A stretch of 64,000 nucleotides of DNA, from the NCBI RefSeq assembly GCF_001463885.1, contig NZ_BBWQ01000011.1, forward strand, positions 248,001 through 312,000. Direction: 5' to 3'. The notes below the pieces were generated by a model, which worked only from the letters and a program-made list of their open reading frames with translations, did not search any database and was not told where the DNA came from. Within the stretch, counting starts at the first letter, position 1, and each line of letters begins with the position of its first letter. Source of the DNA: Aureimonas altamirensis (GTDB lineage Bacteria; Pseudomonadota; Alphaproteobacteria; Rhizobiales; Rhizobiaceae). The position numbers and the translations under genes were made by a program. Positions 1 to 64,000 of this stretch are shown piece after piece.

Positions 1-675
1 CAGGTGCTGGGCGTGTCGATCATCCCACCCTACCGCACCTACATTCTCTACGAGGTCTTCATCACGCCGGGGCTGATCGGCATGATCCTTCTGTTCAACG
101 GCATGCAATCCTCTTTGTCGATGGTCTACGACCGCGAATCCGGGTCGATGAAGACGTTGCTCGTCAGCCCGCTGCCCCGCTGGTTCCTGCTGGTGTCCAA
201 GCTTGCGGCGGGCGTCATGGTTGCGGTTTTGCAGGCCTATGTGTTTCTGGCCATCGCCTGGTTCTGGCGCGTGCGGCCGCCCGAGTTCGGCTACATCACC
301 GTCTTGCCCGCAATTATCCTGTCGGGCCTGATGCTGGGGGCGCTCGGCATGCTGCTGTCGTCGCTGGTGCGGCAGCTCGAAAATTTCGCCGGGGTGATGA
401 ACTTCGTCATCTTCCCGATGTATTTCGCCTCATCGGCGCTGTACCCCCTGTGGCGGGTGCGGGAGTCCTCGCCGCTGCTTTACCACATATGCCAGTTGAA
501 CCCCTTCACCCATGCGGTCGAGCTGATCCGCTTCGCCCTATACGGGCAGGTCAATGTGCCGGCCCTGGCGGTCGTGACGGCCTGCACGGCAGCCTTCCTC
601 GGCCTCGCCATCCTCGCCTACGACCCCATGCGCGGTACGATCGCCCGCAAGGGCGAAGCGCGTCCCGCAAGCTGA
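1..675 (+). CDS. PedC-like ABC transporter permease (ABC-2 family), 5' truncated
   Basis: This is the C-terminal part of an inner-membrane ABC-2 type permease. The reading frame is open from base 1, so the true start lies upstream of the window. About 224 residues are visible, with roughly five hydrophobic segments (near residues 15-35, 62-85, 98-120, 130-155 and 185-205) and the ABC-2 hallmark YDRESGSMKTLLVSPLPR before a long transmembrane pair. Permeases of this type (TIGR03861, alcohol ABC transporter PedC) accompany PQQ-alcohol dehydrogenase clusters, which fits the XoxF operon that follows. The ATPase partner is presumably to the left. The transported substrate is unknown. Assignment to the PedC branch rests on context plus family resemblance. 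Confidence 0.8.
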   Translation, partial: QVLGVSIIPPYRTYILYEVFITPGLIGMILLFNGMQSSLSMVYDRESGSMKTLLVSPLPRWFLLVSKLAAGVMVAVLQAYVFLAIAWFWRVRPPEFGYITVLPAIILSGLMLGALGMLLSSLVRQLENFAGVMNFVIFPMYFASSALYPLWRVRESSPLLYHICQLNPFTHAVELIRFALYGQVNVPALAVVTACTAAFLGLAILAYDPMRGTIARKGEARPAS

Positions 676-689
676 ACAGGAGATGCCCA

Positions 690-1400
690 ATGCGCCTGAC
701 CGCCCTCATCGCCTGCGGGCTCTGGCTTTTCCCCGCTGTGGCGCCGGCCCAGGCGCCGGCCCCGCGCGAGATACCCGAAGGCTTCGTCCTGCCCGGCCCG
801 GCACCCAAGGGCAACGCCGCCGCAAACCCCGTCCTGGCCGCGCCGGAGCATCATGGCAGCGCCGACTGGCCCTGCATCCAGCGCAAGGTTGCCCGGATGG
901 ATGCCGCGCAGATCTGGCCCGCCGCGCCTGAAACCGTTGCCCAGCCGGAACGCACGCCGGCCGAGCGCCAGCTTGTGCGGGAGATCGCCCAGCGCCGCGT
1001 GCCGATACCAGATGCACGCCAGCGCCTGACCGACCATCTGGCGGCGTTGCCGCCGGAGCGGCGCAGGGCGGCTGCCGAAGCCGTCTTCATCGACCTGTTG
1101 CATGAGCTGAACCGCGAGCGGGCCGATGTCATCAACGGCATCGGCCGCTATGCCGGCAAGCAGAAGACCCTAGCCGAAAGCATCCGTGCCGAGACGGCAA
1201 AGTTCGACAGGCTGATGAGCCAGCCTATGCCCGACCAGAACGAAGTTGCCCGGGAACAGGAGGCCCTGCTTTGGCAGACGCGCGTCTTCGACGAGCGCCG
1301 CCAATCCCTGACATATGTCTGCGAGGTGCCTGTGCTGATCGAGCAGCGCATGTTTGCCCTTGGCCGGCTTCTTAAGGATTTTGCGGAGAACGATCGCTAG
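690..1400 (+). CDS. secreted protein of unknown function in the PQQ cluster
   Basis: I do not recognise a family. The ATG at 690 is preceded by an AGGAG ribosome site at 678-682, and the gene lies 14 bases after the permease stop, so the two are probably cotranscribed. A longer in-frame reading from 450 runs through the permease gene and is rejected. The 236-residue product starts with a clear signal peptide ending near AQA-PA. A Pro/Ala-rich stretch follows, then a helical region rich in Arg, Glu and Gln, with two Cys (in WPCIQ and TYVCEV) that could pair in the periplasm. Its 3' end overlaps the convergent DUF6522-like gene by 29 bases. Its role in alcohol oxidation is inferred only from position. 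Confidence 0.75.
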   Translation: MRLTALIACGLWLFPAVAPAQAPAPREIPEGFVLPGPAPKGNAAANPVLAAPEHHGSADWPCIQRKVARMDAAQIWPAAPETVAQPERTPAERQLVREIAQRRVPIPDARQRLTDHLAALPPERRRAAAEAVFIDLLHELNRERADVINGIGRYAGKQKTLAESIRAETAKFDRLMSQPMPDQNEVAREQEALLWQTRVFDERRQSLTYVCEVPVLIEQRMFALGRLLKDFAENDR

Positions 1401-1668
1401 ACCTGGCGGGCGACAGGCCCATCGATTCCGACTGCAGGGCGCCATCCGCCGCCACGACGCCGCGCCAGACGCGGTTGCCGATCCGCACGGTCAGCCGCCA
1501 GCGTCCCAGATCCTCGCCCTCCCCGCGTTCCACGCGGCTCTGCACCAGACGCCGGGCCATCAGGCCCCGCATCTGCGTCTCGGTCAGGGAAAAACGCGCT
1601 GCCAGAAAATCGGCATCCAGCATGATGCCGTCATTCTCTACCGAAACGCCCGGATGCTTCGTATCCAT
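1372..1668 (-). CDS. DUF6522-like small protein
   Basis: The product is a 98-residue soluble protein with no signal peptide. The pattern LDADFLAARFSLTETQMRGL followed by a beta-rich core (GRWRLTVRIGNRVWR) resembles the small DUF6522 proteins found near respiratory and quinoprotein gene clusters in alphaproteobacteria. The function of that family is not established. It is the last gene of the minus-strand xox run, 42 bases after the DUF808 gene, and its 3' end overlaps the opposing gene at 690-1400. No good ribosome site precedes the ATG at 1668, so translation may depend on the upstream gene. The family call is tentative. Confidence 0.6.
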   Translation of the reverse strand: MDTKHPGVSVENDGIMLDADFLAARFSLTETQMRGLMARRLVQSRVERGEGEDLGRWRLTVRIGNRVWRGVVAADGALQSESMGLSPARSSDRSPQNP

Positions 1669-1710
1669 ATGGCTATTATGGACGCCCCGCCGGCCGGGGA
1701 CCAGACCTGG

Positions 1711-2697
1711 CTAGGCTTTCCCCTCCTGAATGGAGCGCAGGCCCGTCACAGCCTTCCAGAGGGGGCCGAGAACCTTCTCGACGATCGGGATCAACACAAA
1801 GCCCGCCGCAAGGCCGACGATGCCCGACCCGATGGCGGTGACCACCCATGTCACCGCGCCGGAGGCCGCAGGCACGAGACCGCCCGCGGCGACGGCGATA
1901 TCGTGGATGAAATGTTCGGGCGCGGCGATCCCGTAGCCGGCCAGGCTGTGGACGATGATGCCGCCGCCCACCCACACCATCGCAGCCGTACCGAGAATGG
2001 CGAGCCCCTTGAGAAAGCCCGGCATGCCACGCACCAGTCCACGCCCGATCGTGGCCAACGCCCTGTTGCTGCCCTTTGCCATGGCAAGCCCGACATCGTC
2101 GGCCTTCACGATCAGCGCGACGGCGCCATAGACGGCGACCGTGATGCCGATGGCCACCACCGCCATCACCGCCGCGCGCATCCACACCGTGTCCGGCCCA
2201 AGGCCCGCCAACGTGATCGCCATGATCTCGGCCGAAAGGATGAAGTCCGTCTTTATGGCACTGGCGACGCGCTCGTCTTCCAGCGTCCGTGCATCGGGCG
2301 CGACGGTGCCGATCTTCGCCTCGTGCTTGTGCGCCTTGTGCGGGGCGATCATCTCGAAGATCTTTTCCGCGCCCTCATAGGCGAGGTAAAGTCCGCCCAG
2401 CATCAGGATGGGGGTGATCGCCCAGGGCGCGAAGCTGCTGAGCAGAAGCCCCCCGGGCAGCAGGAAGACCAGCTTGTTGAACAGCGAACCACGCGCGATG
2501 CGCCAGACGATGGGCAGCTCCCGGTCGGCGGAAAAGCCGACGACATAGCGCGGCGTCACCGCCGCGTCGTCGATGACCACACCGGCCGCCTTGGCGCCGG
2601 CCTTGGCGGCCTGCGCCGCGACATCGTCCAGCGATGCCGCCGCAACCTTGGTCAGGGCGACGATGTCGTCCAGAAGCGCGATCAGTCCGATACTCAT
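1711..2697 (-). CDS. DUF808 (YedI-like) inner-membrane protein
   Basis: This 328-residue polytopic membrane protein is of the DUF808/YedI family, whose biochemical role is unknown. The start at 2697 gives the family N-terminus MSIGLIALLDDIVALTK. The next 50 residues include the conserved soluble segment on Ala-rich helices, and several hydrophobic segments lie between about residues 75 and 310. A longer reading from 2796 adds 33 non-family residues and is rejected. It sits downstream of the Cys-Trp protein gene with a 157-base gap, so it may be transcribed with the xox operon or on its own. A link with alcohol oxidation is by position only. Confidence 0.85.
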   Translation of the reverse strand: MSIGLIALLDDIVALTKVAAASLDDVAAQAAKAGAKAAGVVIDDAAVTPRYVVGFSADRELPIVWRIARGSLFNKLVFLLPGGLLLSSFAPWAITPILMLGGLYLAYEGAEKIFEMIAPHKAHKHEAKIGTVAPDARTLEDERVASAIKTDFILSAEIMAITLAGLGPDTVWMRAAVMAVVAIGITVAVYGAVALIVKADDVGLAMAKGSNRALATIGRGLVRGMPGFLKGLAILGTAAMVWVGGGIIVHSLAGYGIAAPEHFIHDIAVAAGGLVPAASGAVTWVVTAIGSGIVGLAAGFVLIPIVEKVLGPLWKAVTGLRSIQEGKA

Positions 2698-2854
2698 GCC
2701 CAGTCCCTCGAAATCGAATCCCGTCGCGTCCCGACGATCATCTATCTTTGCCTCGCGACCCTGCTTGGCAAGGCGAGGCTTGGGTACAACGGGCAATCCG
2801 CGAAAGTTTCCCGATTCCGTTTAACGGCGGGCGCAGCGGAGGCGACGGCCTGGC

Positions 2855-3394
2855 CTATTGCGGCTCGTGCGGCTGCAAGGGCTGTCCGGCCTGCGACCAG
2901 CCGTCGGTGCCGTCCGGATACCAGGCGACGGAGGTATAACCCATGGCGATGGCACGTCGGGCGGCATTCCAGCTCATCCAGCAATTTCGCTGGCAGTAGA
3001 ACACCAGCGGATGGGCACGGTCGCCGCCACTGGCCTTTGCGAGTCCCTCGGTGAAGTAACGCTCCGTCTGCGGTGCGAGATCGCCATAACCCGTGTCGGC
3101 CAGCCAGACGGACCCCGGGATGGCGTCGCGACGTGCGGGATGCCAGATGGTGCCTTCCGGGAGATTGTCGGGCTTCGGCGCGCGCGGCAGCACATCGACG
3201 AACACCGCCTCGCCGTCGCGCCACAGGGCGACCGCTTCGTCGGTGGTCAATACATGCGCCCCGGCCAGCGTGGCCGGTGTCGGCGCACGGTAATCGGAGC
3301 GTCGATAGTCGCCGGGCTCGCTCACCTCAGCGGCGGCCTGTGCGCCGAAGACCAGCGACAGCAGCGCCAGCATGGCCGGGGCGGAGCGCCGCAT
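2855..3394 (-). CDS. PQQ-catabolism-associated Cys-Trp motif protein (rhodanese-like)
   Basis: This exported protein belongs to TIGR03865, the PQQ-dependent catabolism-associated CXXCW motif family. The 179-residue product begins at the ATG at 3394, four bases after the XoxJ stop, and has a signal peptide ending at AQAAAEV. The rest resembles a rhodanese fold: residues 58-70 read WRDGEAVFVDVLPR, and the putative active loop is VFYCQRNCWMSW, with Cys134, Cys138 and Trp139. The two Cys suggest persulfide, thiol-transfer or disulfide chemistry in the periplasm. Its partner is unknown. The SoxYZ-like carrier and SoxH-like hydrolase nearby are natural candidates. Confidence 0.88.
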   Translation of the reverse strand: MRRSAPAMLALLSLVFGAQAAAEVSEPGDYRRSDYRAPTPATLAGAHVLTTDEAVALWRDGEAVFVDVLPRAPKPDNLPEGTIWHPARRDAIPGSVWLADTGYGDLAPQTERYFTEGLAKASGGDRAHPLVFYCQRNCWMSWNAARRAIAMGYTSVAWYPDGTDGWSQAGQPLQPHEPQ

Positions 3395-3398
3395 GGTC

Positions 3399-4259
3399 TT
3401 ATCCGCCCTGCGCCGGAGCAATGGGGCGGTTCTGCTCGTCCAGCAGCGGGATGCCGTAGGACAACAGGATTTCGTTGATGTCATCCTGGTTTTCGGCGAT
3501 CACCCGGTTCAACGTGCGCTTCCACTCCTGGTCGCTCGGCCGTACACCCATGGTGATGCGAAACACCATTGCCGGCCCGCGCGGCTCTTTCAGCAAGGGT
3601 ACGACAACGTAGTCGGCGCCGGCCTTGCCGGCCTGGTACGCGGCCAGCGGGCCCCAGAGAACGGCTGCATCGATGACGCCGTTTTCCAGATCCGCCATCA
3701 TGTCGGCTGCGGAATTGTCGATCCTCGTATCGACCATGAGCTGGTAGCCCTTGGCCTTGCCCATCAACCCGGCCTTGGCGATGAAGGTTGCCGGCGGCGT
3801 ACCGGCGACGACGCCGACCGTCTTGTCCTTCAGCCGCGCATCTTCCAGCGTTTCGACGCCGTCGAGCCCGCTGCCCTTGCGATAGACGATCGCATAGGCG
3901 GTGCGGTAGTAGGCGTTGGTGTTCTGGACCAGTTCGTCGCCCTGCGGATAGCTCATGATGATATCGCAGCGATGCAGGCCCAGCGTCATCCGCACGAAAC
4001 CGGTCGCCTGCGGAAAGTAGGTATAGCTGACCGACTTGCGGCCGAGCTTGCCCGCAAGGAAGGTGGCGAGTTCGTTTTCGAAACCTTCGCCCTTCTGGTT
4101 GGAATAGGGCATGGAGTTGGGATCGGCGCAGACGCGCAGTACGTCGGGATCGACCAGCTCGATGGCTCCGCCGAAATCCCTGTCCTGCGCACGGGCGGAA
4201 GCCGGCGCAAGGGCGCCGGCCACCATAAGCGCGATCATGAGCGTCAGAAGCCGAGGCAT
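3399..4259 (-). CDS. xoxJ: XoxJ/MxaJ-like quinoprotein-associated periplasmic binding protein
   Basis: This 286-residue periplasmic protein has the fold of family-3 solute-binding proteins (TIGR03871, quinoprotein dehydrogenase-associated). Such proteins are thought to help mature or activate methanol dehydrogenase rather than import a nutrient. A signal peptide ends near ASARAQD, and motifs such as LRVCADPNSMPYSNQKGEGF, DIIMSYPQGDE and VGVVAGTPPATF are typical. The ATG at 4259 overlaps the end of the cytochrome gene by 16 bases, consistent with translational coupling. Position directly behind xoxF and the cytochrome gene is the standard xoxFGJ order. Confidence 0.92.
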   Translation of the reverse strand: MPRLLTLMIALMVAGALAPASARAQDRDFGGAIELVDPDVLRVCADPNSMPYSNQKGEGFENELATFLAGKLGRKSVSYTYFPQATGFVRMTLGLHRCDIIMSYPQGDELVQNTNAYYRTAYAIVYRKGSGLDGVETLEDARLKDKTVGVVAGTPPATFIAKAGLMGKAKGYQLMVDTRIDNSAADMMADLENGVIDAAVLWGPLAAYQAGKAGADYVVVPLLKEPRGPAMVFRITMGVRPSDQEWKRTLNRVIAENQDDINEILLSYGIPLLDEQNRPIAPAQGG

Positions 4260-4792
4260 TCGTTTTCCGCCGCGCGTGCCTGTTCGTTGATCGGCGGACG
4301 CTTCGGCTCTCCCTTGCCGACGACGCCGTCCGTACGGGCGCGGAGATAGACGTAGATGGCGTCCAGATAGCACATCACGTTCTTGTCTTCGCCCCAGGCC
4401 GGCATCACCGAATTGCCGCCGGTGTTCCACACGTTCTGCTGTCCGCCGACGACGACGCCGGTGAAGGCGTAGTAATCCATCTGCTTGAGGGATTCCGTCA
4501 GGTTGGGCGCGAAGGACGAGCCCTGCCCGTCCGGCCCATGGCACTGCATGCAGTTGGCCGTGTATTTCTTGTAGCCGCGCCACGTATAGAAATCGGCGGT
4601 CCCGTCCTGCTGCAGCGAATAGGTCGGCACGTCGGCGGAGTCCACGAACTTGCCGTTTTCCCCCTCCGTCGCCTCGACACCGTTGTTGACGGTGTCGAGC
4701 GATGGATGGGCAGAAGGCTGCTGCTGCTGCGCCGACGCCGTCCCCATTGCGAGGAAGACGACGCCGGCAAACGCCAAGATTACCCTGTTCAT
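4244..4792 (-). CDS. xoxG: methanol-oxidation c-type cytochrome (XoxG-like)
   Basis: This exported monohaem cytochrome c is the likely electron acceptor of XoxF. The start at 4792 is preceded by GGAG at a good distance and gives a 182-residue precursor with a signal peptide ending at ASAQ. A start at 4822 is possible but less well placed. The haem site is CMQCH at residues 81-85, and Met130 in NSVMPAWG is the probable axial ligand. Two further Cys, 141 and 179, match the four-Cys methanol-metabolism cytochrome family (TIGR03874). The gene starts 19 bases after the xoxF stop. Confidence 0.92.
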   Translation of the reverse strand: MNRVILAFAGVVFLAMGTASAQQQQPSAHPSLDTVNNGVEATEGENGKFVDSADVPTYSLQQDGTADFYTWRGYKKYTANCMQCHGPDGQGSSFAPNLTESLKQMDYYAFTGVVVGGQQNVWNTGGNSVMPAWGEDKNVMCYLDAIYVYLRARTDGVVGKGEPKRPPINEQARAAENECLGF

Positions 4793-4811
4793 CGACAAAC
4801 CGTCTCCGATC

Positions 4812-6668
4812 TTAATTGCCATCGGTCGCGGAGGCTGTCTGGTCGGGTACGGTGAAGACGGTCAGCTGCCCGCCCAGTGCCGTGTATCGGGACAGCGAGG
4901 CATAGCCGCCGACCGCGCCGAGGCCGTCATTGGCATCGGTCAGGCCAGCCGCGAGGCCGATGCCGGCCCAGCCGCCGATGCCGGACAATACGGCCACATA
5001 CTGCTGCCCGTCGCGCTCATAGGTCGTGACGTTGCCGATGATGCCGGACGGCGTCTTGAAGCTGTAGAGCTCCTTGCCCGTTTCCGCGTCGACGGCCTTC
5101 AGGTAGCCTTCCAGCGTTCCGTAGAAGACGACGCCGCCACCGGTGGCCAGCGCGCCCGACCACACCGAGAACTTCTCGGGGATCGACCATTTGATCTCGC
5201 CCGAGCTGGCGTCCCAGGCAATGAAGTTGCCCATGCCGCCATGGCTGTTCGGCGCCGGATACATCGACAGGGTTGCGCCGACATAGGGTTGCCCGGCCGT
5301 GTAGGCGACGCGGAACGGCTCGTAGTCCATGCAGACGTGATTGGTCGGCACGTAGAACATGCCCGTGTCCGGAGAGAACGCGGCCGGCTGCTGGTCCTTG
5401 GTGCCCAGGGCCGCCGGGCAGATGCCCGTGGTGTTGACGTCTTCGCCGTTGAATTCCGTCGAATACTGGTCCACCACCTGCGGCCGGCCGTACTGATCGG
5501 AGTTCTTGTCCATCACCACTTCGGTCGCCCAGTTGACGACCGGGTCGTATTTCTTGGCTACCAGCAACTCGCCCGATACCCGGTCGAGCGTGTAGGCAAA
5601 GCCGTTCCGGTCGAAATGCACGAGCGCCTTGCGGTCCTGTCCATCCACCGGAATATCGGCCAGGATCATCTCGTTGACGCCGTCGAAATCCCATTCGTCG
5701 TGCGGGGTCATCTGGTAGACCCATTTCGCCATGCCGGTATCGGCATCGCGGGCGAAGATGGTCATCGACCATTTATTGTCGCCAGGGCGCTGCGAGGGGT
5801 TCCAGGTCGATGGGTTGCCCGAGCCGTAATAGACGAGGTTCGTCTCCGGATCGTAGGAGAACCAACCCCAGGTCGTGCCGCCGCCGATCTTCCACTGATC
5901 GCCTTCCCAGGTCTTGAGGGACGAATCCTTGCCCACCGGCTTGCCGAGTTCGGTCGTCTTTTCCGGATCGAAGAGCATCTCCTCGTCCGGCCCGGTCGAA
6001 TAGGCGCGCCAGGCGACGGAACCGTCCTTCAGATTATAGGCGGTCAGCGAGCCGCGCACGCCGAACTCGCCGCCGGAAATGCCGATATAGACCTTGTCCT
6101 TCACCACCAGCGGCGCGGCCGTGCCGGTTTCGCCCTTGGACGCATCGCCATTCTTGACCGACCAGAGCTGCTCGCCCGTGTCGGCATTGAGCGCGACGAC
6201 CGAGGTGTCGGCCTGATGCAGGATGATCTTGGCCGGCTGATCGCCCTCGGGCGGCACATAGGCGACGCCGCGGTTCACGGTGTCGCAGCACATCACCGGG
6301 ATGACGTTGGCATCCTGACGCGGCTCGTATTTCCACTTGATCGCGCCGTCTTCGGAAAGATCGAGCGCGTAGACGATGTTGGGGAACGGCGTATGCACGA
6401 ACATCGTGTCGCCGATCACGAGGGGGCCGCCTTCATGACCACGCAAGACGCCGGTCGAGAAGGACCAGGCGACCTGAAGATCGCCCACATTGGCCTTGTC
6501 GATGTTCTTGAGCGGCGAGTAACGGGTATTAGCGTAGTCGCCCGACTGCATGACCCAGTTGGTCGGATCCTTGCCGAGCTCAGCGAGAGACTCGTTGGCC
6601 CCCGCACCGGAACTCAGGGCAAGCAGCATCGTCGAGGCGGCGGCCGCCTTCGTTATGGATTTCAGCAC
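4812..6668 (-). CDS. xoxF: lanthanide-type PQQ methanol dehydrogenase XoxF
   Basis: This periplasmic quinoprotein oxidises methanol, and possibly formaldehyde or ethanol, with PQQ as cofactor. I chose the GTG at 6668 because GGGAGGA lies just ahead of it; an ATG at 6686 would put that site inside the gene. The 618-residue product has a signal peptide ending near GAGA. It has tryptophan-docking repeats of an eight-bladed propeller, the vicinal disulfide Cys127-Cys128 (VMCCDTV) that stacks on PQQ, and catalytic Asp327 in HDEWDFDG. Asp329, two residues later, is the extra lanthanide ligand that distinguishes XoxF from calcium-type MxaF, which has Ala there. It heads the xoxF-xoxG-xoxJ operon. 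Confidence 0.97.
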
Positions 6669-7196
6669 GGATTCCTCCCAAAGCAAGCGTCAGCAAGCCA
6701 TGCGCGGTCGCGGAACCGCACGAGCAACATCGCAATGTTAATTGGGGACGGTTTCCGGCAGCGTGTCACGACCGCCAATAGGGGTCCTGGTGGGCACCGT
6801 TAAAGTTCGCCCTACCGAGGCCTTCGAGATCTGTCGACGCTCCCAACACCGACAGCCTTGAAGCCGGAAACCAAGGATGAAGCTAGGCCGAGTTTCCCGT
6901 TTGTGCAAGTATCAATTGAAAGAATTTGTTGCTGCAACGCAAACACATATATCATTGCACCGCAGCAAGGACAATATTGTAAGTAAATATGGCTCGCGTA
7001 ACGGCGTTACATAAGATGATATCACGGCGACACGAGGCCCCATGACGAAGATCGGCTTTCGATCAACCGGTTCGACGCAGGTCTAAACTGCCTTCCAGGG
7101 GTGGCATGAACTGCAACTCGACGATCGGGATATGGGAGCTCAACCTGAAATTGTTGTTCGGTCCCCTTTGCTTCCGACTAATGGAAAGGTTCTATT
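6669..7196. promoter_or_regulatory. divergent control region between xoxF and the SoxH-like gene
   Basis: These 528 bases carry no supported gene. They separate the leftward xox operon from the rightward SoxH/SoxYZ operon and must hold both promoters. Composition drops sharply from about 6890 to 7020, where A/T runs include ATATATCATTG and the palindrome CAATATTG. The xoxF ribosome site GGGAGGA is at 6674-6680 on the minus strand. A GGAAAGG stretch precedes the GTG at 7197. I could not assign a specific regulator site or a convincing -35/-10 pair. Confidence 0.6.
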
Positions 7197-8156
7197 GTGA
7201 TCCGTATCCTGAATCCGACATGGACTTTTTCCCGACTTCAAGCAGCACAGGGCTTTGCGGCCGTCGCGGTCATATGGGGCATGGGCTTTTCGGAAGCTGC
7301 CGAACCCATCGACTTCAAGGAAATGGAGCCCGGACTGTACATTCATGTCGGCCAGGTGGCAGTGCCGGACAGCGCGAATCAGGGTGATACGTCCAATATC
7401 GCCTTCGTCGTCGGCAACGACATGGTGGTTGTGGTGGACGCCGGCGGCAGCCGAGCCATTGGGCAAGCCACGCTGGACGCGATCCGGGGCGTGACGGACA
7501 AGCCGGTCGGCTGGCTTATCCTGACACACATGCACCCGGACCATGTCGCCGGATCCGCTCCGCTGGTGGAGGCCGGCGCAACCGTGATCGCGCATTCCGG
7601 ATACGAGGCGTCCATCGCGCCGCGCCGCGACTTCTACCGCGATCTCGAAGTTCGGCGGCAGGACGGTGATCCGGAGGCGTTCTTCTTTTCCGCGCCCGAC
7701 GAGGTGGTGGAGGGCGATCGCATCATCGATCTCGGCAACCGCCGGCTCCGGCTGACATCCTGGCCGGTTGCCCACACGGCAACCGACCTGACCGTGCTGG
7801 ACGAAACGTCCGGGACGTTGATCGCCGGCGACCTCGTCTTTGTCGACCACGTGCCGACGCTCGATGGCAGCCTGAAAGGCTGGATCGCAGCCTTGCCGCA
7901 ACTGGCGGCCATCCCCGCCCGGCAGGTCGTGCCGGGCCATGGCCCGGCGCCGCAGCCCTGGCCGGAGGCACTGCGCAATGAGGCCCGCTACCTTGACGTG
8001 CTTGCCCGCGACATCAGGGCGCAGATCGCGTCCGGCGGCTCGATCGGCGCGGCCCAGACCGGCGCTGCGGCGTCCGAACGCGGGAAATGGGCGCTCTTCG
8101 ATGCGTATAACGGGCAAAACGTGTCTGCCGCCTTCACCGAGCTCGAATGGGAATAG
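7197..8156 (+). CDS. SoxH-like quinoprotein relay zinc metallohydrolase
   Basis: This is an exported metallo-beta-lactamase-fold hydrolase of the quinoprotein relay / SoxH-related families (TIGR04558/TIGR04559), 319 residues. The metal ligands are visible: His111, His113, Asp115 and His116 in THMHPDH, His193 in VAHTATD, Asp212 in IAGDL and His248 in VPGHGP, so a two-metal site is intact. A signal sequence covers about the first 35 residues and ends near SEAAE. The GTG start is preceded by GGAAAGG. It is followed 65 bases later by the SoxYZ-like carrier. Its substrate is not known; hydrolysis of a thioester or adduct held on the carrier Cys is an inference from the Sox parallel. Confidence 0.9.
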   Translation: MIRILNPTWTFSRLQAAQGFAAVAVIWGMGFSEAAEPIDFKEMEPGLYIHVGQVAVPDSANQGDTSNIAFVVGNDMVVVVDAGGSRAIGQATLDAIRGVTDKPVGWLILTHMHPDHVAGSAPLVEAGATVIAHSGYEASIAPRRDFYRDLEVRRQDGDPEAFFFSAPDEVVEGDRIIDLGNRRLRLTSWPVAHTATDLTVLDETSGTLIAGDLVFVDHVPTLDGSLKGWIAALPQLAAIPARQVVPGHGPAPQPWPEALRNEARYLDVLARDIRAQIASGGSIGAAQTGAAASERGKWALFDAYNGQNVSAAFTELEWE

Positions 8157-8221
8157 GCTTCCCTTCCGGATCGCGGCGCGCCACATTCACCACGGGCATC
8201 GTCGATCTGGGAGGATCGGAC

Positions 8222-9022
8222 ATGGCCGCCATGCCTATCAACCGCTTTTCAAGCGCAGCTCTCGTCGCGCTCGTTCTTGGCTTGTCCGTTACGGCCGGGG
8301 CCGGGCCAAGCCGGGCGTCCGACAGTTGGAGCGAATTGAAGGGCGCCATCTTCGGAGACCGAGCCATCGCGGATGATCGCGTGGTGGAGTTGGAAGCGCC
8401 ATCCAGAGCCACCGACCCGGCCGTCGTGCCCGTCGTCATCCGGCTTGCCGAAGATGCGGCGATCAAGCAGGTGACTTTGATCGTCGATGAAAACCCGGCA
8501 CCCGTCGCCGCCACCTTCACCCTCGGGCCGGATACGGGCATCCGCTCCATCGAGACGCGCTTGCGCGTCAACGCCTACAGCAATGTGCGCGCCGTCGCCG
8601 AGACGGCCGATGGGGCACTGCATGAGTCCGTCGTCTATGTGAAGGCGTCCGGAGGCTGCGCCGCGCCTGCCGCCCGCAACCCCGCCGAGGCTGCGTCCAC
8701 CCTGGGCGAAATGCGGCTGCGGCGCCTGGTGGAGGCGGCCAACGGCCAGACCCAGGAAGCGCAGTTGATGATCCGCCACCCCAATAATTCCGGGCTGCAG
8801 CGCGATCAGGTGACGCATCTCTACATTCCGGCGCATTTCGTCTCCGACCTGGAAGTGCGGTTGGACGACAAGCCCTTTCTGTCCATGAGCGGCGGGATCA
8901 GCATTTCCGAGGACCCGAATTTCCGCTTCCGCTACGATGGGCCGGAGGGCGTGTTCCGGGTGATCGCATCGGACACGGAAGGGCAGACCTTCGCCAAGGT
9001 CTTCAGCCCCGGAGAGGGCTGA
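8222..9022 (+). CDS. quinoprotein-associated fused SoxYZ-like carrier protein
   Basis: This is an exported single-chain fusion of SoxY-like and SoxZ-like domains (TIGR04557). The ATG at 8222 has an ideal GGAGGAT site at 8210-8216; an upstream in-frame ATG at 8147 overlaps the previous gene and is rejected. The 266-residue product has a signal peptide ending near SRASD, a SoxY-like half to about residue 142 and then GGC with Cys146. A short Ala/Pro linker (AAPAARNPAEAAS) leads to a SoxZ-like half to the end. In true SoxY the GGCGG arm is at the extreme C-terminus; here the carrier Cys lies between the domains. The cargo is unknown. It is paired with the SoxH-like hydrolase. Confidence 0.9.
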   Translation: MAAMPINRFSSAALVALVLGLSVTAGAGPSRASDSWSELKGAIFGDRAIADDRVVELEAPSRATDPAVVPVVIRLAEDAAIKQVTLIVDENPAPVAATFTLGPDTGIRSIETRLRVNAYSNVRAVAETADGALHESVVYVKASGGCAAPAARNPAEAASTLGEMRLRRLVEAANGQTQEAQLMIRHPNNSGLQRDQVTHLYIPAHFVSDLEVRLDDKPFLSMSGGISISEDPNFRFRYDGPEGVFRVIASDTEGQTFAKVFSPGEG

Positions 9023-9029
9023 AAGCCGC

Positions 9030-9377
9030 TCAGAAACAGCGTACCTCTGCTTCGGCCTGCGCGCGGCGCAGATCGCCGATGGCGGCTTTCGCCGGGGCGG
9101 ACGTGCGGAAGACGACGCCCTTCTCGCCGGTCACCTGCCCCATCGACAGGTATGTGCTGGCTTCGACATAGCGCGCATAGGGAACGATGGAGGCCACCAC
9201 GTCGAACGAGCAGGAGCATTGGCGCAGCGCCTGCTGCGTCTGTCCGTTGGTTTGCATGCAGGCAAAGACGTAGTCGGCGACGGCGTCCGTCGGATAGTCG
9301 TTCGTGACGGCGCCGGAGGGCGCCACAAAAAGCCCGCATGCCAAAATGGCCATGAGGCCGATGGATCGCTTCTTCAT
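9030..9377 (-). CDS. small exported Cys-rich protein of the quinoprotein cluster
   Basis: I recognise this only as a conserved-looking small secreted protein, with no functional name. The 115-residue precursor has a signal peptide ending near PSGA. The mature part has Cys40, the pair Cys54 and Cys56 in RQCSCSF, and Cys114 two residues from the end, which suggests disulfides or a metal or thiol role. The ATG overlaps the stop of the beta-propeller gene by four bases (ATGA), so the two are translationally coupled. The gene converges with the SoxYZ-like gene, leaving only seven bases between them. Confidence 0.75.
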   Translation of the reverse strand: MKKRSIGLMAILACGLFVAPSGAVTNDYPTDAVADYVFACMQTNGQTQQALRQCSCSFDVVASIVPYARYVEASTYLSMGQVTGEKGVVFRTSAPAKAAIGDLRRAQAEAEVRCF

Positions 9378-10345
9378 TCGGACCTCCCTTGGCCGCCGTC
9401 ATAGGCGACGAATTTGCCGAAGGCGCGCGGGCCGTCGCCCACCGCCACCTCGCCCACACGCTGCAATGTCGCAGCATCGATCTTCATCAGCGTATTATCG
9501 AACCAGTTGACCACGTAGAGCGCGCGTCCATCCCCGGCCGCCGCGATCCCTTCCGGATATTCCCCGACATCGACCGTCCCGACAGGCGCAAATGTTTCGG
9601 CGTCGAATACGCTGACCGTCGCACCGTGCTGGTCGGTGGCGAAGACCCGGCCGGAGGCGGTGGCCGTCGCATAGGGCCGGTCACCGACAGGCACGCTGGC
9701 CACTGTCGCCAGCGAAGCCACATCGACGATGCTGACATCGTTGGACACGACGTTGGCGACATGCAGCCGGCTGCCATCGGGCGAAAACTCGACGCCGAAA
9801 GGGCGCTCGCCCACCGGCACGGTTCCGACAAGCGCCATCTTGCCGGTCTCGAAGACGGAGATGCGGTTGGAATCCCGGTCGGCCGTCACAACCAGCCTGC
9901 CATCCGGAGATACCGCGACGCCCGACGGAGAAAGGCCGGTCGCCACCTCGGCGATTATGCGGCCATCTTCGGGGTCCACGACCGACAGTCGATGGGCATA
10001 CCAGTCCGCCACATAGACCGGCGCGCCCGATGGATGCACCGCGACGCCCAGCGGCCCGCCCTTCACCTCGATGCGGCGCGCCACCCTTGCCGCCTTGGTA
10101 TCGATCACGGTGAGCGTGCCGGATTCCGGGCTGGTCACATAGGCATGGCGTCCATCCGGCGGCACGGCGACACCGGCGGGCTTACCGCCGATGGGGATGG
10201 TTGCCACGACGCGCATGGACGTCAGGTCCACGACCGACAGATCGTCGCTCGACTGGTTGGTGACATAGGCCGTGTCCGCCCCGGCGCCCGTTGCCGTCAG
10301 AAGGGCGGCCGCCAGTACCGCGCACCGAAAGACCGATGCCGGCAT
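9374..10345 (-). CDS. PQQ-cluster YVTN beta-propeller protein
   Basis: This exported beta-propeller protein of 323 residues is built from about seven YVTN-type repeats, such as YVTNQSSDDLSVVD, YVTSPESGTLTVID and YVADWYAHRLSVVD. It matches the PQQ-dependent catabolism-associated beta-propeller family (TIGR03866), whose role is not known; a scaffold or binding function is likely. A signal peptide ends near ATGAGA. It lies four bases after the SRPBCC gene and overlaps the next gene by four bases, forming a three-gene operon of secreted proteins running towards the SoxYZ-like gene. Confidence 0.88.
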   Translation of the reverse strand: MPASVFRCAVLAAALLTATGAGADTAYVTNQSSDDLSVVDLTSMRVVATIPIGGKPAGVAVPPDGRHAYVTSPESGTLTVIDTKAARVARRIEVKGGPLGVAVHPSGAPVYVADWYAHRLSVVDPEDGRIIAEVATGLSPSGVAVSPDGRLVVTADRDSNRISVFETGKMALVGTVPVGERPFGVEFSPDGSRLHVANVVSNDVSIVDVASLATVASVPVGDRPYATATASGRVFATDQHGATVSVFDAETFAPVGTVDVGEYPEGIAAAGDGRALYVVNWFDNTLMKIDAATLQRVGEVAVGDGPRAFGKFVAYDGGQGRSE

Positions 10346-10349
10346 GGAA

Positions 10350-10886
10350 TCAGGACCCGTTTTCCAGACTGGCCTTCAACCCCTCCACGACCTTTTCCTG
10401 CATGGCGGCCACGGCATCGTTGGCGGCCTTGTCGTTGAGGTTTTCCGGCGGCTCGTTGTTCGGATAGCCCCGGTAGTAGGCGCTGCGAATCTCGATCTCG
10501 GATTTGTCGCCCCCGGCTGCGGGCTTCACCGTCAGGAACTCGCTGTAATTGGTCACGGGCAAAACCGCGGTACCCACCTCGGGCATCTGGATCTGGTAGC
10601 TCATGCGCGCGGCATCGTATTTGTAGAGCTCCTGTCGCAGGACCCCACCATCCTTCAGCGTCACCTCGCGCACGCTGTTCACCGCGTTGCCCGGTTCGGC
10701 CTTGACCGAGGCAACCAGCGGATTCCACGACAGATCGTCGAAATTGCCGATCTTCTGCCAGACGGCGACCGGCGCCATGTCGACTTCGATGGACGTGGCA
10801 TGCTTCTGCCGCGACGGGCCGTGCGCAAGGGCTATGCCCGGCAGGACCGTCAGGGCCAGTGTCAACGCGACCAAGCTACGTGTCAC
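10350..10886 (-). CDS. exported SRPBCC-fold protein
   Basis: This 178-residue secreted protein has an SRPBCC (START/Bet v1-like) ligand-binding fold. The pattern ATSIEVDMAPVAVWQKIGNF and the later SEIEIRSAYYRGYP are typical of polyketide-cyclase-like members. The start is taken as GTG at 10886 because GGGAGGA lies just before it; a TTG at 10901 would contain that site. The signal peptide ends at IALAHG. It is the first gene of the SRPBCC, propeller and Cys-rich protein operon. Most SRPBCC proteins are cytoplasmic, so a periplasmic copy in a quinoprotein cluster is uncommon. Its ligand is unknown. Confidence 0.8.
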   Translation of the reverse strand: MTRSLVALTLALTVLPGIALAHGPSRQKHATSIEVDMAPVAVWQKIGNFDDLSWNPLVASVKAEPGNAVNSVREVTLKDGGVLRQELYKYDAARMSYQIQMPEVGTAVLPVTNYSEFLTVKPAAGGDKSEIEIRSAYYRGYPNNEPPENLNDKAANDAVAAMQEKVVEGLKASLENGS

Positions 10887-11010
10887 GCTATCCTCCCTCA
10901 AGACGCAACGGTGCCCAGGCGAAACGCTATGACGTCCGCTCCATCATGGGAAGGCCGAAGGAATTTTCGGAAACGATATCGGGAAGATTTCCCGGCAGCC
11001 CTGGGAAGAA

Positions 11011-11253
11011 CTACCGGAACGCCTTGAAGGTGACGGTCGTGAACGTGTCGGATACGCCGTCGACGGTCTGCAGCCGTTCTGTTACGAAATGCCCCGTATC
11101 GCTTTCGGGATCGAGGTAGAACTTTGCGATCAGGTCGAACTGGCCGGACGTGGAATAGACCTCGGACAGTTCCTCCACCGTCTCGACGAGGGCTTCGGCC
11201 ACCGCATAGGCCCGGCCCGGCCGGCACTTGAACTGAACGAAGATGGCGCGCAC
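11011..11253 (-). CDS. stand-alone Lrp/AsnC ligand-binding (RAM) domain protein
   Basis: This 80-residue protein consists only of the Lrp/AsnC C-terminal ligand-binding domain, with no helix-turn-helix. VQFKCRPGRAYAVAEALVET, the central GQFDLIAKFYL and the closing TFTTVTFKAF follow the RAM-domain pattern. Stand-alone copies form ring oligomers that bind amino acids or other small ligands and may modulate full-length Lrp proteins; the partner here is not visible. Translation appears to start at a GTG (11253). It lies 63 bases after fpr, from which it could be cotranscribed. A small hairpin (10980-10994) sits just downstream. Confidence 0.85.
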   Translation of the reverse strand: MRAIFVQFKCRPGRAYAVAEALVETVEELSEVYSTSGQFDLIAKFYLDPESDTGHFVTERLQTVDGVSDTFTTVTFKAFR

Positions 11254-11316
11254 GGCGTGCCCCCGTGAAAAGCGTTGCGGACAGGGCGCCGCGCGGCGGC
11301 ACCCTGCCCCTTGCTA

Positions 11317-12138
11317 TCAATCGACGAAGGCGCGTTCAACCACATAGGTGGCGGGCTTGTTGTTGGCCCCTTCCTCGAGACCGGCCTTTTCCAGGAGCGC
11401 CGCCGTATCCTTCAGCATCGCCATGGAGCCGCAGATCATCGCGCGGTCGATGGCCGGGTCCAGCGGCGGCAGGCCGAGGCTGGAGAACAGCGATCCATTC
11501 TCGATCATGGTGGTGATGCGCTCGCCGCGCGGCTCGCCCTCGCGGGTGGCCGACCCATGATAGAGAAGCTTGTCGCCGACGATCTCGGACAGGATCTCGT
11601 CCTGGGCGATGGAATCCACGAGATCCTTGCCGTACTGCAGTTCGGCGGTCTCGCGGGTGGTGTGCGTCAGGATGACCTTCTCGAACTTCTCGTAGGTCTC
11701 GGGATCGCGGATGACGCCGGCAAACGGCGCAATGCCCGTGCCGGTCGAGAACAGGTACAGACGCCGGCCCGGAATGAGCGCGTCGAGCACCAGCGTACCC
11801 GTCGGCTTCTTGCGCATCAGCACCGTATCGCCCGGCTTGATCTTCTGCAGATGCTCGGTCAGCGGGCCACCCGGCACCTTGATCGAGAAGAACTCAAGTT
11901 CCTCGTCCCAGGACGGGCTGGCGATCGAATAGGCCCGGAACACCGGCTTTTCTGCATTGGGCAGGCCGATCATGGCAAACTCGCCGGTCCGGAAGCGGAA
12001 GCTGGCGGGCCGCGTCATGCGGAAGCGGAACAGGCTGTCCGTATAGTGGTGGACTTCGGTCACCGTCTCGGCAAAGACGTTCGCGGGGACAGGAAATACC
12101 GGCTGCGCCTCATCCTGCGGCTTGACGATAGCGTTCAT
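11317..12138 (-). CDS. fpr: ferredoxin--NADP(+) reductase
   Basis: This cytoplasmic flavoenzyme of 273 residues exchanges electrons between NADPH and ferredoxin or flavodoxin. The FAD-binding motif RAYSIASPSWDEELEFF is near residues 69-85, the nucleotide-binding STGTGIAPF is near 131-140, and AMICGSMAML lies in the NADP domain. The C-terminus (VERAFVD) ends like bacterial subclass-I Fpr enzymes. It follows pncB on the same strand after a 90-base gap that probably holds its own promoter. In rhizobia Fpr supports Fe-S cluster repair, oxidative stress responses and biosynthetic reductions; nothing here ties it to the quinoprotein system apart from proximity. Confidence 0.93.
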   Translation of the reverse strand: MNAIVKPQDEAQPVFPVPANVFAETVTEVHHYTDSLFRFRMTRPASFRFRTGEFAMIGLPNAEKPVFRAYSIASPSWDEELEFFSIKVPGGPLTEHLQKIKPGDTVLMRKKPTGTLVLDALIPGRRLYLFSTGTGIAPFAGVIRDPETYEKFEKVILTHTTRETAELQYGKDLVDSIAQDEILSEIVGDKLLYHGSATREGEPRGERITTMIENGSLFSSLGLPPLDPAIDRAMICGSMAMLKDTAALLEKAGLEEGANNKPATYVVERAFVD

Positions 12139-12228
12139 GTCGATCGGCCTTTGGCGTTATCTGGACGTTCTGGCGGCGTACAGCGGGTTCATGCCGCAGA
12201 ACACATCCTATTGCGAGAAAGAATTTTC

Positions 12229-13533
12229 TTAAACTTCGACCTTGCGTGGAATGGCCCCTTCGGTTCCGAAGACGCGGCGATACCGCTCGATTTCGGACGG
12301 CAGCCCTGTCGCCTTGGCCGGGTTGTCCGATAGTTTCACCGCCGGCCGGCCGGCCGCATCCTTGACCTTGCAGACGAGGGAAATCGGCTTCAGCCCATTC
12401 GTCGGCTCGGGCGCGACGCCCCTGAAATCGTTGGTCAGGTTGGTGCCCCAACCGAAGCTCATGCGGACGCGGCCATGGAAATGCCGGTAGGTTTCCTCGA
12501 TGGTTTCGATATCGAGCCCGTCGGAAAAGACCAGAAGCCGCTCCCGTGGGTCCACCCCGCGCTGCCGCCACCAATCCATGATCGTCTCGCCGCCATCGAT
12601 GGGCGGCGCGGAATCGGGCCGGAAGCCTGTCCAGTCGGCAACCCAGTCCGGCGCATTGTCCAGGAAGGACCGCGTTCCGAACGTGTCGGGCAGCACGACC
12701 AGCAGGTTGCCATCGTACCAGTCCTGCCACTCGCGCATCATGCGGTAGGGCGCATCGCGCAGGGTGGCGTCGTCCACCGAAAGCGCGGCGGCCACCATCG
12801 GCAGTTCGTGCGCGTTGGTGCCGATGGCCTCCAGATCCGTTTCCATGGCCAGCAGCACGTTGCTCGATCCGGAAAAACGGCTTCCGAGCTTTTCTTTCAA
12901 GGCTTCCACGCACCAGCGCTGCCACAGGAAGGAATGGCGCCGGCGCGTGCCGAAATCCGAGATGCGGATATCGGGAAGCTCGGCCAGCCGCTCGACCTTC
13001 TCCCACATCTTCGTCTTGGCGCGCGCATAAAGCACATCCAGCTCGAAGCGCTTGAAGCCACGCATGGCCGCGCGCGAGCGCAACTCGTTGATGATGGCGA
13101 GGGCGGGTATCTCCCACATCATCGTATGCGTCCACGGGCCGTGGAACTGCAGCTCGTACTGGCCGTCGCGCCGGCTGAGCTCATAGGGCGGCAGCTCGAA
13201 GCCGCTCAGCCAGTCCAGGAAATCGGGGCGGAAGATCTGCGACTTGCCGTAGAAGCTGTTGCCGGCCAGCCAGATCATCTCGCGTTTGGAAAAGCGGATG
13301 GTGCGCGCATGATCCAGTTGGGCACGCAGCTCCGCTTCGTCGATCTCGTCGGCGATGCGCACCGAGGCCGTGCGGTTGATCAGCTCGAATGTCACCTGCG
13401 TATCGCGGTAGCGGCCCCAGATGAGCTGCAGCATCAGGAGCTTGTAGAAATCGGTATCGAGAAGGCTCCGGATGATCGGATCCAGCTTGAACGTGTGGTT
13501 CCAGACGCGCGTTGCGATATCGATCGCGACCAT
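12229..13533 (-). CDS. pncB: nicotinate phosphoribosyltransferase
   Basis: This enzyme makes nicotinate mononucleotide from nicotinate, PRPP and ATP in NAD salvage. I chose the ATG at 13533 because GAGG lies nine bases ahead and the N-terminus then aligns with rhizobial PncB, giving 434 residues; an ATG two codons earlier (13539) is also possible. Conserved stretches include [11 protein letters not shown], the catalytic-region [18 protein letters not shown] and [13 protein letters not shown] much longer reading frame extending to 14439 is an artefact that runs across the TauE gene. The TauE/SafE exporter gene ends 11 bases upstream, so the two are probably one transcript. Confidence 0.96.
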
Positions 13534-13544
13534 CGACATTGACC

Positions 13545-14396
13545 TCAGGCGATAAGCGAATAGACGAAGCGCGCACAGATCAGCAGCAGGAAGATGCCGA
13601 AGGCCATCTCCAGCCGCTTCTTGTTCAACCTGTGCGCAAGCGCGGCGCCCATCGGCGCGGTGATGACGCTGGTGATGGAAAACAGCGCGAAGCCGATCAC
13701 CGAGACGTAGCCGAAAGCGAGCGGCGGTTGCAATGCCGCGATGCCGGGGTACTGCGCCGCAGCGGGCCAGCCGGCATAGATGTAGCCGATCGTTCCCGGA
13801 ATGGAGATGATGACGCCCAGCCCCGACGATGTCGCCACGGCCTGGTGGATGGGGCGGCTGTAGAAGGTCATGAAGAGCGACGAAAGCTGCCCGCCGCCGA
13901 TGCCCATCAGGGCCGAGAGAATGCCGATGACCCAGCCGTAGATCACCATCACGACCCGGCCGGGCATATCCAGGCCAAGACGCCAGCTTTCCCGGCCGAA
14001 CAGAAGTTTGACGGCCGAAATGCCCGCCACGACGATGAAGACGATCTTGAACAGGTCGGCCGGGGCATAGCGGGCGATGAAGCTTCCGGCCGCGACGCCC
14101 AGCACCACCGGTATCGCCCACACTTTCAGGATCGACATGTCCACCGCGCCGCGCCGCCGGTGCGCGCTGAAAGAGCGGATCGAGGTCGGGATGATGATGG
14201 CGAGCGAGGTGCCGATGCACAGCGGCATGCGCACATCTTCCGGAACGCCCAGGATGCGGAAGAGCTCGTACAGGATCGGCACCGCCACGGCCCCGCCCCC
14301 GACGCCGAATACCCCGGCCAGAAGGCCGGTAACCGCCCCGCCGGCCAGAAGCGCCAAGGCGAGCCAGATCGCCTCCCCCATTGCGATATCGATCAT
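13545..14396 (-). CDS. TauE/SafE family anion exporter
   Basis: This is a polytopic inner-membrane protein of the TauE/SafE (DUF81) family, which exports sulfite, sulfoacetate or related small anions. From the ATG at 14396, preceded by GGGGAGA, it has 283 residues with about eight transmembrane segments. The two family repeats are visible as [18 protein letters not shown] near the N-terminus and [17 protein letters not shown] in the second half. The actual substrate cannot be read from sequence. It is directly upstream of pncB, but no metabolic link is obvious. A short extension to 14420 lacks a ribosome site. Confidence 0.9.
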
Positions 14397-14482
14397 GTCG
14401 TCTCCCCTCGTGCCCCCCACTCATAGGTGCGGGGAACACGGTGGCACAAGGTGTGCGTGCGGATATTTCGCCTTGCGCCGCG

Positions 14483-16762
14483 TCAGAACGTGGTGCTGAC
14501 CTTGAGGTAGAAGGACCGGCCGGGCTCGTTGAAGGTTGCCGCGCCGGCTGCGTTGCCGCTGCCCTTGCGGAACAGCCGCTCGTCGAAGATGTTGCTGACG
14601 CCGGCGCCGATCCGCAATTGCTCGTTGGCCTGGAAGTCCACGTTGAAGCCCACCAGCGTATACGGATCGAGATCGTCCGTATTGGTTGCCAGGCGCCCCG
14701 TCACGACGTTGCGGGAGGGTGCTTCCGTCTTGCCGTAGTGCGTCAGCGTCAAGGCGGTGAACAGGCGTTCCGTGGCCTGCCACTCCAGTGCGGTGTTGAT
14801 CGTGTATTCCGGCACCAGGGACAACGGATTGCCGGTTTCCTTGTCCTCCGATTCCAGCATGTAGGTGGCGTTGGTGCGCCAGTTCACCGAGTCCAGCAGC
14901 GGCACCAGAAGGTTGCCTTCCAGCCCGGACAGCACCGCCTTCGGCGTGTTGTCCCACTGGAACAACTGCGCACGCCCCAGAACCGCGACGGGCACCACGC
15001 CCGCCGTGATGCGGTCCTTGTAGTCATTGTGGAAGTAGGTCAGGCCCGCCTGCCATCCGGCATCGTTGATATAGTTGATGCCGACTTCCTTGTTGATGCT
15101 CGTCTCGGCCTTCAGGTCGGGATTGCCGATGACGTAGCAACCGAGCCCGAGCGATTGGAAGTTGAAGGGGCAGCCGTTGCCCATGGTGAAATAGACGTAG
15201 TTTTCATTGAGCTGGTACAGGTTGGGCGCCTTGAAGGCTCTTGCGATGCCCGCCTTCAGCGAAATCTCGTCGGTCAGGTCGTAGGAGGCGTTGAGGCTGG
15301 GGCTGGCATTGCCGCCGAACTCGCTGTGATAATCGCCCCGGATGCCCGGCGTCACGATCAGCTTGTCCGTGACGTGGATATTGTCTTCCAGATACAGGCC
15401 GTAAAGCTGCGCGTCGATCTTCGAGTCGCGGTCGGCGGGGTCGGATGGGACGCCGGGAATGACCACGCCCGAGGCAATCCCCTGCCGCAGCGACACAGGG
15501 TCGTCCATGTACTCGCCGCGGAATTCGGCGCCCACTGTGACGTTCTGGTCGAAGTGATAAGTGAAGGGGATGTTGAATTCCGACTTCGCCGCCCAGTTGT
15601 CGAGCGTGATCGTGCCCTTTTCCAGATTGCTGCTGATCGCCCCCTCGCCGCTTCCGGCCGTTCCTTCCAGGAAGCGGTTGTTGCGGGTGTTCTCCCACTG
15701 CACATACGAGTTCGAGGTGCCGAACTCGTAATTGCCGCGGTGGGTCAGTGCCAGCGTGGTGCGGTAGAGCGTGTTGGTCTCCTCGCCCTGGCTGGCCAGT
15801 TCCTCGATGATGCTGCTGGTGCCGGCAAGCTGCCGGTCGCCGGTGAAGATGTTGCCCTGCCGGCTGTAGCCGGCCTCGAACTCGAACTCGTGGGACTCGT
15901 TGGCATACCAGGTCAGCACGCCGCGCACGTCCTTGTTGACGACACCCTCGCGCCCGGCCGGTATGTCGGTCGGCAGCAGGGCCGCGTCGGCGTTGATCGC
16001 CGGGTCGTCGGCGTTGGTCTTGCTGTAGCTGCCGTAGACCCGGTAGGCGAAGTCCTGCCCCAGGGGCCCGCCCGCAAAAACGTTGCCGCGGAAGGTCTTG
16101 CCCTCTTCCGAGTGCTGCGGAATGTTGACGTAGCTCGAAACGGTGACGCTCTGCTCGGCAGGGCGCTTGGTGATGATGTTCACGACGCCGCCCGCCGCAC
16201 CCGAACCGTAGCGCGCGGCGGCCGGGCCGCGCAGCACCTCGATCCGCTCGACCGCCTCGGGCGGCACCCAGTTGGAGTCGCCGCGCGTGTCGCGCTCGCC
16301 GGAGCGGCCGTAGCGGACGGCATTGCGCGACAGGACAGGCTTGCCGTCGATCAGGATCAGCGTGTTTTCCGGCCCCATGCCGCGAATGTCGATCTGGCGG
16401 TTGTTGCCACGCACGCCCGACGCCGAATTGCCGGTGAGGTTCACGCCCGGCTGCCGGCGGATGATGTCGGACAGGTCGTTGACCGGGGGCCGATGATCGA
16501 TGTCGGTGGCGGTGATGATCGAAACGCCCGGCGCCTGCTTCAATTGTTCGTCGGCCGAAAGCACCAGCACCTCGTCGAGCGCGATGGCCTCGCCGGCCGG
16601 AAGAACGCTTTCGCCTTCCTCGATCTGCTCCTGCGCAACGGCGCCTTCCTGGGCTGCGGCATGGCCCACCGGTACGGACAGGGCGATCAGCAGCCCGATG
16701 GCGGTACCGGAGCGGAGGACGGTTCGGTTTGTAAGAGTGCGCGACAAGGCGAAAATCTCCAT
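14483..16762 (-). CDS. FepA-like TonB-dependent outer-membrane receptor
   Basis: This outer-membrane gated channel most resembles the FepA/PirA/IroN class of catecholate siderophore receptors. From the ATG at 16762 it has 759 residues. A signal peptide ends near GHAAAQ. A plug domain contains [38 protein letters not shown] and [10 protein letters not shown], a 22-strand barrel follows, and the C-terminus ends in aromatic Phe (KVSTTF). The segment [17 protein letters not shown] is characteristic of FepA-type plugs. Reading from 16873 would add 37 residues from a structured leader and is rejected. The substrate may be ferric enterobactin-like; a metal chelate used by XoxF is a possibility with no direct support. 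Confidence 0.9.
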
Positions 16763-16930
16763 AGGCAAGCCGTTTCCCGGCTTTTGGGAGAAGCCGGGAT
16801 CAGGTGATGAGCTGGAATGGAAAACCGTGGCGCTGGCGGCGGCTACTGCCCGGACTTTCAGGTTCGCCCCCATGTGACACAGGAGCCTGAAAGCTAAAAG
16901 TAGATTCCTGCACTCAACTATTGCAACTGG
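16763..16930 (-). promoter_or_regulatory. structured leader and promoter region of the TonB receptor
   Basis: On the minus strand, TTGCAA followed 18 bases later by TACTTT (about 16926 to 16897) is a plausible promoter. An 8-base inverted repeat (CTTTCAGG at 16855-16862 and CCTGAAAG at 16886-16893) lies just downstream. Nearer the ATG are two hairpins that share an arm. One pairs 16776-16783 with 16791-16798 over 8 bp, and the other pairs 16767-16772 with 16778-16783 over 6 bp. They cannot form together, and the second ends four bases before the start codon. I could not match this to cobalamin, TPP or FMN riboswitch consensus elements. Confidence 0.45.
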
Positions 16931-17012
16931 CGATCTGTGATGCCAAAGGGCAACAATGCCGGTCGCCCCTCGTTGACCGGCAAGGGTTCCGCCACGATCG
17001 GAGGGCGTTGCA

Positions 17013-18269
17013 ATGATGCCGCATACGCAAGCCTATATCCATACCGCCTGGCGCGAGACGTCGCCGGGATGGCTTCTGGCCCTCGCCGCCATGCTGGGGT
17101 TCCGCCATCCGGCAAACGGCCCGCTCGCCATTTGCGACCTGGCTTGCGGCACCGGCTATTCGGCCGCTTTGACCGCGGCTTGCGTGCCGTCCGCAACCGT
17201 GGATGGTTTCGATGCCGATGCGGGCCATATCGAAACGGCCGAACGACTGGCCAGGAGCGCCGCCCTCGGCAACATCCGCTTCGACACCGCCGACATCCGC
17301 CGGCTCGCCGACGATCCGCCAAGGACCTACGATATCATCGTCGTCCATGGCGTCTTGTCCTGGGTGCAGCCGGATGTCCGGGAGGCGATCTTCCGGTTTG
17401 CCGGTTCGGCGCTGAAGGATGGCGGCATCGCCTATCTCCATTATGCCTGCCAGCCGGGCGCCTCCACCCTGGCAGTGCTGAACGGCGCGATGCGGGCCGC
17501 CGCGCCCGGTGGCACGCCGATGGAGCGTCTTCAGAAAGTCCGTCCGCTTCTGGCGCGCATGCGGCGTGGCGCGGGCCTGTTCGTTGCCCATCCCCAGGCC
17601 GGGACATCATGGGACAGCCTGGCGAACCAGCCCGATGCCTATGTCGCCCACGAGCTGGCAGGCGATACGTTCGAGCCCCTGTCGAGCGGCGATGTCATCA
17701 CGGCGATGGCGGCACAGGGATGCGCCTTCGCCGGCAGCGCCACCCCCATCGAGAATGTCGACCGCATGTCCCTGCCCCAGGACTGCCTTGCCGCACTGGA
17801 GGGCGTCGGCCAGACGCCCCTGCGCGAGGTGTTAAAGGACATTGCCCGCGACCAGGCCCTGCGGCGCGACATCTATGTGAAGAACGGCCGGCCGCTGACG
17901 CCCCAGGCGCATATGGATGCGCTTGCCGGCTTGCGCTTCCGCCGCATGGCGCACGTTGCGGGCGGTGCCGTCACCGTCCAGACCAGGGTGGGGCCGGTGG
18001 AGGGTGCAGCCGCGATCTTCGGTCCGCTTCTCGACGCCTTCGCGTCGGGCGACCGCGGCTTTGACGAGCTGGCGCGCCTGCCGCCATTTTCCGGCCGGCC
18101 CGGTCTTCTGAACCAGTCATTGGTGCTGCTGATGGAGGGTGGCCTTGTGCGGCCGGTCTGGCCCGGCGCCGACACGGCCGGCGCCCGGGCCTTCAACCAT
18201 GCGGTGTCCGACTACGCGGATGCACCGGCATTGGCCGATGCGGAACTGATGGGGCCGCGCCCGCTCTAG
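17013..18269 (+). CDS. SAM-dependent methyltransferase with regulatory domain (possible protein methyltransferase)
   Basis: This cytoplasmic class-I methyltransferase has 418 residues. The SAM-binding glycine loop is DLACGTG at residues 42-48, an acidic residue follows in DGFDADAGH near 65-72, and YDIIVVHGVLSWV is motif IV-like. The region after about residue 210 corresponds to the MethyTransf_Reg (PF10119) domain, an arrangement also found in rickettsial protein-lysine methyltransferases that act on outer-membrane proteins. A GGAGG site at 17000-17004 precedes the ATG. It converges on a SapC-family gene with ten bases between them. The substrate is unknown. Confidence 0.85.
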   Translation: MMPHTQAYIHTAWRETSPGWLLALAAMLGFRHPANGPLAICDLACGTGYSAALTAACVPSATVDGFDADAGHIETAERLARSAALGNIRFDTADIRRLADDPPRTYDIIVVHGVLSWVQPDVREAIFRFAGSALKDGGIAYLHYACQPGASTLAVLNGAMRAAAPGGTPMERLQKVRPLLARMRRGAGLFVAHPQAGTSWDSLANQPDAYVAHELAGDTFEPLSSGDVITAMAAQGCAFAGSATPIENVDRMSLPQDCLAALEGVGQTPLREVLKDIARDQALRRDIYVKNGRPLTPQAHMDALAGLRFRRMAHVAGGAVTVQTRVGPVEGAAAIFGPLLDAFASGDRGFDELARLPPFSGRPGLLNQSLVLLMEGGLVRPVWPGADTAGARAFNHAVSDYADAPALADAELMGPRPL

Positions 18270-18279
18270 ACAGCGCTCC

Positions 18280-19074
18280 TCAGGCCGCGCGGGAGCGCCC
18301 CGTCGGGTTGTATCGTTGGGCCATCTGGGCCAGAGCGTGCCAGTTCTGGCGCGAGACGATGGACAAAACGATCGGCTCAAGCCAACCGCGACGCGCGAAC
18401 TCGGCCAGCAGCGCCGCCGGCAGGGCGTTCAAGGCCCCCTCGTCGACGCAGAGAAGACCGTCGCGGAGCGCCTGTCCGGCATCGCCGAGACCCGGCGCCT
18501 TGGAGGGCGTCAGGACGCCGGCCTCGGCAAGGGCGCGCCCCAGCTCGGCGGAATCCGCAAGGCTACGCTCTGCAAGCTGGCTGCGGATGACCGACGATTT
18601 TCCGAAGGAGGACAACCCGCCGGATTCCTCGAAGATCGGGTCGACATCCTCGTCCACGCCGGGCCGCATCTGGACAAGGCGGCCGCTGGAAAAATCGGCG
18701 TAGAGCCGGATCTTGCCGTCATGACCCGCCAGGGCGACAAGCGGGTATCGGCTGAGGCAGGAGGGCACATGGTGGTCTCGCCGCCAGCCGCCGAGCGCAT
18801 CGACGAAGAGGTTGCGTCCCTTTTCGAGCGCCATGACGGCGACAGGTGTGGGGGTGTCGCCGTTCGTGAAGCAGATGGGATAGCAGCGCATGGCTGCACC
18901 AAATTCGCTTAACGCCAGGGGCGCCGTCTCGATGGTGGCGGCAAAGCGCAGATTGCCGCTTCGCCGCACGCCGAGGCCGGCGTGCCGATCCAGGCTCAGC
19001 ACCCGCGGCTCGGCGAACCATGCGGGCAATGTCGGCGCCCGGTCGGGAAATGACAGAAAATCCGCATATGCCAT
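18280..19074 (-). CDS. SapC family protein
   Basis: This 264-residue soluble protein is of the SapC family (PF07277), named after a Campylobacter S-layer-locus protein whose function is not defined. Family features include YPICFTNGDTPTPVAVMAL and WRRDHHVPSCLSRYPLV in the first half and ESGGLSSFGKSSVIRSQL in the middle. There is no signal peptide. The ATG at 19074 lies in a gap of about 100 bases downstream of the acyltransferase gene, which probably holds its promoter. It is convergent with the methyltransferase at 17013-18269. Confidence 0.85.
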   Translation of the reverse strand: MAYADFLSFPDRAPTLPAWFAEPRVLSLDRHAGLGVRRSGNLRFAATIETAPLALSEFGAAMRCYPICFTNGDTPTPVAVMALEKGRNLFVDALGGWRRDHHVPSCLSRYPLVALAGHDGKIRLYADFSSGRLVQMRPGVDEDVDPIFEESGGLSSFGKSSVIRSQLAERSLADSAELGRALAEAGVLTPSKAPGLGDAGQALRDGLLCVDEGALNALPAALLAEFARRGWLEPIVLSIVSRQNWHALAQMAQRYNPTGRSRAA

Positions 19075-19173
19075 CGGCTCACCCCTTGCCCGGCGTTGCT
19101 CCGCCGTCAGAGGCGGGTCATATAAACGTCATCATGCAGAATTTTTCTTTTATGCGCCATTCCACCGAAAGAC

Positions 19174-19974
19174 TCAAGCTTCGACGTTATTGGCCGCAAC
19201 GCCATCCTGCCCCAGTCGGCTTGCGACAAGCTTGCTCATCGGAAGCTCGGGCTGTTCCTTGTAGGCGCGGCGCATCAACGCGATGGATTGCGCTTCGATC
19301 TCGTCGGTCAGGCGCGCCAGAAAGGCCGCTCGGTCCAGCCCCGGCTCGATCGGCGGCAGAAACTCGGCGCGGATGGTGCCCGGCCGGCGATAGAAGGCCT
19401 GGCGTGGCCAGAACAGCCCGGAATTGAGCGCAACCGGCGTTACGGGCACATTGGTTGCGTTGTAGATGAAATGGATGCCCGGCCGGTAGTTCGGCACTGC
19501 GCCGGGGGCGCTGCGGGTCCCTTCCGGAAAGATGACGATCTGCCGCCCCTCGGCCATCGCTTTCTGGGCATCCTCCAGCATGCTGGCCAGCGCGGCCCCA
19601 CGGCGGCTGCGGTCTACCGGGATCATGCCCATGCGGCGGCAGTAGGCGCCGAAAACCGGTATGGCCATCAGCTCCTTCTTCAGGATGAAGGTCGGGCGAT
19701 CCAGCTCCGGGACAAGGGCGAAGGTTTCCCAGAAGGATTGGTGCTTTGACGCGATGATGGTCGCGCCGTCCGGCAGGTTCTCCTGCCCGACGATCTCCGA
19801 TTTCGTACCGGCCACCCGGTGCAGAAGCCACAGCGAGGAGCGCGCCCAGTTCTTGACGATCCGCCAGCATGTCCGCTCGGGCAGCAGGAAGAAGACGGGG
19901 GAGAAGAGCAGAAGCTGCCCGATCAGATTGGCGTAGAACAGGATCTGGAACGCAAGGGAGCGCAGGGCGATCAT
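19174..19974 (-). CDS. plsC: lysophospholipid acyltransferase (PlsC family)
   Basis: This is a membrane-associated acyltransferase, probably making phosphatidic acid from lysophosphatidic acid. The 266-residue protein starts with a hydrophobic helix (LAFQILFYANLIGQLLLF). The catalytic box reads KHQSFWE, so the usual HX4D is HX4E, a variant I recall from related alphaproteobacterial proteins. FPEGTR near residue 150 is the glycerophosphate-binding block, and VPVTPVALNSG follows. It is the last gene of a ftsE-ftsX-ydcF-plsC run on the minus strand, 40 bases after YdcF. A second acyltransferase at 49586-50413 is the more OlsA-like one. Confidence 0.9.
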   Translation of the reverse strand: MIALRSLAFQILFYANLIGQLLLFSPVFFLLPERTCWRIVKNWARSSLWLLHRVAGTKSEIVGQENLPDGATIIASKHQSFWETFALVPELDRPTFILKKELMAIPVFGAYCRRMGMIPVDRSRRGAALASMLEDAQKAMAEGRQIVIFPEGTRSAPGAVPNYRPGIHFIYNATNVPVTPVALNSGLFWPRQAFYRRPGTIRAEFLPPIEPGLDRAAFLARLTDEIEAQSIALMRRAYKEQPELPMSKLVASRLGQDGVAANNVEA

Positions 19975-20014
19975 CTTAATGGCTGTCCCGCTTGTATATC
20001 GACTGGGCGGCGAT

Positions 20015-20707
20015 TCAGCCGTGGCCGGTATGGCCCTGCGACGTCACATGCCGCCCCAGCGTATCGACGATGTCGAACCCCGTTGCAAGACGCGCGCGCG
20101 CCACAAGCACCTTGGCATATTCGCTCAACAGCAGGCGCAGGCCCAGCCGGGTCGGGAAACCGTCCGTGCGCCACAATTTCTGCGGCGAGACGGGATAGGG
20201 CACGATCTCCGGCGCGCCGGAAACGCCGCCAAGCTCCGTCATGGCCCGTGGAATATGATAGTCGCTCGTCACCAGGGCGATGCGGCCGATCCCGTGCGAG
20301 CGCGCCCATTCCACCGTCATGCGCGCATTGCCGATCGTGTCGAGCGCGGCATAGTCGAGGTCGACGCAGCATTGGAACAATGTCCGGTCGCCGCCGGTGA
20401 TGCGCGCGAGCGTCGACAGGCTGGTGCCGGGATTGACGCCGCTGATCAGCAAACGCTGGCCGCTGTCCTTCGTCAGAAGATCCACCGCCTGTTGAAGCCG
20501 CATCTCGCCGCCGGTCAGCACCACGATGCCGCCGACATCGGCAATCGATGCCGGTGCCCGCAGGCTTGCCACGTCGTTGGCGAAGCGCAGGAAGCCTCCG
20601 GCCAGATAGGCGGCAAGGCCAAGGACGGCCAGAAACAGAAGCAGGCCAAGGCGCATCCCGGGCCGTGCACCGCCCCTGCGCCTTGCTCTGTCTCTTTCAG
20701 CCTGCAT
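20015..20707 (-). CDS. YdcF family (DUF218) membrane-anchored protein
   Basis: This 230-residue protein has one N-terminal transmembrane helix (MRLGLLLFLAVLGLAAYLAG) and a DUF218/YdcF domain that probably faces the periplasm. The domain signatures are VGGIVVLTGGEMRLQQA, LLISGVNPGT, NARMTVEWA and LVTSDYHIPRAM. Relatives include SanA and ElyC, linked with envelope integrity, but the reaction is not known. The start at 20707 is chosen over 20779 because the extra upstream residues do not look like family sequence; no strong ribosome site decides it. The gene lies between ftsX and plsC, a common rhizobial arrangement. Confidence 0.85.
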   Translation of the reverse strand: MQAERDRARRRGGARPGMRLGLLLFLAVLGLAAYLAGGFLRFANDVASLRAPASIADVGGIVVLTGGEMRLQQAVDLLTKDSGQRLLISGVNPGTSLSTLARITGGDRTLFQCCVDLDYAALDTIGNARMTVEWARSHGIGRIALVTSDYHIPRAMTELGGVSGAPEIVPYPVSPQKLWRTDGFPTRLGLRLLLSEYAKVLVARARLATGFDIVDTLGRHVTSQGHTGHG

Positions 20708-20785
20708 GTGCTTGCCTGCGTACACTGTCCAATCCGTACATATGAGCGAGGAACTATGCCCGAGCCTTGTGGTTTCCAAAGCCGT

Positions 20786-21787
20786 TCATGCGGTGCCGGC
20801 GGGCGACAGGATATCCATCTCCGAAAGTTGCGCCCGCACGGTGAAGCGTGATGTGAGAGCCGTCAACAGCGCGGCGGCGAAGGCCATCAGCGCGATGGTG
20901 AGGTACCCCCACAACCCAAGGCTGAAGGTGCCGAACAGGGCTCGAAGCTGGTCGCCCTCGGCCGAGGCGGCGTCCGGGGCCGCGTACCAGCCCGCCACGG
21001 CGAAGATGCTGAGGGCCGCCAGGCCGCCGATGGCGCCCCCGATCAGCCCCAGCCGCAAAAAATGGCGCTGGAACTGCGCCGCTATGAAGCCGTGCCGGGC
21101 GCCCACGAAATGCAGCACCTCTATGATGTGCCGGTTGCCGGCCATGGCCCCGCGCGTTGCGAACACCACCGTCAGCACCGCCGCAACAACCACCAGTACC
21201 AGAATGGCGATGCCGGCCAGCACGGTGGCCTGCGCCATGGCGACGAGGCGCGACATCCACATGCGATGATCGTCCAGCGTCGCCTGCGGCACCGCGCGCT
21301 CTACCGCCTCGCGCAGCGCATCGAAATCCGGCGGCGATGCCGGGTCTATCTCCACCGCGATCATACGCGGCATGGGCAGGCCGGCCACGTCCAATCCGCC
21401 CAGCCAGGGCCGCAGCATCGCCCCGGCTTCGTCCTCTCCGACAGGCACGGCGGCGGTCACCCCGGGGGTCGACAAGGCCAGAAGCTGCAGCTCGCCGATT
21501 GCCGCCTGCATGTCGAGGCCGGGCTCCGGCTCGATCTGGATCGTCGCCTCGCGGGCGATGTCGTCGCGCCATGCACGCGCCGTATCCGAAATCATCAGGA
21601 CGCCGCCCAGCGTCAGGCTGGCCAGGAAGGTCATGATGGCGATGACGGCCATCAGCGCCGTGCTCGTTACGCTGCGCGCCGGCACGATCGGCACCGGGCG
21701 CTTTGCGGTCGAGCGCCGCGCAAGTGACGACACCTGCCGCGACAGCGACCCGAGGCCGATTACCAGACGGTCGCGCAGCTCAGTCAT
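20786..21787 (-). CDS. ftsX: cell division permease-like protein FtsX
   Basis: This inner-membrane partner of FtsE controls peptidoglycan hydrolases at the division site. It has 333 residues: a cytoplasmic Arg-rich N-terminus, a first transmembrane segment near residues 42-65 (TSTALMAVIAIMTFLASL), a periplasmic loop to about 185, and three further membrane segments, the last near 295-315. ATG at 21787 overlaps the end of ftsE by eight bases, so expression is coupled. Confidence 0.93.
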   Translation of the reverse strand: MTELRDRLVIGLGSLSRQVSSLARRSTAKRPVPIVPARSVTSTALMAVIAIMTFLASLTLGGVLMISDTARAWRDDIAREATIQIEPEPGLDMQAAIGELQLLALSTPGVTAAVPVGEDEAGAMLRPWLGGLDVAGLPMPRMIAVEIDPASPPDFDALREAVERAVPQATLDDHRMWMSRLVAMAQATVLAGIAILVLVVVAAVLTVVFATRGAMAGNRHIIEVLHFVGARHGFIAAQFQRHFLRLGLIGGAIGGLAALSIFAVAGWYAAPDAASAEGDQLRALFGTFSLGLWGYLTIALMAFAAALLTALTSRFTVRAQLSEMDILSPAGTA

Positions 21788-22439
21788 GGATGCTCATCCG
21801 CCCGTCCGCCAGCACCAGCCGCCGGGCCGGCGCCTGCTCCATCAGGCTTACGTCATGCGTGGCGATGACGACCGAAGTGCCCAGCCTGTGCATTTCCTGA
21901 AACAGGCGCAACAACCGGCGCGCCAGCGGCGGATCGACATTCCCGGTTGGCTCGTCGGCCAACAGAAGGTCGGGCCGGTCGATCAGCGCGCGGGCGATTG
22001 CGGCGCGCTGCTTTTCGCCGCCCGACAGGACCATGGGCGGCGCATCCATGCGGTCGCCGAGGCCGACCCAGCGTAAGAGATCCACGACATCCTGCCGGTA
22101 TGTGGCTTCCTCCCGGCCGCGCACGCGCAGTGGAAGCGCCACGTTTTCGTAGGTGGTCAGATGGTCGAGAAGCCGAAAGTCCTGGAAGACGATGCCGATG
22201 CGCCGACGCAGCTCCGGCAGCTCGTCGCGGCGCATGGTGGCCGCGTCGCGCCCCATCACCGTCACCATGCCGCGCGTCGGCCGCAGCGCCAGGAACAGCA
22301 TGCGCATCAGGCTCGTCTTGCCGGCGCCGGAAGGGCCGCACAGGAACTGGAAAGACTGGGCGTCGATGCGGAAGCTGAGGTCGCGTAGAACCTCCGGCCC
22401 CATGTCGTATCTGAGCCCAACATTCTCGAACCTGATCAA
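21780..22439 (-). CDS. ftsE: cell division ATP-binding protein FtsE
   Basis: This cytoplasmic ABC ATPase works with FtsX. The probable start is TTG at 22439, with GGAGGG eight bases upstream; this gives the family N-terminus MIRFENVGLRY and a 219-residue protein, whereas an ATG at 22481 adds 14 Arg-rich residues. Walker A is GPSGAGKT at residues 35-42, the Q loop is VFQDFRL near 84-90, the signature is LSGGEKQR starting at 138, and Walker B LLLADEP is at 158-164. The H loop is ATHD. Confidence 0.94.
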   Translation of the reverse strand: MIRFENVGLRYDMGPEVLRDLSFRIDAQSFQFLCGPSGAGKTSLMRMLFLALRPTRGMVTVMGRDAATMRRDELPELRRRIGIVFQDFRLLDHLTTYENVALPLRVRGREEATYRQDVVDLLRWVGLGDRMDAPPMVLSGGEKQRAAIARALIDRPDLLLADEPTGNVDPPLARRLLRLFQEMHRLGTSVVIATHDVSLMEQAPARRLVLADGRMSIHD

Positions 22440-22576
22440 GACCCTGTCCCTCCGCCGCCTGCCGTGGTGACGGCCGGGCATGACGCAACCCGGAGTGTGA
22501 CGTCAATTCCTTTACCGTTCATTAACCACCCGCCGTTAACCTTTTCGCAATGTCTTCAAAGCGCCGGAGAGGGTCG

Positions 22577-22759
22577 ATGGCACAGACGTCTCGCAGCAGC
22601 GCCGCCCGCCATCCGCAATGGCGCATCATCGACGCGGAATGCTGGACCGTTCGCAGGCCCTCCGGCCCCGAGCTGCGGCGCGCCGTACCGCTGAAGCGTG
22701 GGTTGGCTGCGGCCTTCGGCGATGCGCTCCGCAGGCTTGTGCGTCTTGGCAGAGGGTGA
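22577..22759 (+). CDS. possible small basic protein upstream of hpt
   Basis: This is a short open frame of 60 residues with ATG at 22577 and a GGAGAGGG site just ahead. The product is Arg-rich with no recognisable domain (MAQTSRSSAARHPQW at the start, RRLVRLGRG at the end). Third codon positions are mostly G or C, as expected for a real gene here, but the frame could be chance in GC-rich DNA. It lies between the divergent ftsE start and hpt, 76 bases before the latter. Confidence 0.35.
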   Translation: MAQTSRSSAARHPQWRIIDAECWTVRRPSGPELRRAVPLKRGLAAAFGDALRRLVRLGRG

Positions 22760-22835
22760 GCACGCGGGGCTCGCATTCCGGGGCGCGGCGATGTAGGCAG
22801 GCATCCTGTCAATTCAGGATGGAAACGGCTGTTCC

Positions 22836-23372
22836 ATGATCGAAGTTCGCGGCAAGCAGATCGACACCCTCTACTCCGAATCCGAGATCGCCTCGGCCGT
22901 GGAGCGCGTCGCAGCCGAGGTTGCCGCCAACTCCAGCAACGATCTACTGGTCGTCTCCGTGCTCAAGGGCTCTTTCGTCTTCGCGGCCGATCTCATCCGC
23001 GCCCTGCACAGGGCCGGGGTGGCACCGGAAGTCGAGTTCATAACCCTGTCCAGCTACGGCGCCGGCACCATCGGGGGCGAGGTGCGGATCGTGCGCGACA
23101 TCGAAAGCGACGTTCAGGGCCGGCAGGTGCTGCTTGTGGACGATATCCTGGAATCCGGACGCACGCTGAAATACGCCCGCGACCTGATGCTGGAGCGCGG
23201 CGCCGCGCGGGCTGAGATCGCCGTTCTGCTGGACAAGCGCATGCGCCGCAAATCCGAGATCGAGGCAGACCATGTGGGCTTCGACTGCCCGGATTACTTC
23301 GTGGTCGGCTACGGAATGGATGTCGGCCACGCCTTCCGTGAGCTGCCCTTCGTCGGTCGCGTCGTCGAATAG
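22836..23372 (+). CDS. hpt: hypoxanthine phosphoribosyltransferase
   Basis: This cytoplasmic purine-salvage enzyme converts hypoxanthine or guanine plus PRPP to IMP or GMP. It has 178 residues, the normal length. The PRPP-binding loop is VLLVDDILESGRTL at residues 98-111. LKGSFVFAADL near 43-53 and the aromatic base-binding C-terminal part DCPDYFVVGYGMDVG are conserved. It is divergent from ftsEX. Confidence 0.95.
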   Translation: MIEVRGKQIDTLYSESEIASAVERVAAEVAANSSNDLLVVSVLKGSFVFAADLIRALHRAGVAPEVEFITLSSYGAGTIGGEVRIVRDIESDVQGRQVLLVDDILESGRTLKYARDLMLERGAARAEIAVLLDKRMRRKSEIEADHVGFDCPDYFVVGYGMDVGHAFRELPFVGRVVE

Positions 23373-23460
23373 GGCTGGAGATCGGCAGAAATATTTCGTC
23401 GTGGTTGCATTTGAGCAACGGCTGAAAGTTCTGGGAAAGAATTTTCTGCATAATAGGGGA

Positions 23461-23477
23461 ACGGACAGGTTGTCCGT
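23461..23477. repeat. perfect inverted repeat upstream of cpdR
   Basis: Arms ACGGACA (23461-23467) and TGTCCGT (23471-23477) flank a three-base loop. The repeat lies 68 bases before the cpdR-like gene and 15-20 bases after an A/T-rich stretch with CATAAT that could be a -10 box. It could be an operator or part of the leader. I cannot name the regulator. Confidence 0.4.
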
Positions 23478-23545
23478 GCGTCTTATGCATTGCGGAATCT
23501 CTCATGCCGATCAATGGGATGGGGGCCGAGTTGCCGGAGTGAGCG

Positions 23546-23953
23546 ATGGCCAGGATCCTGATCGCCGAAGATGAAGCGGGAATACGCCTTCTCGTTGCGC
23601 GCGCCCTTACCCTCGAAGGCCACGACGTCGTCACCGTCGAGGACGGTGAAGAAGCGTTGGAGGTGATCGCCGGCGACCATGACGGCTTCGATGCCGTGCT
23701 GTCCGATATCCGCATGCCGGCCCTGACGGGGATCGAGCTTGCGCACGCCGTCAAGGCGGTCTTTCCGGATTTGCCGATCATGCTGATGACCGGCTACGCG
23801 GAACAGAAGGAAGCGGCGGAAAGCCTGACGCGCATCGTCTTCGGCGTCGTCGAAAAGCCGTTCACCCTGACGCAGATTCGCCGCGCCATGGGCGATCTCT
23901 TCGCGGCGCATCCGCCCCGGGCGCGCGCAGAGCCCATCCGCCGCGCCGGCTGA
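23546..23953 (+). CDS. cpdR: CpdR-like single-domain response regulator
   Basis: This 135-residue receiver domain has no output domain. The acidic pocket is Glu8-Asp9-Glu10, the phosphoacceptor is Asp54 (LSDIRMP), the switch Thr is Thr82 (LMTGYAEQKE), and Lys104 lies in EKPF. In Caulobacter and rhizobia, unphosphorylated CpdR delivers CtrA and other substrates to ClpXP. The AEQKEAAESL segment and the KPF motif fit the CpdR2-like branch better than CpdR1. It is monocistronic, with a 173-base upstream region, and converges with the TIGR02302 gene six bases beyond its stop. Confidence 0.85.
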   Translation: MARILIAEDEAGIRLLVARALTLEGHDVVTVEDGEEALEVIAGDHDGFDAVLSDIRMPALTGIELAHAVKAVFPDLPIMLMTGYAEQKEAAESLTRIVFGVVEKPFTLTQIRRAMGDLFAAHPPRARAEPIRRAG

Positions 23954-23959
23954 ACGCCC

Positions 23960-26545
23960 TTACTGAGCCCTCAGAAGCCTTTCCAGATAATCGCGCTCCT
24001 GCTGGGGTGACAGCCTGTCGCCCAGCTTCTCGCGGATCTGGTCCAGGATGCGCCTTGCGCGCTGAATGTCGATCTCGTCGGGTATGTCGACATCCTGACC
24101 GAAATCCGGGCCCTGCGTCTGGCGTTGCCGGCCCAGCGGATCGCGGCCGGACCGCTGCTCGCCGGGCGCCGCACCCGGCCCCATCGTGCCGCCCTGCTGC
24201 TGGCCACCCTGCCCCGGCTGCCCCTGCATGGCCTCCTGCATTTGCCGCATCATGTCCTGCGCGCCTTCGCGCAATGCCTGCAGGGCTTCTCCCTGCCGGT
24301 CCACGGCTTCGCCGTCGCTGCCACGGCCGAGGGCGCCCTCTGCCTGGCCCATCGCCTCGTCGGCGCGCCCCATGCCTTTGCCGGGTTCGAGCCCGGACTC
24401 TTCCATCTGCTGCCGGAGCGCCTCCAGCCTTTCCTGCAACTGGCCCTGCCGCCGTTGCAGATCCTCCATCTGTTGGCGCAGCTCCTCGGCAGACGGAGGC
24501 TGCTGGCCCTCGCCTCCCTGCGCGCCCGGTGGCTGCGGCATTCCTTCCATGCCCTCCTGCATCTGCCGACGCAGGTCTTCGCGGCCCAGTTCGAATGTCT
24601 GGTCCATCAACTGCTGTTGCTGCTGCAGCAACTCGCCCATTTCGTTCATCTGCTGCTGCATTGGGCTCTCGCCCTGCGGCTGCTGCTGTCCCGGTTGGGC
24701 CATCTGCAGATTGTTCATCATGTCCTGCAACTCGGACAAAAGCTGCTGCGCCGCCTCGCGCGAACCGGAGCGCGCCAGATCCTCGATCCGGTCCATCATA
24801 CGCTGCAGATCCTGCGGGCTGATCTCCTGAGCATTGTCCATCTGGCCCAGATTCTGCGGCGGCTGGTTGCGCATGGCCTCTGCCATGGCCTGCATGAACT
24901 CCTGCATCGCCTCGCGCAATTCCTGCATCAGCTCGGCGATTTCCTCTTCCGAAGCGCCGTTCTGCAGGGCTTCCGACAGGGCCTGCTGGGCATCGCGAAG
25001 GCGGCGCTCCGCAAAGGACAGGTTGCCCTGCTCGATGCCGAGCGCGATCTCCCACAGGAAGTCGACCGCCGAGCGAAGGTCGTCGTCGTTGGCTGCATGG
25101 GCGATGCGCTCGCGCGCCGCGCGCAGGGCCAGATAATCGGCGGTGCGCGGGATGAAGCTGTCGGCATGCAGCGTGACGGCATCGATCAGATCGACCACGC
25201 GCCGGGCTGCGTTCGCATCCAGCGCCAGGATACGGCGTTGTTCAACCACGGCACGCGCCAGCGGGTTGTTGAAGGGGCGCTGCGGAAGCACAAGCTCCAT
25301 AGGGTCGGAACGGCCCTCCTGCCCGGCATCGTCCCGCGCCGCCAGGGTCATCCGCACGGCTGCCCCTGCATAGGGGCTATCCACCAGATTGGCCGATGTC
25401 CGCCCCTTGGCAACGCCCTTCGTGCGTCTCGGCATGGCAAGGTTGATCGATGGCGGCTCGATCAGCGGACGGGCGTTCTCGGCCACGTCCACCGGCTCGA
25501 TCAATGCCTGCCCCTGTGGCGCCCCGTAATCATCCTCCACCGTGAAGCCGATTTCCAATGCGCCATTGCGCGCGGAACGCGGCTCGCCGTCGAAGGCGAT
25601 GACGGGCACGGTATCCGGGACGACGTCGAACTGCCACGCGCCGAGCGTCCGGAACCGGGTTTCCACCGCCACCGCGCCGGAGCGATCCAGCGCAAACTCG
25701 TATTCGGCAGGCCCGGAGGTTGGCGCCGGCAAAGCGGCTTCGCCATCCGCAGGCGTGTCAACTGCCTGCGGAACGATCTCGGCTTCGGCGGCGTCGGCCG
25801 CCCGGAAGCTCATATCGACGCCGCTGCCGTCCGATACGCGAACAGACAGAACGCTGCCCGCCGGCACGCCGAACGGACCGGAATCCTCCGCCCCGGTCAG
25901 GAAGATGGGGGCCCGGCCCGTATAACCGGGCGGCGTCACCCAGGCGTCGACGCGTGCCGCAGCCAGTACGGTGCCTTCAAGCGGCGTCGTGGCATCGGAG
26001 ATACGGCCACCGCCCGGCCCGAAGGAATAGGCGAAGGCCGTCACGACGCCGAGGGCGACAAGGACGCGCAGCCCATAAGGGTCCAGACGTTCCGTCCGCG
26101 TATTGGGAAGCCCGCCGGTCAGCCCGGTCAAACGCTCGGCCATGCGCTTCTGGTGAATTCGCCACAGCGCCATGGAGACCGGATCGTCACCCAGCGCGCG
26201 CTCTTCCTGGGCGCGCAGCGGCTGGTTGGCAAGGTGGCTTGCCTCTTCCACACGCGCCGTCACGGCGGCCGCGCCGGGCAGACGCAGGTGCCGGTTGCGC
26301 CATGCCAGCCAAAGCGCCGCAAGGCAGAGCGTGGTTAAAACGGCAATGCGCGCCGGTGCCGGCATGGCGGCGAAGATGCCCGTCCAGGCCAGGATGAGGA
26401 ACAGGCCGACAAGGCCCGACAGGCCAAGGACGAGCGGCCAGAACCGTTCGACCGCGATCGAGAACCAGGCCGACAATCGGGCCGGTATGAAGCCTGTTCC
26501 GCCGCCCTGTCCGCGGTTCTGGTCGTTGCTGTCGGCTGGTGCCAT
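23960..26545 (-). CDS. TIGR02302 (DUF4175) low-complexity membrane protein
   Basis: This large alphaproteobacterial membrane protein of unknown function has about 861 residues. Two transmembrane helices lie near residues 25-75 and another near 165-185. A beta-rich periplasmic-like region follows (GRAPIFLTGAEDSGPFGVPAG and onwards), then a long Gln/Glu/Met-rich coiled segment from about 530 to 770 with many QQQ runs. The C-terminal block IPDEIDIQRARRILDQIREK is the conserved family tail. The ATG at 26545 has GAAGG eight bases upstream; a GTG at 26584 is an alternative. The low-complexity part also creates long spurious frames on the opposite strand. Confidence 0.9.
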   Translation of the reverse strand: MAPADSNDQNRGQGGGTGFIPARLSAWFSIAVERFWPLVLGLSGLVGLFLILAWTGIFAAMPAPARIAVLTTLCLAALWLAWRNRHLRLPGAAAVTARVEEASHLANQPLRAQEERALGDDPVSMALWRIHQKRMAERLTGLTGGLPNTRTERLDPYGLRVLVALGVVTAFAYSFGPGGGRISDATTPLEGTVLAAARVDAWVTPPGYTGRAPIFLTGAEDSGPFGVPAGSVLSVRVSDGSGVDMSFRAADAAEAEIVPQAVDTPADGEAALPAPTSGPAEYEFALDRSGAVAVETRFRTLGAWQFDVVPDTVPVIAFDGEPRSARNGALEIGFTVEDDYGAPQGQALIEPVDVAENARPLIEPPSINLAMPRRTKGVAKGRTSANLVDSPYAGAAVRMTLAARDDAGQEGRSDPMELVLPQRPFNNPLARAVVEQRRILALDANAARRVVDLIDAVTLHADSFIPRTADYLALRAARERIAHAANDDDLRSAVDFLWEIALGIEQGNLSFAERRLRDAQQALSEALQNGASEEEIAELMQELREAMQEFMQAMAEAMRNQPPQNLGQMDNAQEISPQDLQRMMDRIEDLARSGSREAAQQLLSELQDMMNNLQMAQPGQQQPQGESPMQQQMNEMGELLQQQQQLMDQTFELGREDLRRQMQEGMEGMPQPPGAQGGEGQQPPSAEELRQQMEDLQRRQGQLQERLEALRQQMEESGLEPGKGMGRADEAMGQAEGALGRGSDGEAVDRQGEALQALREGAQDMMRQMQEAMQGQPGQGGQQQGGTMGPGAAPGEQRSGRDPLGRQRQTQGPDFGQDVDIPDEIDIQRARRILDQIREKLGDRLSPQQERDYLERLLRAQ

Positions 26546-26646
26546 GGCGCGGGCCTTCGTTCCGGCGGCTGGATCGGGCGGCACGCCGCCCTGACCGAAG
26601 CTTACCAGCTTTTAAGGCGAAGGCGAGGCGCGCGCCGTGCTTGCCG

Positions 26647-27912
26647 TCAAAGCCAGGGCGGAATGCGGTCGAGTCCGATCAACTCTTCGAGCGTCTGCCG
26701 TGGCCGCACCGCATGGAAGGCATCGCCCTTGACGAGAACCTCGGCGATAAGGGGTCGGGTATTGTACGTCCCGGACTGGACGGCCCCGTAGGCGCCGGCC
26801 GTCGAGACATAGACGAGGTCGCCTGCCTTCAACTCCGGCAAGTCCCGGTCCCGCGCGAAGAAATCGCCGCTCTCGCACACCGGCCCCACCACATCCACGC
26901 GCTGCGCCGGTGCCCCTGCCGCCGGCTCGATCACCGGGGCGATATCGTGCCAGGCATCGTAGAGGGTCGGGCGGATCAGGTCGTTCATTGCCCCGTCGAC
27001 GATGACGAAGGTGCGCCCGCTTTCGCGTTTCACATAGATGACACGCGCAACCAGAATGCCGGCATTGCCGGCGATCAGGCGCCCCGGCTCGAAGATCACG
27101 CGCGTACCGAGATCGCGCACATGGCGCTTGACGATCGCGGCATAGGCGGGCGGCTCCGGGGGCGGGTTATTGTCCCGCTTGTAGGGCACGCCGAGGCCGC
27201 CACCCAGATCCACATGCGAAATCTGGTGGCCAAGCGCGCGCAGCCGGCGAACAAGGGCGGCCAGACGGCCGAACGCCTCGTCGAATGGCTCCAGCTCGGT
27301 GATCTGGCTGCCGATATGCATATCGATGCCCGACACCTTCAGCCCGGGCAGCCGCGCGGCGAGATCGTACACCTCTTCTGCACGGTCGAAGGCGATGCCG
27401 AACTTGTCGGCCTTCTTGCCGGTGGAGATCTTGGCGTGCGTACGCGCATCGACATCCGGGTTGATGCGGCACGAGATGTGCGCAACGCGCCCGGACGCCG
27501 CCGCCTGCCCCGAGATCGCCTCCAGCTCGGGTTCGGACTCCACGTTGAAGCAGAAGATGCCCGCATCGAGGGCGGCCTCGATCTCGGCGTCCGTCTTGCC
27601 CACCCCGGAAAACATGATCCGTTCGGCTGGAATGCCGGCCATCAGAGCCCGCTTCAACTCGCCGCCGGACACCACGTCGGCGCCCGCGCCCAATGCCGCC
27701 AGCGTTCTCAGCACGGCCTGGTTGGAATTGGCCTTCATGGCGTAACAGACGAGCGCGTCGATATCGGAGAAGGCCTCCGCGAAGACGCGGTAATGCCGCT
27801 CCAGCGTCGCCGTGGAATAGCAATAGAAGGGCGTGCCGACAGAGTCCGCAATGCTGCGGATATCGACATCCTCGGCGTGCAGGACGCCGTCGACATAGTC
27901 AAAGTGGTTCAT
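26647..27912 (-). CDS. lysA: diaminopimelate decarboxylase
   Basis: This PLP enzyme catalyses the last step of lysine synthesis, meso-diaminopimelate to L-lysine. It has 421 residues, normal for the family. The PLP lysine is Lys60 in CYAMKANSN. HIGSQI near residues 202-207 and the Gly-rich phosphate loop VDLGGGLGVPY are present, and Cys346 in CESGDFF is the second active-site residue. It lies 22 bases after a LptM-like lipoprotein gene and downstream of argH, all on the minus strand. Confidence 0.96.
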   Translation of the reverse strand: MNHFDYVDGVLHAEDVDIRSIADSVGTPFYCYSTATLERHYRVFAEAFSDIDALVCYAMKANSNQAVLRTLAALGAGADVVSGGELKRALMAGIPAERIMFSGVGKTDAEIEAALDAGIFCFNVESEPELEAISGQAAASGRVAHISCRINPDVDARTHAKISTGKKADKFGIAFDRAEEVYDLAARLPGLKVSGIDMHIGSQITELEPFDEAFGRLAALVRRLRALGHQISHVDLGGGLGVPYKRDNNPPPEPPAYAAIVKRHVRDLGTRVIFEPGRLIAGNAGILVARVIYVKRESGRTFVIVDGAMNDLIRPTLYDAWHDIAPVIEPAAGAPAQRVDVVGPVCESGDFFARDRDLPELKAGDLVYVSTAGAYGAVQSGTYNTRPLIAEVLVKGDAFHAVRPRQTLEELIGLDRIPPWL

Positions 27913-27934
27913 GGCGCGCTTTTTATATGGATCG

Positions 27935-28189
27935 TCAGTTCAACAGGCCGTCGAGGAGGAAGCGCCGCTCCGGCGCGCCGGGATTGCGTGTCACCTCTTT
28001 CGGCACCACCGACGTCTCGGACGAGCGATTGGTGATTGCGGGTGCGCGCGCCAACCCGTTGCCGTCCGGCGCGATGACATAGGGCCGTGCCGGCTGGCCC
28101 TCAGGCGTCGGCGGCACCGGCAGGTTCTTGCGTCCGCAGGCGGCGAGGCCGAGCATCAGTGCCAAGCTTACAAGGATCATTACGCGCAT
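27935..28189 (-). CDS. LptM-like small lipoprotein
   Basis: This 84-residue lipoprotein has a signal peptide and the lipobox LAAC, so Cys18 is the lipidated residue. CGRKNLPVPPTPEGQ just after it matches the short conserved block of LptM/YifL proteins, which help oxidative maturation of the LPS translocon subunit LptD. The position next to a diaminopimelate-pathway gene (lysA here, dapF in E. coli) supports the assignment. The rest of the protein is a disordered Pro-rich tail. Confidence 0.8.
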   Translation of the reverse strand: MRVMILVSLALMLGLAACGRKNLPVPPTPEGQPARPYVIAPDGNGLARAPAITNRSSETSVVPKEVTRNPGAPERRFLLDGLLN

Positions 28190-28212
28190 CGCCCATCACT
28201 CCAGATCAGAAA

Positions 28213-29613
28213 TCACTCGCCCGTGGATAGGCGTTGCTGCCAATAGGCAACCTGTTGGCGCACATTGTCGGGGGCCGTGCCGCCGAAGCTCTTGCGGCTG
28301 GCCACCGATGAATCGACCGACAGCACATCGAAGACCTCGGGCCCGATCCGCTCGTCGATCTCCTGCAGGGCTTCCAGCGGCAGATCCTCGAGCGCGACCT
28401 TACGCGATTCCGCCAGAGCCACCACCCGGCCCGTCACATGATGCGCCTCGCGGAAAGGCAGGCCCGCGCCGCGCACCAGGAAATCGGCGAGATCGGTGGC
28501 GGTAGAGAAGCCGGCGCCGGCGGCGGCGCGCATCCGGGCCACGTTCACCTCGAGGTCACGGACCATGCCCGTCATGGCCGAAAGGGCCAGCGACAGCGAG
28601 TCGATGGCGTCGAAGACCTGCTCCTTGTCTTCCTGCATATCCTTCGAATAGGACAGCGGCAGCCCCTTCATCACCGTCAGCAGCGCCACGAGCCCGCCAT
28701 TGATGCGGCCGTTCTTGGCGCGCACCAGTTCGGCGGCATCGGGATTCTTCTTCTGGGGCATGATGGACGAGCCGGTCGAGAAGGCGTCCGACAGGCGCAC
28801 GAAATCGAATTGCGGCGTAGACCAGATGACGATCTCTTCCGCCAGACGCGACAGGTGCATGGCCGTCATGGCGGCCAGGGCCAGAAACTCGATGGCGAAA
28901 TCGCGGTCGGAGACGGAATCCAGCGAGTTGCGGGTCGGCTCGCGGAAGCCGAGGTCTTGCGCCGTGCGATGCCGGTCGATCGGGAAGCCGGTGCCGGCCA
29001 GTGCCGCCGCACCGAGCGGCGATTCGTCCATGCGGCGCAGGGCGTCCCGCACGCGGGAGCGGTCGCGGCCCGCCATCTCCACATAGGCGAGGCAGTGATG
29101 GCCGAAGGTCACGGGCTGGGCCGCCTGCAGATGGGTAAAGCCCGGCATGACGGTTGCCGCATGCTCCTGCGCGCGGGCCAGCAGCGCGCCCATATAGGCG
29201 CTCAGTCCGGCTTCCAGCTCCTGCAGGGCACGCTTGACGTAGAGGCGGAAATCCACGGCCACCTGGTCGTTCCGCGAGCGGGCGGTATGCAGGCGGCCGG
29301 CCGCCGGGCCGATCAGCTCGGCCAGCCGCGCCTCGATATTCATGTGGATGTCTTCGCGCTCGCGCGAGAAGGAGAAGCGCCCCTCCTCGATCTCGGCACG
29401 GATCTCGGTCAGGCCCTTGTGAATGGCCGCCGCATCCTCTGCCGAAATGATGCCGTTTTCGGCCAGCATGGCGGCATGGGCCATCGACCCTGCGATATCC
29501 TCGCGGTAAAGCCTCTTGTCGAAGTCGATGGAAGCGTTGATGGCCTCCATGATCGCGTCCGGCCCCTGTGCGAACCGGCCGCCCCACATTTCGTTGCCAG
29601 GCTTTTTGGTCAT
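28213..29613 (-). CDS. argH: argininosuccinate lyase
   Basis: This enzyme cleaves argininosuccinate to arginine and fumarate, the last step of arginine synthesis. It has 466 residues. The fumarase/lyase signature [11 protein letters not shown] is at residues 281-291, and TARSRNDQV and the catalytic-loop region AGTGFPIDR are present. The ATG at 29613 has AGGAG six bases ahead; a far longer reading frame to 30537 runs through tlpA on the other strand and is rejected. It diverges from tlpA with 39 bases between the starts. The lptM-like gene follows 23 bases downstream. Confidence 0.96.
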
Positions 29614-29652
29614 TCCGGTCTCCTGGCTCATGCGTCCTGAAGGTTTTTCATC

Positions 29653-30333
29653 ATGCAGTCGTCGCCGCAGCAACCGTCCCCCGGCAAGGAGCCGCGCAAG
29701 CGCTCGCTTTTCAGCTTCGGCACGTTGGCGCTCTTTGCCGGCGTCGCGGCCGGCGCCTTTGGCGTATACGTGATCGAAAGCCGCTCTGGCAACGAAGTTG
29801 CAGGCAATTGCCCCGTCGACGATCAGTTGAAGGCGCGGATCGACGCGGCGGCGCGCGGCGAAGTGGCGGCGATGGTGGCCATGGACACACCCTTCGACGC
29901 CACCGCGCTGGCCTTCAAGGATGCGGACGGCGTGCAGACCAGCATCGGCGCGATGGCCGGGCAGACGCTGCTCGTCAATTTGTGGGCAACGTGGTGCGTG
30001 CCCTGCCGAGTCGAGATGCCCGAGCTCGACCGTCTCCAAGCGGAAGCGGGCAGCGACGCCTTCGCGGTGGTGCCGATCAACCTGGATCTCGGGGAGAGCG
30101 ACAAGCCGCAGGCCTTCTATGACGAGATCGGGTTGACCCATCTGCCCATGTACCGCGACGAGACGCTGAAACTCTTCAACGATTTGAAGGGCAACGGGGT
30201 GGCCTTCGGCATGCCGGTGACCATGCTCGTCGACAGCACGGGCTGTGCCCGCGGCGTCATGAACGGACCGGCCGAATGGGCGGGCGCGGATGCGCGCGCC
30301 CTGATCGATGCCTTCATGTCGGCGGGCGGCTGA
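29653..30333 (+). CDS. tlpA: TlpA-type periplasmic thiol:disulfide reductase
   Basis: This membrane-anchored thioredoxin-fold protein of 226 residues faces the periplasm. One transmembrane helix (residues 20-41) follows a basic N-terminus, and the redox site is WCVPC, with Cys115 and Cys118. Additional Cys at 53 and near 195 (STGCARG) are present. TlpA reductants keep thiols reduced for cytochrome c and cytochrome oxidase assembly in rhizobia, so it could serve the XoxG cytochrome elsewhere in this window. The argH-tlpA pair is a usual rhizobial neighbourhood. It ends at a strong bidirectional terminator. Confidence 0.9.
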
Positions 30334-30376
30334 CGCCCTCCACGATCGCACCGGACGTTCCAGTGCCTGAATGCGA

Positions 30377-30400
30377 AAAGGCCGGGTTTCCCCGGCCTTT
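30377..30400. terminator. bidirectional terminator between tlpA and pnp
   Basis: A perfect 10-bp stem (AAAGGCCGGG with CCCGGCCTTT) encloses a TTTC loop. Each arm ends in an A/T run, so it can stop transcription from tlpA rightward and from pnp leftward. The convergent gene arrangement fits. Confidence 0.85.
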
Positions 30401-30425
30401 CCAATAGTCTCGACGCAGTCGCAGC

Positions 30426-32558
30426 TTACGCCGCGTCTTCCGCGTCCTTGCCGATTTCCTGGCCGGAAGTCTGGTCGACGACCTTCATCGACAGGCGGAC
30501 CTTGCCGCGCTCGTCGAAGCCCATCAGCTTGACCCAAACCTTGTCGCCTTCCTTGACGACGTCGGTCGTCTTGGCGACGCGGTCGGCGCCGAGCTGGCTG
30601 ATATGGACGAGACCATCGCGCGAACCGAAGAAGTTGACGAATGCGCCGAACTCAACCGTCTTGACGACCGTGCCCTCATAGACGCCGCCGACTTCCGGCT
30701 CCGCCACGATGGAGTGGATCCACTTGCGGGCCGCCTCGATCTCCTTGCCGGAGGAAGAGGCGATCTTCACCGTGCCGTCGTCCTCGATGTTGATCTTGGC
30801 GCCGGTCTTCTCGACGATCTCGCGGATCACCTTGCCGCCGGAACCGATCACGTCGCGGATCTTGTCGGTCGGAATCTGCATCACTTCGATGCGCGGAGCG
30901 AACTCGCCCAGCTCGGAGCGGCTCTGGGACAGGGCCTTGGCCATCTCACCCAGGATGTGGATACGTCCACCGCGGGCCTGCTCGAGGGCGATCTTCATGA
31001 TCTCCTCGGTGATGCCCTGGATCTTGATGTCCATCTGGAGCGAGGTGATGCCCTCGTCCGTGCCGGCCACCTTGAAATCCATGTCGCCGAGGTGATCCTC
31101 GTCGCCCAGGATATCGGACAGAACGGCGAAGCGCTCGTCTTCCTTGATGAGGCCCATGGCGATACCCGCAACCGGACGGCCAAGCGGCACACCGGCATCC
31201 ATCAGCGCCAGCGAGGTGCCGCACACCGTGGCCATCGACGAGGAGCCGTTGGATTCGGTGACTTCGGAGACGACGCGCAGCGTGTAGGGGAAGGCTTCCT
31301 TGGCCGGCAGCATCGGGCGGATCGCCCGCCAGGCCAGCTTGCCATGGCCGATTTCGCGGCGGCCGGGCGAGCCCATGCGGCCCGTCTCGCCCACCGAATA
31401 GGGCGGGAAGTTGTAGTGAAGAAGGAAGGTTTCCTTGTAGGTGCCGGTCAGCGAGTCGACATACTGCTCGTCCTCGCCGGTGCCGAGCGTCGCCACCACG
31501 AGGGCCTGCGTCTCACCACGTGTGAACAGGGCCGAGCCGTGCGTGCGCGGCAGAAGGCCGGCTTCCGCGACGATCGGGCGGACCGTGTCGAGGCTGCGGC
31601 CGTCGATGCGGCTCTTGGTGTCGAGGATGTTCCAGCGCACGATCTTGGCCTGGAGCTCCTTGAAGACCGAGCCGATCTCTTCCTTGGTGAAGCGCGGGGC
31701 TTCATCGCCCTCGGGCAGGAAATGCGCCGAGACCTTCGCCTTGACGGCGTCGACGGCGGCATAGCGGGCCTGCTTGTCGGTGATCTTGTAGGCGTCGCGC
31801 AGTTCGGTTTCGGCCAGCTTCAGCATCTCGCCCTCGAGGGCGGAGAAGTCCGGGGCGGAATGATCGCGCGGCTCCTTGGCTGCATGTTCGGCAAGCTGGA
31901 TGATCGCGTCGATCACCGGCTGGAAGCCGCGATGACCGAACATCACGGCGCCGAGCATCGTCTCTTCGTCGAGTTCCTGCGCTTCCGACTCTACCATCAG
32001 GACGGCGTCCTGCGTGCCGGCGACGACGAGATCCAGCTTGGACTCGACCATTTCGTCGACATGGGGGTTCAGCTTGAACTCACCGCCGATGAGGCCCACG
32101 CGCGCCGCGCCGATGGGGCCCATGAAGGGCACGCCCGACAGCGTCAGCGCGGCAGAAGCGGCAACCATCGACACGATGTCCGGATCGTTCTCGAGGTCGT
32201 GCTGCAGAACGGTGATCACGACCTGCGTGTCGTTCTTGTAGCCCTCGGCGAAGAGCGGACGGATCGGGCGGTCGATCAGGCGGGAGACGAGCGTCTCCTT
32301 CTCGGAGGGGCGGCCTTCGCGCTTGAAGTAACCACCCGGGATGCGACCGGCCGCAAAGGCCTTTTCCTGGTAGTTGACGGTCAGCGGGAAGAAGTCGAAG
32401 CCGGGCTTGGGCGCCTTGGCGGAGACGACGGTCGCCAGGACCGTGGTTTCGCCGTAGGTGGCCAGGACGGCGCCGTCGGCCTGACGGGCGATCTTGCCCG
32501 TCTCAAGCGTCAGCGGGCGGCCGGCCCATTCGATTTCCACTTTATGGGTGTTGAACAT
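30426..32558 (-). CDS. pnp: polyribonucleotide nucleotidyltransferase (PNPase)
   Basis: This 3'-5' phosphorolytic RNA-degrading enzyme of the degradosome has 710 residues. Two RNase PH-like domains (the first starting [11 protein letters not shown], the second with [10 protein letters not shown]) flank an all-alpha region. A KH domain ([18 protein letters not shown]) lies near residues 565-582, followed by an S1 domain ([18 protein letters not shown]) from about 630. The ATG at 32558 is the family start; an extension to 32747 crosses the rpsO-pnp gap and is rejected. The classical rpsO-pnp order is kept, with a 198-base gap where RNase processing or pnp autoregulation usually acts. Confidence 0.97.
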
Positions 32559-32720
32559 CGTTGAATCGTTCTCTTCTGATTGCCGCGGCGCAAGTGCGCC
32601 GCCGGCGTTCCGTTGGTTGGAAACGCACATGGGCAAGACGGCGGGAGGCTTCCACTGCGCCAGCGCGGCACAAGCATCCGGCAATCCTGCCCCATGGGCG
32701 CCTGGGGCAGATGTCGAAAG

Positions 32721-32745
32721 GGCGGGCTCCGTCAGGAAACCCGCC
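32721..32745 (-). terminator. hairpin after rpsO
   Basis: GGCGGG at 32721-32726 pairs with CCCGCC at 32740-32745. On the minus strand it begins 12 bases after the rpsO stop and is followed by CCTTTCG. It looks like a partial terminator or RNase-processed stem between rpsO and pnp. The weak U-tract suggests read-through into pnp. Confidence 0.55.
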
Positions 32746-32756
32746 ACTTTCAGTCT

Positions 32757-33026
32757 TTAGCGACGCAGGCCGAGGCGCGAGATCAGCGCCTGGTAGCGCT
32801 CTTCTTCGCGGCTCTTCAGGTAGTCGAGAAGACGACGACGCTGCGAGACCATCTTCAAAAGGCCGCGACGCGAGTGGTTGTCCTTCTTGTGGCCTTTGAA
32901 GTGCTCGGTCAGGTTGGCGATGCGCTCGGAAAGCAGGGCTACCTGCACTTCCGGCGAACCGGTATCGCCTTCCTTGGTCGCGAATTCCTTCATAAGCTCG
33001 GCCTTGCGCTCAAGCGTGATCGACAT
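32757..33026 (-). CDS. rpsO: 30S ribosomal protein S15
   Basis: This 89-residue primary 16S rRNA-binding protein is of standard length. The family signature runs through [19 protein letters not shown] near residues 38-56 and [10 protein letters not shown] afterwards. It is upstream of pnp and downstream of truB in the usual order, separated from truB by 163 bases, which probably hold its own promoter. Confidence 0.98.
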
Positions 33027-33189
33027 CGTGTTTCCCTTTCGTATTCAGGAGGGTCGGGACACCCAAAGCCGGGATGTCGTCCAGCATGGGTCGTTACTCG
33101 CTCTGGCCCGTGGGCCGGCGATCGGCGGGATATAAGCCAAAACGGTGCGAAATGCCAGCCCGCCCCATGCAGGCCGCATGACGCCGCCG

Positions 33190-34170
33190 TCAGCGCCCGC
33201 CGAAGACGCGGCGCGGATGGAAGGAGCCCTGTTCGATCGAGCCGATGGCGATCAGCCGGCCAAGCCCGGTGGCAAACGCTTCGTCGCAGAAAGCCGGCGC
33301 ATCGCGGCCGCGCAGCAGCACGGGGTTGCCCGACAGGACACGTGCCGACTGCTCGTCGCTGAGGCTGACCTCGTACAACTCGCCCAGCGCCTCGGAGGCG
33401 TCCAGGAGGTAATCGTCGAGCGGCGTGAAGTCCACGACGCGCGCCCGTGCGCCCGCCGTCACGGCCTCTTCGTCCAGCGTCTCGCGGCCCTCGTCGGCGG
33501 CGGCTTCCAGCTCTTCGAGCGTCACCATGTCGGCCTCGTCGAAGGCGCCGACGCTGAGCCGCCTGAGGTCGATCACATGACCGAAGCAGCCAAGGTCGCG
33601 GCCCATGTCGCGCGCCAGGGCACGCACATAGGTACCCTTGCCGCATTCCGCCTCGAAGACGGTTGTCTCGGCGTCGGGCATGGACACGATATCGAGCCGG
33701 TGGATCGTCACGCCGCGCGCGGCGATCTCGACCGATTCACCGCCCCGCGCAAGGTCGTAGGCCCGTTCGCCATCGATCTTGATGGCGGAGTACTGGGGCG
33801 GCACCTGCGAGATTTCGCCGCGATAGGCGTTCATCGCCTGCTCGATGTCCGTCTGTTGCGGACGCAGGTCGCTTGCCCGCAGCACCGGGCCCTCGGTATC
33901 GTCGGTTGCCGTCTCCGCGCCCCAGCGGACGGTGAAGCGGTAGACCTTCTGGCCATCCATGACATAGGGTACGGTCTTGGTCGCGTCGCCGAAGGCGATG
34001 GGCAACATGCCGGACGCCAGCGGATCCAACGTTCCGGCGTGGCCCGCCTTCTGCGCGAAATACAGCCATTTCAGCTTGGAGACCGCATCCGTCGAGCCGA
34101 GGCCCTTCGGCTTGTCCAGAATGACCCAGCCCGAAATCGGGCGCCCTTTGGGCTTGCCGCGGCGGGCCAT
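33190..34170 (-). CDS. truB: tRNA pseudouridine(55) synthase
   Basis: This enzyme converts U55 to pseudouridine in the T loop of tRNAs. It has 326 residues. The catalytic Asp is in [13 protein letters not shown] near residue 46. [16 protein letters not shown] and [12 protein letters not shown] are conserved, and a PUA-like C-terminal region follows. The ATG at 34170 overlaps the rbfA stop by one base (TGATG), so a longer reading from 34389 is rejected. Confidence 0.96.
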
Positions 34171-34598
34171 CAGCGTTGCTCCCCGCCGGTATCGTCCTCG
34201 TCCGCGTCGTCGAGATCGCGGGCGACGGCAGGCGAGCGCAGAATAGCGTCGATCCGGGCGAAATTGTCGAAACTGTCGTCGGCGCGAAAGCGGATATCGG
34301 GCATGTACTTCATCTGTCTGAGCGCGGGCGTGGCGCGGCCGCGCAGGTATTTGCGGTTCTGGTTCAGCGCGGCGACGAAAGGCTCGCAATCCTCCTGGCC
34401 AAGCACCGTCACATAGGCGGTCGCCAGTTTCAGGTCGGCCGTCATGCGGACTTCCGTAACGGACACCACTGCCCGCTCCAGAAGCGGATCGCGCAACTCG
34501 CCGCGTTGCAGAATTTCAGTCAGCGCGTGGCGAACCTTCTCGCCGACGCTGAGCTGGCGCTGCGAGGGCGCCTTGGAGGGATTGGGGCTTCGAGCCAT
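34170..34598 (-). CDS. rbfA: 30S ribosome-binding factor A
   Basis: This KH-fold protein matures the 5' end of 16S rRNA and supports cold adaptation. It has 142 residues. The core runs from [17 protein letters not shown] to [19 protein letters not shown], with an acidic Asp-rich tail typical of alphaproteobacteria. ATG at 34598 is the family start; a frame extended to 34700 has no ribosome site and no family similarity. Confidence 0.96.
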
Positions 34599-34688
34599 GT
34601 TACGTCGTTCAGCCTGGCATGATGGAAACGGATGGACGCGCCCGCCGGCCATGCTGGCCGGGAGCAAAATCGAGCGATAACGGCAAGA

Positions 34689-34711
34689 GGCCCGGCGCAT
34701 GACGCCGGGCC
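34689..34711 (-). terminator. strong hairpin between infB and rbfA
   Basis: A perfect 9-bp stem (GGCCCGGCG at 34689-34697, CGCCGGGCC at 34703-34711) has a five-base loop, 26 bases beyond the infB stop. There is no clear U-run after it, so it may stabilise or attenuate the mRNA rather than fully end transcription before rbfA-truB. Confidence 0.5.
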
Positions 34712-34736
34712 GAAAGCATTGCCGCCAGTGACGCCC

Positions 34737-37700
34737 CTAGAGCGAGCGGGCGATGTGCTCCACGCGGAAGCATTCGATGACGTCGCCCTGGCGGATGGCG
34801 TCGTAACGCTCGAAGGCCATGCCACACTCCTGGCCGGCCGGCACTTCCGCCACTTCGTCCTTGAAGCGCTTGAGCGTCGACAGCTTGCCCTCGTGGATGA
34901 CGACGCCGTCGCGCACGAGGCGCACACCGGCGCCGCGCTCGACGCGGCCTTCGGTGACACGGCAACCGGCAACCTTGCCGACCTTGGTGATGTGGAAGAC
35001 CTCGAGGATCTCCGCATTGCCAAGGAACGTCTCGCGGCGCTCCGGCGACAGAAGGCCCGACATCGCCTGCTTAACGTCATCCACCAGATCGTAGATGATG
35101 TTGTAGTAGCGGATCTCGATGCCCTCGCGCTCGGCAGCCTGCCGAGCCTGAGCGTTGGCACGGACGTTGAAGCCGATGATCGCCGCATTGGAGGCGGCGG
35201 CCAGCGCCACGTCCGACTCGGTGATCGCGCCGGCGCCGGAATGCACCAGGCGTGCCGCGACTTCGTCGGTGCTGATCTTCTCGAGCGCCCCGGCGATGGC
35301 TTCGACCGAACCCTGCACGTCGCCCTTGATGACGAGCGGGAATTCCTTCAGGCCGGTCGCCTGAAGCTGGCTCATCATCTGCTCCAGCGAGCCGCGCTGT
35401 CCGGCCGACTTGGCGACGGCCTTCTCGCGGGAGACGCGCTGACGGTACTCGGCGATCTCGCGGGCCTGCGCTTCGTTCTGCACGACGGCAAAACGATCGC
35501 CGGCACGGGGCGTGCCCTGCATGCCGAGAACCTCGACGGGCATGGAAGGCGCGGCCTCCTTGACCTGGCGGCCCTGATCGTCGACCAGCGCACGCACCTT
35601 GCCCCACTCGTTGCCGGCCACGATGATGTCGCCGGTGCGCAGCGTACCCGCCTGCACCAGAACGGTAGCCACCGGGCCGCGACCGCGGTCGAGCTGGGCC
35701 TCGATGACGACGCCCTCGGCCGGCCGGTCCGGATCGGCCTTGAGTTCGAGCACCTCGGACTGCAGCAGGATCGCATCGATCAGCTTGTCGAGGTTCGTAC
35801 CGGCCTTGGCCGACACTTCGACGTCCAGCACTTCGCCGCCCATCGATTCGACGAACACCTCGTGCTGCAGCAGCCCGTTGCGTACCCTGGACGGATCGGC
35901 CGACGGCTTGTCGATCTTGTTGATCGCCACGATGATCGGCACGTTCGCAGCCTTGGCGTGCTTTATGGACTCGATCGTCTGCGGCATGACGCTGTCGTCG
36001 GCCGCCACCACCAGCACGGCGATGTCGGTTGCCTGGGCGCCGCGGGCACGCATGGCCGAGAACGCCTCGTGGCCGGGCGTATCGATGAAGGTCACCTTCT
36101 GCCCGTTATGCTCGATCTGATAGGCGCCGATATGCTGCGTGATGCCGCCCGCTTCGTCGGAAACGACGCTGGTCTTGCGGATCGCATCCAGAAGCGACGT
36201 CTTGCCGTGGTCGACGTGGCCCATGATGGTCACGACGGGTGCCCGCGGCAGCATCTTGGCAGGGTCGTCGACGACGTTGAAGAAGCCTTCCTCGACGTCG
36301 GACTCTGCCACGCGCTTCGCCGTATGGCCGAATTCCGCGACGATGAGCTCGGCAAGGTCGGCGTCGATGACGTCGCCCGGCTTCATCATCTGGCCTTGCT
36401 GCATCAGGTACTTGATCACGTCTACCGCACGTTCCGACATGCGGTTTGCCAGTTCCTGGATGGTGATCGTCTCTGGAATAATCACTTCTCTGGAAATCTT
36501 CTCTCGGCTTTGCGACTGCTGCGAACGCTTGAACTTCTCCTGACGACGACGCATCGAGGAGAGGGAACGTCCGCGTGAATCCTCGTCGGACAGTGCACGG
36601 TCCAGGTTGACCCGGCCTGCGCGCCGGTCCTCCGTGCCGCGTGTGCGGGTAGGACGTGCGGCATCCGGAGCAGGTCCGGCACCGGCGCCTGCGCTGCGAC
36701 GGCGTGCACCGGCACGGGCGCTGTCGTCGTCCTCGGTGGCACGGCGGGTTCCGCGCGACAGATCGCTGCGCGCTGCCGGCTTGAGGCCCAGCCCGTCATC
36801 GACGGGCGGCGGCCCGGGGATGACCGTTTCGGCGACGCCGCCACCGCCACGCTTCTGCGGCTTGGCCTGGGCACGCCGTGCGGCATCCTCCTCGGCCTTG
36901 CGACGGGCGGCTGCTTCCATCTCGACGCGCGCCGCTTCTTCGGCCTGACGACGCTCGCTTTCTTCCATTTCGGCGCGGCGGCGCTGGTCTTCTCCGATGC
37001 GGCGTGCTTCCGCCTCCTGGAACAGGCGGCGATCTTCCACCTCGCGCTGGCGGGCCAGCTCGAGGGCGCGCTTGCGCGCATCCATTTCCTTGGACGACAG
37101 ATCGGACAGTACGGCGCCGCGCGGCTGCCGTCCGGCCGGAGCCGGTGCACCGCGGTTGCCGTCACGCCCACCCTGGCCACCCGGGCCGGATCGGCCGGGC
37201 GCCGTTCCACGATTGCGGGAGGCCATATTGCCTCCACCGCGATCCTGTCGGGACGCATCCTGACGCGGAGCGCCGGCAGAGGACGTCGGCGCAGCAGGCC
37301 GCGAAGCCGCCGGGCTTGCCGGACGCGCCGTTGCGGCCGGGGCCGCCGGAGCCGGGGTAGCCTGAGCCGGGCTGGCCGCAGCGGGCGTCGTCGCCGTCTC
37401 ACTTGCAGCAGGGGCCGATGCAGGGGCCGGTGCCGCGGCTGCGGCCGGCTTCGGCGCTTCCGCAACCGGCTCTGCGGCCTTGGCGGCCGCGGCTTCCGCC
37501 TCGGCGGCACGGCGGGCCGTATCCGCCTCGGCTGCCGCTGCTGCGCTGGCGGCTGCTGCCGCTGCAGCCTCCGCCTCGGCAGCCTTGCGGGCCTCTTCCT
37601 GGCGCGCGGAATCTTCGGCGGCGGCGCGTGCCGCCTTCGCCTCGTCCTCAGCCTGCGCATTGGCAAGCGCCTGCGCCTGCGCCGGCGTCAGGCCACTGCG

Positions 37701-37898
37701 GACCGCACCATCGCCGGGACGCGCGTCCTCGGGCTTGGAGAACTTGCGCTTCTTCGTTTCGACCACGACATTCTTCGTGCGCCCATGCGAAAAATTCTGC
37801 CGCACGGTGGATTGCTGGACCCCACCGGGCTTGATCGACAGAGTCTTCTTCGTGTTGACGCTCAGAGTCTTGTCGTCGCCGGATTTGGTATCGCTCAT
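34737..37898 (-). CDS. infB: translation initiation factor IF-2
   Basis: This GTPase brings initiator tRNA to the ribosome. The 1053-residue form has the very long N-terminal region common in alphaproteobacteria: Ala/Glu/Arg-rich helices and disordered Ala/Pro stretches to about residue 470. An IF-2 N domain follows ([20 protein letters not shown]), then the G domain with GHVDHGKTS near 557, the DTPGHEAF box and NKID. The C-terminal domain ends [12 protein letters not shown] at 37898 directly abuts the stop of the YlxR-like gene. The N-terminal repeats produce long false frames on the other strand. Confidence 0.97.
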
Positions 37899-38639
37899 TT
37901 ACGCTTCCGCTTCCTGCGTGGGTGTCGTCCCACGCCTATCGTCCGTGCCGCAGAGATAGCCGGGCTGCCCTGCATGTTCGTTCGAGACCGTGTCGCCCCG
38001 GGCGGCATCCCGCTCCGGCAACACGCTCTCCTCGGAGCTCTGCTCCCTGAAATTCGCCAGCGCCCGAAGGCGCTTCAGGCATGCCGTGCCTGCGCTTCCG
38101 GCAAGAACGGCAGCATGTATCACATTATCGCCGCCGAGTGCCAAACCCATTTCGTCGCTGGAAAAGGATCCGAACACCGGTACGGGTTTTAGTCCGCCCG
38201 CCGTCGCCGCCTTGGCGGCACCATCCAGCTTGCGGATCCCGTCGGGCGCCCCGTCCAGCGCATGAAGCAGCGCCACGGCCTTGCCGCCACGGATGGCGGC
38301 TTCGACCTTGGTTGCCCCCGTCACCACCTGGCCGGCCTTGCGGGCCATCCCAAGGGATCCAAGCGCCGAACGCGACAGCGCCGCGTCCACCGTATCGGCC
38401 AGTTCCGGCCCGGCTTTCACGTCCTGTCGCAGCGCGCGCTTCAGAAGCCCCTTGCGGACGACCTCCTCCACGACCTTGCGCCGCGCCTCGACGTGGGCGC
38501 CGCGTCCCGGCAACCGCCGCCGCAGATCGGGTACGACCGTGCCGTCCGGCGCCGCAACCAGCCGGACAAGCGCGTCCGGATGCATGGTCGCGCGAGAGAG
38601 GATGCACATGCGATCGTTCAACTGCACCTCCTCTTCCAC
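37899..38639 (-). CDS. YlxR/L7Ae-like RNA-binding protein
   Basis: The product is a DUF448 (YlxR) domain fused to a ribosomal L7Ae-like domain, about 246 residues, cytoplasmic. The N-terminal part has MCILSRATMHPDALVRLV and PDLRRRLPGRGAHVEA, the YlxR core. The L7Ae-like part begins near LGMARKAGQVVTGATKV. A disordered acidic tail follows. There is no ATG at the expected place. GTG at 38639 (with GAGG upstream) is used here, but GTG at 38627 or TTG at 38621 behind GAGGAG are alternatives. The gene sits between nusA and infB as in most alphaproteobacteria and ends exactly where infB begins. Confidence 0.9.
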   Translation of the reverse strand: MEEEVQLNDRMCILSRATMHPDALVRLVAAPDGTVVPDLRRRLPGRGAHVEARRKVVEEVVRKGLLKRALRQDVKAGPELADTVDAALSRSALGSLGMARKAGQVVTGATKVEAAIRGGKAVALLHALDGAPDGIRKLDGAAKAATAGGLKPVPVFGSFSSDEMGLALGGDNVIHAAVLAGSAGTACLKRLRALANFREQSSEESVLPERDAARGDTVSNEHAGQPGYLCGTDDRRGTTPTQEAEA

Positions 38640-38685
38640 CGTTCGTAACCTCGTTTCCGTTTCTGCCTGCGGCGATCGATGCCGC

Positions 38686-40275
38686 TCAGGCTTGCTCGTC
38701 TTCGGCCGTCTCCGTTTCCTCGACGGCGTCGGCCGAAATCCAGCCCGCCTTGATGCGCGCCTGCATGACCATGGCTTCGGCGTCCGCGCGGCTGACATCG
38801 AAGGCCGACAGGGCGCCGGTGAAACGCTTGGTTTCCCCGTCCTTGCGCTCGGTCCAGCCAACGAGATCGTCCGCAGCACAACCGGCGAAATCTTCGAGCG
38901 ACTTCACATCGTCCTCGCCGAGGGCGACGAGCATGGGTGTCGTCAGCCCGTCGATCTCGCGCAGATCGTCTGAAACGCCGAGTTCGCGGCGACGTGCATC
39001 CAGCTCCGCTTCGCGCTGATCGAGATACTCACGCGCCCGGGTCTGGATTTCCGAAGCCGTATCCTCATCGAAACCCTCGATTGCGGATACCTCGTCTGTA
39101 TCAACATAAGCTACTTCCTCTACCGAGGAAAAGCCTTCCGACGCCAAAAGCTGGCCGACCATCTCGTCGACATTGAGCGCGTCCATGAAAAGAGCCGACC
39201 GCTCGACGAATTCCTTCTGTCGGCGTTCCGATTCTTCCTGCTCGGTGAGGATGTCGATATCCCAGCCGGTCAGCTGCGACGCAAGGCGCACATTCTGGCC
39301 CCGACGACCGATCGCAAGGGATAGCTGGTCATCCGGCACCACGACTTCAATACGCTCGGCGTCCTCGTCCAGCACGACCTTTGCCACTTCGGCCGGCTGC
39401 AGGGCGTTGACCAGGAAGGACGCGGCATCCGGCGACCAGGGGATGATGTCGATCTTCTCGCCCTGCAATTCGCCGACCACCGCCTGCACGCGAGAGCCGC
39501 GCATGCCGACGCAGGCGCCGACCGGGTCGATGGACGAATCGCGCGAGATGACGGCGATCTTGGCGCGCGAGCCGGGATCGCGGGCCACGGCCCTGATCTC
39601 GATGATGCCATCGTAGATTTCCGGAACTTCCATGGTGAACAGCTTCGCCATGAACTGCGGATGGGTCCGCGACAGGAAGATCTGCGGGCCGCGCTGCTCG
39701 CGGCGGACATCGTAGACATAGGCGCGCACGCGGTCGCCATAGCTGAAGATCTCGCGCGGGATCTGCTCGTCGCGGCGGATGATGCCCTCGCCCTTGCCGA
39801 GATCGACGATGACGTTGCCGTATTCCACCCGCTTGACCGTACCGTTGACGATCTCGCCGACGCGGTCGCGGTATTCCTCGTACTGCTTGTCGCGCTCGGC
39901 CTCGCGCACCTTCTGCACGATGACCTGCTTGGCCGACTGGGCCGCGATACGGCCGAATTCCATCGGCGGCAACTGCTCGGCGATGAAGTCGCCCGGCTCG
40001 GCGTCGGGGTTCTTGTCGCGCGCCAACTCCAGGTAGATCTGCGTCGACGGATCGTCCACATCGTGGACCACTTCCAGCAGGCGCTGCAGCTTGATCTCGC
40101 CGGTGCGGGAGTTGATGTCCACGCGAATGTTGGTTTCCTGCCCGTACCGGGCCCGCGCCGCCTTCTGGATCGCGTCGGCCATGGCCGCGATCACGATCTC
40201 GCGGTCGATAGACTTCTCGCGCGCGACGGCGTCTGCGATCTGCAGAAGCTCAAGCCTGTTCGCACTGACTGCCAT
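38686..40275 (-). CDS. nusA: transcription termination/antitermination factor NusA
   Basis: This RNA polymerase-associated factor controls pausing, termination and antitermination. From the ATG at 40275, with AGGAG nine bases ahead, it has 529 residues; an ATG at 40284 would be directly against that site. Domains in order are the NusA N domain (1-125), S1 (about 130-200, [22 protein letters not shown]), the two KH domains to about 345, and C-terminal acidic helix-hairpin repeats ([20 protein letters not shown]). It follows rimP in the usual rimP-nusA-ylxR-infB operon. Confidence 0.97.
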
Positions 40276-40380
40276 TGACGTCATCTCCTGTTAGCGGCCT
40301 TCCGGCCCGCCGGGCTGTCATGCCGGCCGCTTGGCGCACGCCCATGGCGGCGCTGTCCAACTCTGGGCGTCGGGGCCGGC

Positions 40381-40980
40381 CTACTGGCGCGCCCCGATAT
40401 CCGCATCGTCACCGGCCTCGCCGGCCACACCCTTGCGCGCCATCTTCTCGTGGCGCAGCGATGCCTGGATCAGTTCGTCCGTCAGGATCAGACGGGCTTC
40501 GGCGATGGCATCGAGAGGAACCAGCACGCTGGCCTCCTCGCCATAGGCGGGCTGATCGCGGTCGAGGCGGATCGAATCGCCCTCGACACCGGTGACCTTG
40601 CCGCGAAACCGCTTGCGGCCATCCAGCAGGCGGTTCGTCTCCAGCTTGATCAGATGTCCGGCCCAGGCTTCGAAATCCTGGCGACGCACCAGCGGCCTGT
40701 CGATACCGGGCGAGGACACTTCGAGATGGTAAGCCCGATCCAGCGGGTCCTCTACGTCGAGCACCGGCGAAACGCCGCGGCTGACTGCCTCGCAATCCTC
40801 GACCGTCATGGTGCCGTCCGGCCGCTCCGCCATGATCTGCAGCGTCGTACCGTTCAGGCCCGACATACGGATGCGGACGAGGCGATACCCAAGTTGCTCG
40901 ATGACGGGCTCGACGATGGCGGCGATACGCCCTTCGAGCCCTTCCTCGACGATGATGCGATTGTCTACGTTCACGGACAC
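40381..40980 (-). CDS. rimP: ribosome maturation factor RimP
   Basis: This 30S assembly factor has 199 residues. The N-terminal domain includes [11 protein letters not shown] and [22 protein letters not shown], and [12 protein letters not shown] is the family hallmark. An SH3-like C-terminal domain covers residues 100-175. Translation appears to start at GTG (40980), with another GTG two codons on. It is the first gene of the nusA-infB operon and lies downstream of a strong terminator for metK-trmB, so the promoter should be at about 40990-41040. Confidence 0.95.
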
Positions 40981-41043
40981 TCCGGAAAAGCGATCGTGCC
41001 GGGATACCCCGGCAGGGATTCATCGCTGCGAAGCCCTATCAAC

Positions 41044-41073
41044 AAAAAAGAGCGGGACCGGCTGGACCCACTC
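41044..41073 (-). terminator. rho-independent terminator of metK-trmB
   Basis: On the minus strand a near-perfect 10-bp stem (41064-41073 with 41050-41059, loop 41060-41063) is followed by six T. It lies 66 bases after the trmB stop and separates this unit from rimP. Confidence 0.85.
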
Positions 41074-41138
41074 TCACGAAGACATCGCAGAGAATTTGAA
41101 ATGGCATATACCCATTCCGGCCCATCTTTTCAAGCCGA

Positions 41139-41843
41139 TCAGGCAACGTCCCGGCGCAGGAAGGTAAGATAGGCAGCCCGACGCCCCTCTCGGAAAGCCT
41201 TCGCCTCATAGCGCGTGCCGGGCCACGCCTCGTAGGGCGTGTGCCAGTCGCGGGCACTCGTTGCCGGCCAGTCGAAGGCTTCGTACGCGTCGATATGGGC
41301 AAGCGTCCAGTTGACATAGGTGTCGATGTCGGAAGCAAACCGAAACCGTGCGCCGGGCCGCAGCACCCGGGCAAACCGGTCCAGGTTGCGCGGATTGACG
41401 AAGCGTCGCTTGAAGTGGCGCTTCTTGGGCCACGGGTCCGGGTAGAAGAGATCGATGCCGGCAAGCGAAGCCTCCGGCAGCCAGTCCAGCAGCCGGGTTG
41501 CGTCGTCGGCATAGAGGCGCAGGTTGGGAAGCGGATCGGCCTCCAGCGCGGCCAGCATCTTGGCCATGCCGTTGACGAAGGGCTCGACGCCGATGAAGCC
41601 GACATCGGGGAAGCGCGCCGCCTCGTGCCGCAGATGCTCGCCGCCGCCGAAGCCGATCTCCAGCCTGACGGCCTCGACGGGGCGGGCAAAAAGCGCTTCC
41701 AGCCGCGCCGGCGCAGGCGTCGACAGATCCACGGCCAGGTCCGGCAGAAGGCCGTCGATCAGGCCTTGCTGCCATGCTGTCAGCGACTTGCCCTTGTGGC
41801 GGCCGAAAAAGGCCTCCCGCGAGCGTACGGGGTGCGACGTCAC
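41139..41843 (-). CDS. trmB: tRNA (guanine-N7-)-methyltransferase
   Basis: This SAM-dependent enzyme makes m7G46 in tRNA. It has 234 residues. The SAM loop is [21 protein letters not shown] follows, and the catalytic [13 protein letters not shown] is in the middle. It begins at GTG 41843 and overlaps the metK stop by four bases (GTGA), coupling it to the gene that makes its methyl donor. A reading frame extended to 42857 is spurious. Confidence 0.95.
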
Positions 41844-43057
41844 GCCTTGGCCGCTGCCACCGCCGCCTTCAGCTTGGGCGCGAGATCGGTCTTCTCCCAC
41901 GAGAAGGCACCGTCGCGGCCGGGCTTGCGGCCGAAATGCCCGTAGGCGGAGGTGCGCGCATAGATCGGCCGGGCAAGCTGAAGATGCTCGCGGATGCCGC
42001 GCGGCGTCAGCTTCATTACCTCGCGGATCGCCTTCTCCACGACATCCTCGCCGACCTTGCCGGTATCGTGGAGGTCGACATAGACGGAGACGGGCTCGGC
42101 GATGCCGATCGCGTAGGAAAGCTGGATCGTGCAGCGGTCGGCCAGCTTGGCCGCAACGACGTTCTTGGCCAGATAGCGCGCCGCATAGGCGGCGGACCGG
42201 TCCACCTTGGTCGGGTCCTTGCCGGAGAAGGCGCCGCCGCCATGGGGCGCCGCACCGCCATAAGTATCCACGATGATCTTGCGGCCGGTCAGGCCCGCAT
42301 CGCCATCGGGACCACCGATGACGAACTTGCCGGTCGGGTTGACGTGCCAGACGCAGTCTTCGGCAATGGGAAGCTCGGCCGTGGCTTCGCGCACGAACGG
42401 TTCGACGATGCGGCGGATATCCTCGGAGGTGAGGGTCTCGTCGAAATGCTGCGTCGACAGCACGATCGAGCTGATCGCCGAAGGGGCGCCGTCCTTGTAA
42501 TGCACTGTCACCTGCGTCTTGGCGTCGGGGCCGAGCTTGCCGGCCTCCCCCTCGCCGGCCTTGCGGGCCTGCGTCAGACGCTCGAGAATCTTGTGCGAAT
42601 AATAGATCGGCGCCGGCATCAGGTCGGCGGTTTCCCTGCAGGCATAACCGAACATGATGCCCTGGTCGCCCGCGCCCTCGCTGGCCTTGTTGCCCGCATC
42701 CACGCCCTGCGCGATATCCGCCGACTGGGCATGCAGCAGAACGTCGATCTTGACCTTCTTCCAGTGGAAGCCGTCCTGCTCGTAGCCGATCGCCTTGATC
42801 GCACGGCGCGCGGCGGCCCGCACCTTGGAGCGGATCTGCCGCTCGTCGAGCGAGCATCGCACTTCACCGGCGATGATGACCCGATTGGTGGTTGCGAGCG
42901 TCTCGCAGGCGACGCGAATTTGGCCGGCGTCCATGCCGATCTTCTTCGCTTCGCGGTAGAACAGGTCCACGACCTCGTCGGATATGCGGTCGCAGATCTT
43001 GTCCGGATGGCCTTCCGACACACTCTCGGACGTAAAGAAGAACTCGTTGCGCTGCAT
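41840..43057 (-). CDS. metK: S-adenosylmethionine synthetase
   Basis: This enzyme forms SAM from methionine and ATP. From ATG 43057 it has 405 residues. It has the N-terminal ATP site ([11 protein letters not shown]), the signature-I-like [12 protein letters not shown] and the signature-II loop [10 protein letters not shown] frame to 43159 adds 34 unrelated residues. It follows an XRE regulator gene with a 200-base gap that starts with a terminator; I did not recognise a SAM riboswitch in that gap. Confidence 0.97.
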
Positions 43058-43217
43058 GAATGCCAAACCTTGCCGCCAAAGCGGGATGACGCGGCCCAAG
43101 GGCCCTGGATAGCCGGCAGAACCAGCCGATCGACGGGGAAACGACGGTGCTTGTGGCAATGTCGTTCATCGCAAGGGGTTTGGCGAGACGCGGCTTCCGC
43201 GTCAAGGGGGAAGATGC

Positions 43218-43241
43218 GAACGGGCGCCTGAACGCCCGTTC
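43218..43241 (-). terminator. terminator of the XRE regulator gene
   Basis: A perfect 9-bp stem (GAACGGGCG, CGCCCGTTC) with a six-base loop starts 16 bases past the xre stop on the minus strand. It is followed by a pyrimidine run (TCTTCCCCCTT). It probably separates xre from metK. Confidence 0.6.
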
Positions 43242-43256
43242 AGTCCGTTGTGGGCC

Positions 43257-43769
43257 TTACTGCCGGAAGCCGCGCTGCGGCTTGCGATTGGTCGCGGCCA
43301 GCGTATCGGCGAGCTCCAGCACCATGCGGCGCACGTTCGGATCGCTGATATCGCGGAACCGCTCCAGCAACCGGGCCTCTTCGGCGGAGAGGCTGTCGCC
43401 ACCGATCCAGCCGCTTCCCTCGCCTTCGGCCATGCCGCCGCGGGCTGCGGCGACTGCCGGAACCCCCTCGAAGAAGCGCATCAGCGGCACTTCCAGAACG
43501 CGTGCGATGTCGCAGAGACGGCCAACCGTAATGCGGTTCGTGGCGTTCTCGTACTTCTGCACCTGCTGGAACGTGATGCCGAGGCGATCTCCGAGCCATT
43601 CGCGGCTGACGCGGGCGCGCATCCGGATCGCCTGGATCTGACGGCCGACGATGACGTCGGCCTCGTCAGGCTTTTTCTTGTTGACCCGACCTTCGGGTAT
43701 TTGATTTTGCTGCACTGTCAAATCCATGGGCTTCAATACCTCTGTCTCCACCAATTTCCTTGTAACCAT
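43257..43769 (-). CDS. XRE-family transcriptional regulator
   Basis: This cytoplasmic DNA-binding protein has up to 170 residues. An XRE helix-turn-helix spans about residues 40-97 (QIQAIRMRARVSREWLGDRLGI, then QVQKYENATNRITVGRL). The C-terminal half is Ala/Glu-rich. It sits between lnt and metK as in other Rhizobiales. The start is uncertain: ATG at 43769, GTG at 43751 with AAGGA, and ATG at 43727 are all possible. The first codons are unusually A/T-rich for this genome. A 10-bp-spaced direct repeat of GGATA overlaps the start region. The targets are unknown. Confidence 0.88.
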   Translation of the reverse strand: MVTRKLVETEVLKPMDLTVQQNQIPEGRVNKKKPDEADVIVGRQIQAIRMRARVSREWLGDRLGITFQQVQKYENATNRITVGRLCDIARVLEVPLMRFFEGVPAVAAARGGMAEGEGSGWIGGDSLSAEEARLLERFRDISDPNVRRMVLELADTLAATNRKPQRGFRQ

Positions 43770-43843
43770 ATTTATCCAACAATATCCATCTTACTCTATA
43801 GGATTATGTTTATTGCGCAGAATGGCGCAACCGTCAATGGCGA

Positions 43844-45421
43844 TCAGGAATGGCTGCGGCGGAGGGTGGATACGGTCAGCAGTGCGGCCGCCGACATGAG
43901 CCAGAATACGAGGCTTCCATACTGTGCGAACACCGTTTGCGCACCCGGCGCCGGCAATGCGGCGGCGATGGTTCCACGCTCGCCGAGGCCCATGCGCGCC
44001 ACGTCCCGGCCCACCGAATCGGTCACGATGGAAATGCCCGAATTGGCCGCCCGCACCAGCGGCAGGCCCAATGCCACGGCTGTCAGCCGGGCATGCGCGA
44101 GATGCTGGTAGGGGCCGGGCGTATCGCCGTACCAGGCATCGTTGGTGACGTTCAGGATGAACGCGTCGCCGGGCTGACGCCGGATCTCGTTGGGGAAGAT
44201 CACTTCGTAGCAGATCAGCGGCAGGAAGGGCGGAACGCCTTCCACCCCGCCCGACTGCCGCTCCTGGGCGGCCGAAAAGCCACCTGGAAGCTGCGTCAGC
44301 TGCATGATGCCGAGGCGTTCCAGGGCCGACTGGAACGGCAGATACTCGCCGAAGGGGACAAGGTGCAGCTTGTCGAAACGGCCATCCACCGTGCCGTCCG
44401 GCCGGATTGCCAGTATGGAATTATAGTAACGCGGCTCCGCCCCGGCGCGCTCTTGCGTGCGGGCGGCGCCGGCCAGAAGCCGGGCATCGGGCGCAAGGCT
44501 TTGCGCGGCAGCGCCCACCACGGGCGAAACGTCGGAGATCAGGTATGGGAAGGACGATTCCGGCCATATGACGATCTCGCCCGGGGGGCTGTCCGTCCGT
44601 GGAGCGGACATGTCCATCAGCAGCCGCAGGATGGCGTTTGCCTCGGCCGGGTCCCATTTGCTGCTCTGGTCGATCGCCGGCTGGACGATGCGGACATGTG
44701 CGGGGTCGGGCCCCGGTGCGGGCACGTCCGCCGCCAGGCGATACGCCCCATAGGCGCCGTGGAACGCCAGAAGCGACAGGCCGATAGACGCAACGGCCGG
44801 CCGCCTCGGCTGCCGGCGAAGCAACAGCACGGGCAGCGAAAAGACCACGACGCCAATGAGCGTCAGCCCATGCGTGCCCCAGACCGCCGCCGTCTGCATG
44901 AACAGCGGCCAGGGCGCGGCCATCATGCCGATCTCGTTCCAGGGAAAGCCGGTCAGCAGCCGGGCACGCAGAAATTCGGCCAGCGCAAAGGCCAGCGCCA
45001 GCACGAGGATACGTTCCGCCCCGGTTGACCAGAAGCGCCGGGCGATGGCGACGGCGATACCGAAATACACGGCCAGCACCGCCGGCAGGCCGAGGACCGC
45101 CAGCGGCAGCGCCCACCAGAAGGCGGCGGCATCCACCAGCATGGCGGCACCGAGCCACCAGAGACCACCGACGAAATAGCCGAATCCGAACCACCAGCCG
45201 AGACGGAAGGCAGCCGCCATCCCATCGCCACGGCGAACCAGGCCGTCGATGGCCAGAACCAGTATGGGAAAGGCGATAAAGCCCGCCGGCACGATATGAT
45301 ACGGCGCCAGGCCCAATGTGGCGATGGCCCCGGCCAGCGCGACCAATGCGGCGCGGCGCCAGCCGGCCGCGCCGAACGGCCGTTCAACGACGGCCGCAGG
45401 CACCCCGGCCGGCAGCGTCAA
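43844..45421 (-). CDS. lnt: apolipoprotein N-acyltransferase
   Basis: This inner-membrane enzyme adds the third acyl chain to lipoproteins after LspA. It has 525 residues with about six transmembrane segments in the first 215. A carbon-nitrogen hydrolase domain has the catalytic triad Glu288 (WPESSFP), Lys351 (DKLHLVPFGE) and Cys404 (LICYEVIFP). A final hydrophobic segment is at the C-terminus. Translation seems to begin at TTG 45421, overlapping the upstream stop by four bases (TTGA); a GTG at 45403 is an alternative. Confidence 0.95.
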   Translation of the reverse strand: MTLPAGVPAAVVERPFGAAGWRRAALVALAGAIATLGLAPYHIVPAGFIAFPILVLAIDGLVRRGDGMAAAFRLGWWFGFGYFVGGLWWLGAAMLVDAAAFWWALPLAVLGLPAVLAVYFGIAVAIARRFWSTGAERILVLALAFALAEFLRARLLTGFPWNEIGMMAAPWPLFMQTAAVWGTHGLTLIGVVVFSLPVLLLRRQPRRPAVASIGLSLLAFHGAYGAYRLAADVPAPGPDPAHVRIVQPAIDQSSKWDPAEANAILRLLMDMSAPRTDSPPGEIVIWPESSFPYLISDVSPVVGAAAQSLAPDARLLAGAARTQERAGAEPRYYNSILAIRPDGTVDGRFDKLHLVPFGEYLPFQSALERLGIMQLTQLPGGFSAAQERQSGGVEGVPPFLPLICYEVIFPNEIRRQPGDAFILNVTNDAWYGDTPGPYQHLAHARLTAVALGLPLVRAANSGISIVTDSVGRDVARMGLGERGTIAAALPAPGAQTVFAQYGSLVFWLMSAAALLTVSTLRRSHS

Positions 45422-46470
45422 GCGTGCAACGCCACGGCGTCGGCGGCTCCATCGACGTTGCGCATGACGCGCACCCTGCGCACTCGGCGGCTGTCGGCCT
45501 CGATGACTTCGAGCCGATATCCGCTGACGGTGTCGATGACGACGCCTTCGGGCGGAATGTCGCCATACTCCAGCACGACGAGCCCGCCGATCGTATCGGC
45601 TTCGTCCGCATAGGGCGCGATGTCGAAATCGACCCCGATACGGTCGCGGACGTCGTCGAGGTCGGCACGCGCGTCGACCATGAACACGCCGTCGGCCTCG
45701 GGCTGGATCAGCTTTTCCTCGTCGTCATGCTCGTCCTCGATGTCGCCGACGACGATCTCGAGAAGGTCTTCCATGGAAACCAGACCGTCCGTACCGCCAT
45801 ACTCGTCGATGACGAGGGCGATCTGGATGTGGCTGACCTTCATGCGGCTCATCAATTCCAGTGCCGACATCGACGGCGGAACGAACAGCACCTTGCGAAT
45901 CAGGGCCAGCTCGGAAAGCGGCTTGTCCAGGCGTACGGCAGCCAGGTTCAATGCCGGGGCGCCCCCACCCTCGGCACCCAGCGCGTACTCGGTGATATGA
46001 TCAACAAGGTCGCGGATGTGCACCATGCCGCGCGGGTCATCCAGGCCGTCGCCATAGACCGGCAGGCGGGAATGGCCGCACTCGCGGAACTTGACGAGCA
46101 ACTCGCCCAGCGTCGCGTTGATATCGACGGCCTCTATTTCGGAGCGGGGCACCATCGCGTCCTCGACGCGAAATTCGTGCAGCCCGAGAATGTTGGTCAG
46201 CATGACCTGCTCTTCGCCGGTCAGGCCGGATCCCTCCTCGGCATTCAGAAGTGCCTCGGTGATCTTTTCTCTCAAGGGCAGCGGTACTTTCGGCTTCAGC
46301 AGCGAGAGAAACTGCTCGAAAAAGCCGGGTTCCGACGATTTGCGCTCGTCGGGGCGCGGACTTCGGTCTTCGTTGGCGGCGTCGCCATCGCCATAGGCGC
46401 CCTCGACCGAGTCATGCGCGTTGTCGGCAGACGTGCTGCCGCTCGCGGTCCTGTTCATCCCTTTATCCAT
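45418..46470 (-). CDS. tlyC: CBS-domain CorC/TlyC family protein (hemolysin-like)
   Basis: This soluble 350-residue protein has two CBS domains (about residues 100-230, with VEDAMVPRSEIEAVD and MSRMKVSHIQIALVIDEYGG). A CorC/HlyC C-terminal domain follows (ADTIGGLVVLEYGDIPPEG). E. coli YbeX, in the same operon setting, affects ribosome metabolism and magnesium homeostasis. The hemolysin name is historical. It lies 15 bases after ybeY and overlaps lnt by four bases. ATG 46470 or 46458 could be the start. Confidence 0.92.
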   Translation of the reverse strand: MDKGMNRTASGSTSADNAHDSVEGAYGDGDAANEDRSPRPDERKSSEPGFFEQFLSLLKPKVPLPLREKITEALLNAEEGSGLTGEEQVMLTNILGLHEFRVEDAMVPRSEIEAVDINATLGELLVKFRECGHSRLPVYGDGLDDPRGMVHIRDLVDHITEYALGAEGGGAPALNLAAVRLDKPLSELALIRKVLFVPPSMSALELMSRMKVSHIQIALVIDEYGGTDGLVSMEDLLEIVVGDIEDEHDDEEKLIQPEADGVFMVDARADLDDVRDRIGVDFDIAPYADEADTIGGLVVLEYGDIPPEGVVIDTVSGYRLEVIEADSRRVRRVRVMRNVDGAADAVALHA

Positions 46471-46485
46471 CGTATGTTCAACATC

Positions 46486-47031
46486 TCAGTCGACCGGGTC
46501 CACACCGGCTACCCCGCCAGAATCGGCGTAAGGATCGGCAATTGCAAGCGTCGAAAGCACAAGAACTTCCAGACGCTCCATCTGTTCGGCCTCTTCGGCC
46601 TCTTCGTGATCGTAACCCAGAAGATGCAGCATGCCATGAACGACCAGATGACGGAAATGATCCGCAAGCGGTTTTCCGTCGCGCAGCGCCTCCCGTTGCA
46701 GGGTCTGGCGCGCCAGCACCAGGTCTCCGGCCATGGCGCCGGGTGCCTTGCCCGGCGTCAGCTGCACGATGGGAAACGACAGAATGTTCGTTGGCTTGTC
46801 CTTGCCGCGCCACTGCCCGTTCAAGGCGCGGAGCGCCTCGTCGTCGGCAAGCGTGACGCCGACTTCCGTGGCTAGGCCCGGCTTCATTCCGGCGCCGGAC
46901 AAGGCCGCGCCTGCGGCCTCGGCCGCAAGACGGGCCGCATCCGGCAGAATGGTGTTCCAATCGGCATCGTCGACCGACAGGATCAGCTCGACCGACGGAT
47001 AGCCGGCCGCGTGCAACGGCTCATCGTTCAT
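46486..47031 (-). CDS. ybeY: rRNA maturation endoribonuclease YbeY
   Basis: This zinc-dependent single-strand endoribonuclease matures 16S rRNA 3' ends and takes part in quality control. It has 181 residues. The zinc-binding HLVVHGMLHLLGYDH provides His132, His136 and His142. NGQWRGKDKPTNILSFP is the upstream conserved block. ATG 47031 overlaps the phoH stop by four bases. Confidence 0.95.
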   Translation of the reverse strand: MNDEPLHAAGYPSVELILSVDDADWNTILPDAARLAAEAAGAALSGAGMKPGLATEVGVTLADDEALRALNGQWRGKDKPTNILSFPIVQLTPGKAPGAMAGDLVLARQTLQREALRDGKPLADHFRHLVVHGMLHLLGYDHEEAEEAEQMERLEVLVLSTLAIADPYADSGGVAGVDPVD

Positions 47032-48076
47032 GCCGGCGATGCGGTCCCCGCCTGGACGGCTTCCCGCTGGCGTGTCGCGTCGCCCTCATAGGCTTCGACG
47101 ATGGCCTGGACCAGCTTGTGCCGCACAACGTCGGCCGACTGGAAGCGCACCGTCACGATGTTGGATACGCCGGACAGCACGCGCAGCGCCTCCACCAGGC
47201 CGGACTTCTGGCCGGGCGGCAGATCGATCTGGGAAGGATCGCCCGTCACCACCATGCGGGCGTTTTCGCCAAGGCGGGTCAGAAACATCTTCATCTGCAT
47301 GGTGGTCGTGTTCTGCGCCTCGTCCAGGATAACGGCGGCATTGGCAAGCGTACGTCCACGCATGAAGGCAAGCGGCGCGATCTCGATGGCGTTAGCCGCG
47401 ATGGCCCGCTCCACCTTTTCGGCGGGCATCATGTCGTAGAGCGCGTCGTAGAGCGGGCGCAGATAAGGGTCGACCTTCTCTTTCATGTCGCCGGGCAGGA
47501 AGCCCAGCCGTTCGCCGGCTTCCACCGCCGGACGCGACAGGATGATCCGCTCCACCTGCCCGCGCTCCAGCAACTGGGCGGCATAGGCCACAGCAAGGTA
47601 GGTCTTGCCGGTGCCAGCCGGGCCGACGCCGAAGACGAGTTCGGCCCGCTCCATCGCCCGCATATAGGCATCCTGCGTCGGCGTGCGCGCATGGATGGTC
47701 TTCTTGCGGGTGGATATCTGGGCCAGCGCCATCCGACCTTTCTTTTCGAGTGTCGGAAGGACGAGCTGGTCGTCCTGCGCCACGGCCATGCGAATGGCAC
47801 CTTCGACGTCGGAGGGCTGGATATCGTGCCCTGCCTGCAGGCGGGCATAGAGCGTATCGAGCGTGCGGCGGGCCTGCTCGCAGGCCATGGGCTCGCCGCG
47901 CAGCTCAAGCTGGTTGCCGCGCGCCCGCGCGTCGACATGAAGTTTCTGCTCCAGAAGGGCAAGATTTTCGTCGAACTTGCCGAAAAGCGCACCGGCAAGA
48001 CGATTATCGTCGAAAGTCAGCACGATATGGGCCATGTCCGAAGCACCGGAAGCCGGTGACATGCCGCGCGCTGGTG

Positions 48077-48080
<4 letters not shown>
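47028..48080 (-). CDS. phoH: PhoH-like ATPase (YbeZ)
   Basis: This cytoplasmic P-loop ATPase has 350 residues. Walker A is GPAGTGKT at residues 153-160, Walker B is VILDEAQN, and GDPSQIDLP follows. It is a partner of YbeY in ribosome and RNA quality control. The N-terminal 110 residues form the family KH-like extension. ATG 48080 overlaps the miaB stop by four bases, supporting this start over an internal Met at about residue 16. Confidence 0.95.
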
Positions 48081-49510
<1,430 letters not shown>

Positions 49511-49585
49511 CGATCCTTCCGGGATGCCGGCAAGCCGGCCCTCGTCCTTCAATATCGGCCCGATAAGGCGGCTGCGCAAGCGCCC

Positions 49586-50413
49586 TCAGGTTCCGTCCCC
49601 ATGCTTTGCGATGCTTTCCTGCGGGTGCCGGCCGTAAAGGCTGGCTTCCAGCATGGCGCGGACGCCGGCCTCGCACAGCCGCGCCACGATCTTGCGGTCC
49701 GAGCCTTCGGAGAATTCGACCGGAGCCCCGAACGAAACCTCCACATCCACCGCGCCGCAGCGCAGGAACGCCAGCAGATGCGGCATCAGCGCGACATGCC
49801 CCGGCCAGGCCGCAAGCGGACGCCCGTGAAAACCCAACGGCAGTCCGTGCGCCTGCGTATAGGCCACGGCCACGGGTTGAATCAACACACGATCCTGCCC
49901 GGCACCCCGCAGGGCGGCCTGAGCCGCGCCGAACAGCGCCGTCTTGAAGGGCAGCACCCGGTTGCCATCCGAGGTTGTCCCTTCGGCAAACAGCACCATC
50001 ACGTCGCCCGTGCGCAGCCGCTCGGCAATGGACGCCGCCTGTTGCCCGGTCTGCCGCCGCTCGCCGCGCGTGACGAAGACGGTGCGTTGCAGGCGGGCGA
50101 GAACCGAGAATACGGGCCAGGTGCCGACTTCGGACTTGGCGATGAAACTGAGCGGCATGACGCTGCCCAGCGCCACGATGTCTGCCCATGACTGATGGTT
50201 GGCGGCGATCAGCAGCGGGCGGCCGGCCGCGGGTTTGCCGCGCACATGCACCCGCATGCCGCACAGGCGGGCGGCGACACGATGCCACAGGAAAGGCAGC
50301 CGGCGCGCCACCGGCCAGTCGAACCGCATGGCCAGAAGCTGAAGAGGCGCAAGCACCGCCGTCAGTGCGGCAAGTCCGACGGCGACGACAGCGATGCGCA
50401 AACGCCCCGGCAA
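49586..50413 (-). CDS. olsA: OlsA/PlsC-type lyso-lipid acyltransferase
   Basis: This membrane-associated acyltransferase has 275 residues. The HX4D box is NHQSWAD, the second block is FAEGTTSDG in place of FPEGTR, and an N-terminal hydrophobic helix covers residues 5-30. In Sinorhizobium the gene beside miaB is olsA, which O-acylates lyso-ornithine lipid; that position plus the variant motif make OlsA likely, though a phosphatidic-acid-forming PlsC cannot be excluded. Start is TTG 50413 with GAGGG four bases ahead, seven bases past rimI. The OlsB partner is at 61733-62623. Confidence 0.85.
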   Translation of the reverse strand: MPGRLRIAVVAVGLAALTAVLAPLQLLAMRFDWPVARRLPFLWHRVAARLCGMRVHVRGKPAAGRPLLIAANHQSWADIVALGSVMPLSFIAKSEVGTWPVFSVLARLQRTVFVTRGERRQTGQQAASIAERLRTGDVMVLFAEGTTSDGNRVLPFKTALFGAAQAALRGAGQDRVLIQPVAVAYTQAHGLPLGFHGRPLAAWPGHVALMPHLLAFLRCGAVDVEVSFGAPVEFSEGSDRKIVARLCEAGVRAMLEASLYGRHPQESIAKHGDGT

Positions 50414-50420
50414 AACGCCC

Positions 50421-50948
50421 TCAACCGCGCAAGGTACGCTTCATGATCAGCGCGCTGGTGCGCTGGCCATCGGGGCCCGGATAATAGGCGGGGCGTCGGC
50501 CCACCTCCTCGAATCGCAGCCGGCGATACAGCGCCAACGCCGGCGCGTTTGTTTCGTCGACTTCCAGAAACAGGGCCAGCGCGCGTTCGGCATGCAGATG
50601 CTGCAGCACCATGTCCATCAACAGGCGCCCGACACCCTTGCCGCGCGCGCTGCGGTCGACGGCGATGGTGAGGATCTCCGCCTCGTCGACGACAAGGCGC
50701 GCCAGAACGAGCCCTTCCGGCTCGCGGTGGCCGGCGCGTCGCGCCACGAAGCCGAACGTGCCGGGCTGGGCGATCAGCGCGGCGAACTCGTCTTCATCCC
50801 AGGCGTGGGCGAAGGCGCCGCCATGCACCGAAGCAACGGCCGCCAGATCCTGCTCGCTATCGAGCCCGGTTGCGACATAGGAACCGCCCTGCCCCAAGAG
50901 CCCCTCCCAGAATGCCAGTGTCCAGTTCAAGGGAAGATGCCAAACCAT
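50421..50948 (-). CDS. rimI: ribosomal protein S18-alanine N-acetyltransferase-like (RimI)
   Basis: This GNAT-fold acetyltransferase of 175 residues probably modifies the N-terminus of S18. The acetyl-CoA site is VDRSARGKGVGRLLMD near residues 108-123, followed by LFLEVDETNAPALALYRRLRF. From ATG 50948 a GAGGGG site lies five bases ahead; 50978 is an alternative. It follows tsaB directly, the normal tsaB-rimI pairing. Confidence 0.9.
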   Translation of the reverse strand: MVWHLPLNWTLAFWEGLLGQGGSYVATGLDSEQDLAAVASVHGGAFAHAWDEDEFAALIAQPGTFGFVARRAGHREPEGLVLARLVVDEAEILTIAVDRSARGKGVGRLLMDMVLQHLHAERALALFLEVDETNAPALALYRRLRFEEVGRRPAYYPGPDGQRTSALIMKRTLRG

Positions 50949-50993
50949 GCGCGCCCCTCGGGAAATCCCTTCGGCCATCCTGTAGAAGCCGTT

Positions 50994-51722
50994 TCAGGCG
51001 GATGGAAGCCCCGTTCGGACGATTCCGGCAACCGGAGCCTGCGGCTTGGCATCCGCGCCGCGCAGGTAAAGCGGGCGCACCGGCTCTCCCGGCTGCCGTG
51101 TCGCCGCGATTGCGCCGATCGCGGCCACCTGCGGAAGGCCTTCGTAATCGTGAAGCTGCTTGAAGCCACCTTGCACCAAGGGCGCGACGAGCTCGGTGCC
51201 GGAGCCGGCAATATGCAGAAGCCGCCCATCCTGCGGCACAAGGGCCGCGGCAGCGGCTGGCGACAGCGCCGCTGCAGGCGCCAGGACGCCACCATCCACG
51301 TCGTAGAGGGCGGCGAACACTTCGCCGCGCCGCGCATCCTGCACGGCCAGCACGGGCCCGCCCTGCCGCAGCCAGGGAAACGCCAGGGCTTCCAGCGTCC
51401 CGATGCCGACCGCCTCGATATCGAGCGCCAGCGCCAGGCCGCGCGCGGCCGAGATGCCCACCCGGAGCCCCGTGAACGAGCCGGGACCGACGGTCACGCC
51501 GATTCGCGCCAGGTCGTGCATGACGATGCCGGCGCCGGCCAACGCCTCGGCAACCTGATCGAGCAGCAGTTCCGCATGGCCCTTGCCGATAAGGCTGTCG
51601 ACGCAGGAAACCATCTGCATGGACTGCATATCGTAAACCGCCGCCGCGGAACGGGCCGCGGCGGTGTCGAGGAGAAGGCAGTAGCGATTGTCGTACGAAG
51701 GGTCGCGGCTCACTGCAGTCAT
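50994..51722 (-). CDS. tsaB: tRNA threonylcarbamoyladenosine synthesis protein TsaB
   Basis: This ASKHA-fold partner of TsaD and TsaE in t6A37 formation has 242 residues. Its hallmark GPGSFTGLRVGISAARGLAL lies near residues 79-98, and LLLDTA near 16 starts the fold. The ribosome site is weak. It lies between the NifU-like gene and rimI. Confidence 0.94.
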   Translation of the reverse strand: MTAVSRDPSYDNRYCLLLDTAAARSAAAVYDMQSMQMVSCVDSLIGKGHAELLLDQVAEALAGAGIVMHDLARIGVTVGPGSFTGLRVGISAARGLALALDIEAVGIGTLEALAFPWLRQGGPVLAVQDARRGEVFAALYDVDGGVLAPAAALSPAAAAALVPQDGRLLHIAGSGTELVAPLVQGGFKQLHDYEGLPQVAAIGAIAATRQPGEPVRPLYLRGADAKPQAPVAGIVRTGLPSA

Positions 51723-51740
51723 TTCGGCTGCGGTTTCGCG

Positions 51741-52319
51741 TCAGGCCGCCACGGCCTCGACAGCCTCGACCTCGGGCACGAAGTGACGCAGGAGGTTTTC
51801 GATACCGTGCTTCAGCGTCGCCGTGGACGACGGGCAGCCGGCACAGGCTCCGCGCATGTTCAGGAACACGGTTCCTTCCCGGAAACCCTTGAAGGTGATG
51901 TCGCCGCCATCCTGTGCCACGGCGGGCCGCACGCGGGTCTCGATCAATTCCTTGATGGTGGCGACGATCGACTCATCGCCCGGCTCGTAGAACTCTTCGC
52001 CGGAATCCGAGCCGGACGGCGCATGGCCGGCATCGTCCGCCATGACGGACTGGTTCGACATGAAATGCTCCATGATGCCGGCAAGAATTGCCGGCTTCAG
52101 ATGCTGCCATGCCGTGTCGTCGCGCGTGACGGTGATGAAGTCGAAGCCGAAGAACACGCCGGTCACGCCGTCGATACCCATCAGGCGCGCGGCCAGCGGC
52201 GAGCGGCGGTCGGCATCGTCGGCGTCGAGGAATTCGGCGGTACCCTGTTCCAGCACCACACGACCTGGCAGGAACTTCAGCGTCTGCGGGTTCGGCGTCG
52301 TTTCGGTCTGGATGAACAT
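51741..52319 (-). CDS. NifU-like Fe-S scaffold/carrier (Nfu)
   Basis: This 192-residue Fe-S cluster carrier has an Nfu N-terminal domain (MFIQTETTPNPQTLKFLPGR to about residue 90) and a C-terminal NifU domain. Cys159 and Cys162 in ACAGCPSS bind the cluster at the dimer interface. Targets may include LipA or MiaB, but that is inference. A reading frame to 52376 adds unrelated residues. Confidence 0.95.
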   Translation of the reverse strand: MFIQTETTPNPQTLKFLPGRVVLEQGTAEFLDADDADRRSPLAARLMGIDGVTGVFFGFDFITVTRDDTAWQHLKPAILAGIMEHFMSNQSVMADDAGHAPSGSDSGEEFYEPGDESIVATIKELIETRVRPAVAQDGGDITFKGFREGTVFLNMRGACAGCPSSTATLKHGIENLLRHFVPEVEAVEAVAA

Positions 52320-52395
52320 GGCTTCAGGGCCTTTGCGCGTCGGAAGTGTTTCAGCGTCATGTAAGTCCGGTGGCAACAGTGCGCAACCGGCACGG

Positions 52396-52887
52396 TCAGG
52401 AGAGGCTTTCGATCTCTTCCTCGGTCAGGGCGCCCGGCACGATGGTCACGGGGATGGCGAAGCCACCCGACCGTCCGGCAACGGCGGAAACGAGCGGGCC
52501 CGGGCCCTCGTTCTCCTGGCTGGTGGCCAGCACCAGGATGGCGATCTCGCGGTCGGCCTCGATCAGCTTGTGGATCTCTTCTTCCTTCTTGCCCTCGCGC
52601 ACGACGAGCTCCGGCTCGATGCCGACATCGGCGCGCAGGGTTTCGGCGATGCGCGACAGGCGCGAATCCGCCTCGGCCTGCGCCTCTTGCCGCATGATCT
52701 TCTCGACCCCGGCCCAGTGCTGGAATTCGTCCTGCTCGATGACATACAGGAAGACAGCGCCGCCGCCGCTGGCCTTGGCACGCCGGGCGGCGTAGGACGC
52801 CGCACGGGTGCACTCGGGCGTCTCGTCGATGACGGCCAGGAATTTTCGTTTGCCGCCTTCCTGGCGGCCGATGCGTTTTGAAACCAT
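52396..52887 (-). CDS. universal stress protein (UspA family)
   Basis: This 163-residue cytoplasmic protein has the Usp fold: FLAVIDETPECTRAASYAA at the N-terminus, and LVLATSQENEG with SGGFAIPVTIVP at the C-terminal nucleotide-binding side, where the GX2GX9G pattern is incomplete. ATP binding therefore cannot be assumed. It is 57 bases after trpS on the same strand. Confidence 0.92.
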   Translation of the reverse strand: MVSKRIGRQEGGKRKFLAVIDETPECTRAASYAARRAKASGGGAVFLYVIEQDEFQHWAGVEKIMRQEAQAEADSRLSRIAETLRADVGIEPELVVREGKKEEEIHKLIEADREIAILVLATSQENEGPGPLVSAVAGRSGGFAIPVTIVPGALTEEEIESLS

Positions 52888-52908
52888 GGCGGCAAAATGG
52901 CAGTCGGA

Positions 52909-52934
52909 GCGGCCGCCCGCAAGCGGGCAGCCGC
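52909..52934 (-). terminator. hairpin between trpS and the Usp gene
   Basis: GCGGCCGCCCGC (52909-52920) pairs with GCGGGCAGCCGC (52923-52934) over a two-base loop with a single mismatch. On the minus strand it begins 11 bases after the trpS stop. It lacks a close U-run, so it is a weak or rho-assisted terminator. Confidence 0.45.
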
Positions 52935-52944
52935 CGAGTTCATG

Positions 52945-54012
52945 TCAATTGTCGATCAGGCCCATGATCGCCTTCGTTTCGGCAATCGTGGCGGTTGCGA
53001 TTTCGCGCGCCCGGCCGGCGCCGTCCCGCAGGGTCGCATCGATCCCGGCCGGATCGGAGAGAAGCTCGCGCATGCGGCCGGAAATCGGCGACAGCACCTC
53101 GACCGCAAGGTCGGCCAGCACCGGCTTGAACTCGGAAAACTGGCGGCCGCCGAACTCGGCCAGAACGTCCTGCCGGGTTTTGCCGGCCAGCGCCGCATAG
53201 ATGCCGACGAGGTTGTCGGCTTCCGGCCGGCCGGCCAGCCCGGCAACCTCCGACGGAAGGCCGTCGGGATCGGTCTTGGCCTTGCGGATCTTGCGCGAGA
53301 TCTGCTCCGCATCGTCGGTCAGGTTGATGCGCGACAGGTCGGAAGGGTCGGATTTCGACATCTTCTTGGTGCCGTCGCGCAGGCTCATGACCCGCGTCGC
53401 CGGACCGTCGATCAGCGGCTCCGTCAGCGGAAACCAGGCATTTACCGTCTCGTCGCCGATCGTCGTGGGCACGCCGACGCCGCGCTCCGCAATGCGTTCG
53501 GCATAGTCGTGGTTGAACTTGGCGGCGATGTCGCGCGTCAGTTCCAGATGCTGCTTCTGGTCTTCGCCCACCGGCACATGCGTGGCGCGATAGGCCAGGA
53601 TGTCGGCCGCCATCAGCGACGGATAGACGTAGAGCCCGGCCGAGGCCGCCTCCCTGTCCTTGCCCGCCTTGTCCTTGAACTGCGTCATGCGGTTCAGCCA
53701 GCCAAGGCGTACGACGCAGTTGAACAGCCATGCCAGCTCGGCATGCTCGGGCACGCGGCTCTGGTTGAAGACGATGTGTTTTTGGGCGTCGATGCCGGCG
53801 GCGATATAGGCGGCGGCAACTTCGCGGGTGGCGTGTTCCAGGGCCTTCGGCTCCTGGTAGACGGTGATCGCATGCAGGTCGACGACGCAGAAGATGCACG
53901 GGTACCTGTCCTGCAGTTCCACCCACCGGCGGACCGCGCCCAGATAGTTGCCCAGATGCAGATTGCCGCTCGGCTGGACGCCTGAAAATACCCGCTGCGT
54001 GAATTCCGCCAT
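52945..54012 (-). CDS. trpS: tryptophanyl-tRNA synthetase
   Basis: This class-Ic aminoacyl-tRNA synthetase has 355 residues. The HIGH-like motif is [10 protein letters not shown] near residues 16-25, and KMSKS is exact at 217-221. Conserved VVDLHAITV and [10 protein letters not shown] are present. The preceding gene is murJ, 52 bases upstream. Confidence 0.97.
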
Positions 54013-54064
54013 GACGCTTCGTCCTTTCGTGACGGGCGTCTTATGGATCGCCGCGCCGCCGCGA

Positions 54065-55678
54065 TCAAGCGCCGCGACGTGGCCGCCTGAGCCGCAGCAG
54101 CCGGGCCACCATCTGGCGGTCGGCGCCCCCGGTTAAAAGGCACAGCGCGAAATAGGCCGCCATGGCAATCAGCACCAGGATGCCAATGCCGGCCAGTTGC
54201 CGGTGCAGCCCGGCCGACGGCACGATCCAGCCCTCCAGATGGGGCATGGCGAAGATGAGCAGGCCGCCCATGGCCAGGGCCGAGACCAGCAGCATCAGGC
54301 ATCGCCGCACCAATGGCCCGTCGACGGCCCAGAGGCCGCGTGCGTAAAGGCCATGAAACAGCAGAAGCGCGTTCAGCCAGCCGGCCAGCGTGGTGGCCAG
54401 CGCTATGCCCTTCTCTTCCATCACGAAGAACAGGCCGACGGACAGGACGGTGTTGGCGACGGCCGACGCCACCGTCACCAGCATCGGCCTTCGCGTATCT
54501 TCCCGCGCGAAATAGCCGGGCGTGAACACGCGGATCATCACGAAGGCCGGCAGGCCCAGCGCATAGATGCCGAGGACGGCGGCCACCGCCGCCGTGGTAT
54601 CCGGGCCGAAGGCGCCGCGCTCGTAGATGACGCGCACGATCGGCTCTGGAATGATGAACAGGGCGACGGCTGCCGGAAGGGTCAAAAACAGCGCAAACTC
54701 GAGGCTGCGGTTCTGCGTGTGCTGGGCCTCGGCAAGGCGCCCCCCCTTCAGGGCGCGCGACAGCTCCGGCAGCAGCACGACACCGATGGCGACGCCGACC
54801 ATGCCGAGCGGCAACTGGTAGGGCCGGTCGGCATAGGTGAGAATCGACACCGCGCCCGGCTTGAAAGAAGCGACGGCCTGTCCGACGAAGAGGTTGATCT
54901 GCGTGATGCCGCCGATCAGCGCCGCCGGCCCCGCAAGCACCAGCAGCCGCTTCAGCCCCGGCGTCCAGCGCGGGCGCTGCAACGCGATTGAGAAGCCGGC
55001 CATGCGCATGGCAACGGCCACCATCAGGAATTGCGCGACACCCGCAGCCAGGACGCCCCAGCTCATGGCGAAGCCGAGGGTTTGCGTGTTCTGTCCGGTC
55101 CAGAGCGACCATCCGAGAACGGCGATCAGGAAGACGTTCAAAAGTGCCGGCGCTGCCGCCGCCGCGAAAAACCGGCGATAGGCATTCAGGATGCCGCTCA
55201 CCATCGCCACGAGCGACATGGAGGCGAGGTAGGGGAACATGATGCGCGAGAAGGCGACGGTTATGTCGAACCGGTCGGCGCAGCTCAGCGCCTGCGCGGC
55301 CGCCGCCTCGTCGATGCACAGATTGAGGCCGGGCGCGATGATGGTGCGCACCAGGAACGGCATGAATATGATGGCCGGAACCGTCAGGGTAAACAGCACC
55401 AGCGTCAGCGAGGAGAAGATTTCCGTTGCGAAGCGCCGTGCGCCCGCCTCGCCCTCTTCCTCGAGCGCGCGCGAGAAGAGCGGCACGAAAGCGGCGTTCA
55501 GCGCGCCCTCCGCAAAGAAGCGGCGGAACAAATTGGGGAAGCGGAACGCCAGGTTGAAGGCGTCGGCCACCGGCCCGATGCCGAGTGCCGACGCCATCAT
55601 CATTTCCCGCGCGAAGCCGAAGATGCGGGATACGAGCGTTGCGCCGCCGACCGTGGCGAATTTGGATACGAGGCTCAC
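54065..55678 (-). CDS. murJ: lipid II flippase MurJ
   Basis: This polytopic inner-membrane protein moves lipid II outward for peptidoglycan synthesis. It has 537 residues with about 14 transmembrane helices. [20 protein letters not shown] and the charged loop [20 protein letters not shown] are the family N-terminal hallmarks, and EDTRRPM occurs later. It starts at GTG 55678, overlapping the glnD stop by four bases. A reading frame through glnD to 56230 is spurious. Confidence 0.96.
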
Positions 55679-58506
55679 GCGGGTCCCAGTCCGGACATCA
55701 ACGGGCCCCGGTTCGCGGTCCCCGAGCTCAGCTCTCCCTCGGCGCTTTCGAGGACGCTGGCCAACCGCCTCTCGATCCGCTCGATGCGGTTTTCTCCGGT
55801 AATCTTCATGCCGATCAGGTCGGTGACATAGAAGACGTCCACCGCCTTCTCGCCATAGGTCGAGATGTGGGCCGAGCGGATATCGAGGTTGAGATCGGAG
55901 ATCGCGCCCGTCAGGTCGCTGAGCAATCCTGGCCGGTCGAGCCCCTCGACCTCGATGACGGTAAGCGCGTTGGACAGGGCATTGTCGATCCGCACCTGCG
56001 GCGCGACGGCGAATGTGGACAGGTCGCGCGTGCGGCGGCGCGCCAGCATCGTTGGCATGGCTTCCTTGCCGCCGAGAAGGTCGCGGATGTTGCGCACCAC
56101 GCGCTCGGCGCGGCGCAACTCGTCCTCGTCGTCCGGGAAGGCGCGGCTGATGGTGACGATATCGAGGGCGCGCCCGTCCACCATGGTAAACACCTGCGCA
56201 TCCGCGATATTGGCCCCGGCGGCGGCGCAACCGCCGGCGATGATGGACAACAGACGCGGATGGTCCGGGGCGATGACGGTGATTTCCGTCATGCCGCGGA
56301 AGCGGTCCGTCCGGATGTCGGTGGCCAGCGAAGCGCTTTGCGTCCCACGGATGAACTCGGCCAGCCGAACCTGATCGTCCAGCGGCACCGTCAGGAAATA
56401 ATTGTCGTAATGGCTGTCCAGGGCTGCCTTACGGTCCGCCTCCGGCCAATCCGCAAGCCGGCCTTCCAACTCGCTCCGCGCCAACGACACGCGGTTGGAC
56501 CGCGACATCTGCGTGAAGCCGCCCGTCAGTACCGGCTCCGTCTCCCAGTAGAGGGTGCGGATCAACTGGCCCTTCCAGCCGTTCCACACGCCCGGCCCCA
56601 CCGCGCGGATATCGCACACGGTCAGGATGACCAGCAGGCGAAGCCTGTCCAGCGACTGCACCTTCTCTGCAAAGTCGAGGATGGTCTTGCGGTCGTTGAG
56701 GTCGCGCTGCTGTGCCACCATGGACATGGTCAGGTGTTCCTGCACCAGCCACTCGACCAGCTCGGTCTCGCGCTCGTCGAGCCCGAAGCGCGGGCACAGT
56801 CGGCGCGCGATCGCGGCCCCGGCGATGGAATGATCCTGCGGGCGGCCCTTGGCGATATCGTGCAGCAGCAGCGCCACGTACAGGGCCGTGCGATCCTTGA
56901 TCGTGCCGATGATGCCGGCGATCAACGGCAACTCGTCGCGGTAGAGGCCCCGCTCTATGCGCGACAGGGTGTCGATGGAGCGCAACAGATGCTCGTCCAC
57001 CGTGTAGTGGTGATACATGTTGAACTGCATCATCGCGACGATGCGGCCGAAATCGGGGATGAAGCGCCCCAGCACGCCCGCCTCGCTCATGCGGCGCAGA
57101 TGCAACTCCGGATTGAGGCGATCGGTCAGGACGTCGATGAAAAGGCTGTTGGCCTCGGCATTGTCGCGCAGCTTCGCATCGATCAGCCGCAACGATCGGC
57201 GCACCAGCTTCAAGGCGTCGGGGTGGTACTCCAGCTCGTGCCGCGCCGCCAGGCGGAACATGCGGATCAGGTTGACCGGATCGTCCGAGAAGACGGTCCG
57301 AGAGGTGACGTTTATGCGGCCATTGTCGATCTGGAAGGCGAGCGTTCCCGGGATCGAGCGGGATCTGCTGCGCAGGCTGCCCAGCAGGCGGACCATGCCC
57401 GAGGGCGGCTTGGCGTTTTCCTCTTCCAGGGCGGCGCAGAGAATACCGGTCAGGTCGCCGACATCCTTGGCGATGAGGAAGTAGTGCTTCATAAAGCGCT
57501 CCACCTCGCGCAGTCCGGGGTGGGTGCTGTAGCCGAGACGGTCGGCGATCTCGGGCTGGATATCGAAGGACAGGCGCTCTTCCGCCTTGCCGGTCAGGAA
57601 ATGCAGGTGGCAGCGGACGGCCCACAGGAAATCTTCCGCCTTGTCGAAGATGCGCCCCTCGCGCCGCGACAGGACGCCGGCCGTCACCAGCTCGGCCGGG
57701 GTGCCGGCGCCGTAATGATACTTGGCGATCCAGAACAGCGTGTTCAGGTCGCGCAGGCCACCCTTGCCCTCTTTGACGTTCGGCTCCACCAGATAGCGCG
57801 TATCGCCCGAGCGGGCGTGGCGGGCATCGCGCTCGGCCAGCTTGGCAGCGATGAACTCGGCACTCGTTCCGGCGACGATCTCCTTGTCGTAGCGCTGCGA
57901 CAATTCGTCGAACAGCGCCGCGTTGCCGACGATCAACCGCCGATCCAGAATCGCGGTGCGGATGGTGAAGTCGGTTTGCGACAGGCGGATGCACTCTTCC
58001 ACCGATCGGGTGGCATGTCCCACCTTGAAGCCGAGATCCCACAACAGATAGAGCAGATATTCGGCGCACTGCTCGCCCAGCGCGGTCTGCTTGTAGGGCA
58101 ACAGGAACAGCAGGTCGATGTCGGAGCCCGGCGCCAGCGTGCCGCGTCCGTAGCCGCCCACCGCCAGCACGGCGACGCGTTCCGCGGCGGACAGGTTCTG
58201 CGCCTCGAAGACATGGTCCAGCGCGAATTCGCTGATGGCGCGGATGAGGATATCCTGGAGCACGCTGATGCGCCGTGCGCAAAGCAGGCCGCTGCCATCC
58301 TCGAAGAGCATGCGCTCGGCCCTGGCGCGCCCTTCGTCCTTTGCCTGGCGCAAACGCTGCAGCAGGGCCGGCCGGCTGTCCCCGCGCGCCGCGCCGATGG
58401 CGGCGACGTCCGCCGTCAACTGGGCGACGTCGACGATCTCGGCAATACGGAGCTGGTCCTGAACATGCGCTCCGTCGCGGCGGGGTCGGGCATCGTGAGA
58501 GGCCAT
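55675..58506 (-). CDS. glnD: bifunctional PII uridylyltransferase/uridylyl-removing enzyme
   Basis: This glutamine sensor uridylylates PII proteins under nitrogen limitation and removes the groups when glutamine is high. It has 943 residues. The nucleotidyltransferase site is GSDID at 127-131, the HD domain has LLHDIAKG near residue 549, and two ACT domains end the protein ([14 protein letters not shown] and [14 protein letters not shown]). All catalytic motifs look intact. It lies 30 bases after mutS and is coupled to murJ, as in Rhizobium. Confidence 0.97.
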
Positions 58507-58536
58507 GGATATCCGTCTAAAATGGGTCTGGCGCGG

Positions 58537-61248
58537 CTATAGCCCCTTTCGCCCTTGCGGCAAAGCCGCCGAGCGCTCCAGCCGCTTCAACTCGTACAGC
58601 GCATCCATCGCCTGACGCGGCGTCATGGCATCCGGATCCAGCGCCTTCAACGCGTCCAGCACCGGCTCCGCCTTGGGCTGGGCGGCCACGGGGGCGGGCT
58701 TCGACAGCATGGAGAACAAGGGCAGGTCGTCCACGAAGGCAGTCCGCTTTTCGCCTTGCTCGCCCTTTTCCAGTTCCGAAAGCACATGGCGCGCACGTTC
58801 GACGACGGCGGCCGGAAGGCCCGCCAGCCGCGCCACCTGGATGCCGTAGGAGCGGTCGGCGACGCCCGGCTTCACCTCATGCAGGAAGATCACCTCCCCT
58901 TCCCACTCTTTTACACGCATCGTCGCGTTGCTGAGGCGGCCGAGGCGCGCGGCAAGCGCCGTCAGCTCGTGGAAATGGGTGGCGAACAACGCACGGCAGC
59001 GATTGGCCTCGTGCAGGTGCTCCACCGCAGCAAAGGCGATGGACAAGCCGTCATAGGTTGCCGTACCGCGCCCGATCTCGTCCAGGATCACAAGCGTCCG
59101 CGGCCCCGCCTGGTTCAGGATCGCGGCGGTCTCCACCATCTCGACCATGAAGGTGGACCGCCCCTCGGCCAGGTCGTCGGAAGCCCCGACGCGAGAGAAG
59201 AGGCGGTCGACCATGCCGATGCGCGCCTTGGTGGCCGGCACGAAGGCGCCCATCTGGGCCAGAACGGCCATCAGCGCGTTCTGCCGCAGGAAGGTGGACT
59301 TGCCGCCCATGTTCGGCCCCGTCAGCAGCCAGATCGCGCCGCCCTTGGCGCCGGACCCGGCCGGTGGCGACAGGTCGCAGTCATTGGCGACGAACGCCTC
59401 TCCGCCGGATGACTTGAGGGCTGCTTCCACCACCGGATGGCGGCCGCATTCGATGCAGAAGGACAGGGTATCGTCCACCTCCGGCCGCACCCAGGCGTCG
59501 CTGCGCGCAAGATCGGCCAGGGCCGACGATACGTCCAGCACCGCCACGCCATCGGCCGCGGCCCGCAAGGCCGCCATGTCGGCCAGCACCGCCGCGCGCA
59601 GATGGTCGAACGCTTCGAGCTCCAGCTTCAGCGCGGTCGACCCGGCCTCCACGATACGGGCCTCCAGATCGGCCAGCTCCACCGTCGCGAAGCGCATCGC
59701 GCTGGCCATGGTCTGCCGGTGCGTGAAGCCCGCATACGAGCCGAGCAGCGACTTGCCCTGCGCCTCAGGCACCTCGATGAAGTAGCCGAGCACGTTGTTG
59801 TGCTTGACCTTCAGGCTCCGCACACCCGTTTCCTCGATGTAGCGTGCCTGCAGCGCGGCGATGTACTGGCGCGACTCGTCACGCAGGGCGCGGGCATCGT
59901 CCAGCGGCTCGATCGCCCCATTCGCGATGAAGCCGCCATCGCGCTTCTGCAGCGGCAACTCGTCAGCCAGAAGGGCGCAAAGAAGCTGCTCCAGCTCGGC
60001 CGGCACGGCGGCCACGGCGCCGAGGGCCGAGGCCAGCTCGGCAGGCAGCACTGCGCCTGCCATCAAGTCGCGTAATTGACGGAACCGGTCCAGCGTTTCG
60101 CGTACGGCGCCGAGGTCGCGGGGGCCGGCCCGGTCCAGCGACAGGCGCGCCAATGCGCGCTCCAGGTCCGGCGCACCCTTGATGGTCAGCCGAAGCGCCG
60201 TGGCGATGGCCGGTTCCTCAACGAAGAACCCCACGGAATCGTGCCGCTCGCGGATGGCGGCAGGGTCTGTCAGCGGCTGGGCGAGGCGCGCCGCCAGAAG
60301 CCGGGCGCCCGCCCCCGTCCGCGTCCTGTCGATGGTTGCCAGCAGCGATCCCTGCCTGCGGCCCGACAAAGTGCGCGTCAACTCCAGGCTGGCTCTGGTG
60401 GCCGGATCGATCAGCATGGTGGAGCCGGGCGCCACCTTGCGTGGACGCTCGAGCGCCGGCCGCGCCGCAAACTGCGTCTTGCCGAGATAGGACACCAGCG
60501 CCGCCGCCGCCGAAAGCTCGGCACGCGAAAACGCGCCGAACCCGGCAAGGGTGGATACGCCGAAGAAGCGGCACAGCCGTTCGCTGGCGGTCGCACCATC
60601 GAAAAGGACCGACGGCTCGGCCCGCGCCGCGCGTTGCAGGCGGCGCACCAGCGGCGCGATCTCGGGTTCGCCGGATAGCTGGTCCGGGTAGATGAGTTCG
60701 CTCGGTTCGAGCGCCGATATATCGGTGGAAAGCCTGTCCAGGTCGGTTTCGGCGATGCGGAAATGGCCGGTCGAAAGATCCGTCCAGGCGATGGCATACT
60801 CGGCGCCGGGCCCGCCGCCGCCAAGCCGCGCGACAGCGGCGAGGTAATTGGGCCGGCCCGGCTCCAGCAGCGTTTCCTCGGTGATGGTGCCCGGCGTGAC
60901 CAGCCGGACGACGTCTCGTGCGACCACCGATTTGGAGCCGCGCTTCTTCGCCTCGGCCGGGTCCTCAATCTGCTCGCAGACCGCGACCCTGAAGCCTTCG
61001 GCGATCAGGCGCTGCAGATAATCCTCGGACGAAACCACCGGCACGCCGGCCATCGGGATATCTTCACCCCGATGCTTGCCGCGCTTGGTCAGCGCGATCC
61101 CCAGCGCCGCGGCCGCCTTGACCGCATCGTCGAAGAACAGCTCGTAGAAATCGCCCATCCTGTAGAACAGAAGGCAGTCCGGATTGGCATCCTTGATGGC
61201 CAGATACTGCGCCATCATGGGCGTCGGGGCGGTGTCCGCTTCGCTCAT
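58537..61248 (-). CDS. mutS: DNA mismatch repair protein MutS
   Basis: This mismatch-recognition ATPase has 903 residues. The DNA-contact FYELF ([13 protein letters not shown]) is near residue 32-36, Walker [10 protein letters not shown] is at 644-652, Walker B is [11 protein letters not shown], and the C-terminal tetramerisation end is present. The protein appears full-length, so no mutator phenotype is predicted. It begins the 31-kb minus-strand run. Confidence 0.97.
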
Positions 61249-61453
61249 CGCAAGGTCCGGGGTGTAAATGCGCTCTGCCTCATGCCGGACTTCTATCCGC
61301 CGCGCCGCGGCGTGGGAAGCGGCGGCGGCGCCTCGTCCACATCAACGGACGGGTTCTTGCAGCCGGGCGCAAACGCACGATATGAGCAGAAAGCGTTCAG
61401 CCCGCGTTCACCGGCGAATGCTAGTCTGGGGTCTGTTCGAAGGGATGGTTGGT

Positions 61454-61729
61454 ATGATGCGCAAACTCGGCTTCGCTGTCGTTGCCCTCTTTTACCTTGC
61501 GGGCGCCGCATCGGCGCAGGATTCCGCCCCGTCGATCTACGACTACGCCCTCCAGCACCCGACGGCGGACGCGCGGCTTCCCTCGCCGCCCTCCGTGGGC
61601 GCCTCGGTGCCGCAAAACGTTGAAGTGCATCAGGCCGAAGGCGGCAATGGCGTCTACGGCTACTTCTACTATGAAGGCCGGCCTATCCTCGTGGATATGA
61701 CCACGCGCTCCATCGTCCGCGTCGGCTAG
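61454..61729 (+). CDS. small exported protein of unknown function
   Basis: This 91-residue precursor has a signal peptide ending at ASAQ. The mature C-terminus (YGYFYYEGRPILVDMTTRSIV) resembles short DUF1236-like tails but the match is weak. ATG 61454 has GAAGGG nine bases ahead; the longer frame from 61268 begins in non-coding DNA. A small gene between mutS and olsB occurs at the same place in other rhizobia. It converges with olsB, leaving three bases. The 205 bases upstream, shared with mutS, should hold both promoters. Confidence 0.7.
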   Translation: MMRKLGFAVVALFYLAGAASAQDSAPSIYDYALQHPTADARLPSPPSVGASVPQNVEVHQAEGGNGVYGYFYYEGRPILVDMTTRSIVRVG

Positions 61730-61732
61730 CGC

Positions 61733-62623
61733 CTAGGCCGCGAAGCGGCCCGCATCCTGCCCGTAATGGCTGACATAGCGTGCGCTGATCCGCGAAACGG
61801 GCAGGACGACAAGAACATCCGTCGTCCCGAACTGCCGATCCACGACCGCGCCGTCCCCGATGTAACCGCCGAGCCTGAGATACCCTTTCAGCAGTGGCGG
61901 AAGCCCCCCAAGCGCACGGCGCGGGTCTGCGCAGCGGCCGGCACCCATGGCAACATGACGATGCGGCAGGGCGCTGACCTGCCACTCTTCGGGGGCGGAC
62001 GCGTTTTCCCGCAGGAAAGACAGGGACGTGTCCAAGGTGGCAAGGTCCGTTCCGGCAAGCGACGCACAGCCGAACAGGACGTCGATCCGGTGCCTCAGCA
62101 CATAGGCCCAGATCCCCTGCCAGAGCAGTTCGACGGTTCGTTTGCCGCGATAGTTCTTCAACACGCACGAGCGGCCAAGTTCCAGGAAGCGCTTGTGCGG
62201 ATGGCGCCGGACCAGCGATCCGATTTCGAATTCCTGTTCGGTGTAGAAGCGCCCGCCGACAGGCAGCCTCTCCTGCCGGAGCAGGCGGTAGGTGCCCACG
62301 ATCTGCTGGGCGGTGCTGCCGGGCAGGCTCTTGTCCAGCACGATCAGGTGGTCGCAGACGCGGTCGAACGCATCCTTGTCGAGGCGCGTCACCCGCTGGA
62401 GCGCCGATGGTTTCGCGCCGCCCTGACTGTAGAAGACCTGGTAGCGCAGCGCCTGCGCGGCCCGCACCTCAAGCCTGGATGCCGCGACGCGAACCTCCAG
62501 GCCGCCGATGCGGCCAAGCGGCGGCTCGGCAGGTATCCGGATCGGCCGCCGCAATCTGTCCGGCAGGAGCCGAAGAGCCGGGAACCCCCTGCCGGAAGCC
62601 CCATCCGCACGATAGACGCTCAT
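61733..62623 (-). CDS. olsB: L-ornithine N(alpha)-acyltransferase OlsB
   Basis: This GNAT-like enzyme joins a 3-hydroxyacyl group from acyl carrier protein to ornithine, giving lyso-ornithine lipid. It has 296 residues. LEVRAAQALRYQVFY and FEIGSLVRRHPHKRFLELGR, then CVLKNYRGKRTVELLW, are family blocks. From ATG 62623 a G-rich site lies ahead; GTG 62638 would overlap that site. Location beside mutS matches Sinorhizobium olsB. Confidence 0.93.
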   Translation of the reverse strand: MSVYRADGASGRGFPALRLLPDRLRRPIRIPAEPPLGRIGGLEVRVAASRLEVRAAQALRYQVFYSQGGAKPSALQRVTRLDKDAFDRVCDHLIVLDKSLPGSTAQQIVGTYRLLRQERLPVGGRFYTEQEFEIGSLVRRHPHKRFLELGRSCVLKNYRGKRTVELLWQGIWAYVLRHRIDVLFGCASLAGTDLATLDTSLSFLRENASAPEEWQVSALPHRHVAMGAGRCADPRRALGGLPPLLKGYLRLGGYIGDGAVVDRQFGTTDVLVVLPVSRISARYVSHYGQDAGRFAA

Positions 62624-62731
62624 GATCCGTCCCCCCACTCATTCACGCCAGGACGCCCGGCGCATGCGGCCTGATCTAGCGAGGGATCGCAAAGTTTTGA
62701 TGACCGCGCCCAGGCCTGTTTTCGGCAGAGC

Positions 62732-63250
62732 TTACTCTTGCTCACCGTCACCGGCAATCGCGCGCTTGCGCCGCGCGTTGCGGGGTTGCAGCACGAACTC
62801 GTCGAGGATGATGAGCGCCGCGCCGACGGTTATGAACGTGTCGGCAAGATTGAACACCGCAAAGGACCAGACCGGCGTGTGGAAATAGAGGTAGTCGGTG
62901 ACATAGCCGAGCGTTACCCGGTCTATCAGGTTGCCGACGGCACCGCCGAAGATCATCGCAAAGGCGACATGGGTGAGCATGCGGTTGCGGGGCGTATTCC
63001 ACCACAGCCACAGCACGAACAGCAGCACCACGCTTGACGCGGCGGCCAGCGTCCAGCCGCTGAGGCTGGAGAACATCGAGAAGGCGATGCCCTCGTTGCG
63101 CGCATGCAGAAGAGCAAAGAAGGGCAGGATGGGGATGGCCGAGCCGAGCGGCATGGTCGCGACCACGACCAGCTTGATGAACTGGTCGAGGAAGATGGCC
63201 ATGACGACCAAAAATACGTTGCCGAGAACGAACTTCACGTCATCATCCAT
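62732..63250 (-). CDS. lspA: lipoprotein signal peptidase (signal peptidase II)
   Basis: This inner-membrane aspartyl protease removes signal peptides from prolipoproteins. It has 172 residues with four transmembrane segments. The catalytic Asp110 (GNLIDR) and Asp137 (FNLADTF) are present. It overlaps the upstream methyltransferase by eight bases. Its product and Lnt process lipoproteins such as the LptM-like one in this window. Confidence 0.96.
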   Translation of the reverse strand: MDDDVKFVLGNVFLVVMAIFLDQFIKLVVVATMPLGSAIPILPFFALLHARNEGIAFSMFSSLSGWTLAAASSVVLLFVLWLWWNTPRNRMLTHVAFAMIFGGAVGNLIDRVTLGYVTDYLYFHTPVWSFAVFNLADTFITVGAALIILDEFVLQPRNARRKRAIAGDGEQE

Positions 63251-64000
63251 CCGAACCGAGTGTCAGGAGAGGCCGTCGCGCCTCGAAGATCATCAGGCCG
63301 GTGGCGATGGCAAGGTTGAGGCTGTCCGCCTTGCCGACCTGCGGTATCCGCACCAGCACGTCGCAGGCGGCGGCAAGCGCATCCGACAGCCCCGCCTGCT
63401 CGTTGCCCATCAGAAGGACGCTTGGCCGCGCCGCGTAATCCGGCTTGCGGTAATCGACCGTGCCGTCCATGTGGGTGCCGGCCACCAGGCCCTTGAAGCC
63501 GGCGCGCCATTTCAGGAAGGCGGCTTCGCCCATGCGGACCACGGGCACCGAGAAGATCGAGCCCATCGTGGCGCGGACTGCCTCCAGCGAGAACGGATCG
63601 ACCGTATCGCCGATCAGCACGACACCCTTGACGCCCGCCGCATCGGCGGTGCGCAGGATGGTGCCGAGGTTGCCGGGGTCGCGCACCCTGTCCAGCGCGA
63701 CGACGAGCCCGTCTTTGCCGAGGTCCAGCGACGGCAATTCGGCCAGATGCTGCCGGAACACGCCGATGGCCGGTTGCGGGTTGTCGCGGCGCGAGATGGC
63801 GGCCAGCACCTTGTCGGAGGCCTCCAGCACGTCGGCGCCGGCAGCGACCGTCCGTGCGGCGGCCCGCGTCAGATGCGGGCTGTCGGCTAGCTGGTTGCGG
63901 GACACGATCAGCGTATCGATCTTCCAGCCGGCCTCGAGCGCATCGAAAACCAGCTTCAGCCCTTCGGCCATGAACAGGCCCGTCTCCTCGCGGGTCTTGC
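63243..64000 (-). CDS. TrmH/SpoU-family RNA methyltransferase, 5' truncated
   Basis: This SPOUT-class RNA 2'-O-methyltransferase continues beyond the right edge. The frame is open to base 64000 with KTREETGLFMAEGLKLV just inside, so the Met at 63971 is internal and not the start. The SPOUT motifs are visible: VALDRVRDPGNLGTILRTADA, LLMGNEQAGLS and IPQVGKADSLNLAIATGLM. The substrate base (rRNA or tRNA) cannot be told. Confidence 0.93.
   Translation of the reverse strand, partial: KTREETGLFMAEGLKLVFDALEAGWKIDTLIVSRNQLADSPHLTRAAARTVAAGADVLEASDKVLAAISRRDNPQPAIGVFRQHLAELPSLDLGKDGLVVALDRVRDPGNLGTILRTADAAGVKGVVLIGDTVDPFSLEAVRATMGSIFSVPVVRMGEAAFLKWRAGFKGLVAGTHMDGTVDYRKPDYAARPSVLLMGNEQAGLSDALAAACDVLVRIPQVGKADSLNLAIATGLMIFEARRPLLTLGSDG

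Follow-up and report, generated by a model that had tools for sequence, protein, structure and literature searches.

Glutathione-dependent oxidation of formaldehyde by AdhI and FghA takes place in the cytoplasm and proceeds through a thiol adduct, oxidation to a thioester and hydrolysis. Genes for a different thiol-bearing protein are found beside lanthanide quinoproteins. In the ped cluster of Pseudomonas putida KT2440 (PP_2666, PP_2677 and PP_2678), a rhodanese-like protein, a fused SoxYZ protein and a SoxH protein accompany the quinoprotein PedH, and these genes had a minimal phenotype when assayed without rare earths, as described in the available part of PMC12997753. In the fusion clades SoxYZ-S4 and SoxYZ-S2 of lucinid symbionts, the fused carrier has soxH close by and the gene for XoxF or a different PQQ dehydrogenase adjacent to it; a direct role of these clades in sulfur metabolism was already doubted by the authors, who also noted viral members, and the available text contains neither a comparison of dehydrogenase types nor a link to Orf6 (PMC11237559). 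Databases and a 2026 review name genes of this kind, and no measured reaction for the genes of the carrier cluster was found in either.

The P. putida trio is also present in the xox cluster of Aureimonas altamirensis (contig NZ_BBWQ01000011.1), at positions 2855 to 10901 of the 64,000-nucleotide stretch analyzed here (the window), with XoxF in the place of PedH. Gene content and order overlap closely with those of the xoxF clusters of Sagittula, Sinorhizobium and Methylobacterium. Unlike in the window, fghA and adhI are inserted in the Sagittula and Sinorhizobium clusters, and an Orf7-Orf6-like pair lies beside pqqE in Methylobacterium. The cluster consists of three runs: xoxF, xoxG, xoxJ and the gene for a CXXCW protein on the minus strand (6686 to 2855), the soxH-like and soxYZ-like genes on the plus strand (7197 to 9022), and the genes for an SRPBCC protein, a beta-propeller and a 4-Cys protein on the minus strand (10901 to 9030). 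A prior sequence-only reading had delimited and named these nine genes; their positions and run structure were borne out by the open reading frames and the NCBIfam and Pfam calls, and the names were correct in the NCBIfam and Pfam scans. All nine proteins are predicted to be exported, as that reading had claimed, since each has a hydrophobic segment close to its N-terminus with small-residue motifs after it (a crude hydropathy scan with starts set partly by eye). Its view of the nine genes as one relay did not hold, as the 4-Cys protein tracks XoxF, the beta-propeller and SRPBCC genes are local and the rhodanese-like gene is patchy. The locus is instead a xox cluster of three layers: an XoxF module, a thiol-carrier accessory and lineage extras.

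The families and profiles support a first layer comprising XoxF, the cytochrome XoxG, the chaperone-like XoxJ and an Orf6-type 4-Cys protein. The XoxF-type methanol dehydrogenase (4812 to 6686, minus strand) had a PQQ family score of 750.6 bits with TIGR03075 (cut-off, 480), a vicinal CCDT and the motif WDFDGVNE (approximately 5670 to 5693), whose Asp two residues past the catalytic Asp we take to be the lanthanide-type mark. With TIGR03874 and TIGR03871 proteins as neighbors, this enzyme is predicted to be lanthanide dependent. These neighbors are a XoxG-like cytochrome c (4244 to 4822, minus strand; TIGR03874, 167 bits; cut-off, 162), in which the heme-motif Cys residues and two more Cys residues were invariant in 40 rows, and a XoxJ-like periplasmic binding protein with the presumed start MPRLL (3399 to 4259, minus strand; TIGR03871, 285 bits; cut-off, 212). 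The run ends with the rhodanese-like CXXCW protein (2855 to 3394, minus strand; TIGR03865, 229 bits; cut-off, 128; Pfam Rhodanese), whose motif is here C-x3-C-W, with Cys codons at approximately 2981 to 2995 and both Cys residues conserved without exception in 69 aligned rows. This protein was detected at 85 bits or more in just 6 of 13 carrier-bearing alphaproteobacterial genomes, and its proposed status as a fixed part of a relay was not sustained.

The exported helical 4-Cys protein (9030 to 9377, minus strand) matched no NCBIfam family at an E value of 0.01 and no Pfam family, and C40, C54, C56 and C114 were invariant in 64 of 64 rows. A profile in 80 genomes indicated that it accompanies XoxF with or without the carrier. 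It was not detected where ExaF-type enzymes alone were read, except in G311 and G436, where other dehydrogenases were unread. Relatives are located after pqqE (recognized by eye) and orf7 in three Methylobacterium loci (L146, L151 and L186), while the window copy is not beside pqqE; by gene order, the protein corresponds to Orf6 of Methylorubrum extorquens AM1 (META1p1746), which is needed for growth on methanol with lanthanum (PMC7391723, in the part available, which also gives the gene numbers).

The third layer consists of the beta-propeller and the SRPBCC protein. The YVTN-type beta-propeller (9374 to 10345, minus strand) diverges from the TIGR03866 type (182.5 bits versus a cut-off of 287.3) and is lineage specific at this place, where only L112 and L135 among 80 loci have it; a TIGR03866 protein above the cut-off was present in L031. 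The exported SRPBCC protein (10350 to 10901, minus strand; PF10604 [Polyketide_cyc2], 77 bits) matched no NCBIfam family at an E value of 0.01 and is perhaps MxaD-like. Overlooked previously, a PedA1A2BC/Lut-type transporter set, which is linked to quinoproteins, runs into the window at its left edge, where the end of a PedC/LutF-type ABC permease gene is located (4 to 675, plus strand; TIGR03861, 332 bits); the rest of the set (TIGR03863, TIGR03866 and TIGR03864, seen in L031) lies just outside. The exported protein after the permease (684 to 1400, plus strand) matched no NCBIfam family and no Pfam family above the cut-off, is LutG-like by position only; related proteins are encoded in 44 of the 60 loci around carrier relatives for which full flanks were available. 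In these 60 loci, SoxH, the CXXCW protein, XoxJ, the 4-Cys protein and a XoxF-family dehydrogenase were each present in 52 to 58, XoxG in 31 and the SRPBCC protein in 3.

The second layer, an optional accessory, comprises a fused SoxYZ-like carrier and a SoxH-like zinc hydrolase. The carrier (8147 to 9022, plus strand) contains Pfam SoxY and SoxZ domains in one protein, scored 273.6 bits with TIGR04557 (cut-off, 140) and has a GGC arm between the two domains (Cys codon at approximately 8657 to 8659); the arm Cys was invariant in 81 of 81 rows and GGC in 14 of 14 diverse members. Its fold, as judged from sequence and a structure model (mean pLDDT, 87.8, with lower confidence for the arm), and the GGC arm are shared with the carrier of Sox thiosulfate oxidation (SoxY, SoxZ and SoxB), but the arm is internal and tethered at both ends. 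Assignment as a true SoxY or SoxZ was rejected, since the scores fell below the equivalog cut-offs (TIGR04488, 69.9 versus 125; TIGR04490, 55.2 versus 76). No SoxAX, SoxB or SoxCD, and hence no oxidizing Sox enzyme, was detected with NCBIfam and Pfam among the nine cluster proteins and two left-edge proteins (genes up to 10901), and by this measure the cluster is not part of a Sox thiosulfate system. The hydrolase (7197 to 8156, plus strand; TIGR04559, quinoprotein relay system zinc metallohydrolase 2, 342.8 bits; cut-off, 280; Pfam Lactamase_B) has the complete ligand set of that family, with HxHPDH at approximately 7527 to 7544, H193, D212 and H248, and the seven His/Asp positions were 99 to 100% conserved in 78 rows. 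It is weakly similar to hydroxyacylglutathione hydrolase, and its best PDB sequence match was another MBL-fold protein and not a thioesterase.

The sequence-only reading had suggested profiling of co-occurrence, and for carrier and hydrolase an association with PQQ dehydrogenases far above chance was detected, mostly with XoxF/ExaF (lanthanide) types. Among 398 Pseudomonadota genomes, 95 had a PQQ alcohol dehydrogenase over the cut-off and 303 did not; all 44 genomes with the fused carrier belonged to the 95 and none to the 303 (Fisher, 3e-32). A listed dehydrogenase was within 20 kb of the carrier in 31 of the 44. The hydrolase reached 150 bits in 12 of 13 carrier genomes versus 3 of 168 others. 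Two genomes, G130 and G155, had a carrier yet no PQQ dehydrogenase above the cut-off. The XoxF/ExaF motif was read in 40 of the 44 carrier genomes versus 20 of the 51 carrier-negative PQQ genomes; as far as enzymes were read, the second layer is tied to genomes with XoxF- or ExaF/PedH-type dehydrogenases. This distribution bears on a maturation role proposed in the available part of PMC12997753, in which the carrier, the hydrolase and the CXXCW protein would make or mend the vicinal disulfide of the dehydrogenase or assist in the insertion of its cofactor. The genes lie alongside that of XoxJ, to whose relatives the paper ascribes a presumed role in cofactor loading. Almost every enzyme read had the vicinal Cys pair, those of the DxT, DxS and DxA types included, and genomes in which only these types were read mostly lacked the carrier. 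The disulfide idea therefore fails to explain the distribution of the carrier, because other dehydrogenase types share the vicinal cysteines. Furthermore, at least 20 of the 51 carrier-negative genomes hold XoxF/ExaF-type enzymes, and a transposon screen for the loss of formaldehyde production by XoxF recovered xoxG, xoxJ, an MxaD homologue, orf6 and orf7, with none of the genes hit four or more times labeled sox, hydrolase or rhodanese in the available text (PMC7391723). We regard a role in maturation as quite unlikely.

The reading that we prefer, at a probability of roughly 0.38, is that carrier and SoxH provide a periplasmic thiol route for the aldehydes of the lanthanide quinoprotein. We infer an adduct, an oxidation step and an esterase step: the aldehyde would add to the carrier Cys, yielding a hemithioacetal that, being itself an alcohol, could be oxidized to a thioester by the quinoprotein or another partner, and SoxH would then hydrolyze the thioester to a carboxylate and free carrier Cys. 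The chemistry would be that of the AdhI/FghA route, with a protein-bound periplasmic thiol as counterpart to the cytoplasmic small-molecule thiol on the way to formate, and would serve as a safety valve alongside the cytoplasmic route, which it would not replace. The carrier and hydrolase genes have fghA and the gene for glutathione formaldehyde dehydrogenase as neighbors in a Sagittula and a Sinorhizobium plasmid, and a cluster of fghA-like ORFs (one member scanned) occurred in 22 of the 80 loci. When the comparison was confined to genomes in which either a XoxF-clade enzyme was read or the 4-Cys protein was present, fae was found in 23 of the 32 with the carrier and in 2 of the 9 without it (P = 0.017, confounded by relatedness). 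A cytoplasmic formaldehyde route was kept in 11 of 13 carrier genomes, with fae in 8, glutathione formaldehyde dehydrogenase above the cut-off in 4 and both in G000; G169 had only dehydrogenase fragments at contig ends and fghA, while neither fae nor the dehydrogenase was detected in G023 (71% complete). The invariant carrier Cys, the complete SoxH ligand set, the nearby formaldehyde genes and the fae association agree with a formaldehyde-thiol cycle. Such a cycle is not demanded by the cytoplasmic routes, by the minimal published phenotype or by the presence of the carrier with ExaF-type enzymes, whose usual substrate is ethanol. Also speaking against it are the XoxF/ExaF-type enzymes of genomes that lack the carrier, the carriers of G130 and G155 and the PDB match of SoxH.

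Sox ancestry, and possibly the lanthanide association, would also be accounted for if the carrier scavenged nucleophilic sulfur compounds (sulfite, thiosulfate, sulfide and others) that could otherwise form adducts with PQQ. A trivalent lanthanide would make the PQQ quinone more electrophilic, SoxH would cleave off the sulfur group and the rhodanese-like protein would help where present. Protection of PQQ or the dehydrogenase from sulfur compounds has already been proposed for the carrier family (PMC12997753 and PMC11237559, in the parts available), and SoxH is reported to compensate for SoxB in Sulfurimonas CVO (PMC11237559, likewise). An importer ABC ATPase gene adjoins soxH in 6 of 80 loci, the importer binding protein resembling SsuA below the cut-off. 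However, the scanned cluster proteins lack SoxAX, SoxB and SoxCD, unfused SoxY was not significantly more frequent in genomes with the carrier (4 of 13 versus 33 of 168; P = 0.31), and the carrier adjoins fghA and adhI in the two loci named above. We consider this guarding role, with its details, unlikely.

A SoxYZ-like carrier was also encoded on 71 viral contigs. All seven viral carriers scanned were over the TIGR04557 cut-off and under those for true SoxY and SoxZ, and none of the other window families was found on the viral stretches bearing the carrier. This solitary occurrence is compatible with the gene order being mainly inherited operon structure and with a separate task for the carrier, for instance in connection with the substrate of a neighboring NitT/TauT-type importer, whose ATPase gene is directly upstream of soxH in L118, L119, L120, L124, L126 and L141. 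These are, however, just the 6 of 80 loci, whereas a dehydrogenase was present in all 44 carrier genomes of the phylum sample (the importer count covers the 80 loci and not those 44 genomes), and such a separate role is very unlikely.

These analyses narrowed the candidates for carrier function, which tracks XoxF/ExaF-type enzymes rather than the vicinal disulfide that they have in common with other types. A XoxF partner, the Orf6-like 4-Cys protein outside Pfam and NCBIfam, is separable from the optional carrier pair, and each can be deleted and tested alone. Since the viral carriers pass TIGR04557 and miss the SoxY and SoxZ cut-offs, phage "soxYZ" may belong to the oxidation of methanol instead of thiosulfate; these genes are counted in a published estimate of the phage share in sulfur oxidation (PMC8190135, in the part available). 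It is possible, if somewhat doubtful, that lanthanide quinoproteins own a protein-bound periplasmic thiol route for their aldehydes and that tailed phages took up its carrier several times. If so, the soxYZ genes of phages that have been assigned to thiosulfate oxidation would be part of methanol metabolism.

The window occupies positions 248001-312000 of a 476-kb contig. Open reading frames were found for all nine genes proposed in the sequence-only reading, and family scans upheld their assignment as a CXXCW protein, XoxJ, XoxG, XoxF, a SoxH-like hydrolase, a fused SoxYZ-like carrier, a protein with four conserved cysteines (4-Cys protein), a beta-propeller and an SRPBCC protein. The coordinates placed these genes in three runs, as had been claimed, and the export of all nine products was supported by N-terminal export-like features in 9/9 proteins, detected with a crude scan. 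The closest named relative found for the carrier was that of Aureimonas frigidaquae (71% identity). A family scan detected a PedA1A2BC/Lut-type transporter set to the left of the cluster, fae was located 13 kb outside the window, and the genome encodes a second PQQ dehydrogenase, G000b, with a DxA motif, which we take to be MxaF. Inspection by eye also revealed a TonB-dependent receptor-like ORF near the cluster (window 14483-16873, minus strand) and, among the transporter genes to the left of the window, sensor kinase-like and response regulator-like ORFs (L031:11393-13359).

The carrier had at least 579 relatives; the neighbourhoods of the best 80, mostly from Hyphomicrobiales, were examined, and flanking genes were tallied for the 60 loci of >20 kb. 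The hydrolase was present in 58 of these flanks, CXXCW and XoxJ in 57 each, the 4-Cys protein in 54, an XoxF-family dehydrogenase in 52, XoxG in 31 and SRPBCC in 3, with LutG-like and LutF-like genes in 44 and 40, respectively. A beta-propeller was detected in 34/60 loci, mostly, as judged from position, the transporter-linked copy; a counterpart of the place held by the window's own beta-propeller was found only in L112 and L135 among the 80 loci. Since this place was matched in those two loci only and SRPBCC in 3/60, the beta-propeller and SRPBCC genes are local additions. The proposal that the nine genes form one unit was therefore rejected, as both this tally and the genome profile of the 4-Cys protein speak against it. 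The locus is an ordinary member of the xox/ped cluster family. Sagittula and Sinorhizobium medicae plasmid records had the order CXXCW, XoxJ-like, XoxG, XoxF, cytochrome, fghA, adhI, a hypothetical gene, zinc hydrolase, carrier and two hypothetical genes, with both strands used. Six loci (L118, L119, L120, L124, L126 and L141) had a gene for a NitT/TauT-like ABC importer ATPase upstream of soxH at a distance of 0-40 bp; in several loci from Bradyrhizobium it was about 5 kb downstream, at a locus position of about 13 kb. A small protein with no Pfam match (L181:14642-15022 and relatives) recurred in 14/80 loci.

Distribution was examined in a family-even sample of 181 alphaproteobacterial genomes, of which 13 contained the fused carrier. 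The hydrolase (≥150 bits) was detected in 12/13 carrier genomes versus 3/168 others, and CXXCW (≥85 bits) in 6/13 versus 3/168. In a sample of 398 Pseudomonadota genomes, carriers were counted among matches at E 1e-30 or better if fused, over the cut-off and free of internal stops, while PQQ dehydrogenases were taken from matches at E 1e-150 or better, with up to three candidates scored per genome. The carrier was present in 44/398 genomes: 44/95 with a PQQ alcohol dehydrogenase over the cut-off versus 0/303 without (p 3e-32), this and the other p-values being descriptive only because a single genus supplies 9/44 carrier genomes. A listed dehydrogenase lay within 20 kb of the carrier in at least 31/44 genomes. 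Profiling, the check proposed for the sequence-only reading, thus showed that carrier and hydrolase co-occur and that, in the 398-genome sample, the carrier was confined to genomes with PQQ dehydrogenases. Two of the 13 carrier genomes in the smaller sample, G130 and G155, had no PQQ dehydrogenase over the cut-off. The G155 assembly is 79% complete and its carrier contig spans only 3.5 kb. G130, which has the carrier, hydrolase, 4-Cys protein and fae (L098), is an apparent counter-example, but the presence of the 4-Cys gene may point to an XoxF gene lost in an assembly gap. One alphaproteobacterium, G075, contained three fused carriers (L093, L100 and L110) and many PQQ dehydrogenases; one of these carriers adjoins XoxF and two sit in another tree group.

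In the motif WD[FY]DGxNE, a further Asp at +2 from the catalytic one marks the lanthanide type of PQQ dehydrogenase. Selected dehydrogenases from the PQQ genomes were read after alignment to the window XoxF. The motif was read in 40/44 carrier genomes versus 20/51 carrier-negative PQQ genomes (p 1e-7), where G486 was left unread among the latter and the four carrier genomes without it comprised G382, G227 and G314, in which only another type was read and more dehydrogenases are listed but unread, and G232, in which none was read. Four carrier-negative genomes (G447, G315, G433 and G464) had the Asp at +2 within an incomplete motif; counting these as lanthanide type altered the p-value to 6e-6. 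The motif enzymes comprise XoxF-clade and ExaF/PedH-like proteins, with XoxF-clade enzymes in 27 carrier-positive and 6 carrier-negative motif genomes, while the remaining carrier-negative PQQ genomes had mostly DxT types. A role with the vicinal disulfide was considered as an account of the carrier distribution and rejected: the vicinal Cys pair was present in nearly all dehydrogenases read and, hence, cannot be the feature that the carrier serves. The carrier goes with XoxF/ExaF-type enzymes and not with the shared disulfide.

The GGC arm of the carrier sits between both domains rather than at the C terminus, and its Cys was present without exception (14/14 diverse members, 81/81 aligned rows and 71/71 viral proteins); the predicted structure matched SoxY plus SoxZ structures and was less confident in the arm region. 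In the hydrolase, HxHPDH and the subsequent His, Asp and His were kept in 99-100% of 78 rows, a ligand set known from dinuclear enzymes, for example glyoxalase II. In sequence this protein weakly resembled hydroxyacylglutathione hydrolase, and the top PDB match was another MBL-fold protein. Thiosulfate oxidation at the window locus is disfavoured. In the portions of the literature available, no measured reaction for the fused carrier was found. These sources describe fused SoxYZ-S2 and S4 adjoining PQQ dehydrogenases and xoxF, doubt a direct sulfur role and note viral members (PMC11237559), and place soxH next to xoxF5 (PMC5934484). A homologous trio in P. putida is associated with lanthanide enzymes, had minimal transposon phenotypes when rare earths were absent, and has been ascribed either to maturation or to protection of PQQ from sulfur (PMC12997753). 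Overexpression of RpoE6 raised the CXXCW protein together with a PQQ dehydrogenase and PedF (PMC12826043).

The sequence-only reading had suggested that a product of alcohol oxidation, for example formaldehyde, is captured as a thiol adduct, oxidised further and hydrolysed off in the periplasm. Either fae or glutathione formaldehyde dehydrogenase was over the cut-off in 11/13 carrier genomes tested, indicating that the carrier pair (carrier plus hydrolase) is not the sole formaldehyde outlet in those genomes; replacement of cytoplasmic formaldehyde oxidation by the pair was rejected for most of the 13. Within the set of genomes that had the 4-Cys protein or an XoxF-clade enzyme, fae was present in 23/32 with the carrier versus 2/9 without. 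By family these values were 12/14 versus 1/7, with families assigned by hand, G071 set aside for its weak 4-Cys match and family f24 counted on both sides. These counts, for which relatedness is a confounder, hint at a link between the carrier and formaldehyde flux. Where the enzymes read in a carrier genome were all of ExaF or other types and the 4-Cys protein was lacking, fae was mostly absent too (exception, G314), making formaldehyde unlikely as the only substrate. ExaF takes methanol directly to formate, according to PMC7391723. A formaldehyde-thiol cycle is possible and would, on our estimate, be the most likely single reading, with a probability of slightly under two in five.

Fused carriers were also found on 71 viral contigs from IMG/VR (L321-L391), all with GGC[SA] (71/71); none of the other window families, including the hydrolase and dehydrogenase, was detected in the stretches of these contigs examined. 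All of the seven viral carriers scanned exceeded the cut-off of the fused-carrier family TIGR04557 and 0/7 reached the SoxY or SoxZ cut-offs. Neighbours on five contigs included terminase, major head protein, tail tube protein and a UvsX-like recombinase. Searches of INPHARED with phage carrier proteins found nothing, and three viral carriers belonged to no PHROGs family. In a 65-row tree (quick method, midpoint root, rows labelled XoxF-type by default), 13 viral representatives amounted to four label changes among carriers labelled XoxF-type, neighbouring G059, G411, G023/G155 and G118/G142/G130; the viral row L390 had a long branch. A separate group of five carriers (support, 99) comprised those of G051 and G169, beside ExaF-type enzymes, and those of G125 and two of G075, with other or unseen partners; G519, labelled XoxF-type, fell beside this group (support, 84). 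A role in thiosulfate oxidation has been assigned to fused phage soxYZ that bear a ggCs motif, with a Methylophilales-like clade listed (PMC8190135); the words methanol and quinoprotein are absent from the main text of that paper. On the evidence of the IMG/VR carriers, phage soxYZ may need to be reassigned from thiosulfate oxidation to methanol metabolism.

The 4-Cys protein had no Pfam, NCBIfam or PDB sequence match, and its four Cys were invariant in 64/64 aligned rows. Its model was all helical (mean pLDDT, 86.8). Foldseek found no match for it at E 0.001 or better, and VIA-align, which re-examined only Foldseek's own list, gave no row at Z ≥5. The protein was profiled in 80 genomes chosen for dehydrogenases or carriers, omitting 32/112: seven of one genus, 23/31 without the XoxF/ExaF motif, and G137 and G140, whose XoxF-like enzymes showed 45-49% identity. 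It was present in 38/80 genomes, including 31/34 in which an XoxF-clade enzyme was read (missing from G008, G023 and G519) and 8/8 XoxF genomes without the carrier, and absent from 39/46 in which no XoxF-clade enzyme was read. The seven exceptions were G382, G436 and G311 (other dehydrogenases unread), G232, G155 and G130 (none read), and G071, whose match was weak (E 2e-4). As presence tracks XoxF with or without the carrier, the 4-Cys protein is best taken as an XoxF-module protein. In three Methylobacterium loci, the 4-Cys gene follows pqqE (recognised by eye) and an orf7-like gene. PMC7391723 gives the order pqqE-orf7-orf6 for M. extorquens AM1, in which orf6 deletion cut the growth rate on methanol with lanthanum from 0.16 to 0.03 per hour, a requirement seen only with lanthanum. 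By synteny, the 4-Cys gene is likely to be orf6. An orf7-like gene immediately preceded the 4-Cys gene at L186:13905-14564, L158:12993-13751, L107:13666-14307 and L111:8246-8854; such genes occurred in 13 loci beyond L146, L151, L158 and L186, some being overlapping stretches of one genome, and two scanned products had no Pfam match. Two parts of the cluster can be told apart: an XoxF module and the carrier pair, which is optional.

Follow-up and report, generated by a model that had tools for sequence, protein, structure and literature searches.

Fused SoxYZ carriers and the Aureimonas locus

Carriers in which SoxY and SoxZ are joined in one chain, encoded next to quinoprotein dehydrogenases, have already been described (PMC11237559, PMC12997753, PMC11582611), with members of the family noted in lucinid symbionts (PMC11237559), the ped cluster of P. 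putida (PMC12997753), Hyphomicrobium (PMC11582611) and Methylophaga (PMC6548844), and no demonstrated function for them was found in the literature searched. The closest described systems are those of profile TIGR04557 (compare SoxYZ-S4, PMC11237559, and PP_2677 of P. putida, PMC12997753), which have the same fusion, a GGC in mid-chain and a common set of neighbours, namely XoxF or another PQQ dehydrogenase, a SoxH-like protein of the MBL fold and a rhodanese-like protein. Also close are the type 1 fusions found with metallohydrolase TIGR04558 (probably SoxYZ-S2, PMC11237559), again a fused carrier with an invariant cysteine, an MBL neighbour and a PQQ dehydrogenase. The SoxYZ of the thiosulfate pathway (Paracoccus 2OX5/2OXG/2OXH; Thermus 4UWQ) has the same two half folds and places its cysteine after the last SoxY strand behind a Gly-Gly, but is made of two chains, and only two residues follow the cysteine before the free C-terminus (GGCGG).

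The carrier considered here lies at 8222-9022 on the plus strand of the window, by which is meant the whole 64,000-nucleotide stretch of Aureimonas altamirensis DNA that was analysed. It shares all the features of the TIGR04557 systems and differs from most of its relatives only in an arm reading GGCAAP rather than GGCSAP, nothing else about it being distinctive. In contrast to the thiosulfate-pathway protein it is one chain, A/S-A-P comes after its cysteine and a linker then runs into the SoxZ half, and its genome is without SoxB. What is new here is a count of cysteine conservation on unfiltered sequences, a set of arm classes, a fusion that keeps GGCGG, a carrier-centred pattern in evolutionary rates, hydrolase partners with degenerate metal sites and a four-cysteine protein.

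Sequence and predicted structure of the carrier

The reading frame is intact and encodes 266 residues, with a GGAGG (ribosome-binding) immediately 5' of the ATG at 8222; an alternative in-frame ATG at 8147 would only lengthen the N-terminus. Residues 1-32 are predicted to be a probable Sec signal peptide. Against TIGR04557 the chain scores 274 bits (cut-off 140) over profile positions 1-225 of 226, both halves lie on the one chain with the conserved cysteine in between, and a PQQ dehydrogenase gene (4812-6686) and a SoxH-like MBL gene (7197-8156) stand alongside, so that by sequence this reads as a clear member of the quinoprotein dehydrogenase-associated SoxYZ-like carriers. The profiles for the canonical proteins stay below their cut-offs (TIGR04488 for SoxY 70.2 bits against 125, TIGR04490 for SoxZ 55.5 against 76). 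A search of phage records found no relative.

Cys146, the only cysteine of the carrier (codon TGC, 8657..8659, plus strand), sits within VKASGGCAAP in mid-chain, at the end of the SoxY half, and is followed by AAPAARNPAEAAST. PF13501 (SoxY) covers residues 42-146 and stops exactly at Cys146, at its own profile end (112/112), and PF08770 (SoxZ) covers residues 171-259. Between Cys146 and the first SoxZ strand there is a linker of about 15 residues (147-160, encoded at 8660..8701 on the plus strand), as placed by the secondary structure of an AlphaFold (AF2) model. This model was made from an 87-row alignment from which rows from plasmid records were left out, and has a mean pLDDT of 89.4 and a pTM of 0.84. 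In it the last SoxY strand spans 133-142, Cys146 lies in the loop that comes next, and a short helix at 154-159 precedes the first SoxZ strand at 164-170. Each half has the expected fold: residues 34-145 match SoxY (2oxg_B, VIA Z 11.4, rmsd 2.2 over 108 residues) and residues 161-264 match SoxZ (1v8h_A, VIA Z 8.0, rmsd 2.3 over 103 residues).

The original prediction had held that the reactive cysteine, carried in classical SoxY on a free C-terminal arm, is here locked between the two domains and tethered at both ends, and both the sequence and the model agree with it, in that the Cys146 arm is placed as anchored at each end between the SoxY-like and SoxZ-like sandwiches. The local pLDDT averages 75 over residues 141-150, with 97 before and 89 after, and the model suggests that the loop is exposed and mobile.

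Conservation and classes of the cysteine arm

Whether Cys146 is kept among orthologues was one point on which that prediction could have fallen, and it is kept throughout. All 80 GTDB fusion loci, fetched by peptide patterns lying outside the GGC, have the GGC, and when this set was enlarged by more distant loci the cysteine was present in 137/137 distinct fusions, with Pro149, three residues past it, retained in 135 of them. Completely invariant positions are few, only nine in a diverse subset of 93 fusions. An earlier study also separated two fusion clades, and because its sequences had been pre-filtered for GGC (PMC11237559) the present count of cysteine conservation is independent of it. 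At the comparison loci for unfused SoxY the classical arrangement holds, GGCGG standing at the protein end in 20 of 23 (two of the 23 being duplicates).

The arms fall into classes. Where the neighbours are a XoxF5-type enzyme and metallohydrolase 2 the carrier has VKASGGC[SA]AP, and the type 1 carriers, which accompany enzymes of ExaA/PedE type together with metallohydrolase 1, have DAAGGGC[ST]xP. A third form, VKTSGQGAC[SA]APPG, belongs to a second carrier in some Roseobacter relatives; these second carriers (L060:8835-9638, L122:5689-6495, L140:13631-14431) lie near the XoxF5 cluster and form a branch of their own with L131 (97/94). One fusion alone (L109, 1480-2271, minus strand) retains the canonical GGCGG, in mid-chain.

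In a tree of both halves the unfused SoxYZ form one group (99/97) and the type 1 fusions a separate one (100/99), and the GGCGG fusion is placed weakly beside the type 2 fusions (94/61). It is possible that the GGCGG fusion is an intermediate on the way from unfused SoxYZ to the type 2 fusions. If the tree is rooted among the unfused SoxYZ it suggests that fusion came earlier than the change of the arm, and one or two fusion events are both compatible with it.

The XoxF cluster and its distribution

Immediately upstream of the carrier, at 7197..8156 on the plus strand, is the gene for the SoxH-like MBL-fold hydrolase (TIGR04559, 342.8 bits, cut-off 280), whose metal ligands are complete (HxHxDH, H, D and H, at 111, 113, 115, 116, 193, 212 and 248). 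The dehydrogenase gene, at 4812..6686 on the minus strand, encodes a XoxF-type PQQ alcohol dehydrogenase (TIGR03075, 750.6 bits) with a vicinal CC and the motif EWDFDGV, the DFD of which we take to be the signature of lanthanide enzymes. On the same strand follow a c-type cytochrome related to methanol metabolism (4244..4822; TIGR03874, 166.7 bits, cut-off 161.75), a XoxJ/MoxJ-like periplasmic binding protein of uncertain start codon (3399..4343; TIGR03871, 285.7 bits) and a rhodanese-like CXXCW-motif protein, the motif here being YCQRNCW (2855..3484; TIGR03865, 228.5 bits; PF00581). Past the carrier, again on the minus strand, are a YVTN-type beta-propeller protein (9374..10345; TIGR02276 repeats 218 bits, TIGR03866 182 bits and below cut-off) and an SRPBCC-fold protein (10350..10901; PF10604, 77.1 bits), the latter being shared by the clusters of some relatives.

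A sample of 398 genomes of the phylum contains 44 with the fusion, and a PQQ alcohol dehydrogenase over cut-off accompanies it every time (44/44, against 95/398 overall; hypergeometric p 3e-32); TIGR04559, metallohydrolase 2, is found in 32 genomes, 31 of which have the fusion (p 1e-34), both p-values treating genomes as independent though related genomes are not. At the other 13 fusion genomes a related MBL gene adjoins the fusion by coordinates, and MBL loci checked from several of these pass the cut-off of TIGR04558. Several carriers, for example at six Ancylobacter loci, have no adjoining MBL gene. The 32nd genome, without the fusion, has an MBL protein (L147, G364:C8:195000-211000; TIGR04559, 384.6 bits) beside soxB with unfused SoxYZ nearby, and because of this match "quinoprotein relay metallohydrolase 2" is a name that takes in the SoxH of Sox clusters as well.

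Evolutionary distances between genes of the same clusters were compared by partial correlation against the shared background, with a bootstrap over loci. In 28 loci the carrier correlates with the MBL protein (partial r 0.67 [0.47, 0.76]) and with XoxF (0.54 [0.34, 0.68]), and the MBL protein and XoxF give 0.03 [-0.17, 0.31], values to be read with the provisos that locus pairs are non-independent, that adjacent genes share history and that the least noisy gene tends to appear central. In the three-gene set the MBL-XoxF value is 0.28, with an interval that includes zero. XoxF and the cytochrome, an expected pair serving as positive control, give 0.32 [0.09, 0.56], and in a smaller set of 15 loci the CXXCW rhodanese-like protein correlates with the carrier at 0.44 [0.11, 0.66]. 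That the doubly tethered arm would reach fewer partners, as the original prediction supposed, is a hypothesis, and the rates indicate two or more close partners for the carrier. They are suggestive of its sitting between XoxF and the SoxH-like hydrolase, which is the pattern that a relay would predict.

Possible roles for the carrier

Because of its SoxYZ ancestry the fusion is read as a carrier, and probably its task is to pass an adduct from the dehydrogenase on to the metallo-hydrolase encoded beside it, not to take part in ordinary sulfur oxidation. The fuller proposal, to which we give about an even chance, is of a one-chain periplasmic covalent carrier of SoxYZ type belonging to the XoxF system and cycling between the dehydrogenase and the SoxH-like hydrolase. 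After export to the periplasm the Cys146 thiol would receive a small adduct at the dehydrogenase or close to it, and the hydrolase encoded next door would then unload the cargo by hydrolysis, this direction of transfer being the presumed one. The whole would amount to a minimal Sox cycle in which loading falls to XoxF and unloading to the MBL protein. MBL-fold enzymes do cleave thioesters, glyoxalase II being one, and an unloading step of this kind has a described counterpart in Sulfurimonas, where, according to work cited in PMC11237559, SoxH frees sulfate from SoxY. Counting against a relay, disruption of the homologous genes in P. putida gave minimal phenotypes on alcohols, lanthanides not being supplied (PMC12997753). 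Were the relay to hold, lanthanide-dependent methanol oxidation would include a covalent protein-thiol step missing from current pathway maps, and Sox chemistry would be reused outside sulfur oxidation.

Given a relay, the cargo might be sulfite, thiosulfate or another sulfur species, which would else form adducts with PQQ or with dehydrogenase thiols, a view held at somewhat short of even confidence. The lean towards sulfur exists because one carrier-hydrolase pair goes with both XoxF5-type and ExaA/PedE-type dehydrogenases, which act on different alcohols, because the rhodanese-like protein is in the set and is correlated with the carrier, and because thiosulfate is reported to inhibit growth of Hyphomicrobium on methanol (PMC12997753). 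A pair shared by dehydrogenases of different alcohols is easier to reconcile with looking after the cofactor than with a single substrate. The SoxYZ ancestry is itself counted toward a sulfur cargo. Clearance of a sulfur-type adduct is thus weakly favoured over an aldehyde thioester, the latter being nearly as good.

That second cargo belongs to an aldehyde relay, in which Cys146 would react with formaldehyde or another aldehyde to a hemithioacetal, the quinoprotein would oxidise this to an S-acyl thioester and the glyoxalase-II-like MBL protein would hydrolyse the thioester to the acid; we regard it as unlikely, though a serious candidate. It would be, with the same limited likelihood, a protein-thiol counterpart of the glutathione route for formaldehyde, the logic of thiol carrier, dehydrogenase and thioesterase being possibly shared with hydroxymethylglutathione dehydrogenase and S-formylglutathione hydrolase, whereas the carrier system would use a periplasmic protein thiol, a PQQ enzyme and an MBL-fold hydrolase. 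The MBL protein here, with its full two-metal ligand set, has a weak match to hydroxyacylglutathione hydrolase (25.5 bits), although this GloB match is far under cut-off. The company of the genes also fits: in Sagittula the genes for S-formylglutathione hydrolase and S-hydroxymethylglutathione dehydrogenase lie between XoxF5 and the hydrolase, and in Azospirillum fae, mch and the gene for methylene-H4MPT dehydrogenase adjoin the carrier-hydrolase pair. The central place of the carrier between XoxF and the MBL protein suits an aldehyde relay equally well. Yet the same organisms already possess glutathione or H4MPT routes, the type 1 pairs serve dehydrogenases of very different alcohols, and PQQ dehydrogenases are able to oxidise aldehydes themselves.

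A more specific form of the relay, and a rather doubtful one, has XoxF itself form or oxidise the adduct on Cys146 and the MBL protein remove it, as a three-protein periplasmic thiol relay in lanthanide methanol oxidation. With XoxF as the loading enzyme, an internal loop instead of a free swinging arm may visit the two enzymes.

It is improbable that the carrier, together with the CXXCW, four-cysteine and thioredoxin-like proteins, serves maturation or redox care, building or repairing the dehydrogenase's vicinal disulfide or protecting its thiols, with the MBL protein as an accessory. Such a role has been put forward (PMC12997753), and the vicinal CC motif of XoxF, the CxxxCW motif of its rhodanese-like neighbour and a thioredoxin-family gene near the Phyllobacterium cluster would all suit it. 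However, a carrier with a single cysteine needs a partner for a cycle of disulfide exchange, and an MBL hydrolase would be needless, although it is the most constant companion of the carrier. Further, P. aeruginosa is without these genes and its ExaA nevertheless has the disulfide (PMC12997753).

It is very improbable that the fusion stands in for SoxYZ in thiosulfate oxidation by a Sox pathway, since, although both halves are homologous to SoxY and SoxZ and SoxB occurs in 20 of the 44 fusion genomes, SoxB is absent from the other 24, many of those with SoxB have unfused SoxYZ as well, the carrier locus has no Sox genes, and in the host genome (99.98% complete) no second SoxY domain and no SoxB over cut-off were found (best 37.9 bits against 550). 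The original expectation of a delivery role different from sulfur oxidation is strengthened by these counts, set beside the constant presence of the PQQ dehydrogenase.

Hydrolases with degenerate metal sites

The ligand set HHDHHDH is present in 114 of 120 MBL sequences. In five partners that bear the name quinoprotein relay system zinc metallohydrolase 1 (L121, L125, L126, L127, L142), all beside type 1 carriers, three of the seven ligands are replaced, giving NHDYHGH, in that HxHxDH has become NxHxDY (NLHPDY) and GD has become GG; one further partner is degenerate, and the carriers beside these degenerate partners keep the cysteine. From their sequences the five NHDYHGH proteins have probably lost hydrolase activity, with the carrier cysteine kept. 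In four of the five loci with a ligand-poor MBL protein the paired carrier has C-T-V instead of C-[ST]-A. Because five partners have lost three ligands and one more is degenerate, all beside carriers that bear the cysteine, hydrolysis would not be universal among these systems.

A four-cysteine protein and other neighbours

Tail-to-tail with the carrier, at 9030..9377 on the minus strand, is a gene for a secreted helical protein of 115 residues with four cysteines (C40, C54, C56, C114). Its motif is CMxxNGx..CxCS..RCF, all four cysteines are invariant in 93/93 sequences, and the tail-to-tail arrangement recurs in 91 loci. The protein has no match in Pfam or NCBIfam. Its AF2 model is helical (pLDDT 87.7), and a comparison of the model with PDB folds yielded no trustworthy hit, the best values being Foldseek E 3.2 and VIA Z 5.1. 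It occurs in 36 of the 398 genomes, all 36 of which have the PQQ dehydrogenase, the two genes being within 15 kb of each other in 15 of 16 checked. A specific tie of the protein to the carrier was considered and dropped, as six genomes without the fusion have the four-cysteine gene within 15 kb of the PQQ dehydrogenase gene, and because of these six its primary link would be to XoxF clusters.

Two transporters had been considered as support for a sulfur cargo and were set aside. A TauE/SafE-type sulfite exporter (13545-14420, minus strand) accompanies the carrier in close relatives alone, and unrelated neighbours go with it there. Of the YeeE type, the genome has one copy about 110 kb past the end of the window and another on a different contig; in Hyphomicrobium a YeeE-type transporter adjoins the homologous cluster (PMC11582611). 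Elsewhere in the window a secreted protein without a Pfam match (678-1400, plus strand) is encoded right after an ABC-2 permease gene, a type of permease also found near other carriers, and a TonB-dependent receptor gene (14483-16873, minus strand), conceivably one for metal (lanthanide) uptake, lies about 4 kb past the XoxF accessory cluster.
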